This document shows, piece by piece, positions 1 to 45,999 of a stretch of 45,999 nt of DNA. The notes under the pieces were generated by a model. It was not told the origin of the DNA. It saw nothing but the letters and a program-made list of their open reading frames with translations, and ran no database searches. The position numbers and the translations under genes were made by a program. Position 1 is the stretch's first letter. Each line of letters starts with the position of its first letter. Source of the DNA: Lachnospiraceae bacterium (GTDB taxonomy: Bacteria > Bacillota > Clostridia > Lachnospirales > Lachnospiraceae); NCBI GenBank assembly GCA_017450065.1, contig JAFSYI010000010.1, positions 1-45,999 of the forward strand, given 5' to 3'.

Positions 1-2
1 GA

Positions 3-830
3 AGACAAATAGCAGAATGTCAGATGGTATTTGGCGGGTTGCCATATTTTTTTAGCCTGTTGAATCCGGATGAGAGTCTGAATTGGAATATTGATGCATT
101 GATATTCAAGCCTCACGCTTTACTGCGTCATGAATCAAAGAAACTTCTGGAGGCAACGTTAAAAAAGTCGGCGGCATATAATACTATAATGGAATGCCTG
201 TCTTCCCATCTTTATGGTATGACAAAGGCGGAGTGCTTTGAAAGTCTGGATATATCTCAAGGAACGTTTTCCAGGGCTGTGGATGACCTTGTGAAATGCG
301 GATATGTGCATGAGAGCGTAGATAATTATTCGAAAGGGCATCCATTAAGACTGCAGCTTGTGGATCCGTTTCTGCTGTTTCATTATAAATTCCTGACCAA
401 TGGCATATCCGAAAAGACAAGATTTGAAAATTTTAAGAGCGACACCGGAAAGTATACGAATTGGCGTGGACATGCTTTTGAGATACTTTGCATGTATCAT
501 ATAGATAGCATTAAGAATGCTTTGGGTATATCGGGAGTACAAACTAACGAGTATGCATGGGTCAGCGAAAAAAATGAAGCTCAGATAGACTTGTGCATAG
601 AACGGGATGACGGGATAATAAACCTCTGTGAAGAAAAATATACTGATACTGCTTTTTCTGTCAGTCCGGACTATGAGAAAAATTTATTAAAAAAGAGAGA
701 TATTTATCGTAAAGAAACTAAAACTGATAAGGCACTTAAAATTGTAGTTATATCAGCTGAAGATATAGCAGGAAAAGCCAATACGGAACATATTACAAGA
801 GTCTTGACATTAGATGATTTGTTTATATAA
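3..830 (+). CDS. AAA-family ATPase, C-terminal part (DUF234-type), cut by window start
   Basis: The reading frame is open to the first base, so the N-terminal P-loop half lies outside the window. What is visible begins with RQIAEC and GGLPYFFSLL, the helical lid that follows the ATPase core. A winged-helix stretch follows (SLDISQGTFSRAVDDLVKCG), and then a C-terminal domain with QIDLCIERDDG and CEEKYTD, arranged like a PD-(D/E)xK nuclease fold. This order is that of the archaeal/bacterial AAA plus DUF234 family, common in Lachnospiraceae and archaea and of unknown cellular role; nuclease or toxin-like activity has been suggested for related families only by fold. An in-frame ATG at 24 is not the true start. 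The family call is good, the function is unknown. Confidence 0.75.
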   Translation, partial: RQIAECQMVFGGLPYFFSLLNPDESLNWNIDALIFKPHALLRHESKKLLEATLKKSAAYNTIMECLSSHLYGMTKAECFESLDISQGTFSRAVDDLVKCGYVHESVDNYSKGHPLRLQLVDPFLLFHYKFLTNGISEKTRFENFKSDTGKYTNWRGHAFEILCMYHIDSIKNALGISGVQTNEYAWVSEKNEAQIDLCIERDDGIINLCEEKYTDTAFSVSPDYEKNLLKKRDIYRKETKTDKALKIVVISAEDIAGKANTEHITRVLTLDDLFI

Positions 831-870
831 GGCAACCTTGTTAAGGAGGTGAGTACGGTCAGAAAGATAA

Positions 871-898
871 CTATAGTAAACGAAATAAATAAATTCGT
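871..898. repeat. Partial copy of the TATAGTAAACGAA palindromic repeat
   Basis: Bases 871-898 read CTATAGTAAACGAAATAAAT followed by AAATTCGT, nearly identical to the left hairpin of the element at 15272-15398. The second arm has decayed after TTCGT. It lies between the converging ends of the ATPase gene and the VanZ-like gene. Confidence 0.55.
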
Positions 899-914
899 CA
901 TTAACTTACGGTTT

Positions 915-1451
915 TCAGGTGCTGTTACGTGACATACGTGAAACGGCAAAGTATATCAATGCGCCGATCGCAAATCCCGTAGTATTAAGGAGGATGTCAT
1001 CTATATCTGAACAGTGGTCGGAAAACGGCAGCTGTGATATTTCGATGAGCAGCGAAAAAGCAGTTCCGGCAAGTAAGGTCTTCGGGAAATTATTTAATTT
1101 CTTAAAGCAGACAGGCCAAACTATCCCTACCGGAATGAACATGGTAATGTTTCCGACAATATTTACTTTCCATCCGTCGTATCTTTCCCAAATAAACGTA
1201 AAAGGTTTTATATTCGTCCAAAACGGAAAAATTCTGTTTTTGTCAAAGGTCAGAGTTCCTATGTGTCCGTCCACTTGATGAAGCGGGAAATAAACCATTC
1301 TGCATATAACAACAATGCATACATAAACCATGAGAAGTTTAAGTTCACGCTTTAAAGTGAATTTCTTATTAATGGTACAGACAATGATTCTGGATACTAT
1401 CCAAGCCAGGGTTATAAAGCAGATCATGTGCCAATATGTTATCGTGATCAT
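915..1451 (-). CDS. VanZ-like family membrane protein
   Basis: This is a protein of about 178 residues with four or so hydrophobic segments and the VanZ-family signature region: GNITMFIPVGIVWP, then SLLIEISQL and DIDDILLNTTGFAIGALIYF near the C-terminus. VanZ proteins are integral membrane proteins; one confers low-level teicoplanin resistance, but most members, including this one, have no known substrate. I chose the ATG at 1451 (protein MITITYW), preceded by an AGAAGAGAAAAAG purine stretch. An upstream in-frame ATG at 1499 would add 16 charged residues without a ribosome binding site. The gene stands alone, converging on the ATPase gene, with repeats on both sides. Confidence 0.8.
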   Translation of the reverse strand: MITITYWHMICFITLAWIVSRIIVCTINKKFTLKRELKLLMVYVCIVVICRMVYFPLHQVDGHIGTLTFDKNRIFPFWTNIKPFTFIWERYDGWKVNIVGNITMFIPVGIVWPVCFKKLNNFPKTLLAGTAFSLLIEISQLPFSDHCSDIDDILLNTTGFAIGALIYFAVSRMSRNST

Positions 1452-1511
1452 TTCTTTTTCTCTTCTGAATTCTAACGTGTCACACTTATGACTCCACACG
1501 GTGTATTATAT

Positions 1512-1760
1512 TATGATTTAGGGGTCAAAACTATACTTTTTTATGATTAACGGATTGTTCCGTGCTTCGCACTTATGTCATAAGGAATCCACCGCTTCGC
1601 GGGTCTACGCTCGGCTCCGGTCGCTGCAGAACACTCATCCCCCGGATGAGTTGCAACCCCTTATGACGAATACCCACAATCCTACCCACCATTCGCCCTA
1701 AAGGATTAGCTACGCGTCGCAAGCTTGTGGTGTTGACAGGCTTTTGACCCTTTAATCATA
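1512..1760. repeat. Palindromic repeat family A, long copy with cargo (MITE-like)
   Basis: This 351-base gene-free stretch is bounded by imperfect 19-bp inverted repeats. The left one, TATGATTTAGGGGTCAAAA (1512-1530), matches the reverse complement of 1742-1760 at 17 of 19 positions. The left end continues CTATACTTTTTT and the right end is preceded by GGTGTTGACAGGC. The same two ends, joined with no cargo and in the opposite orientation, occur at 15137-15195. The interior holds a second inverted repeat (1577-1667) and no reading frame. The structure fits a non-autonomous mobile element; a transposase partner is not in the window. Confidence 0.6.
1577..1667. repeat. Repeat family B, long copy
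   Basis: Inverted repeat GTCATAAGG (1577-1585) and CCTTATGAC (1659-1667), enclosing a CTCATCC-CCC-GGATGAG hairpin (1634-1650). A compact relative sharing AATCCACCG and the CTTATGA arms lies at 33774-33809. It is nested in the family A copy. Confidence 0.5.
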
Positions 1761-1802
1761 TTATGTATATTGTCATAAAACAATGGCAGGCAGGTGTAGA
1801 TC

Positions 1803-1991
1803 ATGAAGGATACTTATTTTACTAAATTCATGAATGAGCATGCATCCAATCTTTTTCTTCATGTGGAATGCAGGATTCCGGAGCAGAAGGAAGAGCTGCT
1901 TGCATATATCCGCAAGTTTATGGAGGACAGTGACGAAAAGAAACTAAGGCAGTACCGGAAGTATATCACACGGGCGTTTATAGGGAGGTAA
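1803..1991 (+). CDS. Hypothetical protein, 62 residues
   Basis: A short charged protein (MKDTYFTKFMNEHASN...) rich in Lys, Glu and Arg, predicted helical, with no signal peptide or membrane segment. GGCAGGTG nine or so bases upstream is a plausible ribosome binding site. I do not recognise a family. It lies just beyond the right end of a repeat and 120 bases before a ribbon-helix-helix gene, so it may belong to the same small accessory cassette. It could also be a fragment of a larger gene. Confidence 0.4.
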   Translation: MKDTYFTKFMNEHASNLFLHVECRIPEQKEELLAYIRKFMEDSDEKKLRQYRKYITRAFIGR

Positions 1992-2051
1992 TCATAACGT
2001 GTTCTATCTCAGTAAAACGTTCCAACCACTAAGGAGATTGACACATTACTA

Positions 2052-2095
2052 AAATATAGATACACTATAATAGTAAATATAGTGTATCTATATTT
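2052..2095. promoter_or_regulatory. Perfect 18-bp inverted repeat, candidate operator
   Basis: AAATATAGATACACTATA (2052-2069) is repeated as its exact reverse complement at 2078-2095 with an 8-base spacer. It ends 5 bases before the GGAGGT of the next gene, which encodes a ribbon-helix-helix protein. That placement is typical of autoregulatory operators, so repression by the downstream protein is the simplest reading. Confidence 0.65.
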
Positions 2096-2111
2096 GCGAA
2101 GGAGGTCATCT

Positions 2112-2519
2112 ATGGGAGCAACCTATACAGAAGCACAGAAAGAAGCAACGAAAAGATACGTAAATTCCACTGATCAGATCAGGGTTCGAACAGATAAGGG
2201 AAATCTTGATTTTATCAAAGAACATGCTAAGACTATGGGTGAAACCATGGGAGAATTTGTTAACAGGGCAATCATGGAGGCTATCTACCGTGATAGGGGA
2301 GAAATCCTTGTCGAGACGGTGTACAGCGATGAGTATGACATTTCAGGAAGACTTCTTTTATCCGATGATGATCACTACGAAATAGATTATATTGTAGGTG
2401 GTGTACGAAAGATTAAGAAATTGGATGAGCAGAAATATGTACCAAGCAGTTTTGTATCTGACTATGCGTGGATGTCTCTCGAGAACGAATATGAGAATGA
2501 ACTGTTAGGTGGTGAATGA
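2112..2519 (+). CDS. Ribbon-helix-helix (Arc-like) DNA-binding protein
   Basis: A 135-residue protein. Residues about 20-57 (TDQIRVRTDKGNLDFIKEHA, then a second helix FVNRAIMEAI) fit the beta-helix-helix pattern of MetJ/Arc regulators that act as antitoxins or plasmid and phage repressors. The C-terminal 75 residues are acidic and unrecognised. The start ATG at 2112 follows AAGGAGGTCATCT, an ideal ribosome binding site; in-frame codons upstream fall inside the palindrome and are rejected. No toxin partner follows: the next bases are a group II intron remnant, so a partner gene may have been lost. It is probably autoregulated through the 18-bp palindrome immediately upstream. Confidence 0.65.
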   Translation: MGATYTEAQKEATKRYVNSTDQIRVRTDKGNLDFIKEHAKTMGETMGEFVNRAIMEAIYRDRGEILVETVYSDEYDISGRLLLSDDDHYEIDYIVGGVRKIKKLDEQKYVPSSFVSDYAWMSLENEYENELLGGE

Positions 2520-2563
2520 AATGGCAATGTTTACTCTGATGCGTAAAAATGAGATTTTGTGAG

Positions 2564-2634
2564 GAGCCGTATGCGGGAAAGCCGCACGTACGGATCTGTG
2601 AGGGCGGGTATCGAAAGGTATCTGTCTACTCGAT
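2564..2634 (+). mobile_element. Group II intron 3' remnant (domains V and VI)
   Basis: Bases 2564-2596 (GAGCCGTATGCGGGAAA, then GCCGCACGTACGGATC) fit the highly conserved domain V hairpin: the AGC triad position, a GAAA loop and the CG bulge before TACGG. The next bases, with a GGGTATC-GAAA-GGTATCT helix, fit domain VI, and CTACTCGAT resembles an intron 3' end. No reverse transcriptase or domains I-IV are present, so this is a truncated intron tail. Domain V carries GATC where GTTC is usual, turning the G-U pair of the triad into G-A, which suggests it is inactive. Confidence 0.7.
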
Positions 2635-2955
2635 TGTATTTTTAAATGGATGCGCCCGAAGAAAAAATACCCATTAAATCAGAAAAGCAAAAGAATAGTA
2701 GGTAAAAATGCATGCGACTTTAAGTGAAAATACCTACTAAATCAGGGAAGCAAAAGAATAGTAGGTAAAAATAGATGCGACTTTAAGTGAAAATACCTAC
2801 TAAATCAGGGAAGCAGAAGAATAGTAGGTAAAAATAGATGTGATTTTAAGGGAAAATACCCACTAAATTGCAAAAGCAGAAGAATAGTAGGTAAAAATGG
2901 ATGCGCCCATAGGAAAAAATACCCACTATATCAGGAAAGACGGAATTTGGTAGGT
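2633..2955. repeat. 63-bp tandem hairpin array, four full units plus partial ends
   Basis: TAGTAGGTA starts at 2696, 2759, 2822 and 2885, an exact 63-base period. Each is matched 35 bases later by TACCTACTA or TACCCACTA (2731, 2794, 2857, 2920). A partial unit precedes (right arm TACCCATTA at 2668), directly abutting the intron 3' end, and a degenerate one follows near 2949. All six frames contain stops, so it is not coding. The third and fourth units pair without A-C mismatch only if the minus strand is folded, where the change becomes a G-U wobble. Confidence 0.8.
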
Positions 2956-3147
2956 AACTTCAAGTTTGTCGGGATGAACGATAGAGCGTTATCTCGAAAT
3001 ATAATGAACTAAGAAATCATAGGAATAGATGGTAGTTCAACCGAATTTCAATATATATACAATGGTCTTGATTTTCTTTCCCAATAAACTCTTTTTTCTG
3101 AAATGTATTATAATGGTTTAAGAACTTGAACCAAAGGAGGACGAAAG
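2956..3147. other. Non-coding spacer
   Basis: No convincing gene is visible. A TATAAT-like hexamer at 3109-3114 could be the -10 region for the arsR remnant that follows; no good -35 region is seen. Confidence 0.4.
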
Positions 3148-3272
3148 ATGCACACAAAAAAGAGTTTATGAAATTATCGGCAGACTTTAAGGAATGTCGC
3201 GACGTACTTGTAGCATTAGGTGATGAGAAACTTAGGAAGATTATCTTTCAGAATAAAACATTAAAATCGTAA
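3148..3272 (+). pseudogene. ArsR-family regulator remnant, frameshifted and truncated
   Basis: An ideal AAAGGAGGACGAAAG precedes the ATG at 3148, but that frame stops after seven codons (MHTKKSL). Adding one A to the A6 run at 3154-3159 continues the frame as EFMKLSADFKECRDVLVALG and then DEKLRKI, the N-terminal helix of ArsR-type winged-helix repressors. The frame stops at 3272, before the recognition helix. So there is both a slip in a homopolymer and loss of the DNA-binding half. A flavodoxin gene follows, a pairing often seen in clostridia. Confidence 0.55.
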
Positions 3273-3453
3273 TGCAGACCAAATTGAAAATGAAACCAAT
3301 GATCGGTGCAACAAAGCATTTATTCCACGGTAAAAGCTTTCTCTTCTTTTTACAAAATTCTTTAGTTGTGATATGATTTAGACGTCTTTGTCTTATAGCA
3401 CGGGGCAGATAAGAAACGTGCAAGGACAGTAGGGCTCATTACGGAGGGTCAGG

Positions 3454-3927
3454 ATGAGTAAAGTATTGGTAGTGTATTTTTCAGCAAGTAAAGGAAAGGT
3501 TACTGAGAAGCTGGCAAAGTATTTCGCAAATGAAATCTGTGCGGATCTGTTTGAAATAAAGCCTGTGGAACCATATTCGGAGGCGGATATTAAGTGGATG
3601 AATCCGCTGGCAAGATGTAATAAGGAGAAGATGGGGAATAAAGATGTTCCGGTGAAGGACTATATTGATGATATATCTCAGTATGATTATGTATTCATCG
3701 GATTTCCTATCTGGTATGGAGCAGCGCCCAACGTGGTTAATTCTTTTTGCCGGAGGTATGATTGGACCGGGATAAGCGTTAATGTGTTTGCTACATCCGG
3801 TGGAAGCGGAATAGGGAAGACTGCCGATAAGCTCCGGCCATATGTGCAAGGTGCTTCGGAAGTTAATGCCGAACTGTTTAAGAATCCGGCAGATATGCTC
3901 GTATGGGCGAAAGCTATAGGAATATAA
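3454..3927 (+). CDS. Flavodoxin family protein
   Basis: A 157-residue single-domain flavodoxin. The N-terminal strand and phosphate loop VLVVYFSASKGKVTEKLAK binds the FMN phosphate; residues about 73-91 (DYVFIGFPIWYGAAPNVV) carry the aromatic and glycine residues that pack on the isoalloxazine; VFATSGGSGIGKT (about 110-122) is the third binding loop. It would carry low-potential electrons in the cytoplasm; the partner is unknown. The GGAGGGTCAGG ribosome binding site is good. The neighbouring arsR and aldo/keto reductase genes, with which such flavodoxins often cluster, are both broken, so this is the surviving member of a decayed redox cassette. Confidence 0.88.
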   Translation: MSKVLVVYFSASKGKVTEKLAKYFANEICADLFEIKPVEPYSEADIKWMNPLARCNKEKMGNKDVPVKDYIDDISQYDYVFIGFPIWYGAAPNVVNSFCRRYDWTGISVNVFATSGGSGIGKTADKLRPYVQGASEVNAELFKNPADMLVWAKAIGI

Positions 3928-4001
3928 ATGAGCTGTGCTCCATAGATATGATGTATATGAAGTAAACGTTTGGAAAAAATGCGAATGCAAAAGGATATTT
4001 T

Positions 4002-4298
4002 ATGAACTTTAAACCGGAAAAAATTTGGATTCGGACTTATGCGGATGCCGCTGCCTGATCCGACGGACGAGGCTGCTGTTGATGTTGAACAGGTTTCAAA
4101 AATGGTAGATTTGTTCCTTGAAAGAGGCTTTACTTATTTTGACACGGCATGGATTATTCAGATTATCCGGAACTGTTGGAAGGCGGTTCAGGTAAGGCCG
4201 GCGACTGTGTCGCATGCGGACAGTGTGAGGGTGTCTGCCCCCGGCATCTGCCCATTATAGAGAATCTTAAGAAGGTTGCTTCGCGTTTTACAGACTAA
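4002..4298 (+). pseudogene. Aldo/keto reductase with C-terminal 4Fe-4S motif, internally deleted
   Basis: The N-terminus (MNFKPEK, then after a frameshift MRMPLPDPTDEAAVDVEQV and LERGFTYFDTAW) is the first beta strand and the catalytic-Asp region of aldo/keto reductases. About 20 bases later the frame changes and the text becomes KAGDCVACGQCEGVCPRH and IIENLKKVASRFTD, the C-terminal cysteine cluster of the ferredoxin-like AKR subfamily. The catalytic core of about 250 residues is missing. There is also a one-base frameshift at the AAAAAATTTGG stretch near 4018. No functional enzyme can be made. Confidence 0.75.
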
Positions 4299-4363
4299 GA
4301 GTAACGAACTCTTTTCCGTTAAAGAACAGAGGGTTATTCATAAAGATCATTTATGAAATTATC

Positions 4364-4392
4364 TTGACAATATATATTGCGCGAAATATAAT
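4364..4392 (+). promoter_or_regulatory. Consensus promoter with overlapping inverted-repeat operator
   Basis: TTGACA (4364-4369), a 17-base spacer and TATAAT (4387-4392): a perfect sigma-A promoter. An imperfect inverted repeat, ACAATATATATT (about 4367-4378) and AATATAATATTGT (about 4385-4397), lies across it. The downstream gene is a MarR regulator, so self-repression is likely. Confidence 0.8.
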
Positions 4393-4422
4393 ATTGTAAA
4401 ATACTATGCGGAGGTGCAGCTT

Positions 4423-4854
4423 ATGGCACAGGAATATGAACAGCTTTTACTGAGAAACCAGTTATGCTTTCCTATGTATGCGTGCGGCAGGAAGATCGTC
4501 GGGAGGTACACTCCTTACCTTAGTCCTCTTGGACTTACATATACACAGTACGTGGTACTTATGGTGCTGTGGGAATACGAAACGGTAAATGTCGGACAGC
4601 TTGGGAGCATTCTCCATCTTGATGCCGGTACCCTTACACCACTTTTGAAAAGACTGGAAAAGGCCGGATATGTAACAAGAAAAAGATCAACGGAAGACGA
4701 GCGGGTCACCATTATAAGCATTACACCGGAGGGTGAGGCACTTAAAGAAAAATGCAGGGATATTCCGATGAAGATCGCATCACAGGGATCTGCGCTCAAT
4801 GAAAAGGATGCAAAAGAACTGTACAGACTTCTGTATCTGTTCCTTGAAGGATAG
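4423..4854 (+). CDS. MarR/OhrR-family transcriptional regulator
   Basis: A 143-residue winged-helix regulator. The sequence runs YTPYLSPLGLTYTQYVVLMV, the LGSILHLDAGTLTPLLKRLE recognition-helix region and the beta wing RSTEDERV, all in MarR/OhrR positions. CFPMYACGRKI near the N-terminus places a cysteine (in QLCFPMYA) at about the position of the peroxide-sensing Cys of OhrR, which makes an organic-peroxide or redox sensor plausible but unproven. The ATG at 4423 follows GGAGGTGCAGCTT; the GTG at 4414 overlaps that site. Regulation is probably through the palindrome on its own promoter. No target gene (ohr) is adjacent. Confidence 0.85.
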   Translation: MAQEYEQLLLRNQLCFPMYACGRKIVGRYTPYLSPLGLTYTQYVVLMVLWEYETVNVGQLGSILHLDAGTLTPLLKRLEKAGYVTRKRSTEDERVTIISITPEGEALKEKCRDIPMKIASQGSALNEKDAKELYRLLYLFLEG

Positions 4855-4950
4855 ATCAACAGGAAAAGCCTATGAAAGATACATCAAACGAAGGATTACG
4901 CCGCCTGTGAGACCGAAAAGCTTAATATGGTCAACGAAATATAAAAAGTA

Positions 4951-4979
4951 CAAACGTAACATAACAAACGTTACGTTTG
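4951..4979. promoter_or_regulatory. 10-bp inverted repeat, candidate operator
   Basis: CAAACGTAAC (4951-4960) and GTTACGTTTG (4970-4979), perfect, with a 9-base spacer, 82 bases before the next start codon. It resembles a two-fold regulator site. No regulator can be assigned; it lacks a T-tract, so it is not a terminator. Confidence 0.5.
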
Positions 4980-5061
4980 ACATAGCAGGTGCAAAATGCT
5001 AAGATATACGGAAGATTGAGGGGAATGTCGGATAAAGGACTGCCTGACTTATAACTGTTTG

Positions 5062-7032
5062 ATGAGTGATAAATTTGACAGCATATTGAGAAAATTACAT
5101 ATTGAACATTGGAAAGCAGTGGCGGCGATATTGGTCATTTTTGATATATTCGCCGTTAATTTTGCTTATCTTTTTTCTCTCTGGATAAGGTTTGACTGCA
5201 GATTCAGGCTCATTCCGGATGAGTATATGATCCCGTACGTGAAATTTGCACCGATATATACGCTGCTGTGCATCATCGTATTTGCCTCGCAGAGGATGTA
5301 TAAGACCATACTGAGGTTCGCAAGCTACAGTGAGCTTATGAGGATAATCATAGCATCGGCCATATGCTTTGTCATACATACGGTTGGAATATCATTTTTC
5401 CACAGGATGCCGATGTCTTATTATATCTTCGGAGCGGTCATCCAGTTTGCGCTTGTTGCAGGTATCAGGTTTTCATACAGATTCTTTCTGCTTATGGATT
5501 TTAAGCCGGGATTTAAAACCGTTGAGAAGAATGTCAATGTCCTTCTGATAGGAGCGGGATCGGCGGGGCAGATGATACTGAGGGATGTAAGCCATTCCAA
5601 GGAGACTGCAGACACGATACGCTGTATAGTGGATGACGATCCCAATAAATGGGACCGGTATATAGACGGAGTACCCATCATCGGCGGCCGCGAGAAGATA
5701 ATGGAGGCTATAGATAAGTATTCCATTAAGAAGATATATGTCGCCCTGCCCAATTCCGAGGTATCGGCCAAGAGGGATATAATAAATATCTGTAAGGAAA
5801 CCGGCTGTGAACTTAAGAATCTTCCGGGCATGTATCAGCTTGTTAACGGTGAGGTGTCCGTAAGCTCGATGCGAAATGTCAGGATAGAGGATCTGCTGGG
5901 CCGGGAAGCCATTAAGGTTAACCTTGGAGAGATATTTAATTATCTTACGGGTAAAGTCATCCTGGTAACGGGCGGCGGTGGATCGATAGGTTCCGAGCTG
6001 TGCCGCCAGATAGCCGCACACAGTCCCAGACTGCTTATCATATTTGATATTTATGAGAACAGTGCCTATGAGATAGAGCAGGAATTAAGAACGGATTACC
6101 CGGGTCTTAACCTTATCGTTTTAATTGGTTCCGTAAGGGATTCAAGAAGGATCAATTCAATCTTCGAGACATATCATCCGCAGGTTGTTTACCACGCTGC
6201 CGCACATAAGCATGTTCCCCTTATGGAGGACAGCCCCTGCGAAGCCATTAAGAACAATGCGATAGGTACCTATAAGACAGCGCACGCCGCAATGCTGAAC
6301 GGATGCGAGAGGTTCGTGCTTATCTCAACGGATAAGGCTGTAAACCCGACCAATATCATGGGCGCAAGCAAGAGGCTGTGCGAGATGGTTATCCAGTCAT
6401 TCAATCAGCTTATAAAAGACGGGAAGGTTAACAGGATACCCAAGCTGTTCCAGCATGAGGTTGATTCGGAGGGCGTCAGGATATACAGGAAGATAGATAC
6501 CAACAAGATAAAGACTGAGTTCGTTGCCGTGAGATTCGGTAATGTGCTGGGGTCCAACGGTTCGGTGGTCCCGCTGTTCCAGAAACAGATAGCAAACGGG
6601 GGGCCTGTAACAGTCACACACCCGGATATCATACGTTATTTTATGACGATCCCCGAAGCCGTATCGCTGGTGCTGCAGGCCGGTACCTATGCTCACGGGG
6701 GAGAGATATTTATACTTGATATGGGTGAGCCGGTGAAGATAGATACGCTTGCAAGAAACCTTATCAAGCTGTCCGGATACAAGCCGGATATTGATATCAA
6801 GATAGTATATACAGGATTACGTCCAGGTGAGAAGCTGTATGAGGAGAAGCTTATGGCCGAAGAGGGTATGCAGACCACTCCCAATAAGATGATCCACATA
6901 GGCAAGCCCATTGAATTCGATCCTGAGAAGTTCATCGTAGATCTTCAGGAGCTTATGGCTCTGTGTTATGAGAATAATGACAGCATAGGAGAGTATGTAA
7001 GGAAGGTAGTGACCACATATCATCCGAGCTGA
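5062..7032 (+). CDS. Membrane nucleoside-diphosphate-sugar 4,6-dehydratase (EpsC/CapD/PglF type)
   Basis: A 656-residue protein with four N-terminal membrane helices (about residues 15-130), a Rossmann-like domain with GAGSAGQ at 164, then the catalytic short-chain dehydrogenase domain. There GGGGSIGSE (from 304) binds NAD and STDKAVNPTNIMGASKR (from 422) is the dehydratase active-site segment, with Lys in place of the usual SDR Tyr. Family members convert UDP-GlcNAc to a 4-keto-6-deoxy sugar at the membrane, the first step to bacillosamine, FucNAc or QuiNAc. The start ATG at 5062 has only a poor, distant AAAGGA. It stands apart from the window's other glycan genes but supplies precursors of the same kind. 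Confidence 0.9.
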   Translation: MSDKFDSILRKLHIEHWKAVAAILVIFDIFAVNFAYLFSLWIRFDCRFRLIPDEYMIPYVKFAPIYTLLCIIVFASQRMYKTILRFASYSELMRIIIASAICFVIHTVGISFFHRMPMSYYIFGAVIQFALVAGIRFSYRFFLLMDFKPGFKTVEKNVNVLLIGAGSAGQMILRDVSHSKETADTIRCIVDDDPNKWDRYIDGVPIIGGREKIMEAIDKYSIKKIYVALPNSEVSAKRDIINICKETGCELKNLPGMYQLVNGEVSVSSMRNVRIEDLLGREAIKVNLGEIFNYLTGKVILVTGGGGSIGSELCRQIAAHSPRLLIIFDIYENSAYEIEQELRTDYPGLNLIVLIGSVRDSRRINSIFETYHPQVVYHAAAHKHVPLMEDSPCEAIKNNAIGTYKTAHAAMLNGCERFVLISTDKAVNPTNIMGASKRLCEMVIQSFNQLIKDGKVNRIPKLFQHEVDSEGVRIYRKIDTNKIKTEFVAVRFGNVLGSNGSVVPLFQKQIANGGPVTVTHPDIIRYFMTIPEAVSLVLQAGTYAHGGEIFILDMGEPVKIDTLARNLIKLSGYKPDIDIKIVYTGLRPGEKLYEEKLMAEEGMQTTPNKMIHIGKPIEFDPEKFIVDLQELMALCYENNDSIGEYVRKVVTTYHPS

Positions 7033-7085
7033 TCACTGCGTTGAAAGTATGACAGTTGACAGGTATAAAGGAAAGCTTTCTTAAG

Positions 7086-7706
7086 ATGAAAAAGAGAACA
7101 AAAGAAATACTCAGGATACTGGATGATCAGTACGGCATAGATACCAAGTGTTATTTGAATTATTACACTCCGTGGCAGCTGCTTATAGCAACAATCCTGT
7201 CGGCTCAGTGTACCGATGCGAGAGTAAACATGGTGACGAAAGAGCTTTTCGTTAAGTATCCGGATGTTAAAGCGTTTGCCGAGGCAGATATTAGCGAGCT
7301 GGAACTGGATATACATGCCACCGGTTTCTATCATAACAAGGCAAGGAATATTATAGCCTGCTGTCGTAAACTGCATGAGGAATATAATGACGAGGTTCCG
7401 TCGGATATAGATGAACTGACTGCGCTGCCCGGCGTAGGCCGCAAAACCGCAAATGTGATCAGGGGGAACATCTTCGGGATCGACAGTATAGTGGTAGATA
7501 CCCATGTGAAGAGGATATCAAAGAAGCTTGGACTTACAAAAGAGGATGATCCTGTTAAGGTAGAGTTCGATCTTATGAAAGAAATACCGAGGGACCACTG
7601 GATACTGATAAACATGCAGCTCATTACTTTTGGACGGGATATCTGCAAAGCAAGAAATCCGGAATGCGAACGCTGCAGGCTGCGAAAGTATTGCAGCTAT
7701 GTCTGA
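7086..7706 (+). CDS. nth: Endonuclease III
   Basis: A 206-residue base-excision-repair DNA glycosylase/AP lyase for oxidised pyrimidines. The helix-hairpin-helix LPGVGRKTANVI carries the catalytic Lys120; VDTHVKRI carries Asp138; the C-terminus has the 4Fe-4S ligand pattern C-x6-C-x2-C-x5-C (CKARNPECERCRLRKYC). Length and catalytic residue numbers match E. coli Nth. I chose the ATG at 7086, with AAGGAAAG upstream; a TTG ten codons earlier is possible. The stop abuts the stop of the convergent gene on the other strand. Confidence 0.95.
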   Translation: MKKRTKEILRILDDQYGIDTKCYLNYYTPWQLLIATILSAQCTDARVNMVTKELFVKYPDVKAFAEADISELELDIHATGFYHNKARNIIACCRKLHEEYNDEVPSDIDELTALPGVGRKTANVIRGNIFGIDSIVVDTHVKRISKKLGLTKEDDPVKVEFDLMKEIPRDHWILINMQLITFGRDICKARNPECERCRLRKYCSYV

Positions 7707-8396
7707 TCAGCGGATCTTTTTGTCCTTTACAAGGTTGTTTATATTGCATTTTTCTTTAAGCACCCGTAGTATCGGTTCGCGCATAAGTGAATTCAATTCC
7801 CCTGCAATTTCAATAAGATGATCGAGCTTATCGAATTCGAAATTCTCTGCATACATATCTGCAAGATTTAAATAGGTAGATTTAAGATCTGTTCTGCATT
7901 CCACAGCAAATTCAAGTACATTTCGGGCATCACCGGTCATGCCGCGTTCAATAAGATGGCCGCCCCATGAATCGAGTGCTCTGACAAGAGTCGTGAAGTT
8001 CTGGTCGTATTCGGTTAGTACAGTCAGGTTCGGAGCACCGTATGAGGACTTTAATTCGGTATTTGATATCCCGGTAAAGTTAACTATCCTGCTGTCCTTT
8101 AGCCGGAGGATCTCATTCTCATCCTGCCTAAGTACATCATCGGTGTTGGATGAGAGACTGTCCGGCGGAGCGGATCCTTTGTTTTCGTCTACTGAAGTCT
8201 GCGAGAAAGGAAGCTTTTCAAAAGGAATGCTGATGTAATCCAGGTCATCAAGACTTTTCTTACGTACGGCATTGGCACGGCTTTCTTCCTCGATAAGCTG
8301 ATCGTCTCCTGTATTGAACCGGTTGGTGGTTGCTTTCATGTATATCATGATGGCCAGAAAACCTATAACCACGGTTGTAAAAATAGGTGATATCAT
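7707..8396 (-). CDS. Membrane-anchored protein of unknown function with helical repeat-like C-terminus
   Basis: A 229-residue protein. Residues 1-20 (MISPIFTTVVIGFLAIMIYM) are one membrane helix without a cleavage site, then a polar, Ser/Asp-rich linker to about residue 120, then a helical region (ALDSWGGHLIERGMTGDARN, LNLADMYAENFEFDKLDHLI) with the spacing of degenerate TPR-like helix pairs. I do not recognise a named family. AAAGGA nine bases before the ATG supports the start. It converges tail-to-tail with nth with no gap and diverges from the 34-residue membrane peptide gene. Confidence 0.65.
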   Translation of the reverse strand: MISPIFTTVVIGFLAIMIYMKATTNRFNTGDDQLIEEESRANAVRKKSLDDLDYISIPFEKLPFSQTSVDENKGSAPPDSLSSNTDDVLRQDENEILRLKDSRIVNFTGISNTELKSSYGAPNLTVLTEYDQNFTTLVRALDSWGGHLIERGMTGDARNVLEFAVECRTDLKSTYLNLADMYAENFEFDKLDHLIEIAGELNSLMREPILRVLKEKCNINNLVKDKKIR

Positions 8397-8442
8397 ATAT
8401 AATAGTCCTTTAGGATATTAAAGGTGGTAGGAGGTATACCTT

Positions 8443-8547
8443 ATGAATTTCTACAATAAAAAATCCAGGAAGATCATGTCCAGTATTATCATAATCATAC
8501 TTGTACTTGCCATGATAGTTCCGACAGTGGCATACCTGGTACAGTAG
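8443..8547 (+). CDS. Small membrane protein, 34 residues
   Basis: MNFYNKKSRK is followed by a continuous hydrophobic segment of about 20 residues (MSSIIIIILVLAMIVPTVAY) ending in LVQ. The basic N-terminus predicts a single helix with the N-terminus inside. A textbook GTAGGAGGT lies seven bases upstream, which argues strongly for translation despite the size. It is divergent from the anchored protein gene, 46 bases away, so the two may share a regulatory region. Small membrane proteins of this type often modulate a larger membrane partner; the partner here is unknown. Confidence 0.75.
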   Translation: MNFYNKKSRKIMSSIIIIILVLAMIVPTVAYLVQ

Positions 8548-8738
8548 AAGCAGTACTTATATATGATATATAATCTTTCGGATTCATGCAAGTATATGTA
8601 AGGCAGGGTATATGGAATTACGTCTGTGCGGGCATAGATATACCTGTTTTGCCGGAATAAAAATAATGGTATCTGTTCAGAACAGGATACTACAGGATGT
8701 AAACAGTGGGAATGGCTTTAAGCCGAAAGGATCGAGTG

Positions 8739-10631
8739 ATGATCGTGGGAAAGCAGTTTAGTAAAAGGTTGGCAATAGCATGTGTTATATCACTGGCTTT
8801 GTCCGGAACCGACTCCGTTCTTGCCAAACAGCAGGAGTCCAAGGTTAAGGATATAAGCAAGTCAGGCGGTATCATACAGTTTGTGGACAGTGAGAGTAAG
8901 GTAAGTACGGATCCTTCAGACAGTACTGATCCTTCGGCAGGTAAGGATGATCAGGGCAGCGGCAAGACGATAACAAAGAGCAGCATGCCAAGTGCCGGGG
9001 TCGGAGCGGTGACCGGTATCGGAGACGAAGAAATAACAATAGATATCACTTCCGGATCGGATTCGGTAGACCTGGAGGCGGAAGATCTGCTTGATAATGA
9101 AAACAGCCTGTCGACCGAGATAAATGTAGAGGTTCCGGCTTCGGTCCATATAGATCCCAATGCGAGGATCAACAAAGGCGTATATGCGGATGATATAGAT
9201 ATTTCCGGTCTGACCTATAAGGAAGCCCAGGCAAAGATCGAGGATTATATAGCGAAGCTCAGGACTACACCCATAGAGCTGAGTTCAATAAATGACAGGG
9301 TTACAACGGTGTCTGCGGGTGATCTCGGAGTTAAGTGGAGCAACAGTGATATTCTCATAGAAGCTCTGGGACTTGGCAAATCAGGAAATGTGATCGCAAG
9401 ATACAAGGCCAATAAGGATCTTGAGGTTGAACATAAGGTATATGATATCAATGTAAAAGCAGATGAAGTAAACGTGAGGAATGTTGTTCAGGCAGAGAGT
9501 GATGAATGCGGTTCCGATGCCAAGGATGCAACAATGACACGTGAAAACGGAGTATTTCATATAACCGAAGGTCAGGAAGGCTTCGGTATAGACGTAGACC
9601 AGTCGGTTGATGCAGTAATGAGTGTGATGGGCGACTGGGATAAGGAAAGCAAACAGATCGAGCTTGTGTCCGGCATGATACAGCCCAGGGGTACTGCGGA
9701 GGATCTTGAAAAGGTGCATGATCTGATAGGTTCTTTCCATACCAGCTTCTCTTCATCGGGGAAGGAACGTTCGGGTAACGTGCGTAATGGTACCAAGCTC
9801 ATAAACGGTAAGCTGATGTATCCCGGTGAGCAGATGTCGGTGTATGGGACGGTAAGCCCGTTTACCGAAGAGAATGGATATTTCCTTGCCGGTTCTTATC
9901 AGAACGGACTTGTGGTAGAGAGCCTTGGCGGAGGTATATGTCAGGTAAGTTCCACGCTTTACAATGCGGTGTTAAGAGCCGAGCTTCAGGTGGATGAACG
10001 TTACAATCATTCAATGATCGTCAATTATGTGGATATGTCGGCTGACGCGGCGATATCAGGAACATCCAAGGATTTCAAGTTTACCAATAACATGGATACT
10101 CCTATTTATATAGAAGGCTATACCACAGATGACAAACAGGTGGTATTTAATATTTACGGAGTGGAAACAAGGCCGTCAAACAGAAGTCTTTCATTTGAGA
10201 GTGTCGAACTTGAGAAGAAAGAGCCTGAAGGCGAGAAGGTGGTAGCGGATCCGAGCCTTCCTGTCGGAGAGATCCATGTTCAGTCGGCACATACCGGTTA
10301 CAGAGGCGAATATTGGAAGATCGTTAAGGTTGACGGAGTGGAGACCGAACGTGAAAGAATAAACAAGAGTACGTATCAGGCAGTTCCCAAGACTGCTACG
10401 GTTGGTACTGCGGCTGACAATCCGGAGATAAGCAACGCTGTAAAGGCTGCGATCGCTACCGGAAGCATTGAATCCTGTAAGGCAACAATAGCCCAGCTGA
10501 AGGATGCAGCCAATGCAGCCGCGATGTTGGCACCCATGCTTCCGCTGCCGGAGGTTCCCGCTGCGGCACCCGAAGCAACCGAAGCCGCACCTGCTCCCGA
10601 GGCGCCTGCTTCCGAAGCACCGGCAGAATAA
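8739..10631 (+). CDS. Secreted or anchored VanW/YoaR-family protein
   Basis: A 630-residue exported protein. Residues 1-30 form a signal peptide or anchor (KRLAIACVISLALSG then TDSVLA). An Asp/Ser-rich linker follows, then a YoaR-type putative peptidoglycan-binding domain starting near GVYADDIDISGLTYKEAQ. The VanW domain contains NVRNGTKLINGKLMYPGEQ, ESLGGGICQVSSTLYNAVL and YNHSMIV, the hallmark motifs. After a G5-like segment (HVQSAHTGYRGEYWKIVK) comes an Ala/Pro/Glu-rich tail (PEVPAAAPEATEAAPAPEAP) that could span or bind the wall. The family has no proven activity. The ATG at 8739 follows AAAGGATCGAGTG. Confidence 0.85.
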   Translation: MIVGKQFSKRLAIACVISLALSGTDSVLAKQQESKVKDISKSGGIIQFVDSESKVSTDPSDSTDPSAGKDDQGSGKTITKSSMPSAGVGAVTGIGDEEITIDITSGSDSVDLEAEDLLDNENSLSTEINVEVPASVHIDPNARINKGVYADDIDISGLTYKEAQAKIEDYIAKLRTTPIELSSINDRVTTVSAGDLGVKWSNSDILIEALGLGKSGNVIARYKANKDLEVEHKVYDINVKADEVNVRNVVQAESDECGSDAKDATMTRENGVFHITEGQEGFGIDVDQSVDAVMSVMGDWDKESKQIELVSGMIQPRGTAEDLEKVHDLIGSFHTSFSSSGKERSGNVRNGTKLINGKLMYPGEQMSVYGTVSPFTEENGYFLAGSYQNGLVVESLGGGICQVSSTLYNAVLRAELQVDERYNHSMIVNYVDMSADAAISGTSKDFKFTNNMDTPIYIEGYTTDDKQVVFNIYGVETRPSNRSLSFESVELEKKEPEGEKVVADPSLPVGEIHVQSAHTGYRGEYWKIVKVDGVETERERINKSTYQAVPKTATVGTAADNPEISNAVKAAIATGSIESCKATIAQLKDAANAAAMLAPMLPLPEVPAAAPEATEAAPAPEAPASEAPAE

Positions 10632-10680
10632 TTTATTTATGTATGACATATAAGTGCGATATATGAGGTTGTAATAATAT

Positions 10681-11670
10681 ATGAATGTTGGCAAGGTACC
10701 CGAATCGGTACTTAAAAGATCGATAATAAAGCAGATCAAGACAAAACGTCCGGAAATAATAACGGGTGCGGCGGTAGGTGAGGACTGCGCAGCCATCCGT
10801 CTTGAGGATGGAGAGGTATATGTTACAAGTACCGATCCGATAACCGGAACATCTCATGAGATAGGAGCCCTGGCAGTTCATGTTACGGCAAATGATATAG
10901 CATCCGCAGGTGCTGAGGTTATTGGTGTAATGCTGTCCGTGCTGCTTCCGGACGGTACCGAAGAAGAAGAACTTAAGTCGATCATGAAGCAGGTGGAAGA
11001 GACCTGCCATGAGCTTAATATACAGACAATAGGTGGCCATACCGAAGTTACCAGAGTGGTGAACCAGCCTGTAATAACCGTTACGGGCATCGGAAAGGTA
11101 TTAAGGGATAAGCTGGTAACCACAGGAGGCGCAAGACCGGGAGATGACGTGGTGGTCACCAAGTGGATCGGTCTTGAAGGAACTTCAATAATAGCGCGTG
11201 AGATGAAGGATGTACTGCTTGGGCGGTTCAATCCTTCATTTGTGGATAAGGCAGCTGATTTTATTAAATATCTGTCGGTAGTTCCCGATTCCGCCGTGGC
11301 CGTGAAACATAATGTTACAGCCATGCATGATGTAACGGAAGGCGGAATATTCGGTGCGCTGTGGGAGGTCGCCGAGGCATCCCATACAGGTCTCAGGATA
11401 GACTTAAGAAGTATCCCTGTAAGACAGGAAACAATAGAGATATGTGAAGTGTTTGGAATAAATCCATATCAGCTGATATCCAGCGGATCCATGCTTATAA
11501 CTTCACCAAACGGGCATGAGATAGCCGATGCACTTAAGGAAGCCGGTATAAACGCAGCCGTTATAGGTAAGGTGACGGAAGGCAATGACCGCATACTGAT
11601 AAACGGGGAAGAAACAAGGTATCTTGAACCGCCAAGAGCGGATGAACTGTACAGGATATACGAGGCCTGA
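10681..11670 (+). CDS. AIR synthase-related (HypE/ThiL-fold) protein
   Basis: A 329-residue protein of the PurM/SelD/ThiL/HypE ATP-binding fold. The N-terminal domain has GAAVGEDCAAIRL and TSTDPITGT, the metal-ATP acidic motif, then VTANDIASAGAEVIGVMLS and IGGHTEVTR. The C-terminal domain has AMHDVTEGGIFGALWEVAEA. It is closest in layout to HypE-like orphan proteins, but the C-terminal Cys that HypE uses in cyanide-ligand synthesis is absent (the protein ends LYRIYEA), and no hyp genes are near, so a hydrogenase role is unlikely. It lies 49 bases after the VanW gene and may share its transcript. The substrate is unknown. Confidence 0.8.
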   Translation: MNVGKVPESVLKRSIIKQIKTKRPEIITGAAVGEDCAAIRLEDGEVYVTSTDPITGTSHEIGALAVHVTANDIASAGAEVIGVMLSVLLPDGTEEEELKSIMKQVEETCHELNIQTIGGHTEVTRVVNQPVITVTGIGKVLRDKLVTTGGARPGDDVVVTKWIGLEGTSIIAREMKDVLLGRFNPSFVDKAADFIKYLSVVPDSAVAVKHNVTAMHDVTEGGIFGALWEVAEASHTGLRIDLRSIPVRQETIEICEVFGINPYQLISSGSMLITSPNGHEIADALKEAGINAAVIGKVTEGNDRILINGEETRYLEPPRADELYRIYEA

Positions 11671-11775
11671 GACGGTGGAACGGTATATCTGTGCAGAACA
11701 GTTCTGAAATAAAAATGTCTTCTGTTATGAATGATTTCAAATATTCAAGCTGATAGATCAGGGAAAGGAAGAAAA

Positions 11776-12258
11776 ATGAGAGAAAAAATCCTGAATTACA
11801 TTGAAAAAAACAGTCGTGTGGAGCTTAAAGAACTGGCTGTTCTTCTTGGAACTACCGAGGCTGAAATAGCTCAGGAGCTTGCGGACATGGAGGCGGAAGG
11901 AATCATATGCGGTTATCATACCCTTATAGACTGGGATAAGGTAACTACAGATCGTGTCAACGCACTTATAGAGGTCAGGGTAACGCCGCAGAGAGGACAC
12001 GGTTTTGATGCCATAGCGGAGCGTATTTACAAATACCCCGAAGTGAATGCCACCTACCTTATTTCGGGAGGATATGATCTTCTTGTATCACTGGAAGGCA
12101 AGACGCTAAAGGAGGTCAGCAGCTTTGTCAGCCAGAAGCTTTCTACTCTTGAATATGTGATCTCAACAACAACACATTTTGTACTGAAGAAATATAAGGA
12201 TCACGGAACCATCTTAAACGGTGAGACCAATGATGAAAGGATGATAATGACGCCATGA
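11776..12258 (+). CDS. Lrp/AsnC-family transcriptional regulator
   Basis: A 160-residue regulator. The N-terminal winged helix (MREKILNYIEKNSRVELKEL, TTEAEIAQELADMEAEGIICG) is followed by the RAM effector domain (NALIEVRVTPQRGHGFDAIA, VNATYLISGGYDLLVSLEG). Such proteins respond to amino acids. AGGAAG lies before the ATG at 11776. The stop overlaps the ATG of the aminotransferase gene by 4 bases (ATGA type), so the two are translated together and the regulator very likely controls the aminotransferase or responds to its substrate. Confidence 0.9.
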   Translation: MREKILNYIEKNSRVELKELAVLLGTTEAEIAQELADMEAEGIICGYHTLIDWDKVTTDRVNALIEVRVTPQRGHGFDAIAERIYKYPEVNATYLISGGYDLLVSLEGKTLKEVSSFVSQKLSTLEYVISTTTHFVLKKYKDHGTILNGETNDERMIMTP

Positions 12259-13424
12259 GAAACCCTTTATCGGAAACAATAGTCAGTATCAAGCCGTCGG
12301 GGATAAGGAAGTTCTTTGATATTGCCAGTGAGATGAAGGATGTAATATCCCTTGGCGTCGGTGAGCCTGATTTCGATACGCCCTGGTTCATAAGAGACGA
12401 GGGAATATATTCACTGGAAAAGGGACGTACCTTCTATACATCCAATTCCGGACTGATCGAGCTCAGAGAGGAGATATGCAGGTATCTTAAACGCCGTGTT
12501 GACGTAGATTATGAGGCAAAATCAGAGGTTATAATAACTGTCGGAGGAAGTGAAGCGATAGACATAGCGATGCGTGCCATGCTTGATTCAGGGGATGAGG
12601 TTCTGATACCTCAGCCAAGCTACGTATCATATGAACCATGTGTTATTCTTGCGGGAGGCAAGCCTGTAATAATAGAGCTTAAGAATGAGAACGAGTTCAA
12701 GCTTACCAAACAGGAGCTGCTTGACGCGATCACCGATAAAACAAAGATCCTTGTAATGCCGTTTCCCAATAATCCTACAGGTGCGGTTATGACAAGGGAG
12801 GAACTTGAGGATATCGCAGAGGTTTGTATAGAGAAAGACATATTTGTTCTTTCTGATGAGATTTACAGCGAGCTCACATATTGCGGAGATCACTGTTCAA
12901 TAGCTTCCCTGCCCGGAATGAAGGAAAGAACGATATTAATAAACGGCTTTTCCAAGGGTTTTGCAATGACCGGCTGGAGACTCGGATATGCCTGCGGTCC
13001 TCATGCGATAATTGAGCAGATGACCAAGATACATCAGTTCTGCATCATGTGTGCGCCTACGACCAGTCAGTATGCTGCTGTAGAAGCTTTAAGAAACGGC
13101 GACAAAGATGTTGAGAGGATGAGGGAGTCCTATAATCAAAGAAGGCGTTATTTAATGAATGCGTTTAAAGAGATGGGTCTTCCATGCTTTGAACCATTTG
13201 GAGCATTTTATGTTTTCCCGTGCATTAAGGAGTTCAATATGACGTCCGAGGAGTTCGCATTTGCTCTTCTTGATGCCAAAAAGCTTGCGGTTGTTCCCGG
13301 ATCGGCATTTGGAGACAGTGGAGAAGGATTCATTCGAATATCCTATGCATATTCTCTCGATAAGCTCAAAGCAGCGATGCAGAAGCTCTCCGAGTATGTT
13401 GAAGAGCTCCGCAGGAAGCACTGA
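12255..13424 (+). CDS. Class I/II PLP-dependent aminotransferase
   Basis: A 389-residue fold-type I enzyme. SLGVGEPDFDTPWFI near residue 33 is the substrate loop; VTVGGSEAIDIAMRA-type text (TVGGSEAIDIAMRAMLDSGD) binds the PLP phosphate; PFPNNPTGAV and VLSDEIYSEL hold the Asn and Asp; INGFSKGFAMTGWRLGYACG carries the Schiff-base Lys; GFIRISYAYSLDKL the substrate-binding Arg. It is similar to aspartate/aromatic or PatA/AlaT-like aminotransferases of clostridia; the amino donor cannot be fixed by eye. It is coupled to the Lrp-type gene and followed by a strong terminator. Confidence 0.9.
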   Translation: MRNPLSETIVSIKPSGIRKFFDIASEMKDVISLGVGEPDFDTPWFIRDEGIYSLEKGRTFYTSNSGLIELREEICRYLKRRVDVDYEAKSEVIITVGGSEAIDIAMRAMLDSGDEVLIPQPSYVSYEPCVILAGGKPVIIELKNENEFKLTKQELLDAITDKTKILVMPFPNNPTGAVMTREELEDIAEVCIEKDIFVLSDEIYSELTYCGDHCSIASLPGMKERTILINGFSKGFAMTGWRLGYACGPHAIIEQMTKIHQFCIMCAPTTSQYAAVEALRNGDKDVERMRESYNQRRRYLMNAFKEMGLPCFEPFGAFYVFPCIKEFNMTSEEFAFALLDAKKLAVVPGSAFGDSGEGFIRISYAYSLDKLKAAMQKLSEYVEELRRKH

Positions 13425-13510
13425 ACCGGCAGGATATTTTGGAGACCGCAAACAGGCATGAAAACATTTAAAGATGATTTAATAAAAGAGATAAACAGTA
13501 TAAACCATGA

Positions 13511-13540
13511 AAAGCCCGTATTTACGGGCTTTCTTTATTT
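13511..13540 (+). terminator. Rho-independent terminator of the Lrp-aminotransferase pair
   Basis: AAAGCCCGT, loop ATTT, ACGGGCTTT, then CTTTATTT. A compact strong hairpin 87 bases after the aminotransferase stop. Confidence 0.9.
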
Positions 13541-13897
13541 CCAAGGTTTTATTGAGAAAGAATAATAGAACAAAAATCAGTAAAATAATCCGGGATTTTG
13601 CAGTCAGAAGGATTAAATCTTAAATCGCAGGTGAAAAAATACAAGGGTGCTGCTGAAAAACAGAAACGCCGTCATGCGCTAAATCATGATTCTATAAACC
13701 CGAAAACAGAAAAGCTGTTCGGGATAGTATGTTCGAGCTACCGGCATACCAGAATGTAAATTCGAGCCAATTACTACGTTATTAAAATTAAATCGATATT
13801 TAATTGAAATTCTGAAAAATAAGGCATTTAGATACATACTGTTATTGTATGAAATAAATGTTCTGTACATAATATTTAACAAATTTGTAAAATTTTG
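13541..13897. other. AT-rich intergenic region
   Basis: About 360 bases with no supported gene. It is AT-rich, with short open frames only, none with a ribosome binding site. Confidence 0.5.
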
Positions 13898-13926
13898 GTG
13901 ACAATACACAAAATGTAGTGTATAAT
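13898..13926 (+). promoter_or_regulatory. Promoter of the CAP-domain protein gene
   Basis: GTGACA (13898-13903), 17-base spacer, TATAAT (13921-13926). The predicted transcription start near 13933 gives a leader of about 210 bases. Confidence 0.7.
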
Positions 13927-13934
13927 GTCTTGCA

Positions 13935-14130
13935 AGAGGTCATATTGCGCCATATATAGAAAGAAGGAATGCAGAAGCGATGTGGGGGCATCGTTTTCCG
14001 GCCCGGCTGCGATATGTGCCTGAAGGGGTCGCCGTATGGTTTGGGGAAAGACTGTATGGTGAAGTATTTCGTTTGAAGACTGATCTTACAGAACCGTATT
14101 TATAACCGGGCAAACGAATTACTTAAAGAA
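13935..14130 (+). promoter_or_regulatory. Long structured 5' leader, unidentified
   Basis: The leader is GC-richer than the DNA before it. It can form CGATG-loop-CATCG (about 13979-13997) enclosed by GCAG and CTGC, with GGAAAGACTG- and CCGTATGG/TGTATGG-type repeated segments after it. The conserved cores of the c-di-GMP-I and ydaO (c-di-AMP) riboswitches, which often precede wall-related genes, are not recognisable. It could be an unrecognised riboswitch, a thermosensor or simply a stable leader. Confidence 0.35.
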
Positions 14131-14143
14131 GGGAGATACAATA

Positions 14144-15136
14144 ATGAACAAGACGATCCGATTAACGGCAGCAACAGCCGCGTGTGTTCTGTTTGCTTTT
14201 TTGCCTGCTAAAGGGGTAAAGGCAGACGAACTTCTTATCACATCATATCAGGAGTTATCGGCTCCGGATTCCGGTTTGATCAAAAGTGAAGAAATCCTTT
14301 CATTCGATGGACCATTATTAAAAGAGGATGTTCTTATCGCAAATGATTCTCCGATAGTGGAGAGAGACATTCTGCCTGGCAATGATATCGGTAATAATAC
14401 AGGCTTCCGGTCTTACGACAACAGTAATGATGAGATCCTTCTTACCGATGTCGGTAATTTGAATGGGTATGACAGTAATGCCCTGATCATTGAAGATATT
14501 GAAAGGACGTATAACAGGAATACGGACGATACACTGGTCGTCGAGACAGGCGCTGTCCGGACCGATGCGTCTGTCAACAGTAATGTTACTCATATTAATA
14601 AGGAAAGAAATGACAAAGAGACTGACGTTCAGGCATCTGATAAGAGCAAAACAGTATCAGCTCCGGATTCGGGAAAAACAAGAACCGTAACGAAGGTAAA
14701 GACATCCACAGATAACAAAACACGTGCAACCGTATCGAACGAGGCTGCTTCGAGCGAAACATCGACAGATATCAGACAGAAAATGCTTGATGAGATCAAT
14801 AAGAAACGTGCCAAGGCAGGTGTATGCCGCCTTACGCTCAATAATGATCTTAATAAAGTAGCTCAGAAAAGAGTTAACGAAGTGACGAAACGGTTTGCGC
14901 ATACCAGAGCAGACGGAAGGTACTGGGTAACCATACTATCGGAGAACGGAATAGACTATGACTACGCAGGAGAGAATCTTGCACGTTATTTCAGTACACC
15001 TGAACAGGTGGTAAATTCATGGTCCTGCTCGCCTTCACATAACAGGTGTATGCTTAACGGCGATTATACTCAGGCCGGTATAGGAACAGTTACGGTTAAC
15101 GGATGCACCTACTGGACGCTTACTCTGACAGACTGA
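14144..15136 (+). CDS. Secreted CAP/SCP-domain protein
   Basis: A 330-residue exported protein. The signal peptide ends KGVKA-DE (about residue 28). The middle 180 residues are a low-complexity, Asp/Ser/Thr-rich spacer. The C-terminal 125 residues are a CAP domain (MLDEINKKRAKAGVCRLTLN, KRFAHTRADGRYWV, DYAGENLARYF, VVNSWSCSPSHNRCML), with the His and Glu of the CAP cavity present in FAHT and GENL. Bacterial CAP proteins are extracellular and of unsettled function. GAAGGGAGATACAAT gives a good start. It is transcribed alone from a promoter 210 bases upstream. Confidence 0.9.
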   Translation: MNKTIRLTAATAACVLFAFLPAKGVKADELLITSYQELSAPDSGLIKSEEILSFDGPLLKEDVLIANDSPIVERDILPGNDIGNNTGFRSYDNSNDEILLTDVGNLNGYDSNALIIEDIERTYNRNTDDTLVVETGAVRTDASVNSNVTHINKERNDKETDVQASDKSKTVSAPDSGKTRTVTKVKTSTDNKTRATVSNEAASSETSTDIRQKMLDEINKKRAKAGVCRLTLNNDLNKVAQKRVNEVTKRFAHTRADGRYWVTILSENGIDYDYAGENLARYFSTPEQVVNSWSCSPSHNRCMLNGDYTQAGIGTVTVNGCTYWTLTLTD

Positions 15137-15195
15137 TGATTCAAGGGTCAAAAGCCTGTTAACACCAAAAAAATATAGTTTTGCCCCCTGAATCA
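15137..15195. repeat. Repeat family A, compact copy
   Basis: TGATTCAAGGGTCAAAA (15137-15153) pairs with 15179-15195 at 15 of 17 positions. Between them are GCCTGTTAACACC and AAATATAG, which match the inner ends of the long copy at 1512-1760 in reverse orientation. It starts directly after the CAP stop codon and may double as a terminator. Confidence 0.65.
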
Positions 15196-15271
15196 TGATA
15201 TACTATTAAATCAGTAGTGGATGAATCCAAAACAGCAAAAAAACGCAGTATTTTGAGCCTGTTCTGAATAG

Positions 15272-15398
15272 TTATAGTAAACGAAATAAATAATTTCGTT
15301 TACTATACCAAATTGATGCACACGATTGCGATAGGATGGGCATCTTCGATGCCTCGCAATCGGCGCAAAGTGAACGAACTAAATTCGTTCACTATACA
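15272..15398. repeat. Palindromic element with two terminal hairpins (TATAGTAAACGAA ends)
   Basis: The left end is a perfect hairpin, 15-base arms 15273-15287 and 15293-15307 with a 5-base loop. The right end is a 10-base hairpin, 15369-15378 and 15384-15393. The outer sequences TATAGTAAACGAA and TATAGTGAACGAA (reverse strand) are inverted copies. A third, nested stem (GATTGCGA/TCGCAATC around GGCATC-TTC-GATGCC) lies between them. A partial copy is at 871-898. There is no coding frame. Confidence 0.7.
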
Positions 15399-15463
15399 AT
15401 TATATATTGAACATTCACAGAGACAGTGGCCGTTAAGACAGACGTCAGGAGGGAAGAGAAGGT

Positions 15464-17212
15464 ATGTATAATGAACAGAAGATCTGGATAGGCAAGTCGG
15501 GAGAAGAGAAGGTATTTATATATCCTAAGATGGCAAACCGGCACGGAATGATAGCAGGAGCAACAGGAACGGGTAAGACGATCACATTAAAGGTGCTGGC
15601 TGAATCCTTCAGTGATTGCGGTGTACCTGTTTTCCTTGCTGATGTCAAGGGCGATCTTGCAGCTATGTGCAGACCCGGAGAGGACAGCGAGGATATGCAG
15701 GCCCGGATAGAAAGGTTCGGACTTAACGAAGAGGGATTCGCATATCACAGATATCCGACCAATTTCTGGGATGTTTACGCTGAGAAGGGACTTCCTTTAA
15801 GAACAACAGTTACTGAAATGGGACCTCTTCTTCTGAGCCGTATTCTGGGTCTTAATGATACACAGACAGATATCCTGACGGTTATTTTCAGGATAGCGGA
15901 TGACAGACTTGCCGAAGATGAAAACATGCTCCTTATCGATACCAAGGATCTTCGCGCAATGCTTCAGTATGTAAGTGAGAATGCAAAGGAGCTGAGCCTT
16001 AAATACGGAAATATGTCTACCCAGAGTATCGGCGCTATCATGAGAGCGGTAATGGCACTTGAAGCTGAAGGCGCAGATAAATTCTTCGGTGAACCTGCAC
16101 TTAATATAAAGGACTGGCTGACTGTCGATTCTGACGGCAGGGGAACCATACAGGTCCTTGACTGTCAGAAGCTTATACATAATCCGAATATGTATTCAAC
16201 CTTCTTGCTCTGGATGCTGTCCGAACTGTTCGAGACACTTCCCGAAGCAGGAGATCTCGAAAAACCCAAAATGGTTTTCTTTTTCGATGAAGCACATATG
16301 TTATTTGATTCGGCTTCAAAGGCTCTGCTGGATAAGATCGAACAGGTTGTAAAGCTGATAAGATCGAAAGGCGTGGGTATCTTCTTTATTACCCAGACAC
16401 CGAGAGATATACCGGATGGAGTCCTGACTCAGCTCGGTACCAAGATTCAGCATGCGCTCCATGCATATACTCCTTCAGAGCAGAAGGCCTGCAGGGCAGC
16501 AGCCCAGTCCTTCAGGGAGAACCCGGAATTTGATACATATGAAGTATTAACACAGCTTGGCATAGGGGAAGCACTGGTATCTGTACTTGATGAGGAAGGA
16601 ATTCCCACCATAGTTAAGCAGTGCAGGATACTTCCTCCTCAGAGCAGGATGGGAGCGCTTGATGATGAGACAAGGAATGCACAGATAGACACATGTTATC
16701 TTAATGTGAAGTACCGGGATTACATAGACCGGGATTCTGCTTATGAATTCCTGCAGAGGATGAAGGCTGAGAAGGAAGAGGCTTTAAGAACCGCAGAGGA
16801 AGAGAAGCAGAGGCTTAAGGAAGAGGAAGCCGAGAGAAAACAGAGAGAGAAGGAAGAAGCAGCGGAGCAAAAACGGAGAGAAAGAGAAGAGGCTGCGGCA
16901 AAGAGGCAGAAGGAAAGAGAGGAAGCAGCCGCAAAGAAGGCTGCGGAACGCGAGGCAGCAAGAGAAGAGGCGGCAAAGCTCAAAGCCGAAGAAGCTGCAA
17001 GAAAAGCAGAAGAGAGAGAAGCGGCCGCAAAGAAGAATGCGGTTAAGAATGCGGCCAGGAGTGTTGCAAGCTCTACTGCCGGAACCGTGGGTCGCGAGGT
17101 TGGAAATGCACTTGGCAAGTCGGTAGGCGGAACCTTCGGTAAGAAGCTGGGCGGTAACCTCGGAGCATCTCTCGGACGCGGGATCATAGGAACTCTTTTT
17201 AAACTTAAATAA
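15464..17212 (+). CDS. HerA-like DUF853/YjgR-family ATPase with charged tail
   Basis: A 582-residue protein. Residues about 25-45 hold the P-loop GMIAGATGTGKTITLKVLAE, then FLADVKGDLAAMC (motif typical of DUF853), and PKMVFFFDEAHMLF as Walker B, IGIFFITQTPRDIPDGVL-like text as sensor (GIFFITQTPRDIPDGVLTQL) and LGTKIQHALHAYT. The family is related to HerA/FtsK DNA-pumping ATPases; E. coli YjgR has no settled role. Residues about 425-530 are an extreme Glu/Lys/Arg/Ala coiled coil, followed by a Gly-rich tail (GREVGNALGKSVGGTFGKKL) that could bind membrane or nucleic acid. The ribosome binding site AGGAGGGAAG is strong. Confidence 0.85.
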   Translation: MYNEQKIWIGKSGEEKVFIYPKMANRHGMIAGATGTGKTITLKVLAESFSDCGVPVFLADVKGDLAAMCRPGEDSEDMQARIERFGLNEEGFAYHRYPTNFWDVYAEKGLPLRTTVTEMGPLLLSRILGLNDTQTDILTVIFRIADDRLAEDENMLLIDTKDLRAMLQYVSENAKELSLKYGNMSTQSIGAIMRAVMALEAEGADKFFGEPALNIKDWLTVDSDGRGTIQVLDCQKLIHNPNMYSTFLLWMLSELFETLPEAGDLEKPKMVFFFDEAHMLFDSASKALLDKIEQVVKLIRSKGVGIFFITQTPRDIPDGVLTQLGTKIQHALHAYTPSEQKACRAAAQSFRENPEFDTYEVLTQLGIGEALVSVLDEEGIPTIVKQCRILPPQSRMGALDDETRNAQIDTCYLNVKYRDYIDRDSAYEFLQRMKAEKEEALRTAEEEKQRLKEEEAERKQREKEEAAEQKRREREEAAAKRQKEREEAAAKKAAEREAAREEAAKLKAEEAARKAEEREAAAKKNAVKNAARSVASSTAGTVGREVGNALGKSVGGTFGKKLGGNLGASLGRGIIGTLFKLK

Positions 17213-17228
17213 GTAAGAAGGACAGATA

Positions 17229-18479
17229 ATGGGAAAGAAATATAATATAGCAATAGCAGGTACAGGTTATGTGGGCATGTCGATGGCTACTCTCCTGTCG
17301 GTCAACAATCATGTAACGGCAATAGATATAATACCGGAAAAGGTCGAACTTATAAATAACAGGAAGTCACCCATCGTGGATAAGGAGATAGAAGAGTATC
17401 TCTCAACAAGGGATCTTGATCTGTCGGCTACTTTGGATGCAAAGGAAGCTTACAGCAATGCCGATTATGTGATAATCGCAACACCGACGAACTATGACAC
17501 CAATAAGAACTTCTTCGATACGTCGGCGGTGGAAGCGGTCATTAAGCTGGTGACAGAATATAATCCCAATGCCATAATGGTGATCAAATCTACCATACCT
17601 GTAGGATTTACCGAATCTGTCAGGAAGAAATACAATACGGACAATATACTGTTCTCACCCGAATTCTTAAGAGAAAGCAGGGCACTCTACGATAATCTGT
17701 ATCCTTCAAGGATAATTGTCGGAACTGATATGAAGGATGACAGGCTGGTTGAAGCGGCGAAGACATTTGCAAAGATGCTTACCGACGGAGCCCTTAAAGA
17801 GAATGTCGATGTTCTGCTCATGGGCTTTACGGAAGCCGAAGCGGTAAAGCTGTTTGCAAACACGTATCTTGCGCTCAGGGTTTCATATTTTAATGAGCTT
17901 GATACATATGCAGAGACCAAGGGACTTAATACACAGGATATAATAAACGGGGTGTGTCTGGATCCGAGGATAGGAACACAGTATAATAATCCGTCATTTG
18001 GTTACGGTGGTTATTGCCTGCCCAAGGATACCAAACAGCTGTTGGCCAATTATAATGATGTGCCTCAGAACCTTATCCAGGCTATCGTTGAATCAAACAG
18101 GACACGAAAGGATTTTATTGCAGACCGTGTTCTGAATAAGGCGGGCTATTACGATTATTACAACAGCAGCGCATACAATAAGGAAGATGAGCGTAAGGTA
18201 GTCATCGGGGTATACCGGCTGACTATGAAGAGTAACTCGGATAATTTCCGCCAAAGCTCGATCCAGGGTATAATGAAGAGGATCAAGGCTAAAGGAGCGA
18301 CTGTTATTGTATATGAACCGACTCTTGAAGACGGCTCCACCTTCTTCGGAAGCGAAGTTGTCAATGATATGGAATCCTTCAAGAAGAGAAGCGATGCTAT
18401 CATAGCCAACCGTTATGATACAATACTTGATGATGTTTCGGATAAGGTTTATACAAGAGACATATTTAAGCGTGACTGA
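17229..18479 (+). CDS. ugd: UDP-glucose 6-dehydrogenase-type nucleotide-sugar dehydrogenase
   Basis: A 416-residue NAD-dependent dehydrogenase. [10 protein letters not shown] near the N-terminus binds [11 protein letters not shown] and [14 protein letters not shown] are family motifs; SPEFLRES precedes the central helix; [14 protein letters not shown] carries the catalytic Cys263. Length and motif spacing are those of the short UDP-glucose dehydrogenases (E. coli Ugd type), making UDP-glucuronate for capsule or wall polysaccharide; a UDP-HexNAc substrate cannot be excluded. It starts 16 bases after the HerA-like gene, so both may be one transcript, and a strong terminator follows. Confidence 0.88.
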
Positions 18480-18490
18480 TATTATGATGA

Positions 18491-18535
18491 AAAAAACGCC
18501 TCCATGGTTTATAATAAAAACCGGAGGCGTTTTTT
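18491..18535 (+). terminator. Rho-independent terminator after ugd
   Basis: AAAAAACGCCTCC (18491-18503) pairs with GGAGGCGTTTTTT (18523-18535), with a partly self-pairing 19-base loop and a T run. It could work in both directions. Confidence 0.9.
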
Positions 18536-18613
18536 GAAGATACGTCCGACGGCGTCTGTTTCCGTCTGACACAGGGAAGTTAAAACCGGAAATTATAATT
18601 GGAGGGGATTACA

Positions 18614-19501
18614 ATGACTATCAGCGAGAGGATATTTGAGCTCATCAACAAAAAAGGCTTTACACAGAAGGAATTCTCAAGAAGGACGGGGATTGCCGAG
18701 AGTACAATAAGCGACTGGAAGAAGAAAGGGACCAATCCGGTTTCCGATAAGATACTGTCGATATGTGAGGTGCTTGAGGTGTCGCCGTATTTTTTGCTTT
18801 CCGGTAAGGAAAAGGATCAGCAGGGATATACGGATATAAAGCCGTGGAAGGCAGCTGATAAAAAGGAAGATACAGGTTACAAAAAGGAAACTGATCCTGA
18901 TAAAAAAGAAGACATGGCCGGGAAGAAAGAAGTGCAGGCTGTAATAAAGAATGAAAACAGATATGATCCTTTATCCTACAGACCCGCCGTAAAGCTTCCT
19001 GAGATCGCCACAATAGCAAGTGATGACGATGATTACAGCATAAGGGAAGAAAAGGAAGATACTATAACAACTGTGATTAAAGAGGATATTAAGGTTAAGG
19101 CCGAGAAGAAAGAAATAAAGCCGGCTAAGGAAGAGAAGGACAAGCCGGCAAAGGATATGCAGAACAGGGATAATGAGGAGAACCGGCAGGAAAAGAATAT
19201 AAAGAAAGAAGAGGACACAAGGAAGGAAAAGGATGCCGGAGATGATAAGGATACCATAAAGGATCCCGATAAGAAGAAGGACAAAAAAGATAAGGACAAG
19301 AATAAGAAGAAGGACAAGGACGGCAAAGACAACAAAGAGATAAAGGAAAACAGGGAAGCGAAAGAAAACAAAGAATCAAAAGAAAAGAAAGACAAGGATA
19401 AGAAGGACAAAAAAGACAAGGATAAAGACAAGAAGAAGGACAAGAAGGATAAAAAAGACAAAAAGGACAAGAAAAAAGGGAAAGGATATCTTCAGGTTTG
19501 A
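18614..19501 (+). CDS. XRE-family HTH regulator with long Lys/Asp/Glu tail
   Basis: A 295-residue protein. Residues about 3-62 form a lambda-repressor-type helix-turn-helix (RIFELINKKGFTQKEFSRRT, GIAESTISDWKKKGTNPVSD, KILSICEVLEVSPYFLLSG). The remaining 230 residues are low-complexity and charged, and the last 90 are almost only K, D, E and N (repeats of KKDKKDK). The tail is probably disordered; it may have grown by slippage in AAG/GAC-rich DNA. The ATG at 18614 follows GGAGGGGATTACA. Its TGA overlaps the manC ATG by one base (TGATG), so the regulator is coupled to the mannose-nucleotide genes and may control them. Confidence 0.8.
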   Translation: MTISERIFELINKKGFTQKEFSRRTGIAESTISDWKKKGTNPVSDKILSICEVLEVSPYFLLSGKEKDQQGYTDIKPWKAADKKEDTGYKKETDPDKKEDMAGKKEVQAVIKNENRYDPLSYRPAVKLPEIATIASDDDDYSIREEKEDTITTVIKEDIKVKAEKKEIKPAKEEKDKPAKDMQNRDNEENRQEKNIKKEEDTRKEKDAGDDKDTIKDPDKKKDKKDKDKNKKKDKDGKDNKEIKENREAKENKESKEKKDKDKKDKKDKDKDKKKDKKDKKDKKDKKKGKGYLQV

Positions 19502-20817
19502 TGAATGTCGTATTATTATCGGGCGGATCGGGAAAGCGGCTCTGGCCGCTTTCCAATGATGTAAGGTCCAAACAGTTTATAAAGATATTTAAAAATGAAG
19601 ACGGAACCTATGAATCCATGCTTCAGAGGATGTACCGTCAGATCAAAAAGGTGGACAGGGATGCAAGGATCACAATAGCCACATCAAAGACACAGGTCTC
19701 CGCAATAAGAAATCAGCTCGGAGACGAGGTCGGCGTTTCGGTGGAACCGTGCAGGAAGGATACATTCCCGGCTATAGTACTTGCCGGAGCATATCTTTCG
19801 GATGTGGAAGGTGTATCGGAGGATGAACCTGTAGTTATCTGTCCTGTCGATCCATATGTTGAGGAGGACTATTTCCGTACGATATATGAACTTAGCGAAC
19901 TGGCTGCCAGGGGTGATTCGGATCTTGTACTTCTCGGCGTGGAACCGGACAGACCATCTGAGAGATACGGATATATCATTCCGGAGACTCAGGATGATGT
20001 TTCGTATGTCAAGACCTTTAAGGAAAAGCCGGGCGCCGGAGAAGCGGAAGAATATATAAGCAAAGGCGCACTCTGGAACGGAGGTGTGTTTGCCTATAAG
20101 CTTGGTTATGTTCTTAAGAAGGCACATGAACGTATTGATTTTACTGATTATTCGGATCTTCTCGAACAGTATGGATCACTTGAAAAGATATCCTTTGACT
20201 ACGCAGTGGTTGAGAAGGAGAAGAGGATCCAGGTTAAGAGGTTCAGCGGTAAATGGCAGGATCTCGGTACATGGAATTCCCTGACACAGGCCATGGGAGA
20301 GAAGGTCATAGGCAAGGGGATACTTGACCGTGAATGCAGCAGTGTCCATATAGTAAACGAGATGGATGTTCCCGTACTTGCCATGGGCCTCCATGATGTT
20401 ATCATTTCGGCTTCTCCCGACGGGATCCTTGTTTCCGACAAGGATTCAAGCAGACGCATCAGTCCGTTTGTTGACGGGCTTGAACAGCAGATAATGTTCG
20501 CGGAAAAATCATGGGGCAGCTATAAGGTGATGGACGTTGAGCCTGAGTCGATGACGATAAAGGTGACTTTAAACGAGGGCAATTCAATGAATTATCACAG
20601 CCACAGGAACAGGGATGAGGTATGGGTAGTACTGTCCGGCGAGGGAAGAACGATAGTAGACGGAATGGAACAGATGGTAAGTGCCGGTGATGTGATCACC
20701 ATGAGTGCGGGCTGCCGGCATACGGTTATCGCAACCACGGAGCTTAAGCTTATAGAGGTCCAGCTTGGACGCGAGATAAACGTAAACGATAAGCAGAAAT
20801 ACCGTCTGGAGTATTGA
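19501..20817 (+). CDS. manC: Mannose-1-phosphate guanylyltransferase (type II, ManC/AlgA-like)
   Basis: A 438-residue enzyme making GDP-mannose from GTP and mannose 1-phosphate. The N-terminal nucleotidyltransferase has GGSGKRLWPLSND (PPi-loop) then RSKQF where most members have PKQF; LGVEPDRPSERYGYI, FKEKPG and ALWNGGVF are further substrate motifs. The C-terminal cupin (WGSYKVMDVEPES, NYHSHRNRDEVWVVLSGEG) is typical of the bifunctional type, but a separate manA follows. Translation is coupled to the XRE gene, and the stop is 3 bases before manA. GDP-mannose feeds surface glycan synthesis. Confidence 0.92.
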   Translation: MNVVLLSGGSGKRLWPLSNDVRSKQFIKIFKNEDGTYESMLQRMYRQIKKVDRDARITIATSKTQVSAIRNQLGDEVGVSVEPCRKDTFPAIVLAGAYLSDVEGVSEDEPVVICPVDPYVEEDYFRTIYELSELAARGDSDLVLLGVEPDRPSERYGYIIPETQDDVSYVKTFKEKPGAGEAEEYISKGALWNGGVFAYKLGYVLKKAHERIDFTDYSDLLEQYGSLEKISFDYAVVEKEKRIQVKRFSGKWQDLGTWNSLTQAMGEKVIGKGILDRECSSVHIVNEMDVPVLAMGLHDVIISASPDGILVSDKDSSRRISPFVDGLEQQIMFAEKSWGSYKVMDVEPESMTIKVTLNEGNSMNYHSHRNRDEVWVVLSGEGRTIVDGMEQMVSAGDVITMSAGCRHTVIATTELKLIEVQLGREINVNDKQKYRLEY

Positions 20818-20820
20818 TAT

Positions 20821-21849
20821 ATGGGAAACAGGCCGATGATGCTCCGGCCTACAGGCAAGGATTATCTGTGGGGTGGCCGGAGACTGAACGATGAGTTTGA
20901 AAAGAATATAGATATGTTTCCACTGGCTGAGACCTGGGAGTGCTCCACTCATCCCGACGGACCAAGCTTCATTACCGGCGGTGAGTACGACGGCATGAAG
21001 TTAAGCGATGTGCTTAAGGAACATCCGGAATACCTTGGAACACATCTTAAGGGAAGAAACAGGCTGGATACATCCGGCAGGACAGACAGAACGGATGCAG
21101 GCGAAGCAGAACTGCCGATCCTTATAAAGTTCATCGATGCGGATAAGGATCTGTCGGTACAGGTCCATCCCGATGATGAATATGCCAGAGAGCATGAGGA
21201 CGGACAGCGCGGCAAGACTGAAATGTGGTATGTACTTGATGCGGCTAAGGATGCCAGGCTCATATACGGACTTAACCGGGATATGACCGTGGATGGAATG
21301 AGACAGGCAATAAACAACGGAACCCTTAACCGGTATCTTCAGACAGTACCCGTGAAAAAGGATGACGTATTCTTTGTGGAGGCAGGTACCATACATGCAC
21401 TTGGCGCAGGAATTCTGGTTGCGGAGATCCAGGAGAATTCCAACCTGACATACCGTCTGTATGATTATGACAGAACGGACAGAGAAGGCAACAAGAGGGA
21501 ACTTCATATAGAAAAATCTCTGAGGGTGGCAAGGCTTAAGTCGGTTTCGGAGCCCAGACAGCCGCTGCGCGTACTTAAATACAGGCAGGGAGCAGCATCC
21601 GAGCTTCTGTGCAGGTGCAGATACTTTGAGGTATACAGGATGCTTATCAACACCGAAAGGCGCCAGAGGGTAACCTATCAGGCCGACAGCATGAGCTACA
21701 GGATTCTTCTGTGCGTGAACGGCTGCGGCACGATCAGCTATGAGGATGAGAGTATGAACTTCTACAAGGGCGACTGTATTTTCGTACCGGCAGATTCTGT
21801 GGAGCTTAACCTGCACGGTCAGGCGCAGTTTCTGGATGTGCACGGCTGA
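20821..21849 (+). CDS. manA: Mannose-6-phosphate isomerase, class I
   Basis: A 342-residue zinc cupin interconverting fructose 6-phosphate and mannose 6-phosphate. PTGKDYLWGGRRL at the N-terminus, AETWECSTHPDG, SVQVHPDDEYA (zinc Gln and His), GKTEMWYVLDA (zinc Glu), and GTIHALGAGILVAEIQE (zinc His) are all present, as is TYRLYDYDR. It starts 3 bases after manC, within one transcript. With ManC it needs only a phosphomannomutase, not seen here, to reach GDP-mannose. Confidence 0.93.
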   Translation: MGNRPMMLRPTGKDYLWGGRRLNDEFEKNIDMFPLAETWECSTHPDGPSFITGGEYDGMKLSDVLKEHPEYLGTHLKGRNRLDTSGRTDRTDAGEAELPILIKFIDADKDLSVQVHPDDEYAREHEDGQRGKTEMWYVLDAAKDARLIYGLNRDMTVDGMRQAINNGTLNRYLQTVPVKKDDVFFVEAGTIHALGAGILVAEIQENSNLTYRLYDYDRTDREGNKRELHIEKSLRVARLKSVSEPRQPLRVLKYRQGAASELLCRCRYFEVYRMLINTERRQRVTYQADSMSYRILLCVNGCGTISYEDESMNFYKGDCIFVPADSVELNLHGQAQFLDVHG

Positions 21850-21855
21850 AGCGGT

Positions 21856-21918
21856 GTATAAAATGTATGCGGTGTTGACAGGCTTCAGACCATTTGATCA
21901 TACATATGCATTTTATAC
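21856..21918. repeat. Stem-loop holding a family A right-end repeat
   Basis: GTATAAAATG (21856-21865) pairs exactly with CATTTTATAC (21909-21918). The loop contains GGTGTTGACAGGCTTCAGAC (from 21871) and CATTTGATCATAC, matching the right end of the family A element at 1729-1761. It follows the manA stop by 6 bases and may act as a transcript 3' end, though there is no T-tract. Confidence 0.55.
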
Positions 21919-21938
21919 AAAATTGTTATGAAAAAAAG

Positions 21939-21967
21939 TTGAGAGGCTATGCAAAATATGGTATTCT
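21939..21967 (+). promoter_or_regulatory. Promoter of ppdK
   Basis: TTGAGA (21939-21944), 17-base spacer, TATTCT (21962-21967), giving a leader of roughly 120 bases. Confidence 0.65.
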
Positions 21968-22093
21968 AAGTTTATGCTGATTATCACAGAAAATCAGAAA
22001 TGTAACTGCACGGTATGATATATATGAGAGGTGCTTTGTCATTGACTATCATACAGAACAGTTATCAGATAACCTAAATAAAGGAGGAATAGT

Positions 22094-24958
22094 ATGAGCA
22101 GGAAATGGGTATATTTGTTCAGTGAAGGAAGCGCTGACATGAGGAATCTGTTGGGAGGAAAGGGCGCCAATCTCGCTGAGATGACCAATCTTGGTCTTCC
22201 GGTGCCGCAGGGCTTCACTATCACAACGGAGGCATGTACTCAGTACTATGAGGACGGAAGAGAGATCAATGACGAGATCCGTGCCCAGATCGATGAGTAT
22301 ATCCTTAAGATGGAGGAAATTACAGGCAAGAAGTTCGGTGATCTTGAGAATCCTCTTCTTGTATCGGTAAGATCGGGTGCCAGGGCTTCAATGCCGGGTA
22401 TGATGGATACTATCCTCAACTTAGGTCTTAATGAAGACGTTGTTAATGTAATAGCCGAGAAGTCAAACAATCCCCGCTGGGCATGGGACTGCTACAGACG
22501 TTTCATCCAGATGTATTCGGATGTCGTTATGGAAGTGGGAAAGAAATATTTCGAGCAGCTCATTGATAAGATGAAGGAAGAGAAGGGTGTTAAGCAGGAC
22601 GTAGAGCTTGGCGCTGACGATCTTAAGGAACTGGCTAACCAGTTCAAGGCAGAATATAAGGAAAAGATTGGCAATGATTTCCCGGATGATCCCAAGGAGC
22701 AGCTCTACGGAGCCATCAAGGCAGTATTCCGTTCATGGGATAACCCGAGAGCCAACGTATACAGACGTGACAACGACATTCCTTATTCATGGGGAACAGC
22801 TGTAAACGTACAGTCAATGGCATTCGGTAATATGGGTGATGACTGCGGAACCGGTGTTGCATTTACCCGCGATCCCGCTACAGGAAACAAGGGTCTCTTC
22901 GGTGAGTTCCTTACCAATGCACAGGGCGAGGACGTTGTTGCGGGCGTTCGTACACCCATGAAGATAGCCGAGATGGAAGAGAAGTTCCCCGAGGCGTTTG
23001 CACAGTTTAAGGATGTATGCCATAAGCTCGAGAGCCACTACCGCGACATGCAGGATATGGAGTTTACCGTTGAGCATAACAAGCTCTATATGCTTCAGAC
23101 ACGTAACGGTAAGAGAACCGCTCAGGCCGCTCTCAAGATCGCATGCGATCTCGTGGATGACGGAATGAGAACAGAGGAAGAGGCTGTTGCAATGATCGAG
23201 CCCAGAAACCTCGATACTCTGCTCCATCCTCAGTTTGATGCAGCCGCTCTTAAGGCAGCCACACCTATCGGCAAGGGCCTTGGCGCATCACCCGGTGCTG
23301 CCTGCGGTAAGGTGGTATTTACGGCAGATGACGCGGTTGAATGGGCCAAGAAGGGTGAGAAGGTTGTTCTTGTCCGCCTTGAGACTTCGCCTGAGGACAT
23401 CACAGGTATGAAGGCTGCACAGGGTATCCTTACGGTACGCGGCGGTATGACCAGCCATGCAGCTGTTGTTGCAAGAGGAATGGGTGAGTGCTGTGTATCG
23501 GGCTGCGGCGATATAGCGATGGATGAAGCCAACAAGAAGTTCACTCTTGCGGGCGAGACCTTTACAGAGGGATTGGAGATAAGTATCGACGGTACGACAG
23601 GTAATATCTATAAGGGAATCATCCCTACTGTTGACGCTCAGATAGCAGGCGAGTTCGGAAGAGTTATGGCATGGGCAGACAAGTACCGTACACTTAAGGT
23701 ACGTACCAATGCAGATACTCCGGCCGATGCAAAGAAGGCACGTGAGCTTGGCGCAGAGGGTATCGGTCTGTGCCGTACAGAGCATATGTTCTTCGAGGAG
23801 ACAAGGATCGAGGCATTCCGCCAGATGATCTGCTCGGATACGGTTGAAGAGAGGGAGAAGGCACTTGATAAGATACTTCCCTACCAGCAGGGTGACTTTG
23901 AACAGATATATGAGGCACTGGAAGGATGTCCGGTTACGATAAGGTTCCTCGATCCGCCTCTTCATGAGTTCCTTCCCACAGAGGAAGCTGATATTATGAA
24001 GCTTGCAGCCAATACAGGCAAGTCGGTTGAGAAGATCAGGGAATACATCCAGTCGCTCCATGAGTTCAATCCCATGATGGGTCACAGGGGCTGCCGTCTT
24101 GCGGTTACCTATCCTGAGATAGCCAAGATGCAGACCAAGGCCGTTATAAGGGCTGCTATCAAGGTTTCGGACGCACATCCCGACTGGAATCTTAAGCCCG
24201 AGATCATGATCCCGCTTATCTGTGATGTTAAAGAACTTAAGATGATCAAAAGAATAGTTGTTGAGACAGCCGATGAGGAGATCAGGGCAGCAGGCTCATC
24301 CCTTAAGTATGAGGTTGGAACGATGATCGAGATCCCGAGAGCATGTCTTACGGCTGATGAGATCGCAGGAGAGGCTGATTTCTTCTGTTTCGGTACCAAC
24401 GACCTTACACAGATGACGTTCGGCTTCTCAAGAGATGATTCGGGTAAGTTCCTTGATTCCTATTACGATACCAAGATATTCGAGAATGATCCTTTTGCAA
24501 GGCTGGATCAGTCCGGTGTAGGCAAGCTCATGGAGATGACCATTAAGCTTGGCAAGCCCGTTAACCCGGCGCTTCACGTAGGTATCTGCGGCGAGCATGG
24601 CGGCGATCCGACATCCATTGAATTCTGCAATAAGATCGGACTTGACTATGTAAGCTGCTCACCGTTCCGCGTTCCCATCGCAAGGCTTGCAGCTGCTCAG
24701 GCAGCGATCGCACAGAAGGCTGCAAAGGACGAGAGCGACTGTGGCGATAAGTTCAAGGAGAAGGTTAACGACGCCAAGGACGGAGCCAAGGAGTTCACGG
24801 ACAAGGCAGTAGAGGTTGCCAAGGAAGTGACCAAGGCCGTTGTTGAGGCATCCGTTGAGGTGGCCAAGGTCGGCAAAGAGGTAGCCAAGGCAGGTCTGGC
24901 AGGTGCCAAGGCAGGATTTGACGAGGCCAAGAGAACCTATAACGAGAATAAGAAATAG
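22094..24958 (+). CDS. ppdK: Pyruvate, phosphate dikinase with C-terminal helical extension
   Basis: A 954-residue enzyme interconverting pyruvate, ATP and Pi with PEP, AMP and PPi. The ATP-grasp domain (LLGGKGANLAEMTNLGLPVP, RSGARASMPGMMDTILNLGL) is followed by the phosphohistidine domain with GGMTSHAAVVARGMG, where His455 is catalytic at the same number as in the Clostridium symbiosum enzyme, and by the TIM barrel (LCRTEHMFFE, MGHRGCRLAV, HVGICGEHGG with Cys832). The family ends near residue 875. Here about 78 more residues follow, an Ala/Lys/Glu/Val amphipathic stretch (KEVTKAVVEASVEVAKVGKE) resembling LEA-type repeats. AAAGGAGGAATAGT gives the start. Abundant GGC/AAG/CTT codons suggest high expression. 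Confidence 0.95.
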   Translation: MSRKWVYLFSEGSADMRNLLGGKGANLAEMTNLGLPVPQGFTITTEACTQYYEDGREINDEIRAQIDEYILKMEEITGKKFGDLENPLLVSVRSGARASMPGMMDTILNLGLNEDVVNVIAEKSNNPRWAWDCYRRFIQMYSDVVMEVGKKYFEQLIDKMKEEKGVKQDVELGADDLKELANQFKAEYKEKIGNDFPDDPKEQLYGAIKAVFRSWDNPRANVYRRDNDIPYSWGTAVNVQSMAFGNMGDDCGTGVAFTRDPATGNKGLFGEFLTNAQGEDVVAGVRTPMKIAEMEEKFPEAFAQFKDVCHKLESHYRDMQDMEFTVEHNKLYMLQTRNGKRTAQAALKIACDLVDDGMRTEEEAVAMIEPRNLDTLLHPQFDAAALKAATPIGKGLGASPGAACGKVVFTADDAVEWAKKGEKVVLVRLETSPEDITGMKAAQGILTVRGGMTSHAAVVARGMGECCVSGCGDIAMDEANKKFTLAGETFTEGLEISIDGTTGNIYKGIIPTVDAQIAGEFGRVMAWADKYRTLKVRTNADTPADAKKARELGAEGIGLCRTEHMFFEETRIEAFRQMICSDTVEEREKALDKILPYQQGDFEQIYEALEGCPVTIRFLDPPLHEFLPTEEADIMKLAANTGKSVEKIREYIQSLHEFNPMMGHRGCRLAVTYPEIAKMQTKAVIRAAIKVSDAHPDWNLKPEIMIPLICDVKELKMIKRIVVETADEEIRAAGSSLKYEVGTMIEIPRACLTADEIAGEADFFCFGTNDLTQMTFGFSRDDSGKFLDSYYDTKIFENDPFARLDQSGVGKLMEMTIKLGKPVNPALHVGICGEHGGDPTSIEFCNKIGLDYVSCSPFRVPIARLAAAQAAIAQKAAKDESDCGDKFKEKVNDAKDGAKEFTDKAVEVAKEVTKAVVEASVEVAKVGKEVAKAGLAGAKAGFDEAKRTYNENKK

Positions 24959-24968
24959 ACTTATTTTC

Positions 24969-24997
24969 TTGTATAAAGGCGTTTTTAGTGGTATTAT
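24969..24997 (+). promoter_or_regulatory. Promoter of fba
   Basis: TTGTAT (24969-24974), 17-base spacer, TATTAT (24992-24997), in the 75-base gap between ppdK and fba. Confidence 0.65.
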
Positions 24998-25033
24998 TTA
25001 TAACAAATTATATATAAAGAAAGGGTGAAACAA

Positions 25034-26002
25034 ATGGCATTAGTTACTACTACCGAGATGTTTAAGAAGGCTTACGACGGCGGTTATGCTATCGGCGCTT
25101 TCAACGTTAACAACATGGAGATCGTTCAGGGTATCACTGAAGCAGCAGGCGAGCTTAAGAGTCCTGTTATCCTTCAGGTATCCAAGGGAGCACGTGCTTA
25201 CGCTAACCACACATATCTTGTTAAGTTAGTAGAGGCAGCAGTTGCTGAGAATCCCGAGATCCCTATCGCACTTCACCTTGATCATGGTGATACATTTGAA
25301 TTATGTAAGTCATGTATCGACGGCGGATTTACATCTGTTATGATCGATGCATCCAGCAAGTCATTTGAAGACAATATCGCTCTTACCAAGCAGGTTGTTG
25401 AGTATGCTCATGAGCATGGCGTAGTTGTTGAGGCTGAGCTCGGAACACTTGCAGGTATCGAGGATGAGGTTGTTGTAGAGTCAGGTAAGGAAGCCTATAC
25501 AAGACCTGAAGAGGTTGAGGAGTTCGTTGACAGGACAGGCTGTGATTCACTTGCGATCGCTATCGGAACTTCACACGGCGCATACAAGTTCACACCCGAG
25601 CAGTGCACAAGAAATGCTGACGGCATCCTTGTTCCCCCTCCGCTCCGTTTCGATGTGCTTGAGGAGTGCATCAAGAGACTTCCGGGCTTCCCGATCGTTC
25701 TTCACGGATCATCATCGGTTCCTCAGGAATTCGTTAAGATGGTTAACGAGTACGGCGGAAAGATGCCCGATGCAGTAGGTATCCCTGAGGAGCAGCTCCG
25801 TAAGGCAGCCAAGCTTGCCGTATGTAAGATCAACATCGACTCAGATATCCGTCTTGCAATGACAGGTAACATCAGGAAGTACTTCGCTGAGCATCCGGAT
25901 CACTTTGATCCCCGTCAGTACTTAAAGCCCGCACGTCAGGCAGTTAAGGATATGGTTGCTCATAAGATCAAGTACGTACTCGGATCAGACGGCAAGGCTT
26001 AA
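25034..26002 (+). CDS. fba: Class II fructose-1,6-bisphosphate aldolase
   Basis: A 322-residue zinc aldolase of glycolysis and gluconeogenesis. GYAIGAFNVNNMEIVQGITE, ALHLDHGDTFELCKSCIDGG (substrate Asp and zinc His), VEAELGTLAGIED, AIGTSHGAYKF (zinc His), VLHGSSSVPQEF (zinc His) and KINIDSDIRLAMT are all in order. The ATG at 25034 follows AAAGGGTGAAACAA. The spacing after ppdK and its own promoter suggest independent but co-ordinated glycolytic expression; codon use is strongly biased, as for a highly expressed gene. Confidence 0.95.
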   Translation: MALVTTTEMFKKAYDGGYAIGAFNVNNMEIVQGITEAAGELKSPVILQVSKGARAYANHTYLVKLVEAAVAENPEIPIALHLDHGDTFELCKSCIDGGFTSVMIDASSKSFEDNIALTKQVVEYAHEHGVVVEAELGTLAGIEDEVVVESGKEAYTRPEEVEEFVDRTGCDSLAIAIGTSHGAYKFTPEQCTRNADGILVPPPLRFDVLEECIKRLPGFPIVLHGSSSVPQEFVKMVNEYGGKMPDAVGIPEEQLRKAAKLAVCKINIDSDIRLAMTGNIRKYFAEHPDHFDPRQYLKPARQAVKDMVAHKIKYVLGSDGKA

Positions 26003-26093
26003 ATCACAGTGAATAAGCAAACGGAACAGATCCGGCTGCTTAATGTTGAGATTTAAGACAAACGATAGTAATACAGTTTGAATAAACCCGCAT

Positions 26094-26130
26094 ACTGTGA
26101 TAGATTATTATCATGGTCTGCGGGTTTGTT
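26094..26130 (+). terminator. Probable terminator after fba
   Basis: AAACCCGCA (26094-26102) pairs with TGCGGGTTT (26119-26127), with a 16-base loop and a short T run. Confidence 0.75.
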
Positions 26131-26253
26131 ATGTGCAGAGGATGTATCCCGAACAGATCGGAATGCATAGTATTTAAATCTGTTATGAACAGTTGTCATG
26201 TTTCATGATCGGCTTAGCAGATCTATAAATGTAAAGTGAGGAGTGAAAGTATT

Positions 26254-27306
26254 ATGATAGTACCTGTTCTGTTGTTTATAGTGGGTCTTGCTCTTTTGAT
26301 CAAGGGCGGTGACTGGTTTGTTGACGGGGCGACAGGGATCGCGGAAAGGTTCCACGTTCCTGAGCTCCTTATAGGAGCTACTGTGGTGTCCATAGGAACC
26401 ACATTACCTGAGGTCATGGTATCGGCCAACAGTGCACTGAGCGGACACGGTGAGATAGCATACGGTAATGCGCTCGGATCCATCATCTGCAATACAGCTC
26501 TTATAGCTGCGATCACCGTGGCAGTTAAGCCGGGTAAGGTAGATAAGAAGACGCTGCGTGTACCGGTCGGCTTCTTCTTTATCGCTATGATCATATATGC
26601 GATAGGCGCATACGGTATGGGAACCTTCAGCAGACCTCTCGGTATAATACTTCTTATCATATTCGCAATATATATGTTCATCCTTATCCGTCAGGCGCTT
26701 GATGAGATGAAGAAACCGGCAAATGAGAAACCGGCAAATGGGAAATCCGCAGATGTGAATACAGGCGATGACAGTGCGGCAGACAAAAACACGGAGACGG
26801 AGCTGAAAGAAAAAGAGGAACCCAAACCTCTCTGGAAGGAAATCCTTCTTCTTATTATCGGAGCGGCTTTTATTGCTGAAGGAGCAGATCTTCTGGTAGA
26901 TAACGGAACTCTGATAGCACAGGCAATGGGAGTGCCGGAAGCAGTAATAGCACTTACCTTTGTTGCGCTGGGTACATCTCTTCCTGAACTTGTTACGGCA
27001 ATAACATCTCTTGCGAAGGGACACGGAGCTCTCTCACTTGGAAATGTATGCGGTGCCAATCTGTTTAACCTTGTGCTAGTTTCGGGACTGTCGATCACGC
27101 TGTCGCCCTTCGGATTACCTGAAGGCAGGATGCTTAATATAGGAAGCTCTCCGGTGAATTCCTCTCTTGTTGTAGACCTTCCGGTGTCGGTCTTTGTTAT
27201 GATCATTCTGACCATACCTGCCATACTTAAGGGTGAATTAAAGCGCTGGCAGGGAATACTGCTGCTGGCGACTTACGCCTGCTTCTGCATATTCCAGTTC
27301 ACATGA
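26254..27306 (+). CDS. Calcium/sodium antiporter family (CaCA, YrbG-like)
   Basis: A 350-residue membrane protein with about ten helices and the two inverted alpha repeats of the CaCA superfamily: VVSIGTTLPEVMVSANSAL with GNALGSIICNTALI, and FVALGTSLPELVTAITSL with GNVCGANLFNLVL. The Glu of each TLPE/SLPE motif binds the ion. A charged cytoplasmic loop (about 155-190, EKPANEKPANGKSADVN) separates the halves. The likely role is cation/H+ or Na+ exchange at the plasma membrane; the ion is not fixed by sequence. The ATG at 26254 follows GAGGAGTGAAAGTATT; the GTG at 26236 overlaps this site. Confidence 0.88.
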   Translation: MIVPVLLFIVGLALLIKGGDWFVDGATGIAERFHVPELLIGATVVSIGTTLPEVMVSANSALSGHGEIAYGNALGSIICNTALIAAITVAVKPGKVDKKTLRVPVGFFFIAMIIYAIGAYGMGTFSRPLGIILLIIFAIYMFILIRQALDEMKKPANEKPANGKSADVNTGDDSAADKNTETELKEKEEPKPLWKEILLLIIGAAFIAEGADLLVDNGTLIAQAMGVPEAVIALTFVALGTSLPELVTAITSLAKGHGALSLGNVCGANLFNLVLVSGLSITLSPFGLPEGRMLNIGSSPVNSSLVVDLPVSVFVMIILTIPAILKGELKRWQGILLLATYACFCIFQFT

Positions 27307-27332
27307 TATAGGGTCCGTAAGCTTAACTAAAA

Positions 27333-27380
27333 GGAAGGATACCGCTACTGTATGCACAGAATGGTATTCTTCTTTTTTTA
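27333..27380 (+). terminator. Probable terminator after the antiporter gene
   Basis: AAGGATACC pairs with GGTATTCTT (one G-U pair), followed by CTTTTTTTAT. It separates the antiporter transcript from the flagellar operon. Confidence 0.75.
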
Positions 27381-27393
27381 TAAAAATAAGGGT

Positions 27394-27420
27394 TAAGTAA
27401 TATTTTTTTCAACCGATAAC
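27394..27420 (+). promoter_or_regulatory. Sigma-28 (SigD/FliA)-type promoter of the flgM operon
   Basis: TAAG (27394-27397), a 15-base spacer, CCGATAAC (27413-27420), against the consensus TAAA-N15-GCCGATAT. It is the only such site seen upstream of a late flagellar gene in the window and fits FlgM being a class III gene. Confidence 0.75.
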
Positions 27421-27510
27421 ATTATTGTAAAGATCAAAAACAAAAAAGTGGGAGCAGCACAAGTAAGGATCCCGGGTAAGAACGGGAGCAGCAAAGAAGG
27501 AGTTGAGAGT

Positions 27511-27783
27511 ATGCGTATAGAAGCATATAACCAGATCAATCAGATATATGCGCCGAAGAAGACATATGGCACGAATAAGACAAGCTCTGTCAGCAGACCG
27601 TCAGACCAGGTGCAGATATCAAGCATGGGTAAGGATATCCAGACACTTAAGCAGGCTGTAAACAATGCGCCTGATATAAGGGAGAACCTTACGGCACCTA
27701 TTAAAGCAAGGGTCAACAACGGTACGTATGATGTAAGCGCGGATGATTTTGCAAGCAAGCTCGCAGCTGCATACGGTGCGTAG
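27511..27783 (+). CDS. flgM: Anti-sigma-28 factor FlgM
   Basis: A 90-residue protein. The N-terminus is flexible (MRIEAYNQINQIYAPKKTYG), followed by DQVQISSMGKDIQTLKQAV and the C-terminal sigma-binding helices (DIRENLTAPIKARVNNGTYD, ADDFASKLAAAY), which match the FlgM pattern. FlgM holds sigma-28 inactive until the hook-basal body is finished and it is exported. The ATG at 27511 follows GAAGGAGTTGAGAGT. It heads the operon with flgN-flgK-flgK-flgL, the standard Gram-positive order. Confidence 0.88.
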   Translation: MRIEAYNQINQIYAPKKTYGTNKTSSVSRPSDQVQISSMGKDIQTLKQAVNNAPDIRENLTAPIKARVNNGTYDVSADDFASKLAAAYGA

Positions 27784-27813
27784 ACTGTCATTATTTTGGG
27801 GAGGTGGAAGTAA

Positions 27814-28332
27814 GTGGCCAGCTTAATGGAAGAACTGATCAATTGTCTTGAAGCGGAAGCAAAGGAATTCGACAGGCTGCTTGCCATCTCACAGAGAAAG
27901 ACCCCCATCATAGTCAATAATAAGATAGCAGAATTACAGAAGATCACGGACGAAGAGCAGATCGTTGTGAGCAGGATCTCCGGATTGGAAACAAAACGTG
28001 AGGCTGTTACCAAAGATATCGCGGAAGTTATCAACAAGGATGTTGAGGAATTGAAGCTGGCAACGCTTATAGAATTAATGTCAGGTCAGCCGGGAGAGAG
28101 GAAGCGTTTGTCGGATGTGCATGACAGGCTGTCAGGCACGGTAAGACAGATAAGACAGATCAATGAGAATAATGCAGAACTCATTAAGCACGCTCTCGAG
28201 ATGATTGACTTCGACCTTAACATCATGTCTGCAATGAGACAGGCACCCGAAACGGCTAATTATTCCAAAGGGGCCGTTAATACGGGAGCGATGCTGGGAA
28301 GGGCATCCGGAGGCTTTGATGCCAGGCAGTAG
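27814..28332 (+). CDS. flgN: FlgN-like flagellar export chaperone
   Basis: A 172-residue, mostly helical protein with heptad-like coiled coils (LINCLEAEAKEFDRLLAISQ, KIAELQKITDEEQIVVSRIS) and a C-terminal Gly/Ala-rich tail. FlgN proteins escort FlgK and FlgL to the export gate; the position between flgM and flgK supports the call more than the weakly conserved sequence. The start is GTG at 27814, eight bases after GGAGGT; the next ATG (27826) is too far. Confidence 0.8.
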   Translation: MASLMEELINCLEAEAKEFDRLLAISQRKTPIIVNNKIAELQKITDEEQIVVSRISGLETKREAVTKDIAEVINKDVEELKLATLIELMSGQPGERKRLSDVHDRLSGTVRQIRQINENNAELIKHALEMIDFDLNIMSAMRQAPETANYSKGAVNTGAMLGRASGGFDARQ

Positions 28333-28358
28333 ATAATTTACGTGACGGAGGTAGACTT

Positions 28359-30059
28359 ATGAACCTCATGGGAAGTATTCATGTTGGATCATCCGGCTTG
28401 CAAACAAGTCAGAATGCGCTAAACGCAACAGCGCACAATTTATCCAATATTGAGACAAAAGGATATGTAAGGCAGCAGGTTCTCATCGGAGACCGCAAAT
28501 ATAATTATGCGGCTTCCACTGCGGCACTTGGGCCGCAGCAGACAGGACTTGGTGTTGAATTCAGTAAGATCAGACAGGTAAGGGACTATTTTCTCGATCT
28601 TTCCTACAGGAAAGAAGCCGGACGTGGTTCCTTTTATGATATATGCTTTGAAACGACTACCGAGCTGGAGACACTTCTCGGTGAAATGAACGGCGCTGCA
28701 TTCCAGGAGACGGTTGACGATCTGTGGACGGCGGTCGAAGAGTTTCAGAAGGATCCGGCGAGTTCGGTAACACAGGGACAGTTCATAAATGTATGTACCC
28801 AGTTCCTCGACAGGGCAGGCTCGGTATACCAGGGTCTGGCAGATTATCAGGATAACTTAAACGGCCGTATCAAGGATATGGTCGATAACATTAATGAGAT
28901 CGGCGAGAAGATATGCAAGTTAAACCAGGGCATCCTTAATGTTGAGCTCAGCTCCGAAACAGCCAATGACATGAGGGATCAGCGTAACCACCTCATGGAC
29001 GAGCTCGCCAAATACTGCAGGTATGATTACACCACTAACTCAGACGGAGTGGTTGAGATACGTATCGAGGGCGAGGCCTTCGTATCAAGAGGCAAGAACC
29101 AGCCCTTCTATATGGGTTATACCAAGGACGAGGCGACCGATTTCTACACACCTACATGGCCGTGGGCCGATGATGCACCGGTATTTGACTGCAGCCAGGA
29201 AATATCCACAGCCAAGAATACCAATATAGGAGAGCTGAAATCACTCGTTCTTGCACGGGGTGACAGACGTGCCAATTATACGGACATAACATCCGAATAT
29301 ACCGATCCCGCGACCGGGGAAGTAGTGGATATTTACAATCAGGGCGCTACGGGCAAGATGGCTACGGCGAATTCAATAGTAATGAATTCAATGGGTGAGC
29401 TTGACAAGCTGGTTCATCAGATCGTAACCGACATAAATGACATCCTGTGCGGAGAGAGCAAGGCAGATATAGATGCGGGAATACTTCCCAGATATGATGA
29501 TGCATCGAAGCTTCCAAAGGAACTGTTCGTCAGACTCGGAACCAACAGATATGAACAGGATCCCGCTACAGGGGAGTACGTATACGTTGCCGAGGATACC
29601 AGCAGGAGCCCGATGAATGTATCCACCATGTATACATTGTCAAATCTGAAGATCAATCCCGAACTGATTAAGCAGCCCACTCTTCTTGGCTATCCCGATT
29701 CGGGAATGCTTAAGCCGGACGGAAGCGTGGATCAGGCCAAGGCCGATGCTCTTGCGGATGCCTTCGCCAACAGTTCGATGATCTTAAATCCCAACGTGAC
29801 CAAGATAAGCAGCTACAAGGAATACTATACAGACCTTGTGAGCATGGCAGCCAATTCAGGCGATATATATAAGAGCTTTTCCGATTCACAGGCACTTACC
29901 GTTGACTCACTGGACGATTCAAGACAGCAGATAATGGGTGTTAATTCCAGCGAGGAGCTGTCCAACATGATCAAGTTCCAGAATGCATACAATGCATCAA
30001 GCCGTTTCATAAATGCGGTAAACGACATGCTGGAGCATCTGATAAACAGACTTAGTTAG
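28359..30059 (+). CDS. flgK: Flagellar hook-associated protein FlgK, copy 1
   Basis: A 566-residue HAP1. The N-terminal rod-type motif (GSSGLQTSQNALNATAHNLS then NIETKGYVRQQV), the central coiled D0/D1 (LNGRIKDMVDNINEIGEKIC) and the C-terminal NMIKFQNAYNASSRFINAVN with LEHLINRLS are canonical. HAP1 joins the hook to the filament. The start follows GACGGAGGTAGACTT. A second FlgK-like gene follows 19 bases later, with clearly different middle sequence. Confidence 0.92.
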   Translation: MNLMGSIHVGSSGLQTSQNALNATAHNLSNIETKGYVRQQVLIGDRKYNYAASTAALGPQQTGLGVEFSKIRQVRDYFLDLSYRKEAGRGSFYDICFETTTELETLLGEMNGAAFQETVDDLWTAVEEFQKDPASSVTQGQFINVCTQFLDRAGSVYQGLADYQDNLNGRIKDMVDNINEIGEKICKLNQGILNVELSSETANDMRDQRNHLMDELAKYCRYDYTTNSDGVVEIRIEGEAFVSRGKNQPFYMGYTKDEATDFYTPTWPWADDAPVFDCSQEISTAKNTNIGELKSLVLARGDRRANYTDITSEYTDPATGEVVDIYNQGATGKMATANSIVMNSMGELDKLVHQIVTDINDILCGESKADIDAGILPRYDDASKLPKELFVRLGTNRYEQDPATGEYVYVAEDTSRSPMNVSTMYTLSNLKINPELIKQPTLLGYPDSGMLKPDGSVDQAKADALADAFANSSMILNPNVTKISSYKEYYTDLVSMAANSGDIYKSFSDSQALTVDSLDDSRQQIMGVNSSEELSNMIKFQNAYNASSRFINAVNDMLEHLINRLS

Positions 30060-30078
30060 GCCATAAGGGGGTGTAATA

Positions 30079-31899
30079 ATGCCATCACAATTTTTCGGAT
30101 TAAATATAGCATATACAGGCTTACAGGCGTCCCATGCATGGCTCACGACTACGGCCAACAATATAGCAAATGTGGAGACCGAGGGCTATTCAAGGCAGCA
30201 GGTCGTACAGGAAGCAGCCAGCGCCTTAAGGACCTGGCAGACATACGGCATGGCCGGCGCAGGTGTTGATGCCAAGGCTATAGAGCAGGTACGCAACCAG
30301 TTCTACGATCTTAAATACTGGAATTCCAATTCAACCCTCGGCAGCTATGAGATCAAAGAGGATTACATTAAGCAGATAGAAGATTATTTCACAGAGACAG
30401 ATACTGTACCGGGCTTCGGTACGATATATTCTAAGATGTTTTCAGGCCTTGATGAGGTATATAAGAGTGCCGGAACCGATGCTGCCAAGAGCCAGTTCCT
30501 CTATCTTGCGGGCGATATGTGCGACTACTTTAACGCAATGTCAGCCAATCTTAAGAAGCTTCAGGAGGATGCCAACTTAGAGATCAAGAATCAGGTTGAT
30601 AATATAAATACCCTGGCATCGGAGCTTGCAAACGTAAACAAACAGATAAATGCGATAGAGATAACGGGTATAACCGCCAATGAACTCAGAGACAAGAGAG
30701 CAGTCATGATCGACAGGCTCAGCAAGATCGTTGACGTAGAGACCCAGGAGATCCCGATATATACAGAGGAAGGCGGAAACATCGAGTCCGGGACCAACCG
30801 CTTCATCGTCCGTATAGCAGGCGGACAGGAGCTGGTAAATACGTACAGATATAATACCCTTGAGTGCGTACCGAGGGATTATAAGGTTAACCAGTCCGAC
30901 TCCGAAGGATTATTTGATATCATGTGGTCCAACCACCTTGAGTTCAATCTCTACGGCAGGAACTTAAACGGAACCCTTAAGGGACTGGTAGAGGTACGTG
31001 ACGGAAATAACGAGGAATATTTCCATGGTATGGTAAAGTCATCACAGTATAATGCTGCAGATGATACTTCCAAAATAGTGATCTCCGCCGATTATGATTA
31101 TCTTCAGAATATCAACAAATGTACCCTTGCCGAGGAGGGCATTATAACAGTCACCAATAAGGAATTTAAGTACAGCGAGTGGTCATATGACGCAGACAGA
31201 AAGGAATATACCTTTACTGTTGAGGACAATGCCAACGATTACGTCAATAAGAGCGCACAGATCGGTAATTCGATACAGTATCAGGGGATTCCCTATTATC
31301 AGCAGCAGATGAATGAGTGGGTAAGGGAATTTGCATCTGCCATGAACAAGATCGAGCAGACGGCCATGGATGAATACGGCAATCATGCCGAGGTGCTGTT
31401 TGGCGGCAGGAAGGCCACTGATGCGGATATGTGGGATTTTGACGAGGATAATGTTAATTTCACATCGGAAGGCGATAACTACTATCAGCTTACTGCATCC
31501 AATTACATGGTAAACAGGAATATGATAAGGGATGTATCCAAATTCCTTACCAATTCCAATCCGGATCAGGGACAGGATCAGCAGGACATAATAAGTGAGA
31601 TGATGGATGTCCAGACCAATAAGGATAAGATGACATTCAAGGGCTGCTCATCAAAGGAATTCCTTGAGTGTATCCTGACGGATGTGGCACTTAATGCAAG
31701 CAATGCCACGACCTTCTCGAAGAATTACGATAATATAACGAAGTCGATCAATAACCAGAGGCTGTCGGTATCGGGAGTAGATAATGATGAGGAGGCACTT
31801 AATCTGGTTAAGTTCCAGGAGGCTTATAACCTGTCGGCAAAGATGATATCTGTATTCCAGGAGATATATGATAAGCTGATCAATCAGACGGGTGTATAA
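30079..31899 (+). CDS. flgK: Flagellar hook-associated protein FlgK, paralogue 2
   Basis: A 606-residue second HAP1-like protein. The N-terminus NIAYTGLQASHAWLTTTANN then IANVETEGYSRQQV and the C-terminus LNLVKFQEAYNLSAKMISVF with DKLINQTGV are FlgK-type, while the D2 region (about 230-480) is unlike copy 1. Either both are used in one junction, or each fits a different filament or hook. AGGGGGTGTAATA precedes the ATG. It lies between flgK copy 1 and flgL, a position normally holding one gene. Confidence 0.88.
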   Translation: MPSQFFGLNIAYTGLQASHAWLTTTANNIANVETEGYSRQQVVQEAASALRTWQTYGMAGAGVDAKAIEQVRNQFYDLKYWNSNSTLGSYEIKEDYIKQIEDYFTETDTVPGFGTIYSKMFSGLDEVYKSAGTDAAKSQFLYLAGDMCDYFNAMSANLKKLQEDANLEIKNQVDNINTLASELANVNKQINAIEITGITANELRDKRAVMIDRLSKIVDVETQEIPIYTEEGGNIESGTNRFIVRIAGGQELVNTYRYNTLECVPRDYKVNQSDSEGLFDIMWSNHLEFNLYGRNLNGTLKGLVEVRDGNNEEYFHGMVKSSQYNAADDTSKIVISADYDYLQNINKCTLAEEGIITVTNKEFKYSEWSYDADRKEYTFTVEDNANDYVNKSAQIGNSIQYQGIPYYQQQMNEWVREFASAMNKIEQTAMDEYGNHAEVLFGGRKATDADMWDFDEDNVNFTSEGDNYYQLTASNYMVNRNMIRDVSKFLTNSNPDQGQDQQDIISEMMDVQTNKDKMTFKGCSSKEFLECILTDVALNASNATTFSKNYDNITKSINNQRLSVSGVDNDEEALNLVKFQEAYNLSAKMISVFQEIYDKLINQTGV

Positions 31900-31985
31900 G
31901 AGGTGTGCAGGTTCAGTCTGCTGAACATGATGGCCCGGCTTCCCGCCGCAGACCGGCCGGAAGAAGTGTAAATGGAGGAAGATAA

Positions 31986-33545
31986 ATGAGAATCACGAAT
32001 GGCATAATAAATAACAACACCAAGAATAACATCCTCGTCAATAAAGAATACAGCGACAGGTATAATACCATGGTGGCAACGGGACAGAAGATAACGAGAC
32101 CATCTGACGATCCCATCGTGGCTATAAGGGCGCTCCGTCTTAACAATAATATCAATGAGATCAATCAGTACTATGATAAGAACATTCCGGATGCGGAAGC
32201 ATGGATGGAGATCACGGAGACAGCGCTTACACAGACACAGTCGGTACTTGAGAGTGTCCAGAGTAATCTTACCCAGGGAGCTTCCGATGACAATCAGAGT
32301 AAGGACAGGCTTAACCTGCTTGAGAACCTTAAGGCATTAAAGGACCAGATATACGCATCAGGAAACGCGGACTACGCGGGCAGGACAGTATTTACGGGCT
32401 TCAGGACCGGCGAATCACTGACCTTTATGACTGATGAGACACAGCTGTTTACGATGGTGCAGAATTTCTCCACAGCTGATGTAAACAAGATGACATATGT
32501 TTCGGGATCAAATAACTACGATCCGGAGAAGCTTTACGAGTATGATCCGGATACATATAACCAGACAGATGTTAAGAATAACGAGATATTCAGGCTCAGG
32601 CTGGCATATGAAGATCTTACGACAGACCAGAAGGATATACACGGCGGAACTCTTAACAGGAGCCTGACTGTAACTCTTAAGGACGGAAGCACGGTCAGGG
32701 CAGGTGTTTCGGTTAAAACGCTCGGAAACGATCCTGTGGAGAATGATAAGATATACACAGAAGTCGGAGATAATGAGGTAACTCTCATCACAACGACAGG
32801 TGAGCTGATACTTGGCAAGAACATTGCTGCCCAGATGCGTAAGGAAGGATCCACCACCAGCTTCGAGTACGCCAAGGAGAACTGGAAGAAGAACGATCCG
32901 AGGCCTGAGCATTATTTCGCGGCAAAGACTTATGATGCCGATGCTGACGGCGGCAGGGGCAGGGAAATAGAATATAATTATGATGAGAATCACCAGCCTG
33001 CTTTCAAGGATCAGAAAATACAGTATGAGATCGCATATAACCAGAAGATCGAGATAAACGTTAATGCGGATGAGGTATTCTCAACATCAATAGCCAGGGA
33101 TGTGGAAGAGCTTGTTAATGTAACACAGCACACGGAGGATGCCTATAATAAGCTTAAGAAGCTGGAGGGTTATCAGAGCACGGGTACTCTGGATCCGACA
33201 AGCCAGGCTAAGATTGACGCGCTGGTGGATGCAGCCCAGAAGGAATACGATCTGTATAAGGATAAGATGCAGAAGATGTTCTCGCAGGGCATCACAACCT
33301 TCAAGGATTACACGGATAAGCTTAACAATAAGCTTTCGGCAGTCGGCAGCTTAAGCAACCGTCTTGAGCTGACGAAATCAAGAGTAAGTGACCAGCTTAA
33401 TAATTTTAAGGAGCTTGCAGACGGAAATATCAACGCTGAGATAACCGAAACGGCAATAGATCTTAAGAACGCCGAGATGGCACTTCAGGCAGCACAGCAG
33501 GCAGCCGCAACGGTATCAAAGACAACGCTGTTAAGCTATCTGTAA
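31986..33545 (+). CDS. flgL: Flagellar hook-associated protein FlgL, enlarged
   Basis: A 519-residue HAP3. The N-terminus (MRITNGIINNNTKNNILVNK, MVATGQKITRPSDDPIVAIR) and C-terminus (LSNRLELTKSRVSDQLNNFK, AEMALQAAQQAAATVSKTTL) are flagellin-like and typical. Most FlgL proteins are about 300 residues; the extra 200 lie in the middle (about 150-400), probably a surface-exposed D2-like domain. The FlgL-FlgK junction holds the filament. AATGGAGGAAGATAA gives the start. Confidence 0.9.
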   Translation: MRITNGIINNNTKNNILVNKEYSDRYNTMVATGQKITRPSDDPIVAIRALRLNNNINEINQYYDKNIPDAEAWMEITETALTQTQSVLESVQSNLTQGASDDNQSKDRLNLLENLKALKDQIYASGNADYAGRTVFTGFRTGESLTFMTDETQLFTMVQNFSTADVNKMTYVSGSNNYDPEKLYEYDPDTYNQTDVKNNEIFRLRLAYEDLTTDQKDIHGGTLNRSLTVTLKDGSTVRAGVSVKTLGNDPVENDKIYTEVGDNEVTLITTTGELILGKNIAAQMRKEGSTTSFEYAKENWKKNDPRPEHYFAAKTYDADADGGRGREIEYNYDENHQPAFKDQKIQYEIAYNQKIEINVNADEVFSTSIARDVEELVNVTQHTEDAYNKLKKLEGYQSTGTLDPTSQAKIDALVDAAQKEYDLYKDKMQKMFSQGITTFKDYTDKLNNKLSAVGSLSNRLELTKSRVSDQLNNFKELADGNINAEITETAIDLKNAEMALQAAQQAAATVSKTTLLSYL

Positions 33546-33570
33546 TTAAGCCGGGATTCAGGACATTATA

Positions 33571-33690
33571 GAATAGCGAATTTCATCAGAAATTCGGCAT
33601 TCGTACCGGACCAGGCTCTGCTGAAAGCAGAGACGTGTCATGCGGAACGCATGATTTCTGAATGCATTTCATTGTTTGCATTCAGAGAGT
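33571..33690. repeat. Repeat family C, copy 1 (four-hairpin element)
   Basis: It contains GAATTTC-ATCA-GAAATTC, CTCTGCT-GAA-AGCAGAG, TCATGCG-GAA-CGCATGA and CTGAATGCA...TGCATTCAG hairpins in a row. It is highly similar, in opposite orientation, to 37769-37888, including 36 identical bases (33635-33670 here). There is no coding frame. It lies in the 329-base gap between flgL and fliW. Confidence 0.75.
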
Positions 33691-33773
33691 CATTCGATAT
33701 AGAATAAATCATGCAGGTATGATACAATAAAGCTATCCAAAACAGTGAAAATACAAAGTTTATGGAGGATTCA

Positions 33774-33809
33774 TCATAAGGGGTACCATTCACGGTGGAT
33801 TTCTTATGA
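33774..33809. repeat. Repeat family B, compact copy
   Basis: TCATAAG (33774-33780) pairs with CTTATGA (33803-33809); the inner GGTACC and GGTGGATTT match the inner ends of 1577-1667 on the other strand. It lies 65 bases before fliW and could shape its leader. Confidence 0.45.
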
Positions 33810-33874
33810 CAGTATCGGTTCTGCATAGTCAGGATACAATATAAAAAACACAGGGAAGGGAGAACGAGAATACA

Positions 33875-34348
33875 ATGACAATAGAAACCAAATTATTCGG
33901 TGAGATAGCTGTGGATGAGAGTAAGCTTATAAGCTTTCCGCAGGGTATAATAGGCTTTCCGGAGCTTAAGGATTTCCTGCTTATACATGACGGAGACGGA
34001 AACGGAAATATCAAATGGATGCAGTCCGTACAGGAGCCCGCATTTGCAATGCCCGTGGTAGATCCGCTGACAGTTATCCCTGAGTACAATCCCGACATTG
34101 AGGATGAGCTTCTTAAACCCCTTGGAGAAATTACCGAGGAAAATATGCTTGTCATAGTTACGATAACCGTTCCAAAGGAGATCGAGAAGATGACGGTTAA
34201 TCTCAAGGCTCCCATCATAATAAACAGTGAGTCCAGGAAGGCCGCACAGCTTATAATCGACAGTGACAGATATCAGGTTAAGTTCCCGATATATGAAATA
34301 CTTAAGGCAGCCAAGGAGAAGGCAGCCGCAGAAAAGGCAGGTGAATGA
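33875..34348 (+). CDS. fliW: Flagellar assembly factor FliW
   Basis: A 157-residue protein. [37 protein letters not shown] and [15 protein letters not shown] then NMLVIVTI are family features. FliW binds either flagellin or CsrA; when flagellin is low it is free to sequester CsrA and relieve repression of flagellin mRNA. The csrA gene overlaps its 3' end. GGGAAGGGAGAACGAGAATACA provides the ribosome binding site. Confidence 0.93.
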
Positions 34349-34350
34349 TC

Positions 34351-34566
34351 ATGTTGGCATTATCAAGAAAGAGAGATGAATCCCTGGTCATTGACAACAA
34401 TATCGAGGTAACGATACTGGATATCCGCGGCGATCAGGTTAAGATAGGAATAAGCGCACCGAAGGAGATACCGATCTATCGTAAGGAGGTATATCTCCAG
34501 ATTCAGGAAGCCAATAAACAGGCAATGGAAACTGCATCAGCTGAAGAGCTTAAGAAGATCTTTTAG
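34351..34566 (+). CDS. csrA: Carbon storage/translational regulator CsrA
   Basis: A 71-residue RNA-binding dimer: [40 protein letters not shown] and [12 protein letters not shown] are all canonical, with the conserved Arg in RKEVY. It represses mRNAs with GGA motifs near the ribosome binding site, flagellin above all. I chose ATG 34351 because AGGTGA lies six bases upstream and CsrA proteins begin MLALSRK; ATG 34345 overlaps the fliW stop but sits on the ribosome site. It is the last gene of the flagellar block. Confidence 0.95.
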
Positions 34567-34642
34567 AAGAAATATATCAGAAGAAATATTCAAAAAGAAT
34601 ATTTAAAAAGAATATTTAAAAAGAATTGTTTTAGATGAAACG

Positions 34643-34690
34643 AGGGTGAGCCGGAGAAATATAATCCGTTTCACCCTTACTTTTATTATG
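34643..34690 (+). terminator. Terminator of the fliW-csrA transcript
   Basis: AGGGTGA (34643-34649) with CCGGA beyond pairs with TCCG and TCACCCT (34671-34677), then TACTTTTATT. It is preceded by short imperfect repeats of AAGAATATTTAAA (34590-34625). Confidence 0.8.
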
Positions 34691-34789
34691 GCAGATTTAT
34701 TATTTCAGATCTGTGTTATATCTTTTGTTTGTCCTTTGTCTTCCGACCGGTTTAAATCCGATGTTTATTTTTGGCTTTTTGGTTTTTCA

Positions 34790-34978
34790 TCAGTCCTCAT
34801 CAGTCCACACCTCCTCTAACATAAGCTGTTTTCTCGCTTTTGACAGAGTCCTGAACTTCTCCATATCCTCATCACTTAGACCGAAACAGTCCTTAATGAT
34901 GAGTTCGGAATGATCAGCCAGATCGTTTATACAGGCAACTGTCGAATCGTTAATCTGTATATAGTTGCTGTGAACCAA
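34790..34978 (-). CDS. Hypothetical 62-residue protein, possible gene remnant
   Basis: The frame codes IQINDSTVACINDLADHSEL and a charged helix ending KARKQLMLEEVWTDED. Codon use looks protein-like, and the end (LEEVWTDED) looks like a natural C-terminus. There is no ATG or ribosome binding site: the only start is a TTG at 34978, just downstream of a stop. It may be the 3' end of a decayed gene. I do not recognise a family. Confidence 0.35.
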   Translation of the reverse strand: MVHSNYIQINDSTVACINDLADHSELIIKDCFGLSDEDMEKFRTLSKARKQLMLEEVWTDED

Positions 34979-35021
34979 AGATAAGGCGATTCACAATCGT
35001 TAGCAGATGTAGTAGAATAAT

Positions 35022-35171
35022 ATGGTTCGGATTGGTAAGATGTATACGGATATGCCCAAGCAATATGTACGGGTAAATGGACATATGATGGTAACATATG
35101 CCCTTAAGCCGGTGCTTGACTCTGACCATGTGGATAAGCTATACATAGTATGCGCAGATGAGTGGCGTTAA
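35022..35171 (+). pseudogene. IspD/TarI-like cytidylyltransferase fragment 1
   Basis: Fifty codons: VRIGKMYTDMPKQYVRVNGH, then MMVTYALKPVLDSDHVDKLY and IVCADEWR. This is the region just after the nucleotide-binding loop of IspD-type transferases (PKQY is the conserved motif). The N-terminal AAGxGxR loop and the C-terminal 170 residues are missing. A closely similar text (SGHVDKI, IVCADEW) recurs in the disrupted copy at 37707, so two related genes were once present. Confidence 0.65.
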
Positions 35172-35438
35172 GTACTGAAGCTTCTGAAATCAGGGCTCAT
35201 AGAATCTTCCTGTTTCATATCACATCGCTTTCCTCTTGACGACTTGAAGGAGGGTTTTGATATCATGCATGAGAAACGGGAAGATTATGGGAAGGTGATC
35301 ATGATGTCCGATTGCTCTGGGTTAGGAAAAAGTTGACCAATAATAAAAAAATGTGTAAAATAATAACAAATCATAAATAAATCCCTTAAAGCATAAACAA
35401 ACATAAAAAACATAAAACAAAGATAAAAAGGAGCTATG
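35172..35438. other. Spacer between ispD remnant and ATPase gene
   Basis: There is no supported gene. The last 90 bases are extremely A-rich with short repeated ATAAA-type words, likely a promoter and leader region for the ATPase gene. Confidence 0.4.
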
Positions 35439-36527
35439 ATGGCTAAAAAAACAGATCCTTTTACAAGAACCCCGGGTATTGCCGGAAAAGCATACATAGA
35501 TAATGGTATAGCTGATGAAATAATTGAAAACTTCCGTAGTGAAGAGTCAGCAAAATACGTTTACAAGATAACCGGCCTACGCGGTTCCGGAAAATCTGTG
35601 GAATACAGTAAGGTGATCCGAACCCTTAAAGAGGATAAAAAGTGGCTTGTATATCCGTTGTCTGCATCCGGTGAAGCGGTACCCACCTTGATATCCAAGC
35701 TTAGCATGGAAAAATTCATTGATTCCAAGGAAATCACGACATCTGTCAGCTCCACCACATCAGTTGGTGGGAACGCGGTCGTTGTCTCAGGAAATGAATC
35801 GATAAATATTCAAAAAACATTTACTGACAAGGAACAATTTTATTCACCTGAGGCAACACTTACCAAAATGATATCTATTGCAAATGAAAAAGACTACAGG
35901 GTCCTGATCGGCATAGAGGATATTTCGAAAACGCCGGAAATTGTTAGACTTTTGTCAATAATAGGATCGATGCTTTTAGAAGGATTGTCGGTATACCTTC
36001 TTGTTACCGGCCTTTCGGAGAATATTGAGGATTTCTCATCAGAGAGTAACCTAACGTTTTTCATGAGGGCTGATTCGAGGGAGATTAAGACCCTGAACAG
36101 GTTTGACATAACATATATGTATGAGAAACTACTAGGTCTCGATTCTAAGGAAGCTAAAAGAATGGAATCGATATCAAAAGGCTATGCGTATGCATATCAG
36201 GTACTCGGAACGCTATATTTTAATAAGAAAGATGGAGAAACTATTGAAGATATAATGCCGGAATTCGAGAGGATTATGTTTAAGGATACTTACGATCTGA
36301 TATGGAAATCATTAACTAAAGGTGAGAAAGAAGTAGTCAGGTGTATTTTTAAAACACAAGATGGAAGAGCCGAAGATATAAAGGCGTTGATGAAAAATCC
36401 CGCATCCTATTCGGTATATAGAAACAGACTGATGAATAAACATCTGGTAAACGGCGATACGAGAGGCTACTTGAGCATCGGACTTCCGATGTTTGATAAG
36501 TTTGTTGAAATATGGGGAGACGAGTAA
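35439..36527 (+). CDS. P-loop ATP-binding protein of unknown function
   Basis: A 362-residue ATPase. Walker A is ITGLRGSGKSVEYSKVI (near residue 50) and Walker B YRVLIGIEDISKTPE (near 155); the middle has an unusual Ser/Thr/Val-rich stretch (TTSVSSTTSVGGNAVVVSGN). The C-terminal half is helical and ends in a winged-helix-like region. The layout (P-loop plus C-terminal winged helix) resembles STAND/Orc1-like ATPases of the same broad class as the window's other orphan ATPases, but no nuclease domain is visible. AAAAAGGAGCT is close, so I chose the second ATG (35439). It is AT-richer than its neighbours, which suggests transfer. Confidence 0.65.
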   Translation: MAKKTDPFTRTPGIAGKAYIDNGIADEIIENFRSEESAKYVYKITGLRGSGKSVEYSKVIRTLKEDKKWLVYPLSASGEAVPTLISKLSMEKFIDSKEITTSVSSTTSVGGNAVVVSGNESINIQKTFTDKEQFYSPEATLTKMISIANEKDYRVLIGIEDISKTPEIVRLLSIIGSMLLEGLSVYLLVTGLSENIEDFSSESNLTFFMRADSREIKTLNRFDITYMYEKLLGLDSKEAKRMESISKGYAYAYQVLGTLYFNKKDGETIEDIMPEFERIMFKDTYDLIWKSLTKGEKEVVRCIFKTQDGRAEDIKALMKNPASYSVYRNRLMNKHLVNGDTRGYLSIGLPMFDKFVEIWGDE

Positions 36528-36572
36528 TACCTCATAACCGACCAGATGTGAAAAACGACCGAATAGACATAA

Positions 36573-36728
36573 ATGAAATACATTGACCTGCGAATTAACA
36601 GGGCATTCGGCGCATCGTCATGGGATGATATTATAAATAATCTTTCAATCGGCGAGTTTGACTCCTTAACATGGTCAGGCACCAATGTGGGTCTCCGGAG
36701 GATAAGTAAGCTTTTGCATGGAGGTTAA
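36573..36728 (+). CDS. Hypothetical 51-residue open frame
   Basis: MKYIDLRINRAFGASSWDDI then LSIGEFDSLTWSGTNVGLRR ISKLLHGG. It has protein-like composition but no ribosome binding site; a stop codon directly precedes the ATG. It overlaps the ribosome site of the next gene. It may be the tail of a lost gene. Confidence 0.3.
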   Translation: MKYIDLRINRAFGASSWDDIINNLSIGEFDSLTWSGTNVGLRRISKLLHGG

Positions 36729-36729
36729 C

Positions 36730-37710
36730 ATGATAAAAGATCAATGGTATGCGGTTTTATCATCACATCAGGTTAAAAATGGCAAGGTCACGGGAGCGAG
36801 GCGGTTTGGTGAGGATATAGTCTTCTTCAGGACAGCTTCGGGTGAGCTGGGATGTGTAGGCAGTGCGTGCGCACATCGTGGGGCATCGCTTGCAAAGGGC
36901 TGCGTAAAGGATAAAAACATACAGTGTCCGTTCCATGGGATCGAGTATGATCTTACAGGGCGTTGTGTATACGTGCCTTCTGAGGGCAAGGGATCCGTGG
37001 ATGACTATTCCAGATTTCATATGAAGCATTACCATGTGTGTGAAGCAGGCGGTATCGTATTTGTCTGGTATGGTGACGGTGAGCCTGTAGGAGAACCGGA
37101 TTATTTCGATGTGATCACCGATCAGGGATTTGCCTATGATCATGTTGAAGATACATGGAAGGTTGATTATTCAAGAGTGATCGAGAACCAGCTGGATGTC
37201 TCGCACCTGCCCTTCGTACACAGGACAACCATCGGAAGGGGTAATAAGACGCTGTGCAACGGCCCCAAGGTTATATGGCTTAATGATAATACCCTTCAGA
37301 CAAGTGCCAATAATGAGGTAGATGAGGGTCAGAAGCCCAAGTCTTCGGAAGAGAGCATAATAAAGGATACCAACCTTACCTTCAAGTTTCCCAATATGTG
37401 GCTCAACCATGTATCGGATAAGATCATGATCCTTGCCTTCTTTATTCCCGTTGACGATGAGAATTCCATAATAGCACTGCGGTTTTACAATAAGATCACC
37501 GGTGTTAAGGCAGTGGATAGGGCAATTGCCTGGCTGGGAAGCAGGGCGAATAAGGTTGTGGAGAGACAGGATAAGATGATCGTGGAAACGCAGCTTCCCA
37601 AAAAGACACAGCTTAGGATGAACGAGACCCTGGTTGCGGCGGACCTGCCCATTATCGAATACAGGGCAAAACGGGAGAAGCTTAAGGGGGTGAGGGATCA
37701 AAAGAAATGA
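36730..37710 (+). CDS. Rieske non-haem iron oxygenase-like protein
   Basis: A 326-residue protein. The N-terminal Rieske domain has Cys47-x-His49 (SACAHRGASLAKGC) and Cys66-x2-His69 (IQCPFHGIEYD), the 2Fe-2S ligands. The C-terminal domain carries ENQLDVSHLPFVH with Asp156, His159 and His164, the mononuclear iron motif of ring-hydroxylating oxygenases. All metal ligands are present, so it may be active, although these enzymes normally use O2 and a reductase partner, neither evident in an anaerobe. GGAGGTTAAC directs the ATG at 36730. Its stop overlaps the ATG of the ispD-like gene (ATGA), which ties it to a glycan or cytidylyl-sugar pathway rather than to aromatic degradation. Confidence 0.85.
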   Translation: MIKDQWYAVLSSHQVKNGKVTGARRFGEDIVFFRTASGELGCVGSACAHRGASLAKGCVKDKNIQCPFHGIEYDLTGRCVYVPSEGKGSVDDYSRFHMKHYHVCEAGGIVFVWYGDGEPVGEPDYFDVITDQGFAYDHVEDTWKVDYSRVIENQLDVSHLPFVHRTTIGRGNKTLCNGPKVIWLNDNTLQTSANNEVDEGQKPKSSEESIIKDTNLTFKFPNMWLNHVSDKIMILAFFIPVDDENSIIALRFYNKITGVKAVDRAIAWLGSRANKVVERQDKMIVETQLPKKTQLRMNETLVAADLPIIEYRAKREKLKGVRDQKK

Positions 37711-38202
37711 ACTATGCACTAATGCCGATCCTTGCTTCCGGTCATGTGGATAAGATCTGTATCGTATGACTTTCTGAAGGCAAACAAGGAAATGCATTCA
37801 GAAATCATGCGTTCCGCATGACACGGTCCTGCTTTTAGCAGAACCTGGTCGAGTACGAATCCCGAATTTCTGATGAAATTCAGGATTCTATGCGCAGATG
37901 AATGGTGTGATGAGATAATAAAGGATGCGGAATCATCCGGTTTGGATACAGGGAAGATAATGGGATTTACACAGGCCAGTGATACAAGGCAGCTGTCAAT
38001 ACTGAACGGATTTCGGTATATATTGGATATGAATACGTCAGAGTGCAAAGATGATCCAGAGTCGGAGGACTCACCGGATACAGTGATCATACATGATGCG
38101 GCCAGACCATTTCTTACAGAAGACCTGCTTGACAGATGCTATAGTGCATTAAGTGAGGATGGGGACACAGAATTACAATATTGGAAGAGTAACAGATATT
38201 AA
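37707..38202 (+). pseudogene. IspD/TarI-like cytidylyltransferase, interrupted by a repeat
   Basis: The frame begins MNYALMPILASGHVDKICIV and is stopped at once by an inserted family C repeat (37769-37888). It resumes as CADEWCDEIIKDAESSGLDT and continues through DTVIIHDAARPFLTEDLLDR, the conserved HDAARP motif of IspD-type CTP transferases. Removing the insert and one TATG rejoins IV and CADEW in frame. It also lacks the N-terminal nucleotide loop (deletion after MNYAL) and the end after SEDGDTE. The gene was once translationally coupled to the Rieske gene. Confidence 0.8.
37769..37888. repeat. Repeat family C, copy 2, inserted in ispD-like gene with 4-bp duplication
   Basis: A 120-base insert flanked by TATG on both sides (37765-37768 and 37889-37892). 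It is the reverse complement of the copy at 33571-33690 with long identical stretches. It carries the same chain of hairpins. The empty site can be deduced from the homologous fragment at 35022, which reads straight through GTATGCGCAGATGA. Confidence 0.85.
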
Positions 38203-38226
38203 TGAGGGAGAATAACGGGGTATGCC

Positions 38227-39018
38227 ATGTGGTATGTGATACAGGTAAAAAGCGGAGAAGAAATGAGGATGAAAACACTGCTTGATAAGCTCGGAACAGA
38301 GGGAGCTTACAGGGAGTGTTTTATTCCTATGTTTGAGGATGTGAGAATAAGCGGCGGGAAATGCAGGATAGTGTTCAGAAGACTTTTCCCCGGATATATC
38401 TTCGCAGACAGCGATGATCCGGACAGGCTGTTTGAAACCCTGAAGGGGATCCCGGATTTTACAAGATTGCTTGGAACTTCAGAAGCGGACGGAAACAAGG
38501 TTTTCATACCGGTCGGGGAAGAAGACCAGGAATTTATGATGACAATGTTTGAAGACGGTCTTATGCATATAAGCTATGTGCATATGAACAGGAACGGAAG
38601 GATCGACAAGATCGCGGGACCGCTCAGCAATTACCGCAATCATATAACCAAGCTTGAGCTAAGGCACAGGATGGCCATTGTGGAAGCTGAAATGTTCGGA
38701 AAGAAACGTAAGGTGAAGTTCGGCTTCTTTACAGATGATGATCCGGAGCTGCCGGAGATAGTCAGGCTCAAGAAAGATATCACGAACACGGATAACACAG
38801 GGGACGTACTGGACGGAATGGTGGAATTAGACATTGGCATCCATCCGGGAGATAAGGTCAGGGATGACACAGGTATATACGGAGACCAGATATTTACGGT
38901 TGAGAGGGTGGACCTAAGGCGCAGGACCGTTATATCGACCATTGAAATGTTCGGTACCGGTGCACGTATTGAACTCAGAGCTGATGAAGTTACTAAGGTT
39001 GGTGAAGCTGCGGATTGA
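38227..39018 (+). CDS. loaP: LoaP-type NusG paralogue (antiterminator)
   Basis: A 263-residue protein. The NGN domain starts at the first residue (MWYVIQVKSGEEMRMKTLLD, CRIVFRRLFPGYIFAD, IPDFTRLLGT), a middle segment has GPLSNYRNHITKLELRHRMA, the region around the end of the NGN domain, and a C-terminal KOW domain begins near IHPGDKVRDDTGIYGDQIFT. It is longer than housekeeping NusG (about 180), as specialised paralogues are. LoaP proteins antiterminate long polysaccharide or antibiotic operons. It sits at the head of the window's glycan block, where such genes normally act on the genes that follow. Confidence 0.85.
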   Translation: MWYVIQVKSGEEMRMKTLLDKLGTEGAYRECFIPMFEDVRISGGKCRIVFRRLFPGYIFADSDDPDRLFETLKGIPDFTRLLGTSEADGNKVFIPVGEEDQEFMMTMFEDGLMHISYVHMNRNGRIDKIAGPLSNYRNHITKLELRHRMAIVEAEMFGKKRKVKFGFFTDDDPELPEIVRLKKDITNTDNTGDVLDGMVELDIGIHPGDKVRDDTGIYGDQIFTVERVDLRRRTVISTIEMFGTGARIELRADEVTKVGEAAD

Positions 39019-39051
39019 AAAGATGCAGGCACGATTCAACTAATTAAAAAG

Positions 39052-39080
39052 TTGACACATTCCGCATAATCCCTCATAAT
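39052..39080 (+). promoter_or_regulatory. Promoter of the HTH-HipA-like kinase gene
   Basis: TTGACA (39052-39057), 17-base spacer, CATAAT (39075-39080). The start site would fall near 39087, close to the first in-frame ATG. Confidence 0.75.
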
Positions 39081-39101
39081 GAAAATATGGGGGATCATGT
39101 T

Positions 39102-40373
39102 ATGAGGAATGAGCGTAATGCAGGAAGAAAGCCTAAGATTTCCAATGCCGAGATGAAGGATATAATCTTAAGGCATGAAGCAGGAGAGGGTATTCCTTCG
39201 CTTGCATCAGAATACGGGATATCAAGGCAGGCGTTGTATAAGAGACTTAAGGAAAGCAGCTATAAGCCCGTGAGTATTGAATACTATACTGCCGGTGAGT
39301 TGTGTACATTGATCGAGGTTGATTTTCGCAGGAATGATCTGCATGTAGTGAATTATGCTGTCGAGCTGTCGAGGCGGGCATTCGGATATATTGAGGACCC
39401 GGGATGGGATGATTTTCTGCGCTTCATTGAGGATTATTACCTGGATGCAAGCGGAAGAGACAGAGCCGGAGGTTACTTCCTGAGTGAGTGTGGGCGGAAA
39501 TATTCATTGGAGGATATCCCTCCGGATAACGGAGATAAACATCTGGTTATCAGAATGGAGCATGATCAGAAACTGCCGGTATTCAACTTTAATAAGAAAG
39601 AGATAATACTGACACGATCTGATACTGATGGGTTCCAGATGAAAGCCCTAACCTCGGATCGAAAATATTTTGTCAAAGCACAGGCAGTCATGTCCGGTGT
39701 TAAGCTTAATGACTGGGCGGTGGAGATTATTTCGACAGGTATATGCCGACAGCTGGGGATTCCCTGCGTGGAGCAGAAACACTGCAGGTTTGTTTACGGC
39801 GGCAGGGAATATGATGGAGTGTATTCACCCAATTTTGAGCTGGACGGGTATACGTTTATGTCTTTTGAGGGACTTCTTGAGAGGATGCACAGGTCGTCAA
39901 AGGAAGATAAATTCATAAAACTGGGGGCAATAGAGAAGCTTAAGTGGTGTGCAGCGCTGCTGTCCGAAGCAGGGAATATATCATATGAAGATACAGAGAA
40001 ATACGTTCTGGATCTTGCGGTGCTGGATTGCATTATTGGGAATGTTGACAGGCATACAAGGAATTTCGGGCTGTTTTATAACGTTCACACCGGAGAATTC
40101 GAAATACCTCTTGTGTTTGACAGCGGGATGGGACTTTTCGAGAATGATTCGTACAGGGATGAATACAGAACATTTGAAGAAGCGATGAACCATGTGTATG
40201 TTGCGCCATATGGGGAGGATCCGTTTGATATGCTGGAGCTGCTGGATAAGGAATACGGATTACGGTCAATATATGGAAACAAAGAGGGATTTATATACGG
40301 GGATGTGCTTAAGACGGAATTTGCATTGGAATACGAGAAGAGGATGAATGAATTATGGCAGAGGTCAGGCTGA
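39102..40373 (+). CDS. HTH domain fused to a HipA/CtkA-like kinase
   Basis: A 423-residue protein. Residues about 7-50 are a resolvase-like helix-turn-helix (GRKPKISNAEMKDIILRHEA, LASEYGISRQALYKRLKES). After an unrecognised segment comes a HipA-type kinase core: YFVKAQ with Lys192, the catalytic loop GNVDRHTRNFGLF with Asp316, His318 and Asn321, and the metal motif VFDSGMGLF with Asp340. HipA-like kinases phosphorylate proteins such as tRNA synthetases and are usually toxins paired with a separate HTH antitoxin; here the HTH is fused. The ATG at 39102 follows GGGGGATC; ATG 39087 coincides with the predicted transcription start. The next gene overlaps its 3' end by 19 bases. Confidence 0.75.
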   Translation: MRNERNAGRKPKISNAEMKDIILRHEAGEGIPSLASEYGISRQALYKRLKESSYKPVSIEYYTAGELCTLIEVDFRRNDLHVVNYAVELSRRAFGYIEDPGWDDFLRFIEDYYLDASGRDRAGGYFLSECGRKYSLEDIPPDNGDKHLVIRMEHDQKLPVFNFNKKEIILTRSDTDGFQMKALTSDRKYFVKAQAVMSGVKLNDWAVEIISTGICRQLGIPCVEQKHCRFVYGGREYDGVYSPNFELDGYTFMSFEGLLERMHRSSKEDKFIKLGAIEKLKWCAALLSEAGNISYEDTEKYVLDLAVLDCIIGNVDRHTRNFGLFYNVHTGEFEIPLVFDSGMGLFENDSYRDEYRTFEEAMNHVYVAPYGEDPFDMLELLDKEYGLRSIYGNKEGFIYGDVLKTEFALEYEKRMNELWQRSG

Positions 40374-40711
40374 TAAACAACCTTAAGGGAATACTTTATT
40401 ATCTAGATATGCCGCTGCTTGATTTTGAAATACGTAACAGGGAACTTGTGAGGGCAGTCGATTTAAATGAGGGAAAGCTGTTTCCTCCGGAGCTTGCCAT
40501 ATGGGGAATAAGCTATGGTAATATAAATGCTTTTTTTCAACGCCGGACCATGAAGGAAGGCTGCATGTTTTATCGTGAGCATCTTCGAGCTATAGGCATG
40601 GAGAGGTTTGATTTTGACGAGTATATAAGAAAGAACAATGGCAATAATAACGTTGACAATTATTGGATCCGCTTCCCGGACTTTGGCGCAAAGCGCTTCG
40701 GGGATCTGTAG
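40355..40711 (+). CDS. Small protein overlapping the kinase gene, candidate partner
   Basis: A 118-residue protein, MAEVRLINNLKGILYYLDMP onward, with a conserved-looking core (LLDFEIRNRELVRAVDLNEG, PPELAIWGISYGNINAFFQR, TMKEGCMFYREHLRAIGMER) and no membrane segment. It begins 19 bases inside the kinase gene in another frame, so the two are translated together. I do not recognise a family. By analogy with HipA-type loci it could be the antitoxin, a substrate-recognition or an inhibitory subunit; this rests only on gene arrangement. Confidence 0.7.
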   Translation: MAEVRLINNLKGILYYLDMPLLDFEIRNRELVRAVDLNEGKLFPPELAIWGISYGNINAFFQRRTMKEGCMFYREHLRAIGMERFDFDEYIRKNNGNNNVDNYWIRFPDFGAKRFGDL

Positions 40712-40772
40712 ACTCGCTGTTTGTCTGTGCTTATGTCAGTTGTTGATAAAGCTGTACATATGGTCAAGTATC

Positions 40773-40817
40773 AATGCAAGGATAGAACTCAGAGCTGATG
40801 ATGTAAGCAAGGTTTGA
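40773..40817 (+). pseudogene. 3' end fragment of a second loaP gene
   Basis: The frame codes NARIELRADDVSKV and stop, nearly the same as the end of the LoaP KOW domain (ARIELRADEVTKV at 38961-39000). Only the last 14 codons remain. The bases just before (40744-40770) loosely match the HVDKLYIV region of the ispD fragments, with a one-base shift. Confidence 0.6.
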
Positions 40818-40855
40818 TCACAGATCAAAAAATTTATTATGCGGGGGAAAATCAT

Positions 40856-42532
40856 ATGAGAAAAATATTAAGATCAGCCATTCTGATTCTGACATCGGGC
40901 ATGATACTTGCCGGATGCAAGGTCAATGTCAATTTATATGACCGCGGGCAGAAACCGGAAACAGAGACGAAAGCAGAGCAGGAACAGCCTTCCGATATCG
41001 TCATACTTTTTACCAATGACGTACACTGCGCGGTTGATAAAGAGATAGGCTATGCGGGACTCACAGCTTACAGGAAGGATATGCAGGATGCGGGATATGA
41101 TGTCCTTCTTGTTGACGATGGTGATGAGATACAGGGCGCTACGATGGGTACACTCACAAAGGGTGACGCCATAATCGATATCATGAATGAAGTCGATTAT
41201 GATGTCGTGATTCCCGGTAACCATGATTTTGACTATGGAATGCAGCATTATCTGGATCTTACCAAAAAACTGGATTCCCCTGTCATCTGCTGTAATCTTA
41301 TTGATCTTAAGACAAACAGGACTGTCTTTGATCCGTATATAATCAAAACGGTAGGGGATAAGAAAATTGCTTTTGTGGGAGTGACGACACCTACTACGAT
41401 CACGGCATCTACGCCTGCATATTTCAAGGATGAAAATGGGAAACTGATATACAGCTTCTGTCAGAGTGAGGACGGGAGCAAGCTGTATGAGACAGTGCAG
41501 GAGGCTGTTGATACGGTAAATGCCGAAGGCGTCGACTATACCGTACTGATCTCTCATCTGGGAATAAATGAAAGTGATTCTCCGTACAGGTCATACGATG
41601 TAATAGCCAATACAACAGGCATAGATGTTGTTCTTGACGGACATTCGCACAATATTGTCGAAATGGAGCAGGTCAAAAACAGGGACGGCGAGGATGTAGT
41701 TCTCAGTCAGGCCGGGTGCTTTTTGCAAGCCATCGGAAAGCTGACGATCGACACGGAGGGAAATATTAAGACCGAGCTTGTATACGGCGATGTCTACGAT
41801 AAAAAGGACTCCGAAATAACAGACAGGATCGAGAAAGAGGAGGCTGAATACAATGAGATGATCAACCGGGTGGTCGGAAAAACAGACTATGACCTGACAA
41901 TACTCGAAGAGGACGGCTTGACCAGACGCGTACGGAGCAACGAGACAAACCTGGCCGATCTTGTTACCGATGCATACCGTTATTCGACCGGTGCAGATGT
42001 AGCGTTAACTAACGGAGGAGGTATCCGCGCGGATATCAAGGCCGGCGATATAACATATAATGATCTTATTAATGTAAATCCGTTTGCCGATGAGTTACTG
42101 ATGCGCAAAGTGACAGGACAGGAGTTGGCAGATGCTCTTGAATACAGTGTAAGCTTTGAACCGGATGAATTCGGTGGATTCCTGCAGGTGTCCGGTATGA
42201 CTTTCGATGTTGACCTCGGGGTAAAATCACAGGTTAAGGTTGATGAGGACGGTATGTTTACCGGATTTTCAGGAGACGAACGGCGTGTGTCAAATATCCT
42301 GATAGGCGGTGAGCCCATTGATCCGAAAAAGGAATATATGGTGGCATGTCTTGAGTACATCCTGTTTGAGCAGGGTAACGGCTACACGATGTTCAAAGGG
42401 GAAAAGGTCGATCTGGACAGGCATCTGCAGGATATCGATTCCCTCATAGAGTATCTGGGATCACTGAACGGCGTAGTGCCTGAAGAATATGCGGATATCA
42501 AAGGCCAGGGCAGGATACGGATCAAGGAGTAA
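40856..42532 (+). CDS. 5'-nucleotidase/2',3'-cyclic phosphodiesterase family lipoprotein
   Basis: A 558-residue exported enzyme. The signal peptide ends in the lipobox LAGC (Cys20 or so), so it is likely lipid-anchored. The metallophosphatase domain has ILFTNDVHCAV, LLVDDGDEIQGA, VIPGNHDFDYG, VLISHLGIN and LDGHSHN, all di-metal ligands in the UshA order. The C-terminal substrate domain has NLADLVTDAYRYSTGADVAL, TNGGGIRADI and FEQGNGYTMF. It would release phosphate or nucleosides from external nucleotides at the membrane surface. GCGGGGGAAAATCAT precedes the ATG at 40856. Confidence 0.92.
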   Translation: MRKILRSAILILTSGMILAGCKVNVNLYDRGQKPETETKAEQEQPSDIVILFTNDVHCAVDKEIGYAGLTAYRKDMQDAGYDVLLVDDGDEIQGATMGTLTKGDAIIDIMNEVDYDVVIPGNHDFDYGMQHYLDLTKKLDSPVICCNLIDLKTNRTVFDPYIIKTVGDKKIAFVGVTTPTTITASTPAYFKDENGKLIYSFCQSEDGSKLYETVQEAVDTVNAEGVDYTVLISHLGINESDSPYRSYDVIANTTGIDVVLDGHSHNIVEMEQVKNRDGEDVVLSQAGCFLQAIGKLTIDTEGNIKTELVYGDVYDKKDSEITDRIEKEEAEYNEMINRVVGKTDYDLTILEEDGLTRRVRSNETNLADLVTDAYRYSTGADVALTNGGGIRADIKAGDITYNDLINVNPFADELLMRKVTGQELADALEYSVSFEPDEFGGFLQVSGMTFDVDLGVKSQVKVDEDGMFTGFSGDERRVSNILIGGEPIDPKKEYMVACLEYILFEQGNGYTMFKGEKVDLDRHLQDIDSLIEYLGSLNGVVPEEYADIKGQGRIRIKE

Positions 42533-42562
42533 AGATGTAGCTCATGTAACGGAACAACACAT

Positions 42563-42612
42563 AAAAAACGGAAAAAATGTGATTTTTCACACATTTTTTC
42601 CGTTTTTTCTTT
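42563..42612. terminator. Bidirectional rho-independent terminator
   Basis: AAAAAACGGAAAAAATGTG (42563-42581) pairs exactly with 42590-42608, followed by CTTTTTT. It closes the 5'-nucleotidase transcript. Confidence 0.92.
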
Positions 42613-42726
42613 TTTTAACGTAGATTATATGATATTATGCTGATATAAGAGTTGATATAAGAAGTATGCTTTGACACAGAATCAATTTGTTGATGAATTG
42701 CTGTAATACGCTGCGAGGTAAGGATA

Positions 42727-44028
42727 TTGGAGCGATCTGTAATGAAGGACCTTCTGAAATGGAAGGAATCAAAAAGGAGAAAGCCTCTTATACTGAAGGG
42801 TGCAAGACAGGTTGGAAAAACCTGGATACTCAAGGAGTTTGGAAAGTCCTTTTCCGATGGCTGCCTTTATATCAATTTCGATAAAGAAGAAGGACTAAGG
42901 AACATATTTGAAAGGACAAAGGACACAAACATTATAATAGAGGAGCTGGCACTGATCAGCGGCAGGAGAATAACAAAAGATACACTTATCATATTTGATG
43001 AGATACAAGCCTGCAGTGCCGCGCTTAATTCCCTTAAATACTTTTATGAAGACAATCCCGCGTATTATATAGCCTGCGCCGGTTCGCTGCTGGGAATAGA
43101 TCTTGCTGAAGGATTTCCTGTAGGCAAAGTGAATTATATTGAGATGTATCCCATGACTTATGAGGAGTTTCTCCTTGCTTGCGATGACAGAAGGCTTTTA
43201 TCCGCAATGGATGAGTTCGGCATTAATAGACCGGTCCCGGATGTAATGTATATTTCATATATAGAGAGGATGAAACAGTATTTTACCGTTGGGGGAATGC
43301 CGGAGGCGGTAAAGTCATGGAGCGAGAACCGGGATCCGGAGGAAGTGGATGAAATACTGGAGGAGATCATTTTTGCTTATGAGCGAGACATGGGCAAGCA
43401 TCCCGATAAGAATGACATTCCCAAGGTTCACTACATTTGGGATTCGGTGGCTTCACAGCTGGCAAGAGACAATAAGAAATTCCTCTACAAAGCAGCCAGA
43501 GAAGGAGCCAGAGCCAGAGAATACGAAAATGCACTGAACTGGCTTGTAAATGCGGATATACTTCATAAGGTTAACTCAATTACAAAGCCCGGCCTGCCGA
43601 TCTCGGCATATGATGATCTTTCCGCTTTCAAGATATTTATGAATGATGTCGGAATACTAAGAAGGAAGTCGGGATTGTTAGGCGCGGCCTTTTCAGAGCA
43701 GTCTGCGCTGTTTGAAGAATTTAAGGGTGCATTTACGGAGAACTATGTACTACAGAGCCTGATCACGCAGTTAAAGGTTAGTCCCAGATACTGGAAGGAC
43801 TCAAAGCACGAGGTTGATTTCGTAGTCCAACACAACGATAAAGTCATTCCGATAGAAGTGAAAGCGGGGAACAGCGTAAAAACAGTCAGTATGAAAAGAT
43901 ACGCAGCGCAGAACGACTGCTCATTGATGCTCCGTGTTTCGTTAAGGAATATAACATTGGACGGAAATGTATTGAATATTCCGCTATTCCTGACAGATCG
44001 GGCTTGTGCTTTTATAGCTGATATTTAA
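42727..44028 (+). CDS. AAA_14/DUF4143-family ATPase
   Basis: A 433-residue protein. LKGARQVGKTWILKEF is Walker A, DTLIIFDEIQAC Walker B, and YIACAGSLLGI the sensor region. The C-terminal half (IYSYIERMKQYF-like text, TVGGMPEAVKSW, FKGAFTENYVLQSLITQL) is DUF4143, ending with EVDFVVQHNDKVIPIEVKAG, a PD-(D/E)xK-like active-site motif. The family is widespread, mobile and of unknown function. I kept the TTG at 42727 because GAGGTAAGGA lies just before and homologues usually have an Arg/Tyr-containing segment before LLKWK; ATG 42742 is the alternative. Confidence 0.85.
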   Translation: MERSVMKDLLKWKESKRRKPLILKGARQVGKTWILKEFGKSFSDGCLYINFDKEEGLRNIFERTKDTNIIIEELALISGRRITKDTLIIFDEIQACSAALNSLKYFYEDNPAYYIACAGSLLGIDLAEGFPVGKVNYIEMYPMTYEEFLLACDDRRLLSAMDEFGINRPVPDVMYISYIERMKQYFTVGGMPEAVKSWSENRDPEEVDEILEEIIFAYERDMGKHPDKNDIPKVHYIWDSVASQLARDNKKFLYKAAREGARAREYENALNWLVNADILHKVNSITKPGLPISAYDDLSAFKIFMNDVGILRRKSGLLGAAFSEQSALFEEFKGAFTENYVLQSLITQLKVSPRYWKDSKHEVDFVVQHNDKVIPIEVKAGNSVKTVSMKRYAAQNDCSLMLRVSLRNITLDGNVLNIPLFLTDRACAFIADI

Positions 44029-44115
44029 TAAAACAGATTAATATGCCGATATACTTATATAATGTACATAGGGTCGACTATCATATATGAATACAACACA
44101 AGTGGGATTTGACTG

Positions 44116-45468
44116 ATGAAAAAAGTAATAACCTACGGCTCCTTTGATCTGTTTCATGAGGGGCATTACAACATACTTAAGAGAGCAAAGGAGCTTGGCG
44201 ACTACCTGATAGTCGGTGTGACGACAGAGCATTACGACAGGAGCCGCGGCAAGCTTAACCTTGTGGACCCCATAATGACACGAATAGACAACGTGCGCAG
44301 GACCGGCTTCGCCGATGAGATAATAGTCGAGGATCATGAGGGCCAGAAAGTAGAGGATATCCAGAAATACGGGATAGACACCTTTGTTCTGGGAACCGAT
44401 TGGGTAGGGACGTTCGACTACCTTAAGGAATACTGTAATGTAGTATACCTTGAAAGGACTCCAGACATTTCGTCCACACTTAAAAGAAACGATATGATGC
44501 GGCTTGTGAAGCTCGGCATAGTCGGAACAGGCAGGATAGCAAGGAGATTTCAGGCTGAGACAGTGTATGTTTCAGGTATAGAAACGGTTGCCGCATATAA
44601 TCCCGAAAGATTAAGCCTCGAGAGCTATGCGAGGGAATTCACGGTAAAAGGATTTTCAGAAGATTACACAGAGTTTTTATCTTACGTTGATGCTGTTTAT
44701 ATTGCATCTCCCAATGAAACACATGCCGACTATGTAAGAAAAGCCATTAACGCAGGTAAGCATGTCCTGTGTGAGAAGCCGATGACCTTCACCTATGATG
44801 AAGCGGTCGAGCTGTATAAGCTTGCGAGAGAGCAGAACGTGGTTCTTATGGAGGGTATAAGAGCTGCATATCTTCCTGGTTTCCAGCAGCTGCTTACGGT
44901 TGCAAAAAAGGGAACTATCGGAAAGATATGTGATGTAGAAGCCTGCTTTACAAGAATAGGTGTCCCTGATTCACGGGAAATGTCTGATGCCAGATACGGC
45001 GGAGCATTTATGGAATACGGAAGCTATACCATGCTTCCGATATTTAAGCTGCTTGGCCTTGATTATGAAGACGTTATCATAGATTCCATTCTTGGAGAAA
45101 GTGGGATAGATCGATTTACCAAAGTCGGCTTCAGATATAAGGACAGTATGGCAACATCCAGAACAGGGGCAGGCGTAAAATCGGAAGGACAGCTGGTTAT
45201 ATCGGGCACAAAAGGCTACATTCTTGCACAGTCACCATGGTGGCTTATACGAAGCTTTGATGTAAGATATGAGGATGAATCAAGAGTAGATCATTATGAA
45301 GCTCCTTTTGTGGGAACGAGTGGGTTCAGATATGAGATAGCCGAGTTTATGGGTAAGATTAACGGTACGGGAGGTAAGGACTACAAACTTACAGCCGAAG
45401 AATCAATAGCTATGGCAAAGGTCGTTGAGAAGTTCATGAATATAAGACGTAAGCAGCAGGGATTTTAG
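44116..45468 (+). CDS. Glycerol-3-phosphate cytidylyltransferase fused to a Gfo/Idh/MocA oxidoreductase
   Basis: A 450-residue fusion. Residues 1-130 are a TagD-like nucleotidyltransferase: ITYGSFDLFHEGHYNIL with the HxGH motif, VGVTTEHYDRSRGK, and the ISSTLKR end motif (STSxxKxR type). From about 132 a Gfo/Idh/MocA NAD domain starts at LGIVGTGRIARRFQ, with VYIASPNETHADYVRKA and HVLCEKPMTFTYDEAVELYK (EKP motif). The first domain would make a CDP-activated alcohol, the second oxidise or reduce a sugar or polyol; the fusion suggests one precursor such as CDP-linked polyol for a teichoic-like glycan. A second Gfo/Idh gene follows. Confidence 0.88.
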   Translation: MKKVITYGSFDLFHEGHYNILKRAKELGDYLIVGVTTEHYDRSRGKLNLVDPIMTRIDNVRRTGFADEIIVEDHEGQKVEDIQKYGIDTFVLGTDWVGTFDYLKEYCNVVYLERTPDISSTLKRNDMMRLVKLGIVGTGRIARRFQAETVYVSGIETVAAYNPERLSLESYAREFTVKGFSEDYTEFLSYVDAVYIASPNETHADYVRKAINAGKHVLCEKPMTFTYDEAVELYKLAREQNVVLMEGIRAAYLPGFQQLLTVAKKGTIGKICDVEACFTRIGVPDSREMSDARYGGAFMEYGSYTMLPIFKLLGLDYEDVIIDSILGESGIDRFTKVGFRYKDSMATSRTGAGVKSEGQLVISGTKGYILAQSPWWLIRSFDVRYEDESRVDHYEAPFVGTSGFRYEIAEFMGKINGTGGKDYKLTAEESIAMAKVVEKFMNIRRKQQGF

Positions 45469-45469
45469 G

Positions 45470-45999
45470 ATGAGTATAAGGCTTGGTATAATAGGTACCG
45501 GAAGAATTGCATCACGGGCTGTAAATGAGATAGAGAAAGTAGACGGACTGAAGATCGCAGTGGTTATGAATCCGAATGTGAATCATGCACGTGAATTCGC
45601 AGATAAGTTTGGCATAGTTAATGTGTGTGAAGGTATCGAAGAGTTTAGGGACATAGTGGATGCGGTTTATGTGGCTTCGCCTCATGGAACGCATTTTAGT
45701 TATGTACGCGATCTTCTTAATATGGGATTTCACGTAATATGCGAAAAGCCGATGTCATTGAATCCTGAGCATGCAAGATCGTTATATTGCCTTGCCGTCG
45801 AAAAAGAACTGGTTTTGGTGGAAGGGATAAAAACAGCTTATTGTCCCGGGTTTATAAAGCTAGAGGAAGTTCTGTCAAGTGGTGGCATAGGGGATGTGGT
45901 TGATATAGAGTCTGCATTTACAAGGCTTACAGCTGAAGGCTGCAGGGAATATGATGACAAGAAATATGGTGGATCCTTTACGGAGTTCGGCACTTATAC
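45470..45999 (+). CDS. Gfo/Idh/MocA-family oxidoreductase, cut by window end
   Basis: The start ATG at 45470 lies one base after the preceding TAG. The frame is open to the last base: MSIRLGIIGTGRIASRAVNE (NAD loop), VYVASPHGTHFSYVRDLL, GFHVICEKPMSLNPEHARSL (EKP motif) and LVEGIKTAYCPG follow the same plan as the second half of the gene before it, so the pair probably arose by duplication. About 175 codons are visible of an expected 320. The substrate is unknown; context suggests a sugar or polyol of the glycan. Confidence 0.88.
   Translation, partial: MSIRLGIIGTGRIASRAVNEIEKVDGLKIAVVMNPNVNHAREFADKFGIVNVCEGIEEFRDIVDAVYVASPHGTHFSYVRDLLNMGFHVICEKPMSLNPEHARSLYCLAVEKELVLVEGIKTAYCPGFIKLEEVLSSGGIGDVVDIESAFTRLTAEGCREYDDKKYGGSFTEFGTY

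Follow-up and report, generated by a model that had tools for sequence, protein, structure and literature searches.

Do two overlapping genes in a Lachnospiraceae genome, one for a HipA-like kinase with an N-terminal HTH and one for a protein of 118 residues, work as a pair, and what kind of module would they form? The question was raised by an original prediction made on the window, by which we mean the whole stretch of 45,999 nucleotides that was analyzed. Our analysis suggests that the two genes probably constitute a toxin-antitoxin module of the Hip type whose domains have been rearranged, in which the HTH-kinase would be both toxin and repressor and a HipS-like lid acting in trans would be the antitoxin. 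This reading is based on gene structure, catalytic residues, pairing, lid homology, the HipS-like predicted fold and a conserved promoter block. We infer kinase activity, toxicity, neutralization, DNA binding and any role in phage defence or dormancy.

The coordinates of the two open reading frames agree with the 19-base overlap that had been reported (Table 1). The kinase frame also has an in-frame alternative start at 39087. We prefer the start at 39102 because the -10 box ends at 39080, a GGGGG (39089-39093) sits 8 nt upstream, and the conserved Met of the relatives aligns with 39102. The genome of the window is 88% complete and contains a single match to each protein.

Table 1. Features of the module and its flanks; positions are those of the window.
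Feature	Position	Strand	Remarks
Fused HTH / half-lid / HipA-like kinase, 423 aa; probable toxin and repressor	39102..40373	+	
Resolvase-type HTH, Pfam HTH_7	39123..39251	+	E 2.9e-8, P0001 residues 13-55
Lid domain N-terminal half, C-terminal half absent	39267..39449	+	hhalign to split-system lids
HipA-like kinase core	39570..40370	+	
Loop RSDTDGFQ	39615..39638	+	R177, D179, T180, G182, Q184 of P0001 invariant
Catalytic motif VDRHTRN	40044..40064	+	D321, R322, H323, N326 of P0001 invariant
Motif FDSG	40116..40127	+	F344, D345, G347 of P0001 invariant
HipS-like stand-alone lid domain, 118 aa; probable antitoxin	40355..40711	+	overlaps kinase gene by 19 nt
Near-palindromic conserved block TCAACTAATTAAAAAGTTGACA, putative operator O1, contains -35 box	39036..39057	+	
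Sigma-70 type promoter TTGACA-17-CATAAT	39052..39080	+	11/12 matches
Inverted repeat, -10 box to Shine-Dalgarno, putative operator O2	39070..39094	+	
Repeat of presumed loaP 3′ end behind module	40768..40814	+	47 nt, 79% identical, partner copy 38954-39000

The HTH had been predicted to be of resolvase type, and its match to Pfam HTH_7 indeed lies above the cut-off. The Pfam match to HipA_C (E 6.4e-7) falls slightly below its own, with 29.7 bits against 30.5. The chain carries the catalytic Lys, the DRHxxN loop, the Mg-binding Asp and the HipA_C fold of the HipA-like kinase superfamily. Lys192, Asp316/His318/Asn321 and Asp340 (423-residue numbering), previously named as the catalytic residues expected of HipA, are the right residues, and they are invariant in a seven-row alignment of fused kinases, one row of which, L038, hardly differs from that of the window and stops at a contig end. 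A family in which most homologues lack these residues was thus not seen. We take RSDTDGFQ to be the Gly-rich loop, a label that follows the order of motifs in Hip kinases, and FDSG is presumably the Mg-binding motif. Compared with the kinase of L069, the dN/dS is 0.08, and the other kinase pairs and all pairs of small genes have saturated silent sites and a dN of 0.11-0.49; from these values, both genes look constrained.

The stretch ahead of the kinase core resembles a part of the lid domain that accompanies related kinases, either on a separate gene (split systems) or in one chain. In P0001 numbering, residues 61-121 of the kinase chain match the split-system lid in hhalign (99%, E 3.7e-19, 61 columns), a score that 0 of 100 column shuffles reach. 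Against the one-chain lids there was no match, 11 of 100 shuffles being equally high. Because the match is restricted to the N-terminal half of the lid, we regard the lid of the kinase chain as truncated and the complete lid as encoded downstream.

The small protein had been described as belonging to no known family. Pfam, NCBIfam, PADLOC and PHROGs, searched up to E 1, indeed gave nothing for it, but it does belong to a HipS-like lid domain. An alignment of seven small proteins matches ten one-chain N-domains (hhalign 95.6%, E 1.3e-8, 98 columns) and 17 split-system lids (84%, E 8e-6, 62 columns), and in both cases none of 100 column shuffles reaches the score. Judged by its sequence, the small protein is, along most of its length, a member of the lid family that is common beside Lachnospiraceae HipA-like kinases. 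Its predicted fold is HipS-like: about 100 aa with a sheet, three to four helices and a closing strand. The link to HipS comes from this predicted fold and from the one-chain relatives, where the lid precedes the kinase. Sequence alone did not prove the link: the small protein has no Pfam hit and thus none to PF13657, the lid profiles gave no score above shuffles (not significant) with hhalign against a profile of eight HipA N-domains, and profile searches of the PDB with the lids returned chance hits only. Within the locus, the half-lid and the small protein do not match each other directly and are connected solely via the split-system lids. The lid region has no Pfam match over the cut-off in the small protein of the window or in 14 other lid-bearing proteins scanned, and the lid domain is a candidate new Pfam family.

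We searched for the small protein in overlapping sets of 397 family, 391 class and 395 relative genomes. It has a match in 6 of the 397 family genomes: that of the window, four close relatives (70-78% identity) and a distant one, G302. A second, distant match in G100 makes seven matches in this set, two of them distant. Three of the class genomes (G501 being distant) and six of the relatives also have a match. A search of genome contigs with the fused kinase gave three loci. The small open reading frame occurs at eight distinct loci (window, G100, G153, G190, G252, L039, G788, which is L069, and G810, which is L040 = L068); L038 is kept out of this count because its contig ends inside the kinase gene. 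At seven of the eight, the small gene follows an intact fused kinase, and at the eighth it follows a kinase remnant. Close homologues of the small protein away from this kinase were not found in the family, class or relative genomes. Wide occurrence of the small protein without the kinase was not seen in these sets, and at the eight loci it stands behind an HTH-kinase as the original prediction had anticipated, apart from the one remnant. The genes overlap at six of the seven intact loci, by 19 nt in the window, L009, L039 and L069, by 23 in L010 and by 13 in L011, and are separated by 17 nt in L012.

That two unrelated genes overlap here by ordinary operon packing is an extremely improbable explanation. 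Functional pairing is deduced from sequence, which leaves this explanation some room, but the pair is kept at 8/8 distinct loci, and other kinases of this type also have partners from the domain family of the small protein. The data support the earlier proposal that the two genes are a coupled module, and the toxin-antitoxin reading fits.

The locus with the remnant has a peculiar structure. At about 160 in L040/L068, 993 nt are missing relative to the window (39051 to 40044), and the deletion joins the GTTGACA of the -35 box to a GTTGACA inside the catalytic codons. The -10 box of the promoter and most of the kinase are lost, and the small open reading frame is whole. This deletion is compatible with a harmful kinase, as weak evidence, because the sequence comes from a metagenome assembly and the promoter of the small gene is lost as well. 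In L069, from the same genus, a second HipA-like kinase (2175-2981) with an overlapping lid-like gene (2956-3357) lies directly behind the module; this second lid-like gene scores 58% (E 1e-4) in hhalign and E 2.6e-8 with the lid profile.

Lid domains are not restricted to the window's family. The kinase query has some match in 108 of the 397 family genomes, many of these being just HTH or kinase pieces. With our own lid profile and a kinase profile, and after duplicates had been taken out by hand, we gathered 55 kinase genes from 54 distinct loci. This set is what the searches brought up and does not count as a random sample. In 50 of the 55, a lid is found in or beside the kinase. In 17, a lid gene lies upstream, mostly with a DNA-binding part, which is not visible in L037 or in L029 (cut by the contig start). 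Four more have an upstream lid gene without a recognized HTH (L008, L025, L027 and L028), two have a downstream lid gene (L007 and the second pair of L069), and 18 are single chains with the lid N-terminal to the kinase. The window's own family accounts for nine: seven intact, L038 with the half-lid only, and the kinase remnant of L040. No lid was seen for the other five kinases (L022, L024, L032, L034 and L057). Among eight one-chain-sized kinases that had not gone into the lid profile, seven match it (L056 and L058-L063; E 8.7e-21 to 1.5e-7) and L057 does not. In L016, an HTH-lid gene (1345-1989) has no kinase in the fetched stretch, and appears as an orphan of the split type.

Pfam identifies HTH_7 on L030 and L031 and an XRE-type HTH on L035, L036 and L050; elsewhere, such parts were assigned by eye or from a match to P0001. 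L041 (683-2052, minus strand), from the same class and outside the family, has a lid fused to a weak MazE/AbrB-like match (below the Pfam cut-off) upstream of a Hip kinase. In the kinase set read here, the lid is the usual partner and the DNA-binding part can be swapped (HTH_7, XRE type, perhaps MazE-like); the latter may sit on the lid or on the kinase, or be absent. In a tree of 44 of the 55 kinases, built without fragments, near-copies, some one-chain forms and the published HipJ, HipM and HipH, the window's family forms a single clade (support 100/100) that is separate from the split and one-chain kinases.

The original prediction also gave the pair its own strong promoter. Scanning 3.5 kb for promoters of this type yields five sites with at least 9 of 12 matches, against 8.7 expected, so that the scan by itself proves nothing. 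The promoter of the module, TTGACA-17-CATAAT, scores 11/12, but its block also recurs, conserved, in relatives, with eight upstream regions in all (seven aligned, the eighth, L069, visible; those of the window and L038 are near-identical). O1 is the single site without mismatches in the 88%-complete genome, where one other occurs at 3 mismatches. As a good palindrome, O1 was rejected in 7 of the 8 upstream regions and beats shuffles only in L010 (2/300); we retain it as a conserved block and putative operator. For O2, the number of dinucleotide shuffles, out of 300, that are as good is 0 in L009 and L012, 1 in L069, 2 in L011, 8 in L039 (strong in these five), 23 in the window (weak), 85 in L038 and 156 in L010 (no excess in these two), L010 having no such repeat. 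We set aside an RNA hairpin at O2, since transcription is expected to start downstream of its left arm, which falls within the -10 box. The HTH of the kinase chain may bind this O1/O2 promoter region.

In the mechanism that we propose, the long protein would be a HipA-like Ser/Thr kinase whose free form arrests growth. Its resolvase-type HTH would bind the repeats over the -35 and over the -10/Shine-Dalgarno and so repress the operon, the repressor domain thus being carried by the toxin itself. By analogy to HipS on HipT, the stand-alone HipS-like lid would dock at the Gly-rich loop of the kinase N-lobe and so block the enzyme; as the kinase's own lid is halved, the full lid would be supplied in trans. 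HipS of E. coli inhibits HipT by a Trp inserted near the active site (PMC10627512) and HipS of Legionella does so by remodelling the P-loop (PMC9325769).

These two inhibitory HipS proteins also bear on a different function, in which the kinase is a self-regulated signalling enzyme like HipH/YjjJ and not a toxin, and the lid activates it or loads a substrate by completing the truncated lid. The half-lid on the kinase chain lends itself to such a scheme, because a lid in trans could complete it instead of blocking it, and over six relatives the small protein is more similar to that of the window (69-83% identity) than the kinase is (49-67%). However, both of these stand-alone HipS proteins inhibit their kinase, the distribution is patchy (any match in 6 of 397 family genomes), and the neighbours read from the sequence differ among the window, L009, L011, L039 and L069, as is usual for toxin-antitoxin modules. 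We consider a signalling role quite unlikely. Within the toxin-antitoxin reading, a tentative proposal, which may well be wrong, is that the wiring is inverted: the toxin would carry the repressor, and its half-lid would be completed or displaced by the HipS-like protein in trans. If this is true, loss of the antitoxin would free the kinase, but the toxin would go on repressing the promoter, so that a one-way, self-limiting pulse would take the place of the usual derepression.

Upstream of the module are a NusG-family gene, which we take to be loaP, and a weak IspD-like fragment beside it (37873-38202; E 0.003, below the cut-off). By reading, L040 has a longer IspD-like open reading frame behind the module. 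The repeat of the loaP 3′ end past the module (Table 1) suggests that the module inserted beside or into a loaP copy. The pair had been described as inserted in a glycan locus. This is borne out only in part: besides the presumed loaP, the IspD-like fragment and the repeat, one congener has loaP without the module but among other neighbours, and no clean empty site turned up in 37 congeners queried with loaP and with the flank downstream of the module. In a near-identical strain (L085, G806; 1-684, minus strand), a gene pair named by reading as Phd/PIN (VapBC-like) lies upstream of loaP, and the loaP spot may collect toxin-antitoxin genes. A mobile origin was rejected: at E 0.01, 50,697 phage records contain no relative of the small protein, none of 74 pattern hits in viral contigs was confirmed, plasmids gave one weak match, to the kinase only, and GC has no step.

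The same data touch on phage defence, in which infection would strip the lid protein from the kinase, or release the HTH from DNA, and the freed kinase would cause abortive infection. Among the PADLOC models, the phage-defence candidates PDC-M03A match the kinase core, at best with E 6.4e-12, and the Phd/PIN-like pair in the near-identical strain suggests that the spot may be variable. On the other hand, PDC-M03A is a candidate family whose name we did not find in the open-access literature, and the phage records and viral contigs yielded no relative of the small protein. Phage defence is rather unlikely on this evidence; it is compatible with the toxin-antitoxin explanation and not opposed to it.

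The module thus is probably a known kind of toxin-antitoxin system in a new arrangement. With it, the Hip kinases gain a distinct clade and a further gene order, and a set of Lachnospiraceae kinases and small proteins that were poorly named can be connected to the HipS-like lid. Should the toxin indeed act as repressor too, the feedback of a standard type II module would be reversed.

Ten hip organizations are described in PMC8262856, the nearest being hipJS, hipH, hipMP and hipBST, and an HTH plus kinase followed by HipS is none of the ten as its text gives them. We found no other account of this arrangement in the open-access literature, nor a printed name there for pairs in which a kinase follows a DNA-binding domain plus lid, or for XRE-lid-kinase chains. 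In hipJS, as in the module here, a HipS-like gene comes after the kinase gene, ours being HipS-like by predicted fold only. HipJ, however, is described as a short core kinase (the short families have 279-321 aa according to PMC8262856), whereas our kinase has 423 aa with an HTH and a half-lid. HipH/YjjJ is likewise a HipA-like kinase with an N-terminal HTH, but is monocistronic and lacks a lid partner in that account (PMC8262856), while a partner gene is present here. The hipMP module shares a resolvase-like feature, which the same source assigns to a separate downstream putative antitoxin resembling gamma-delta resolvases (PMC8262856); here, HTH_7 is at the kinase N-terminus. In hipBST of E. 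coli O127:H6, as in our module, a core without a complete N-lid is combined with a separate lid of HipS-like fold and a DNA-binding component. By contrast, hipBST consists of three genes, in the order HTH protein, HipS and HipT (PMC10627512), and our module has two, the first joining HTH_7 to the kinase and the second being the HipS-like one.

The Lachnospiraceae split pairs and XRE-lid-kinase chains have the same lid domain and kinase type, but differ in domain order, and their kinases fall into separate groups of the tree. Unlike the module here, CtkA of Helicobacter pylori is not known to have an HTH or a lid partner. The view that an HTH-kinase fusion is in itself unusual does not hold, since HipH/YjjJ is published (PMC8262856) and XRE-lid-kinase single chains occur in our set. 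What is unusual here is the combination and order of the parts.
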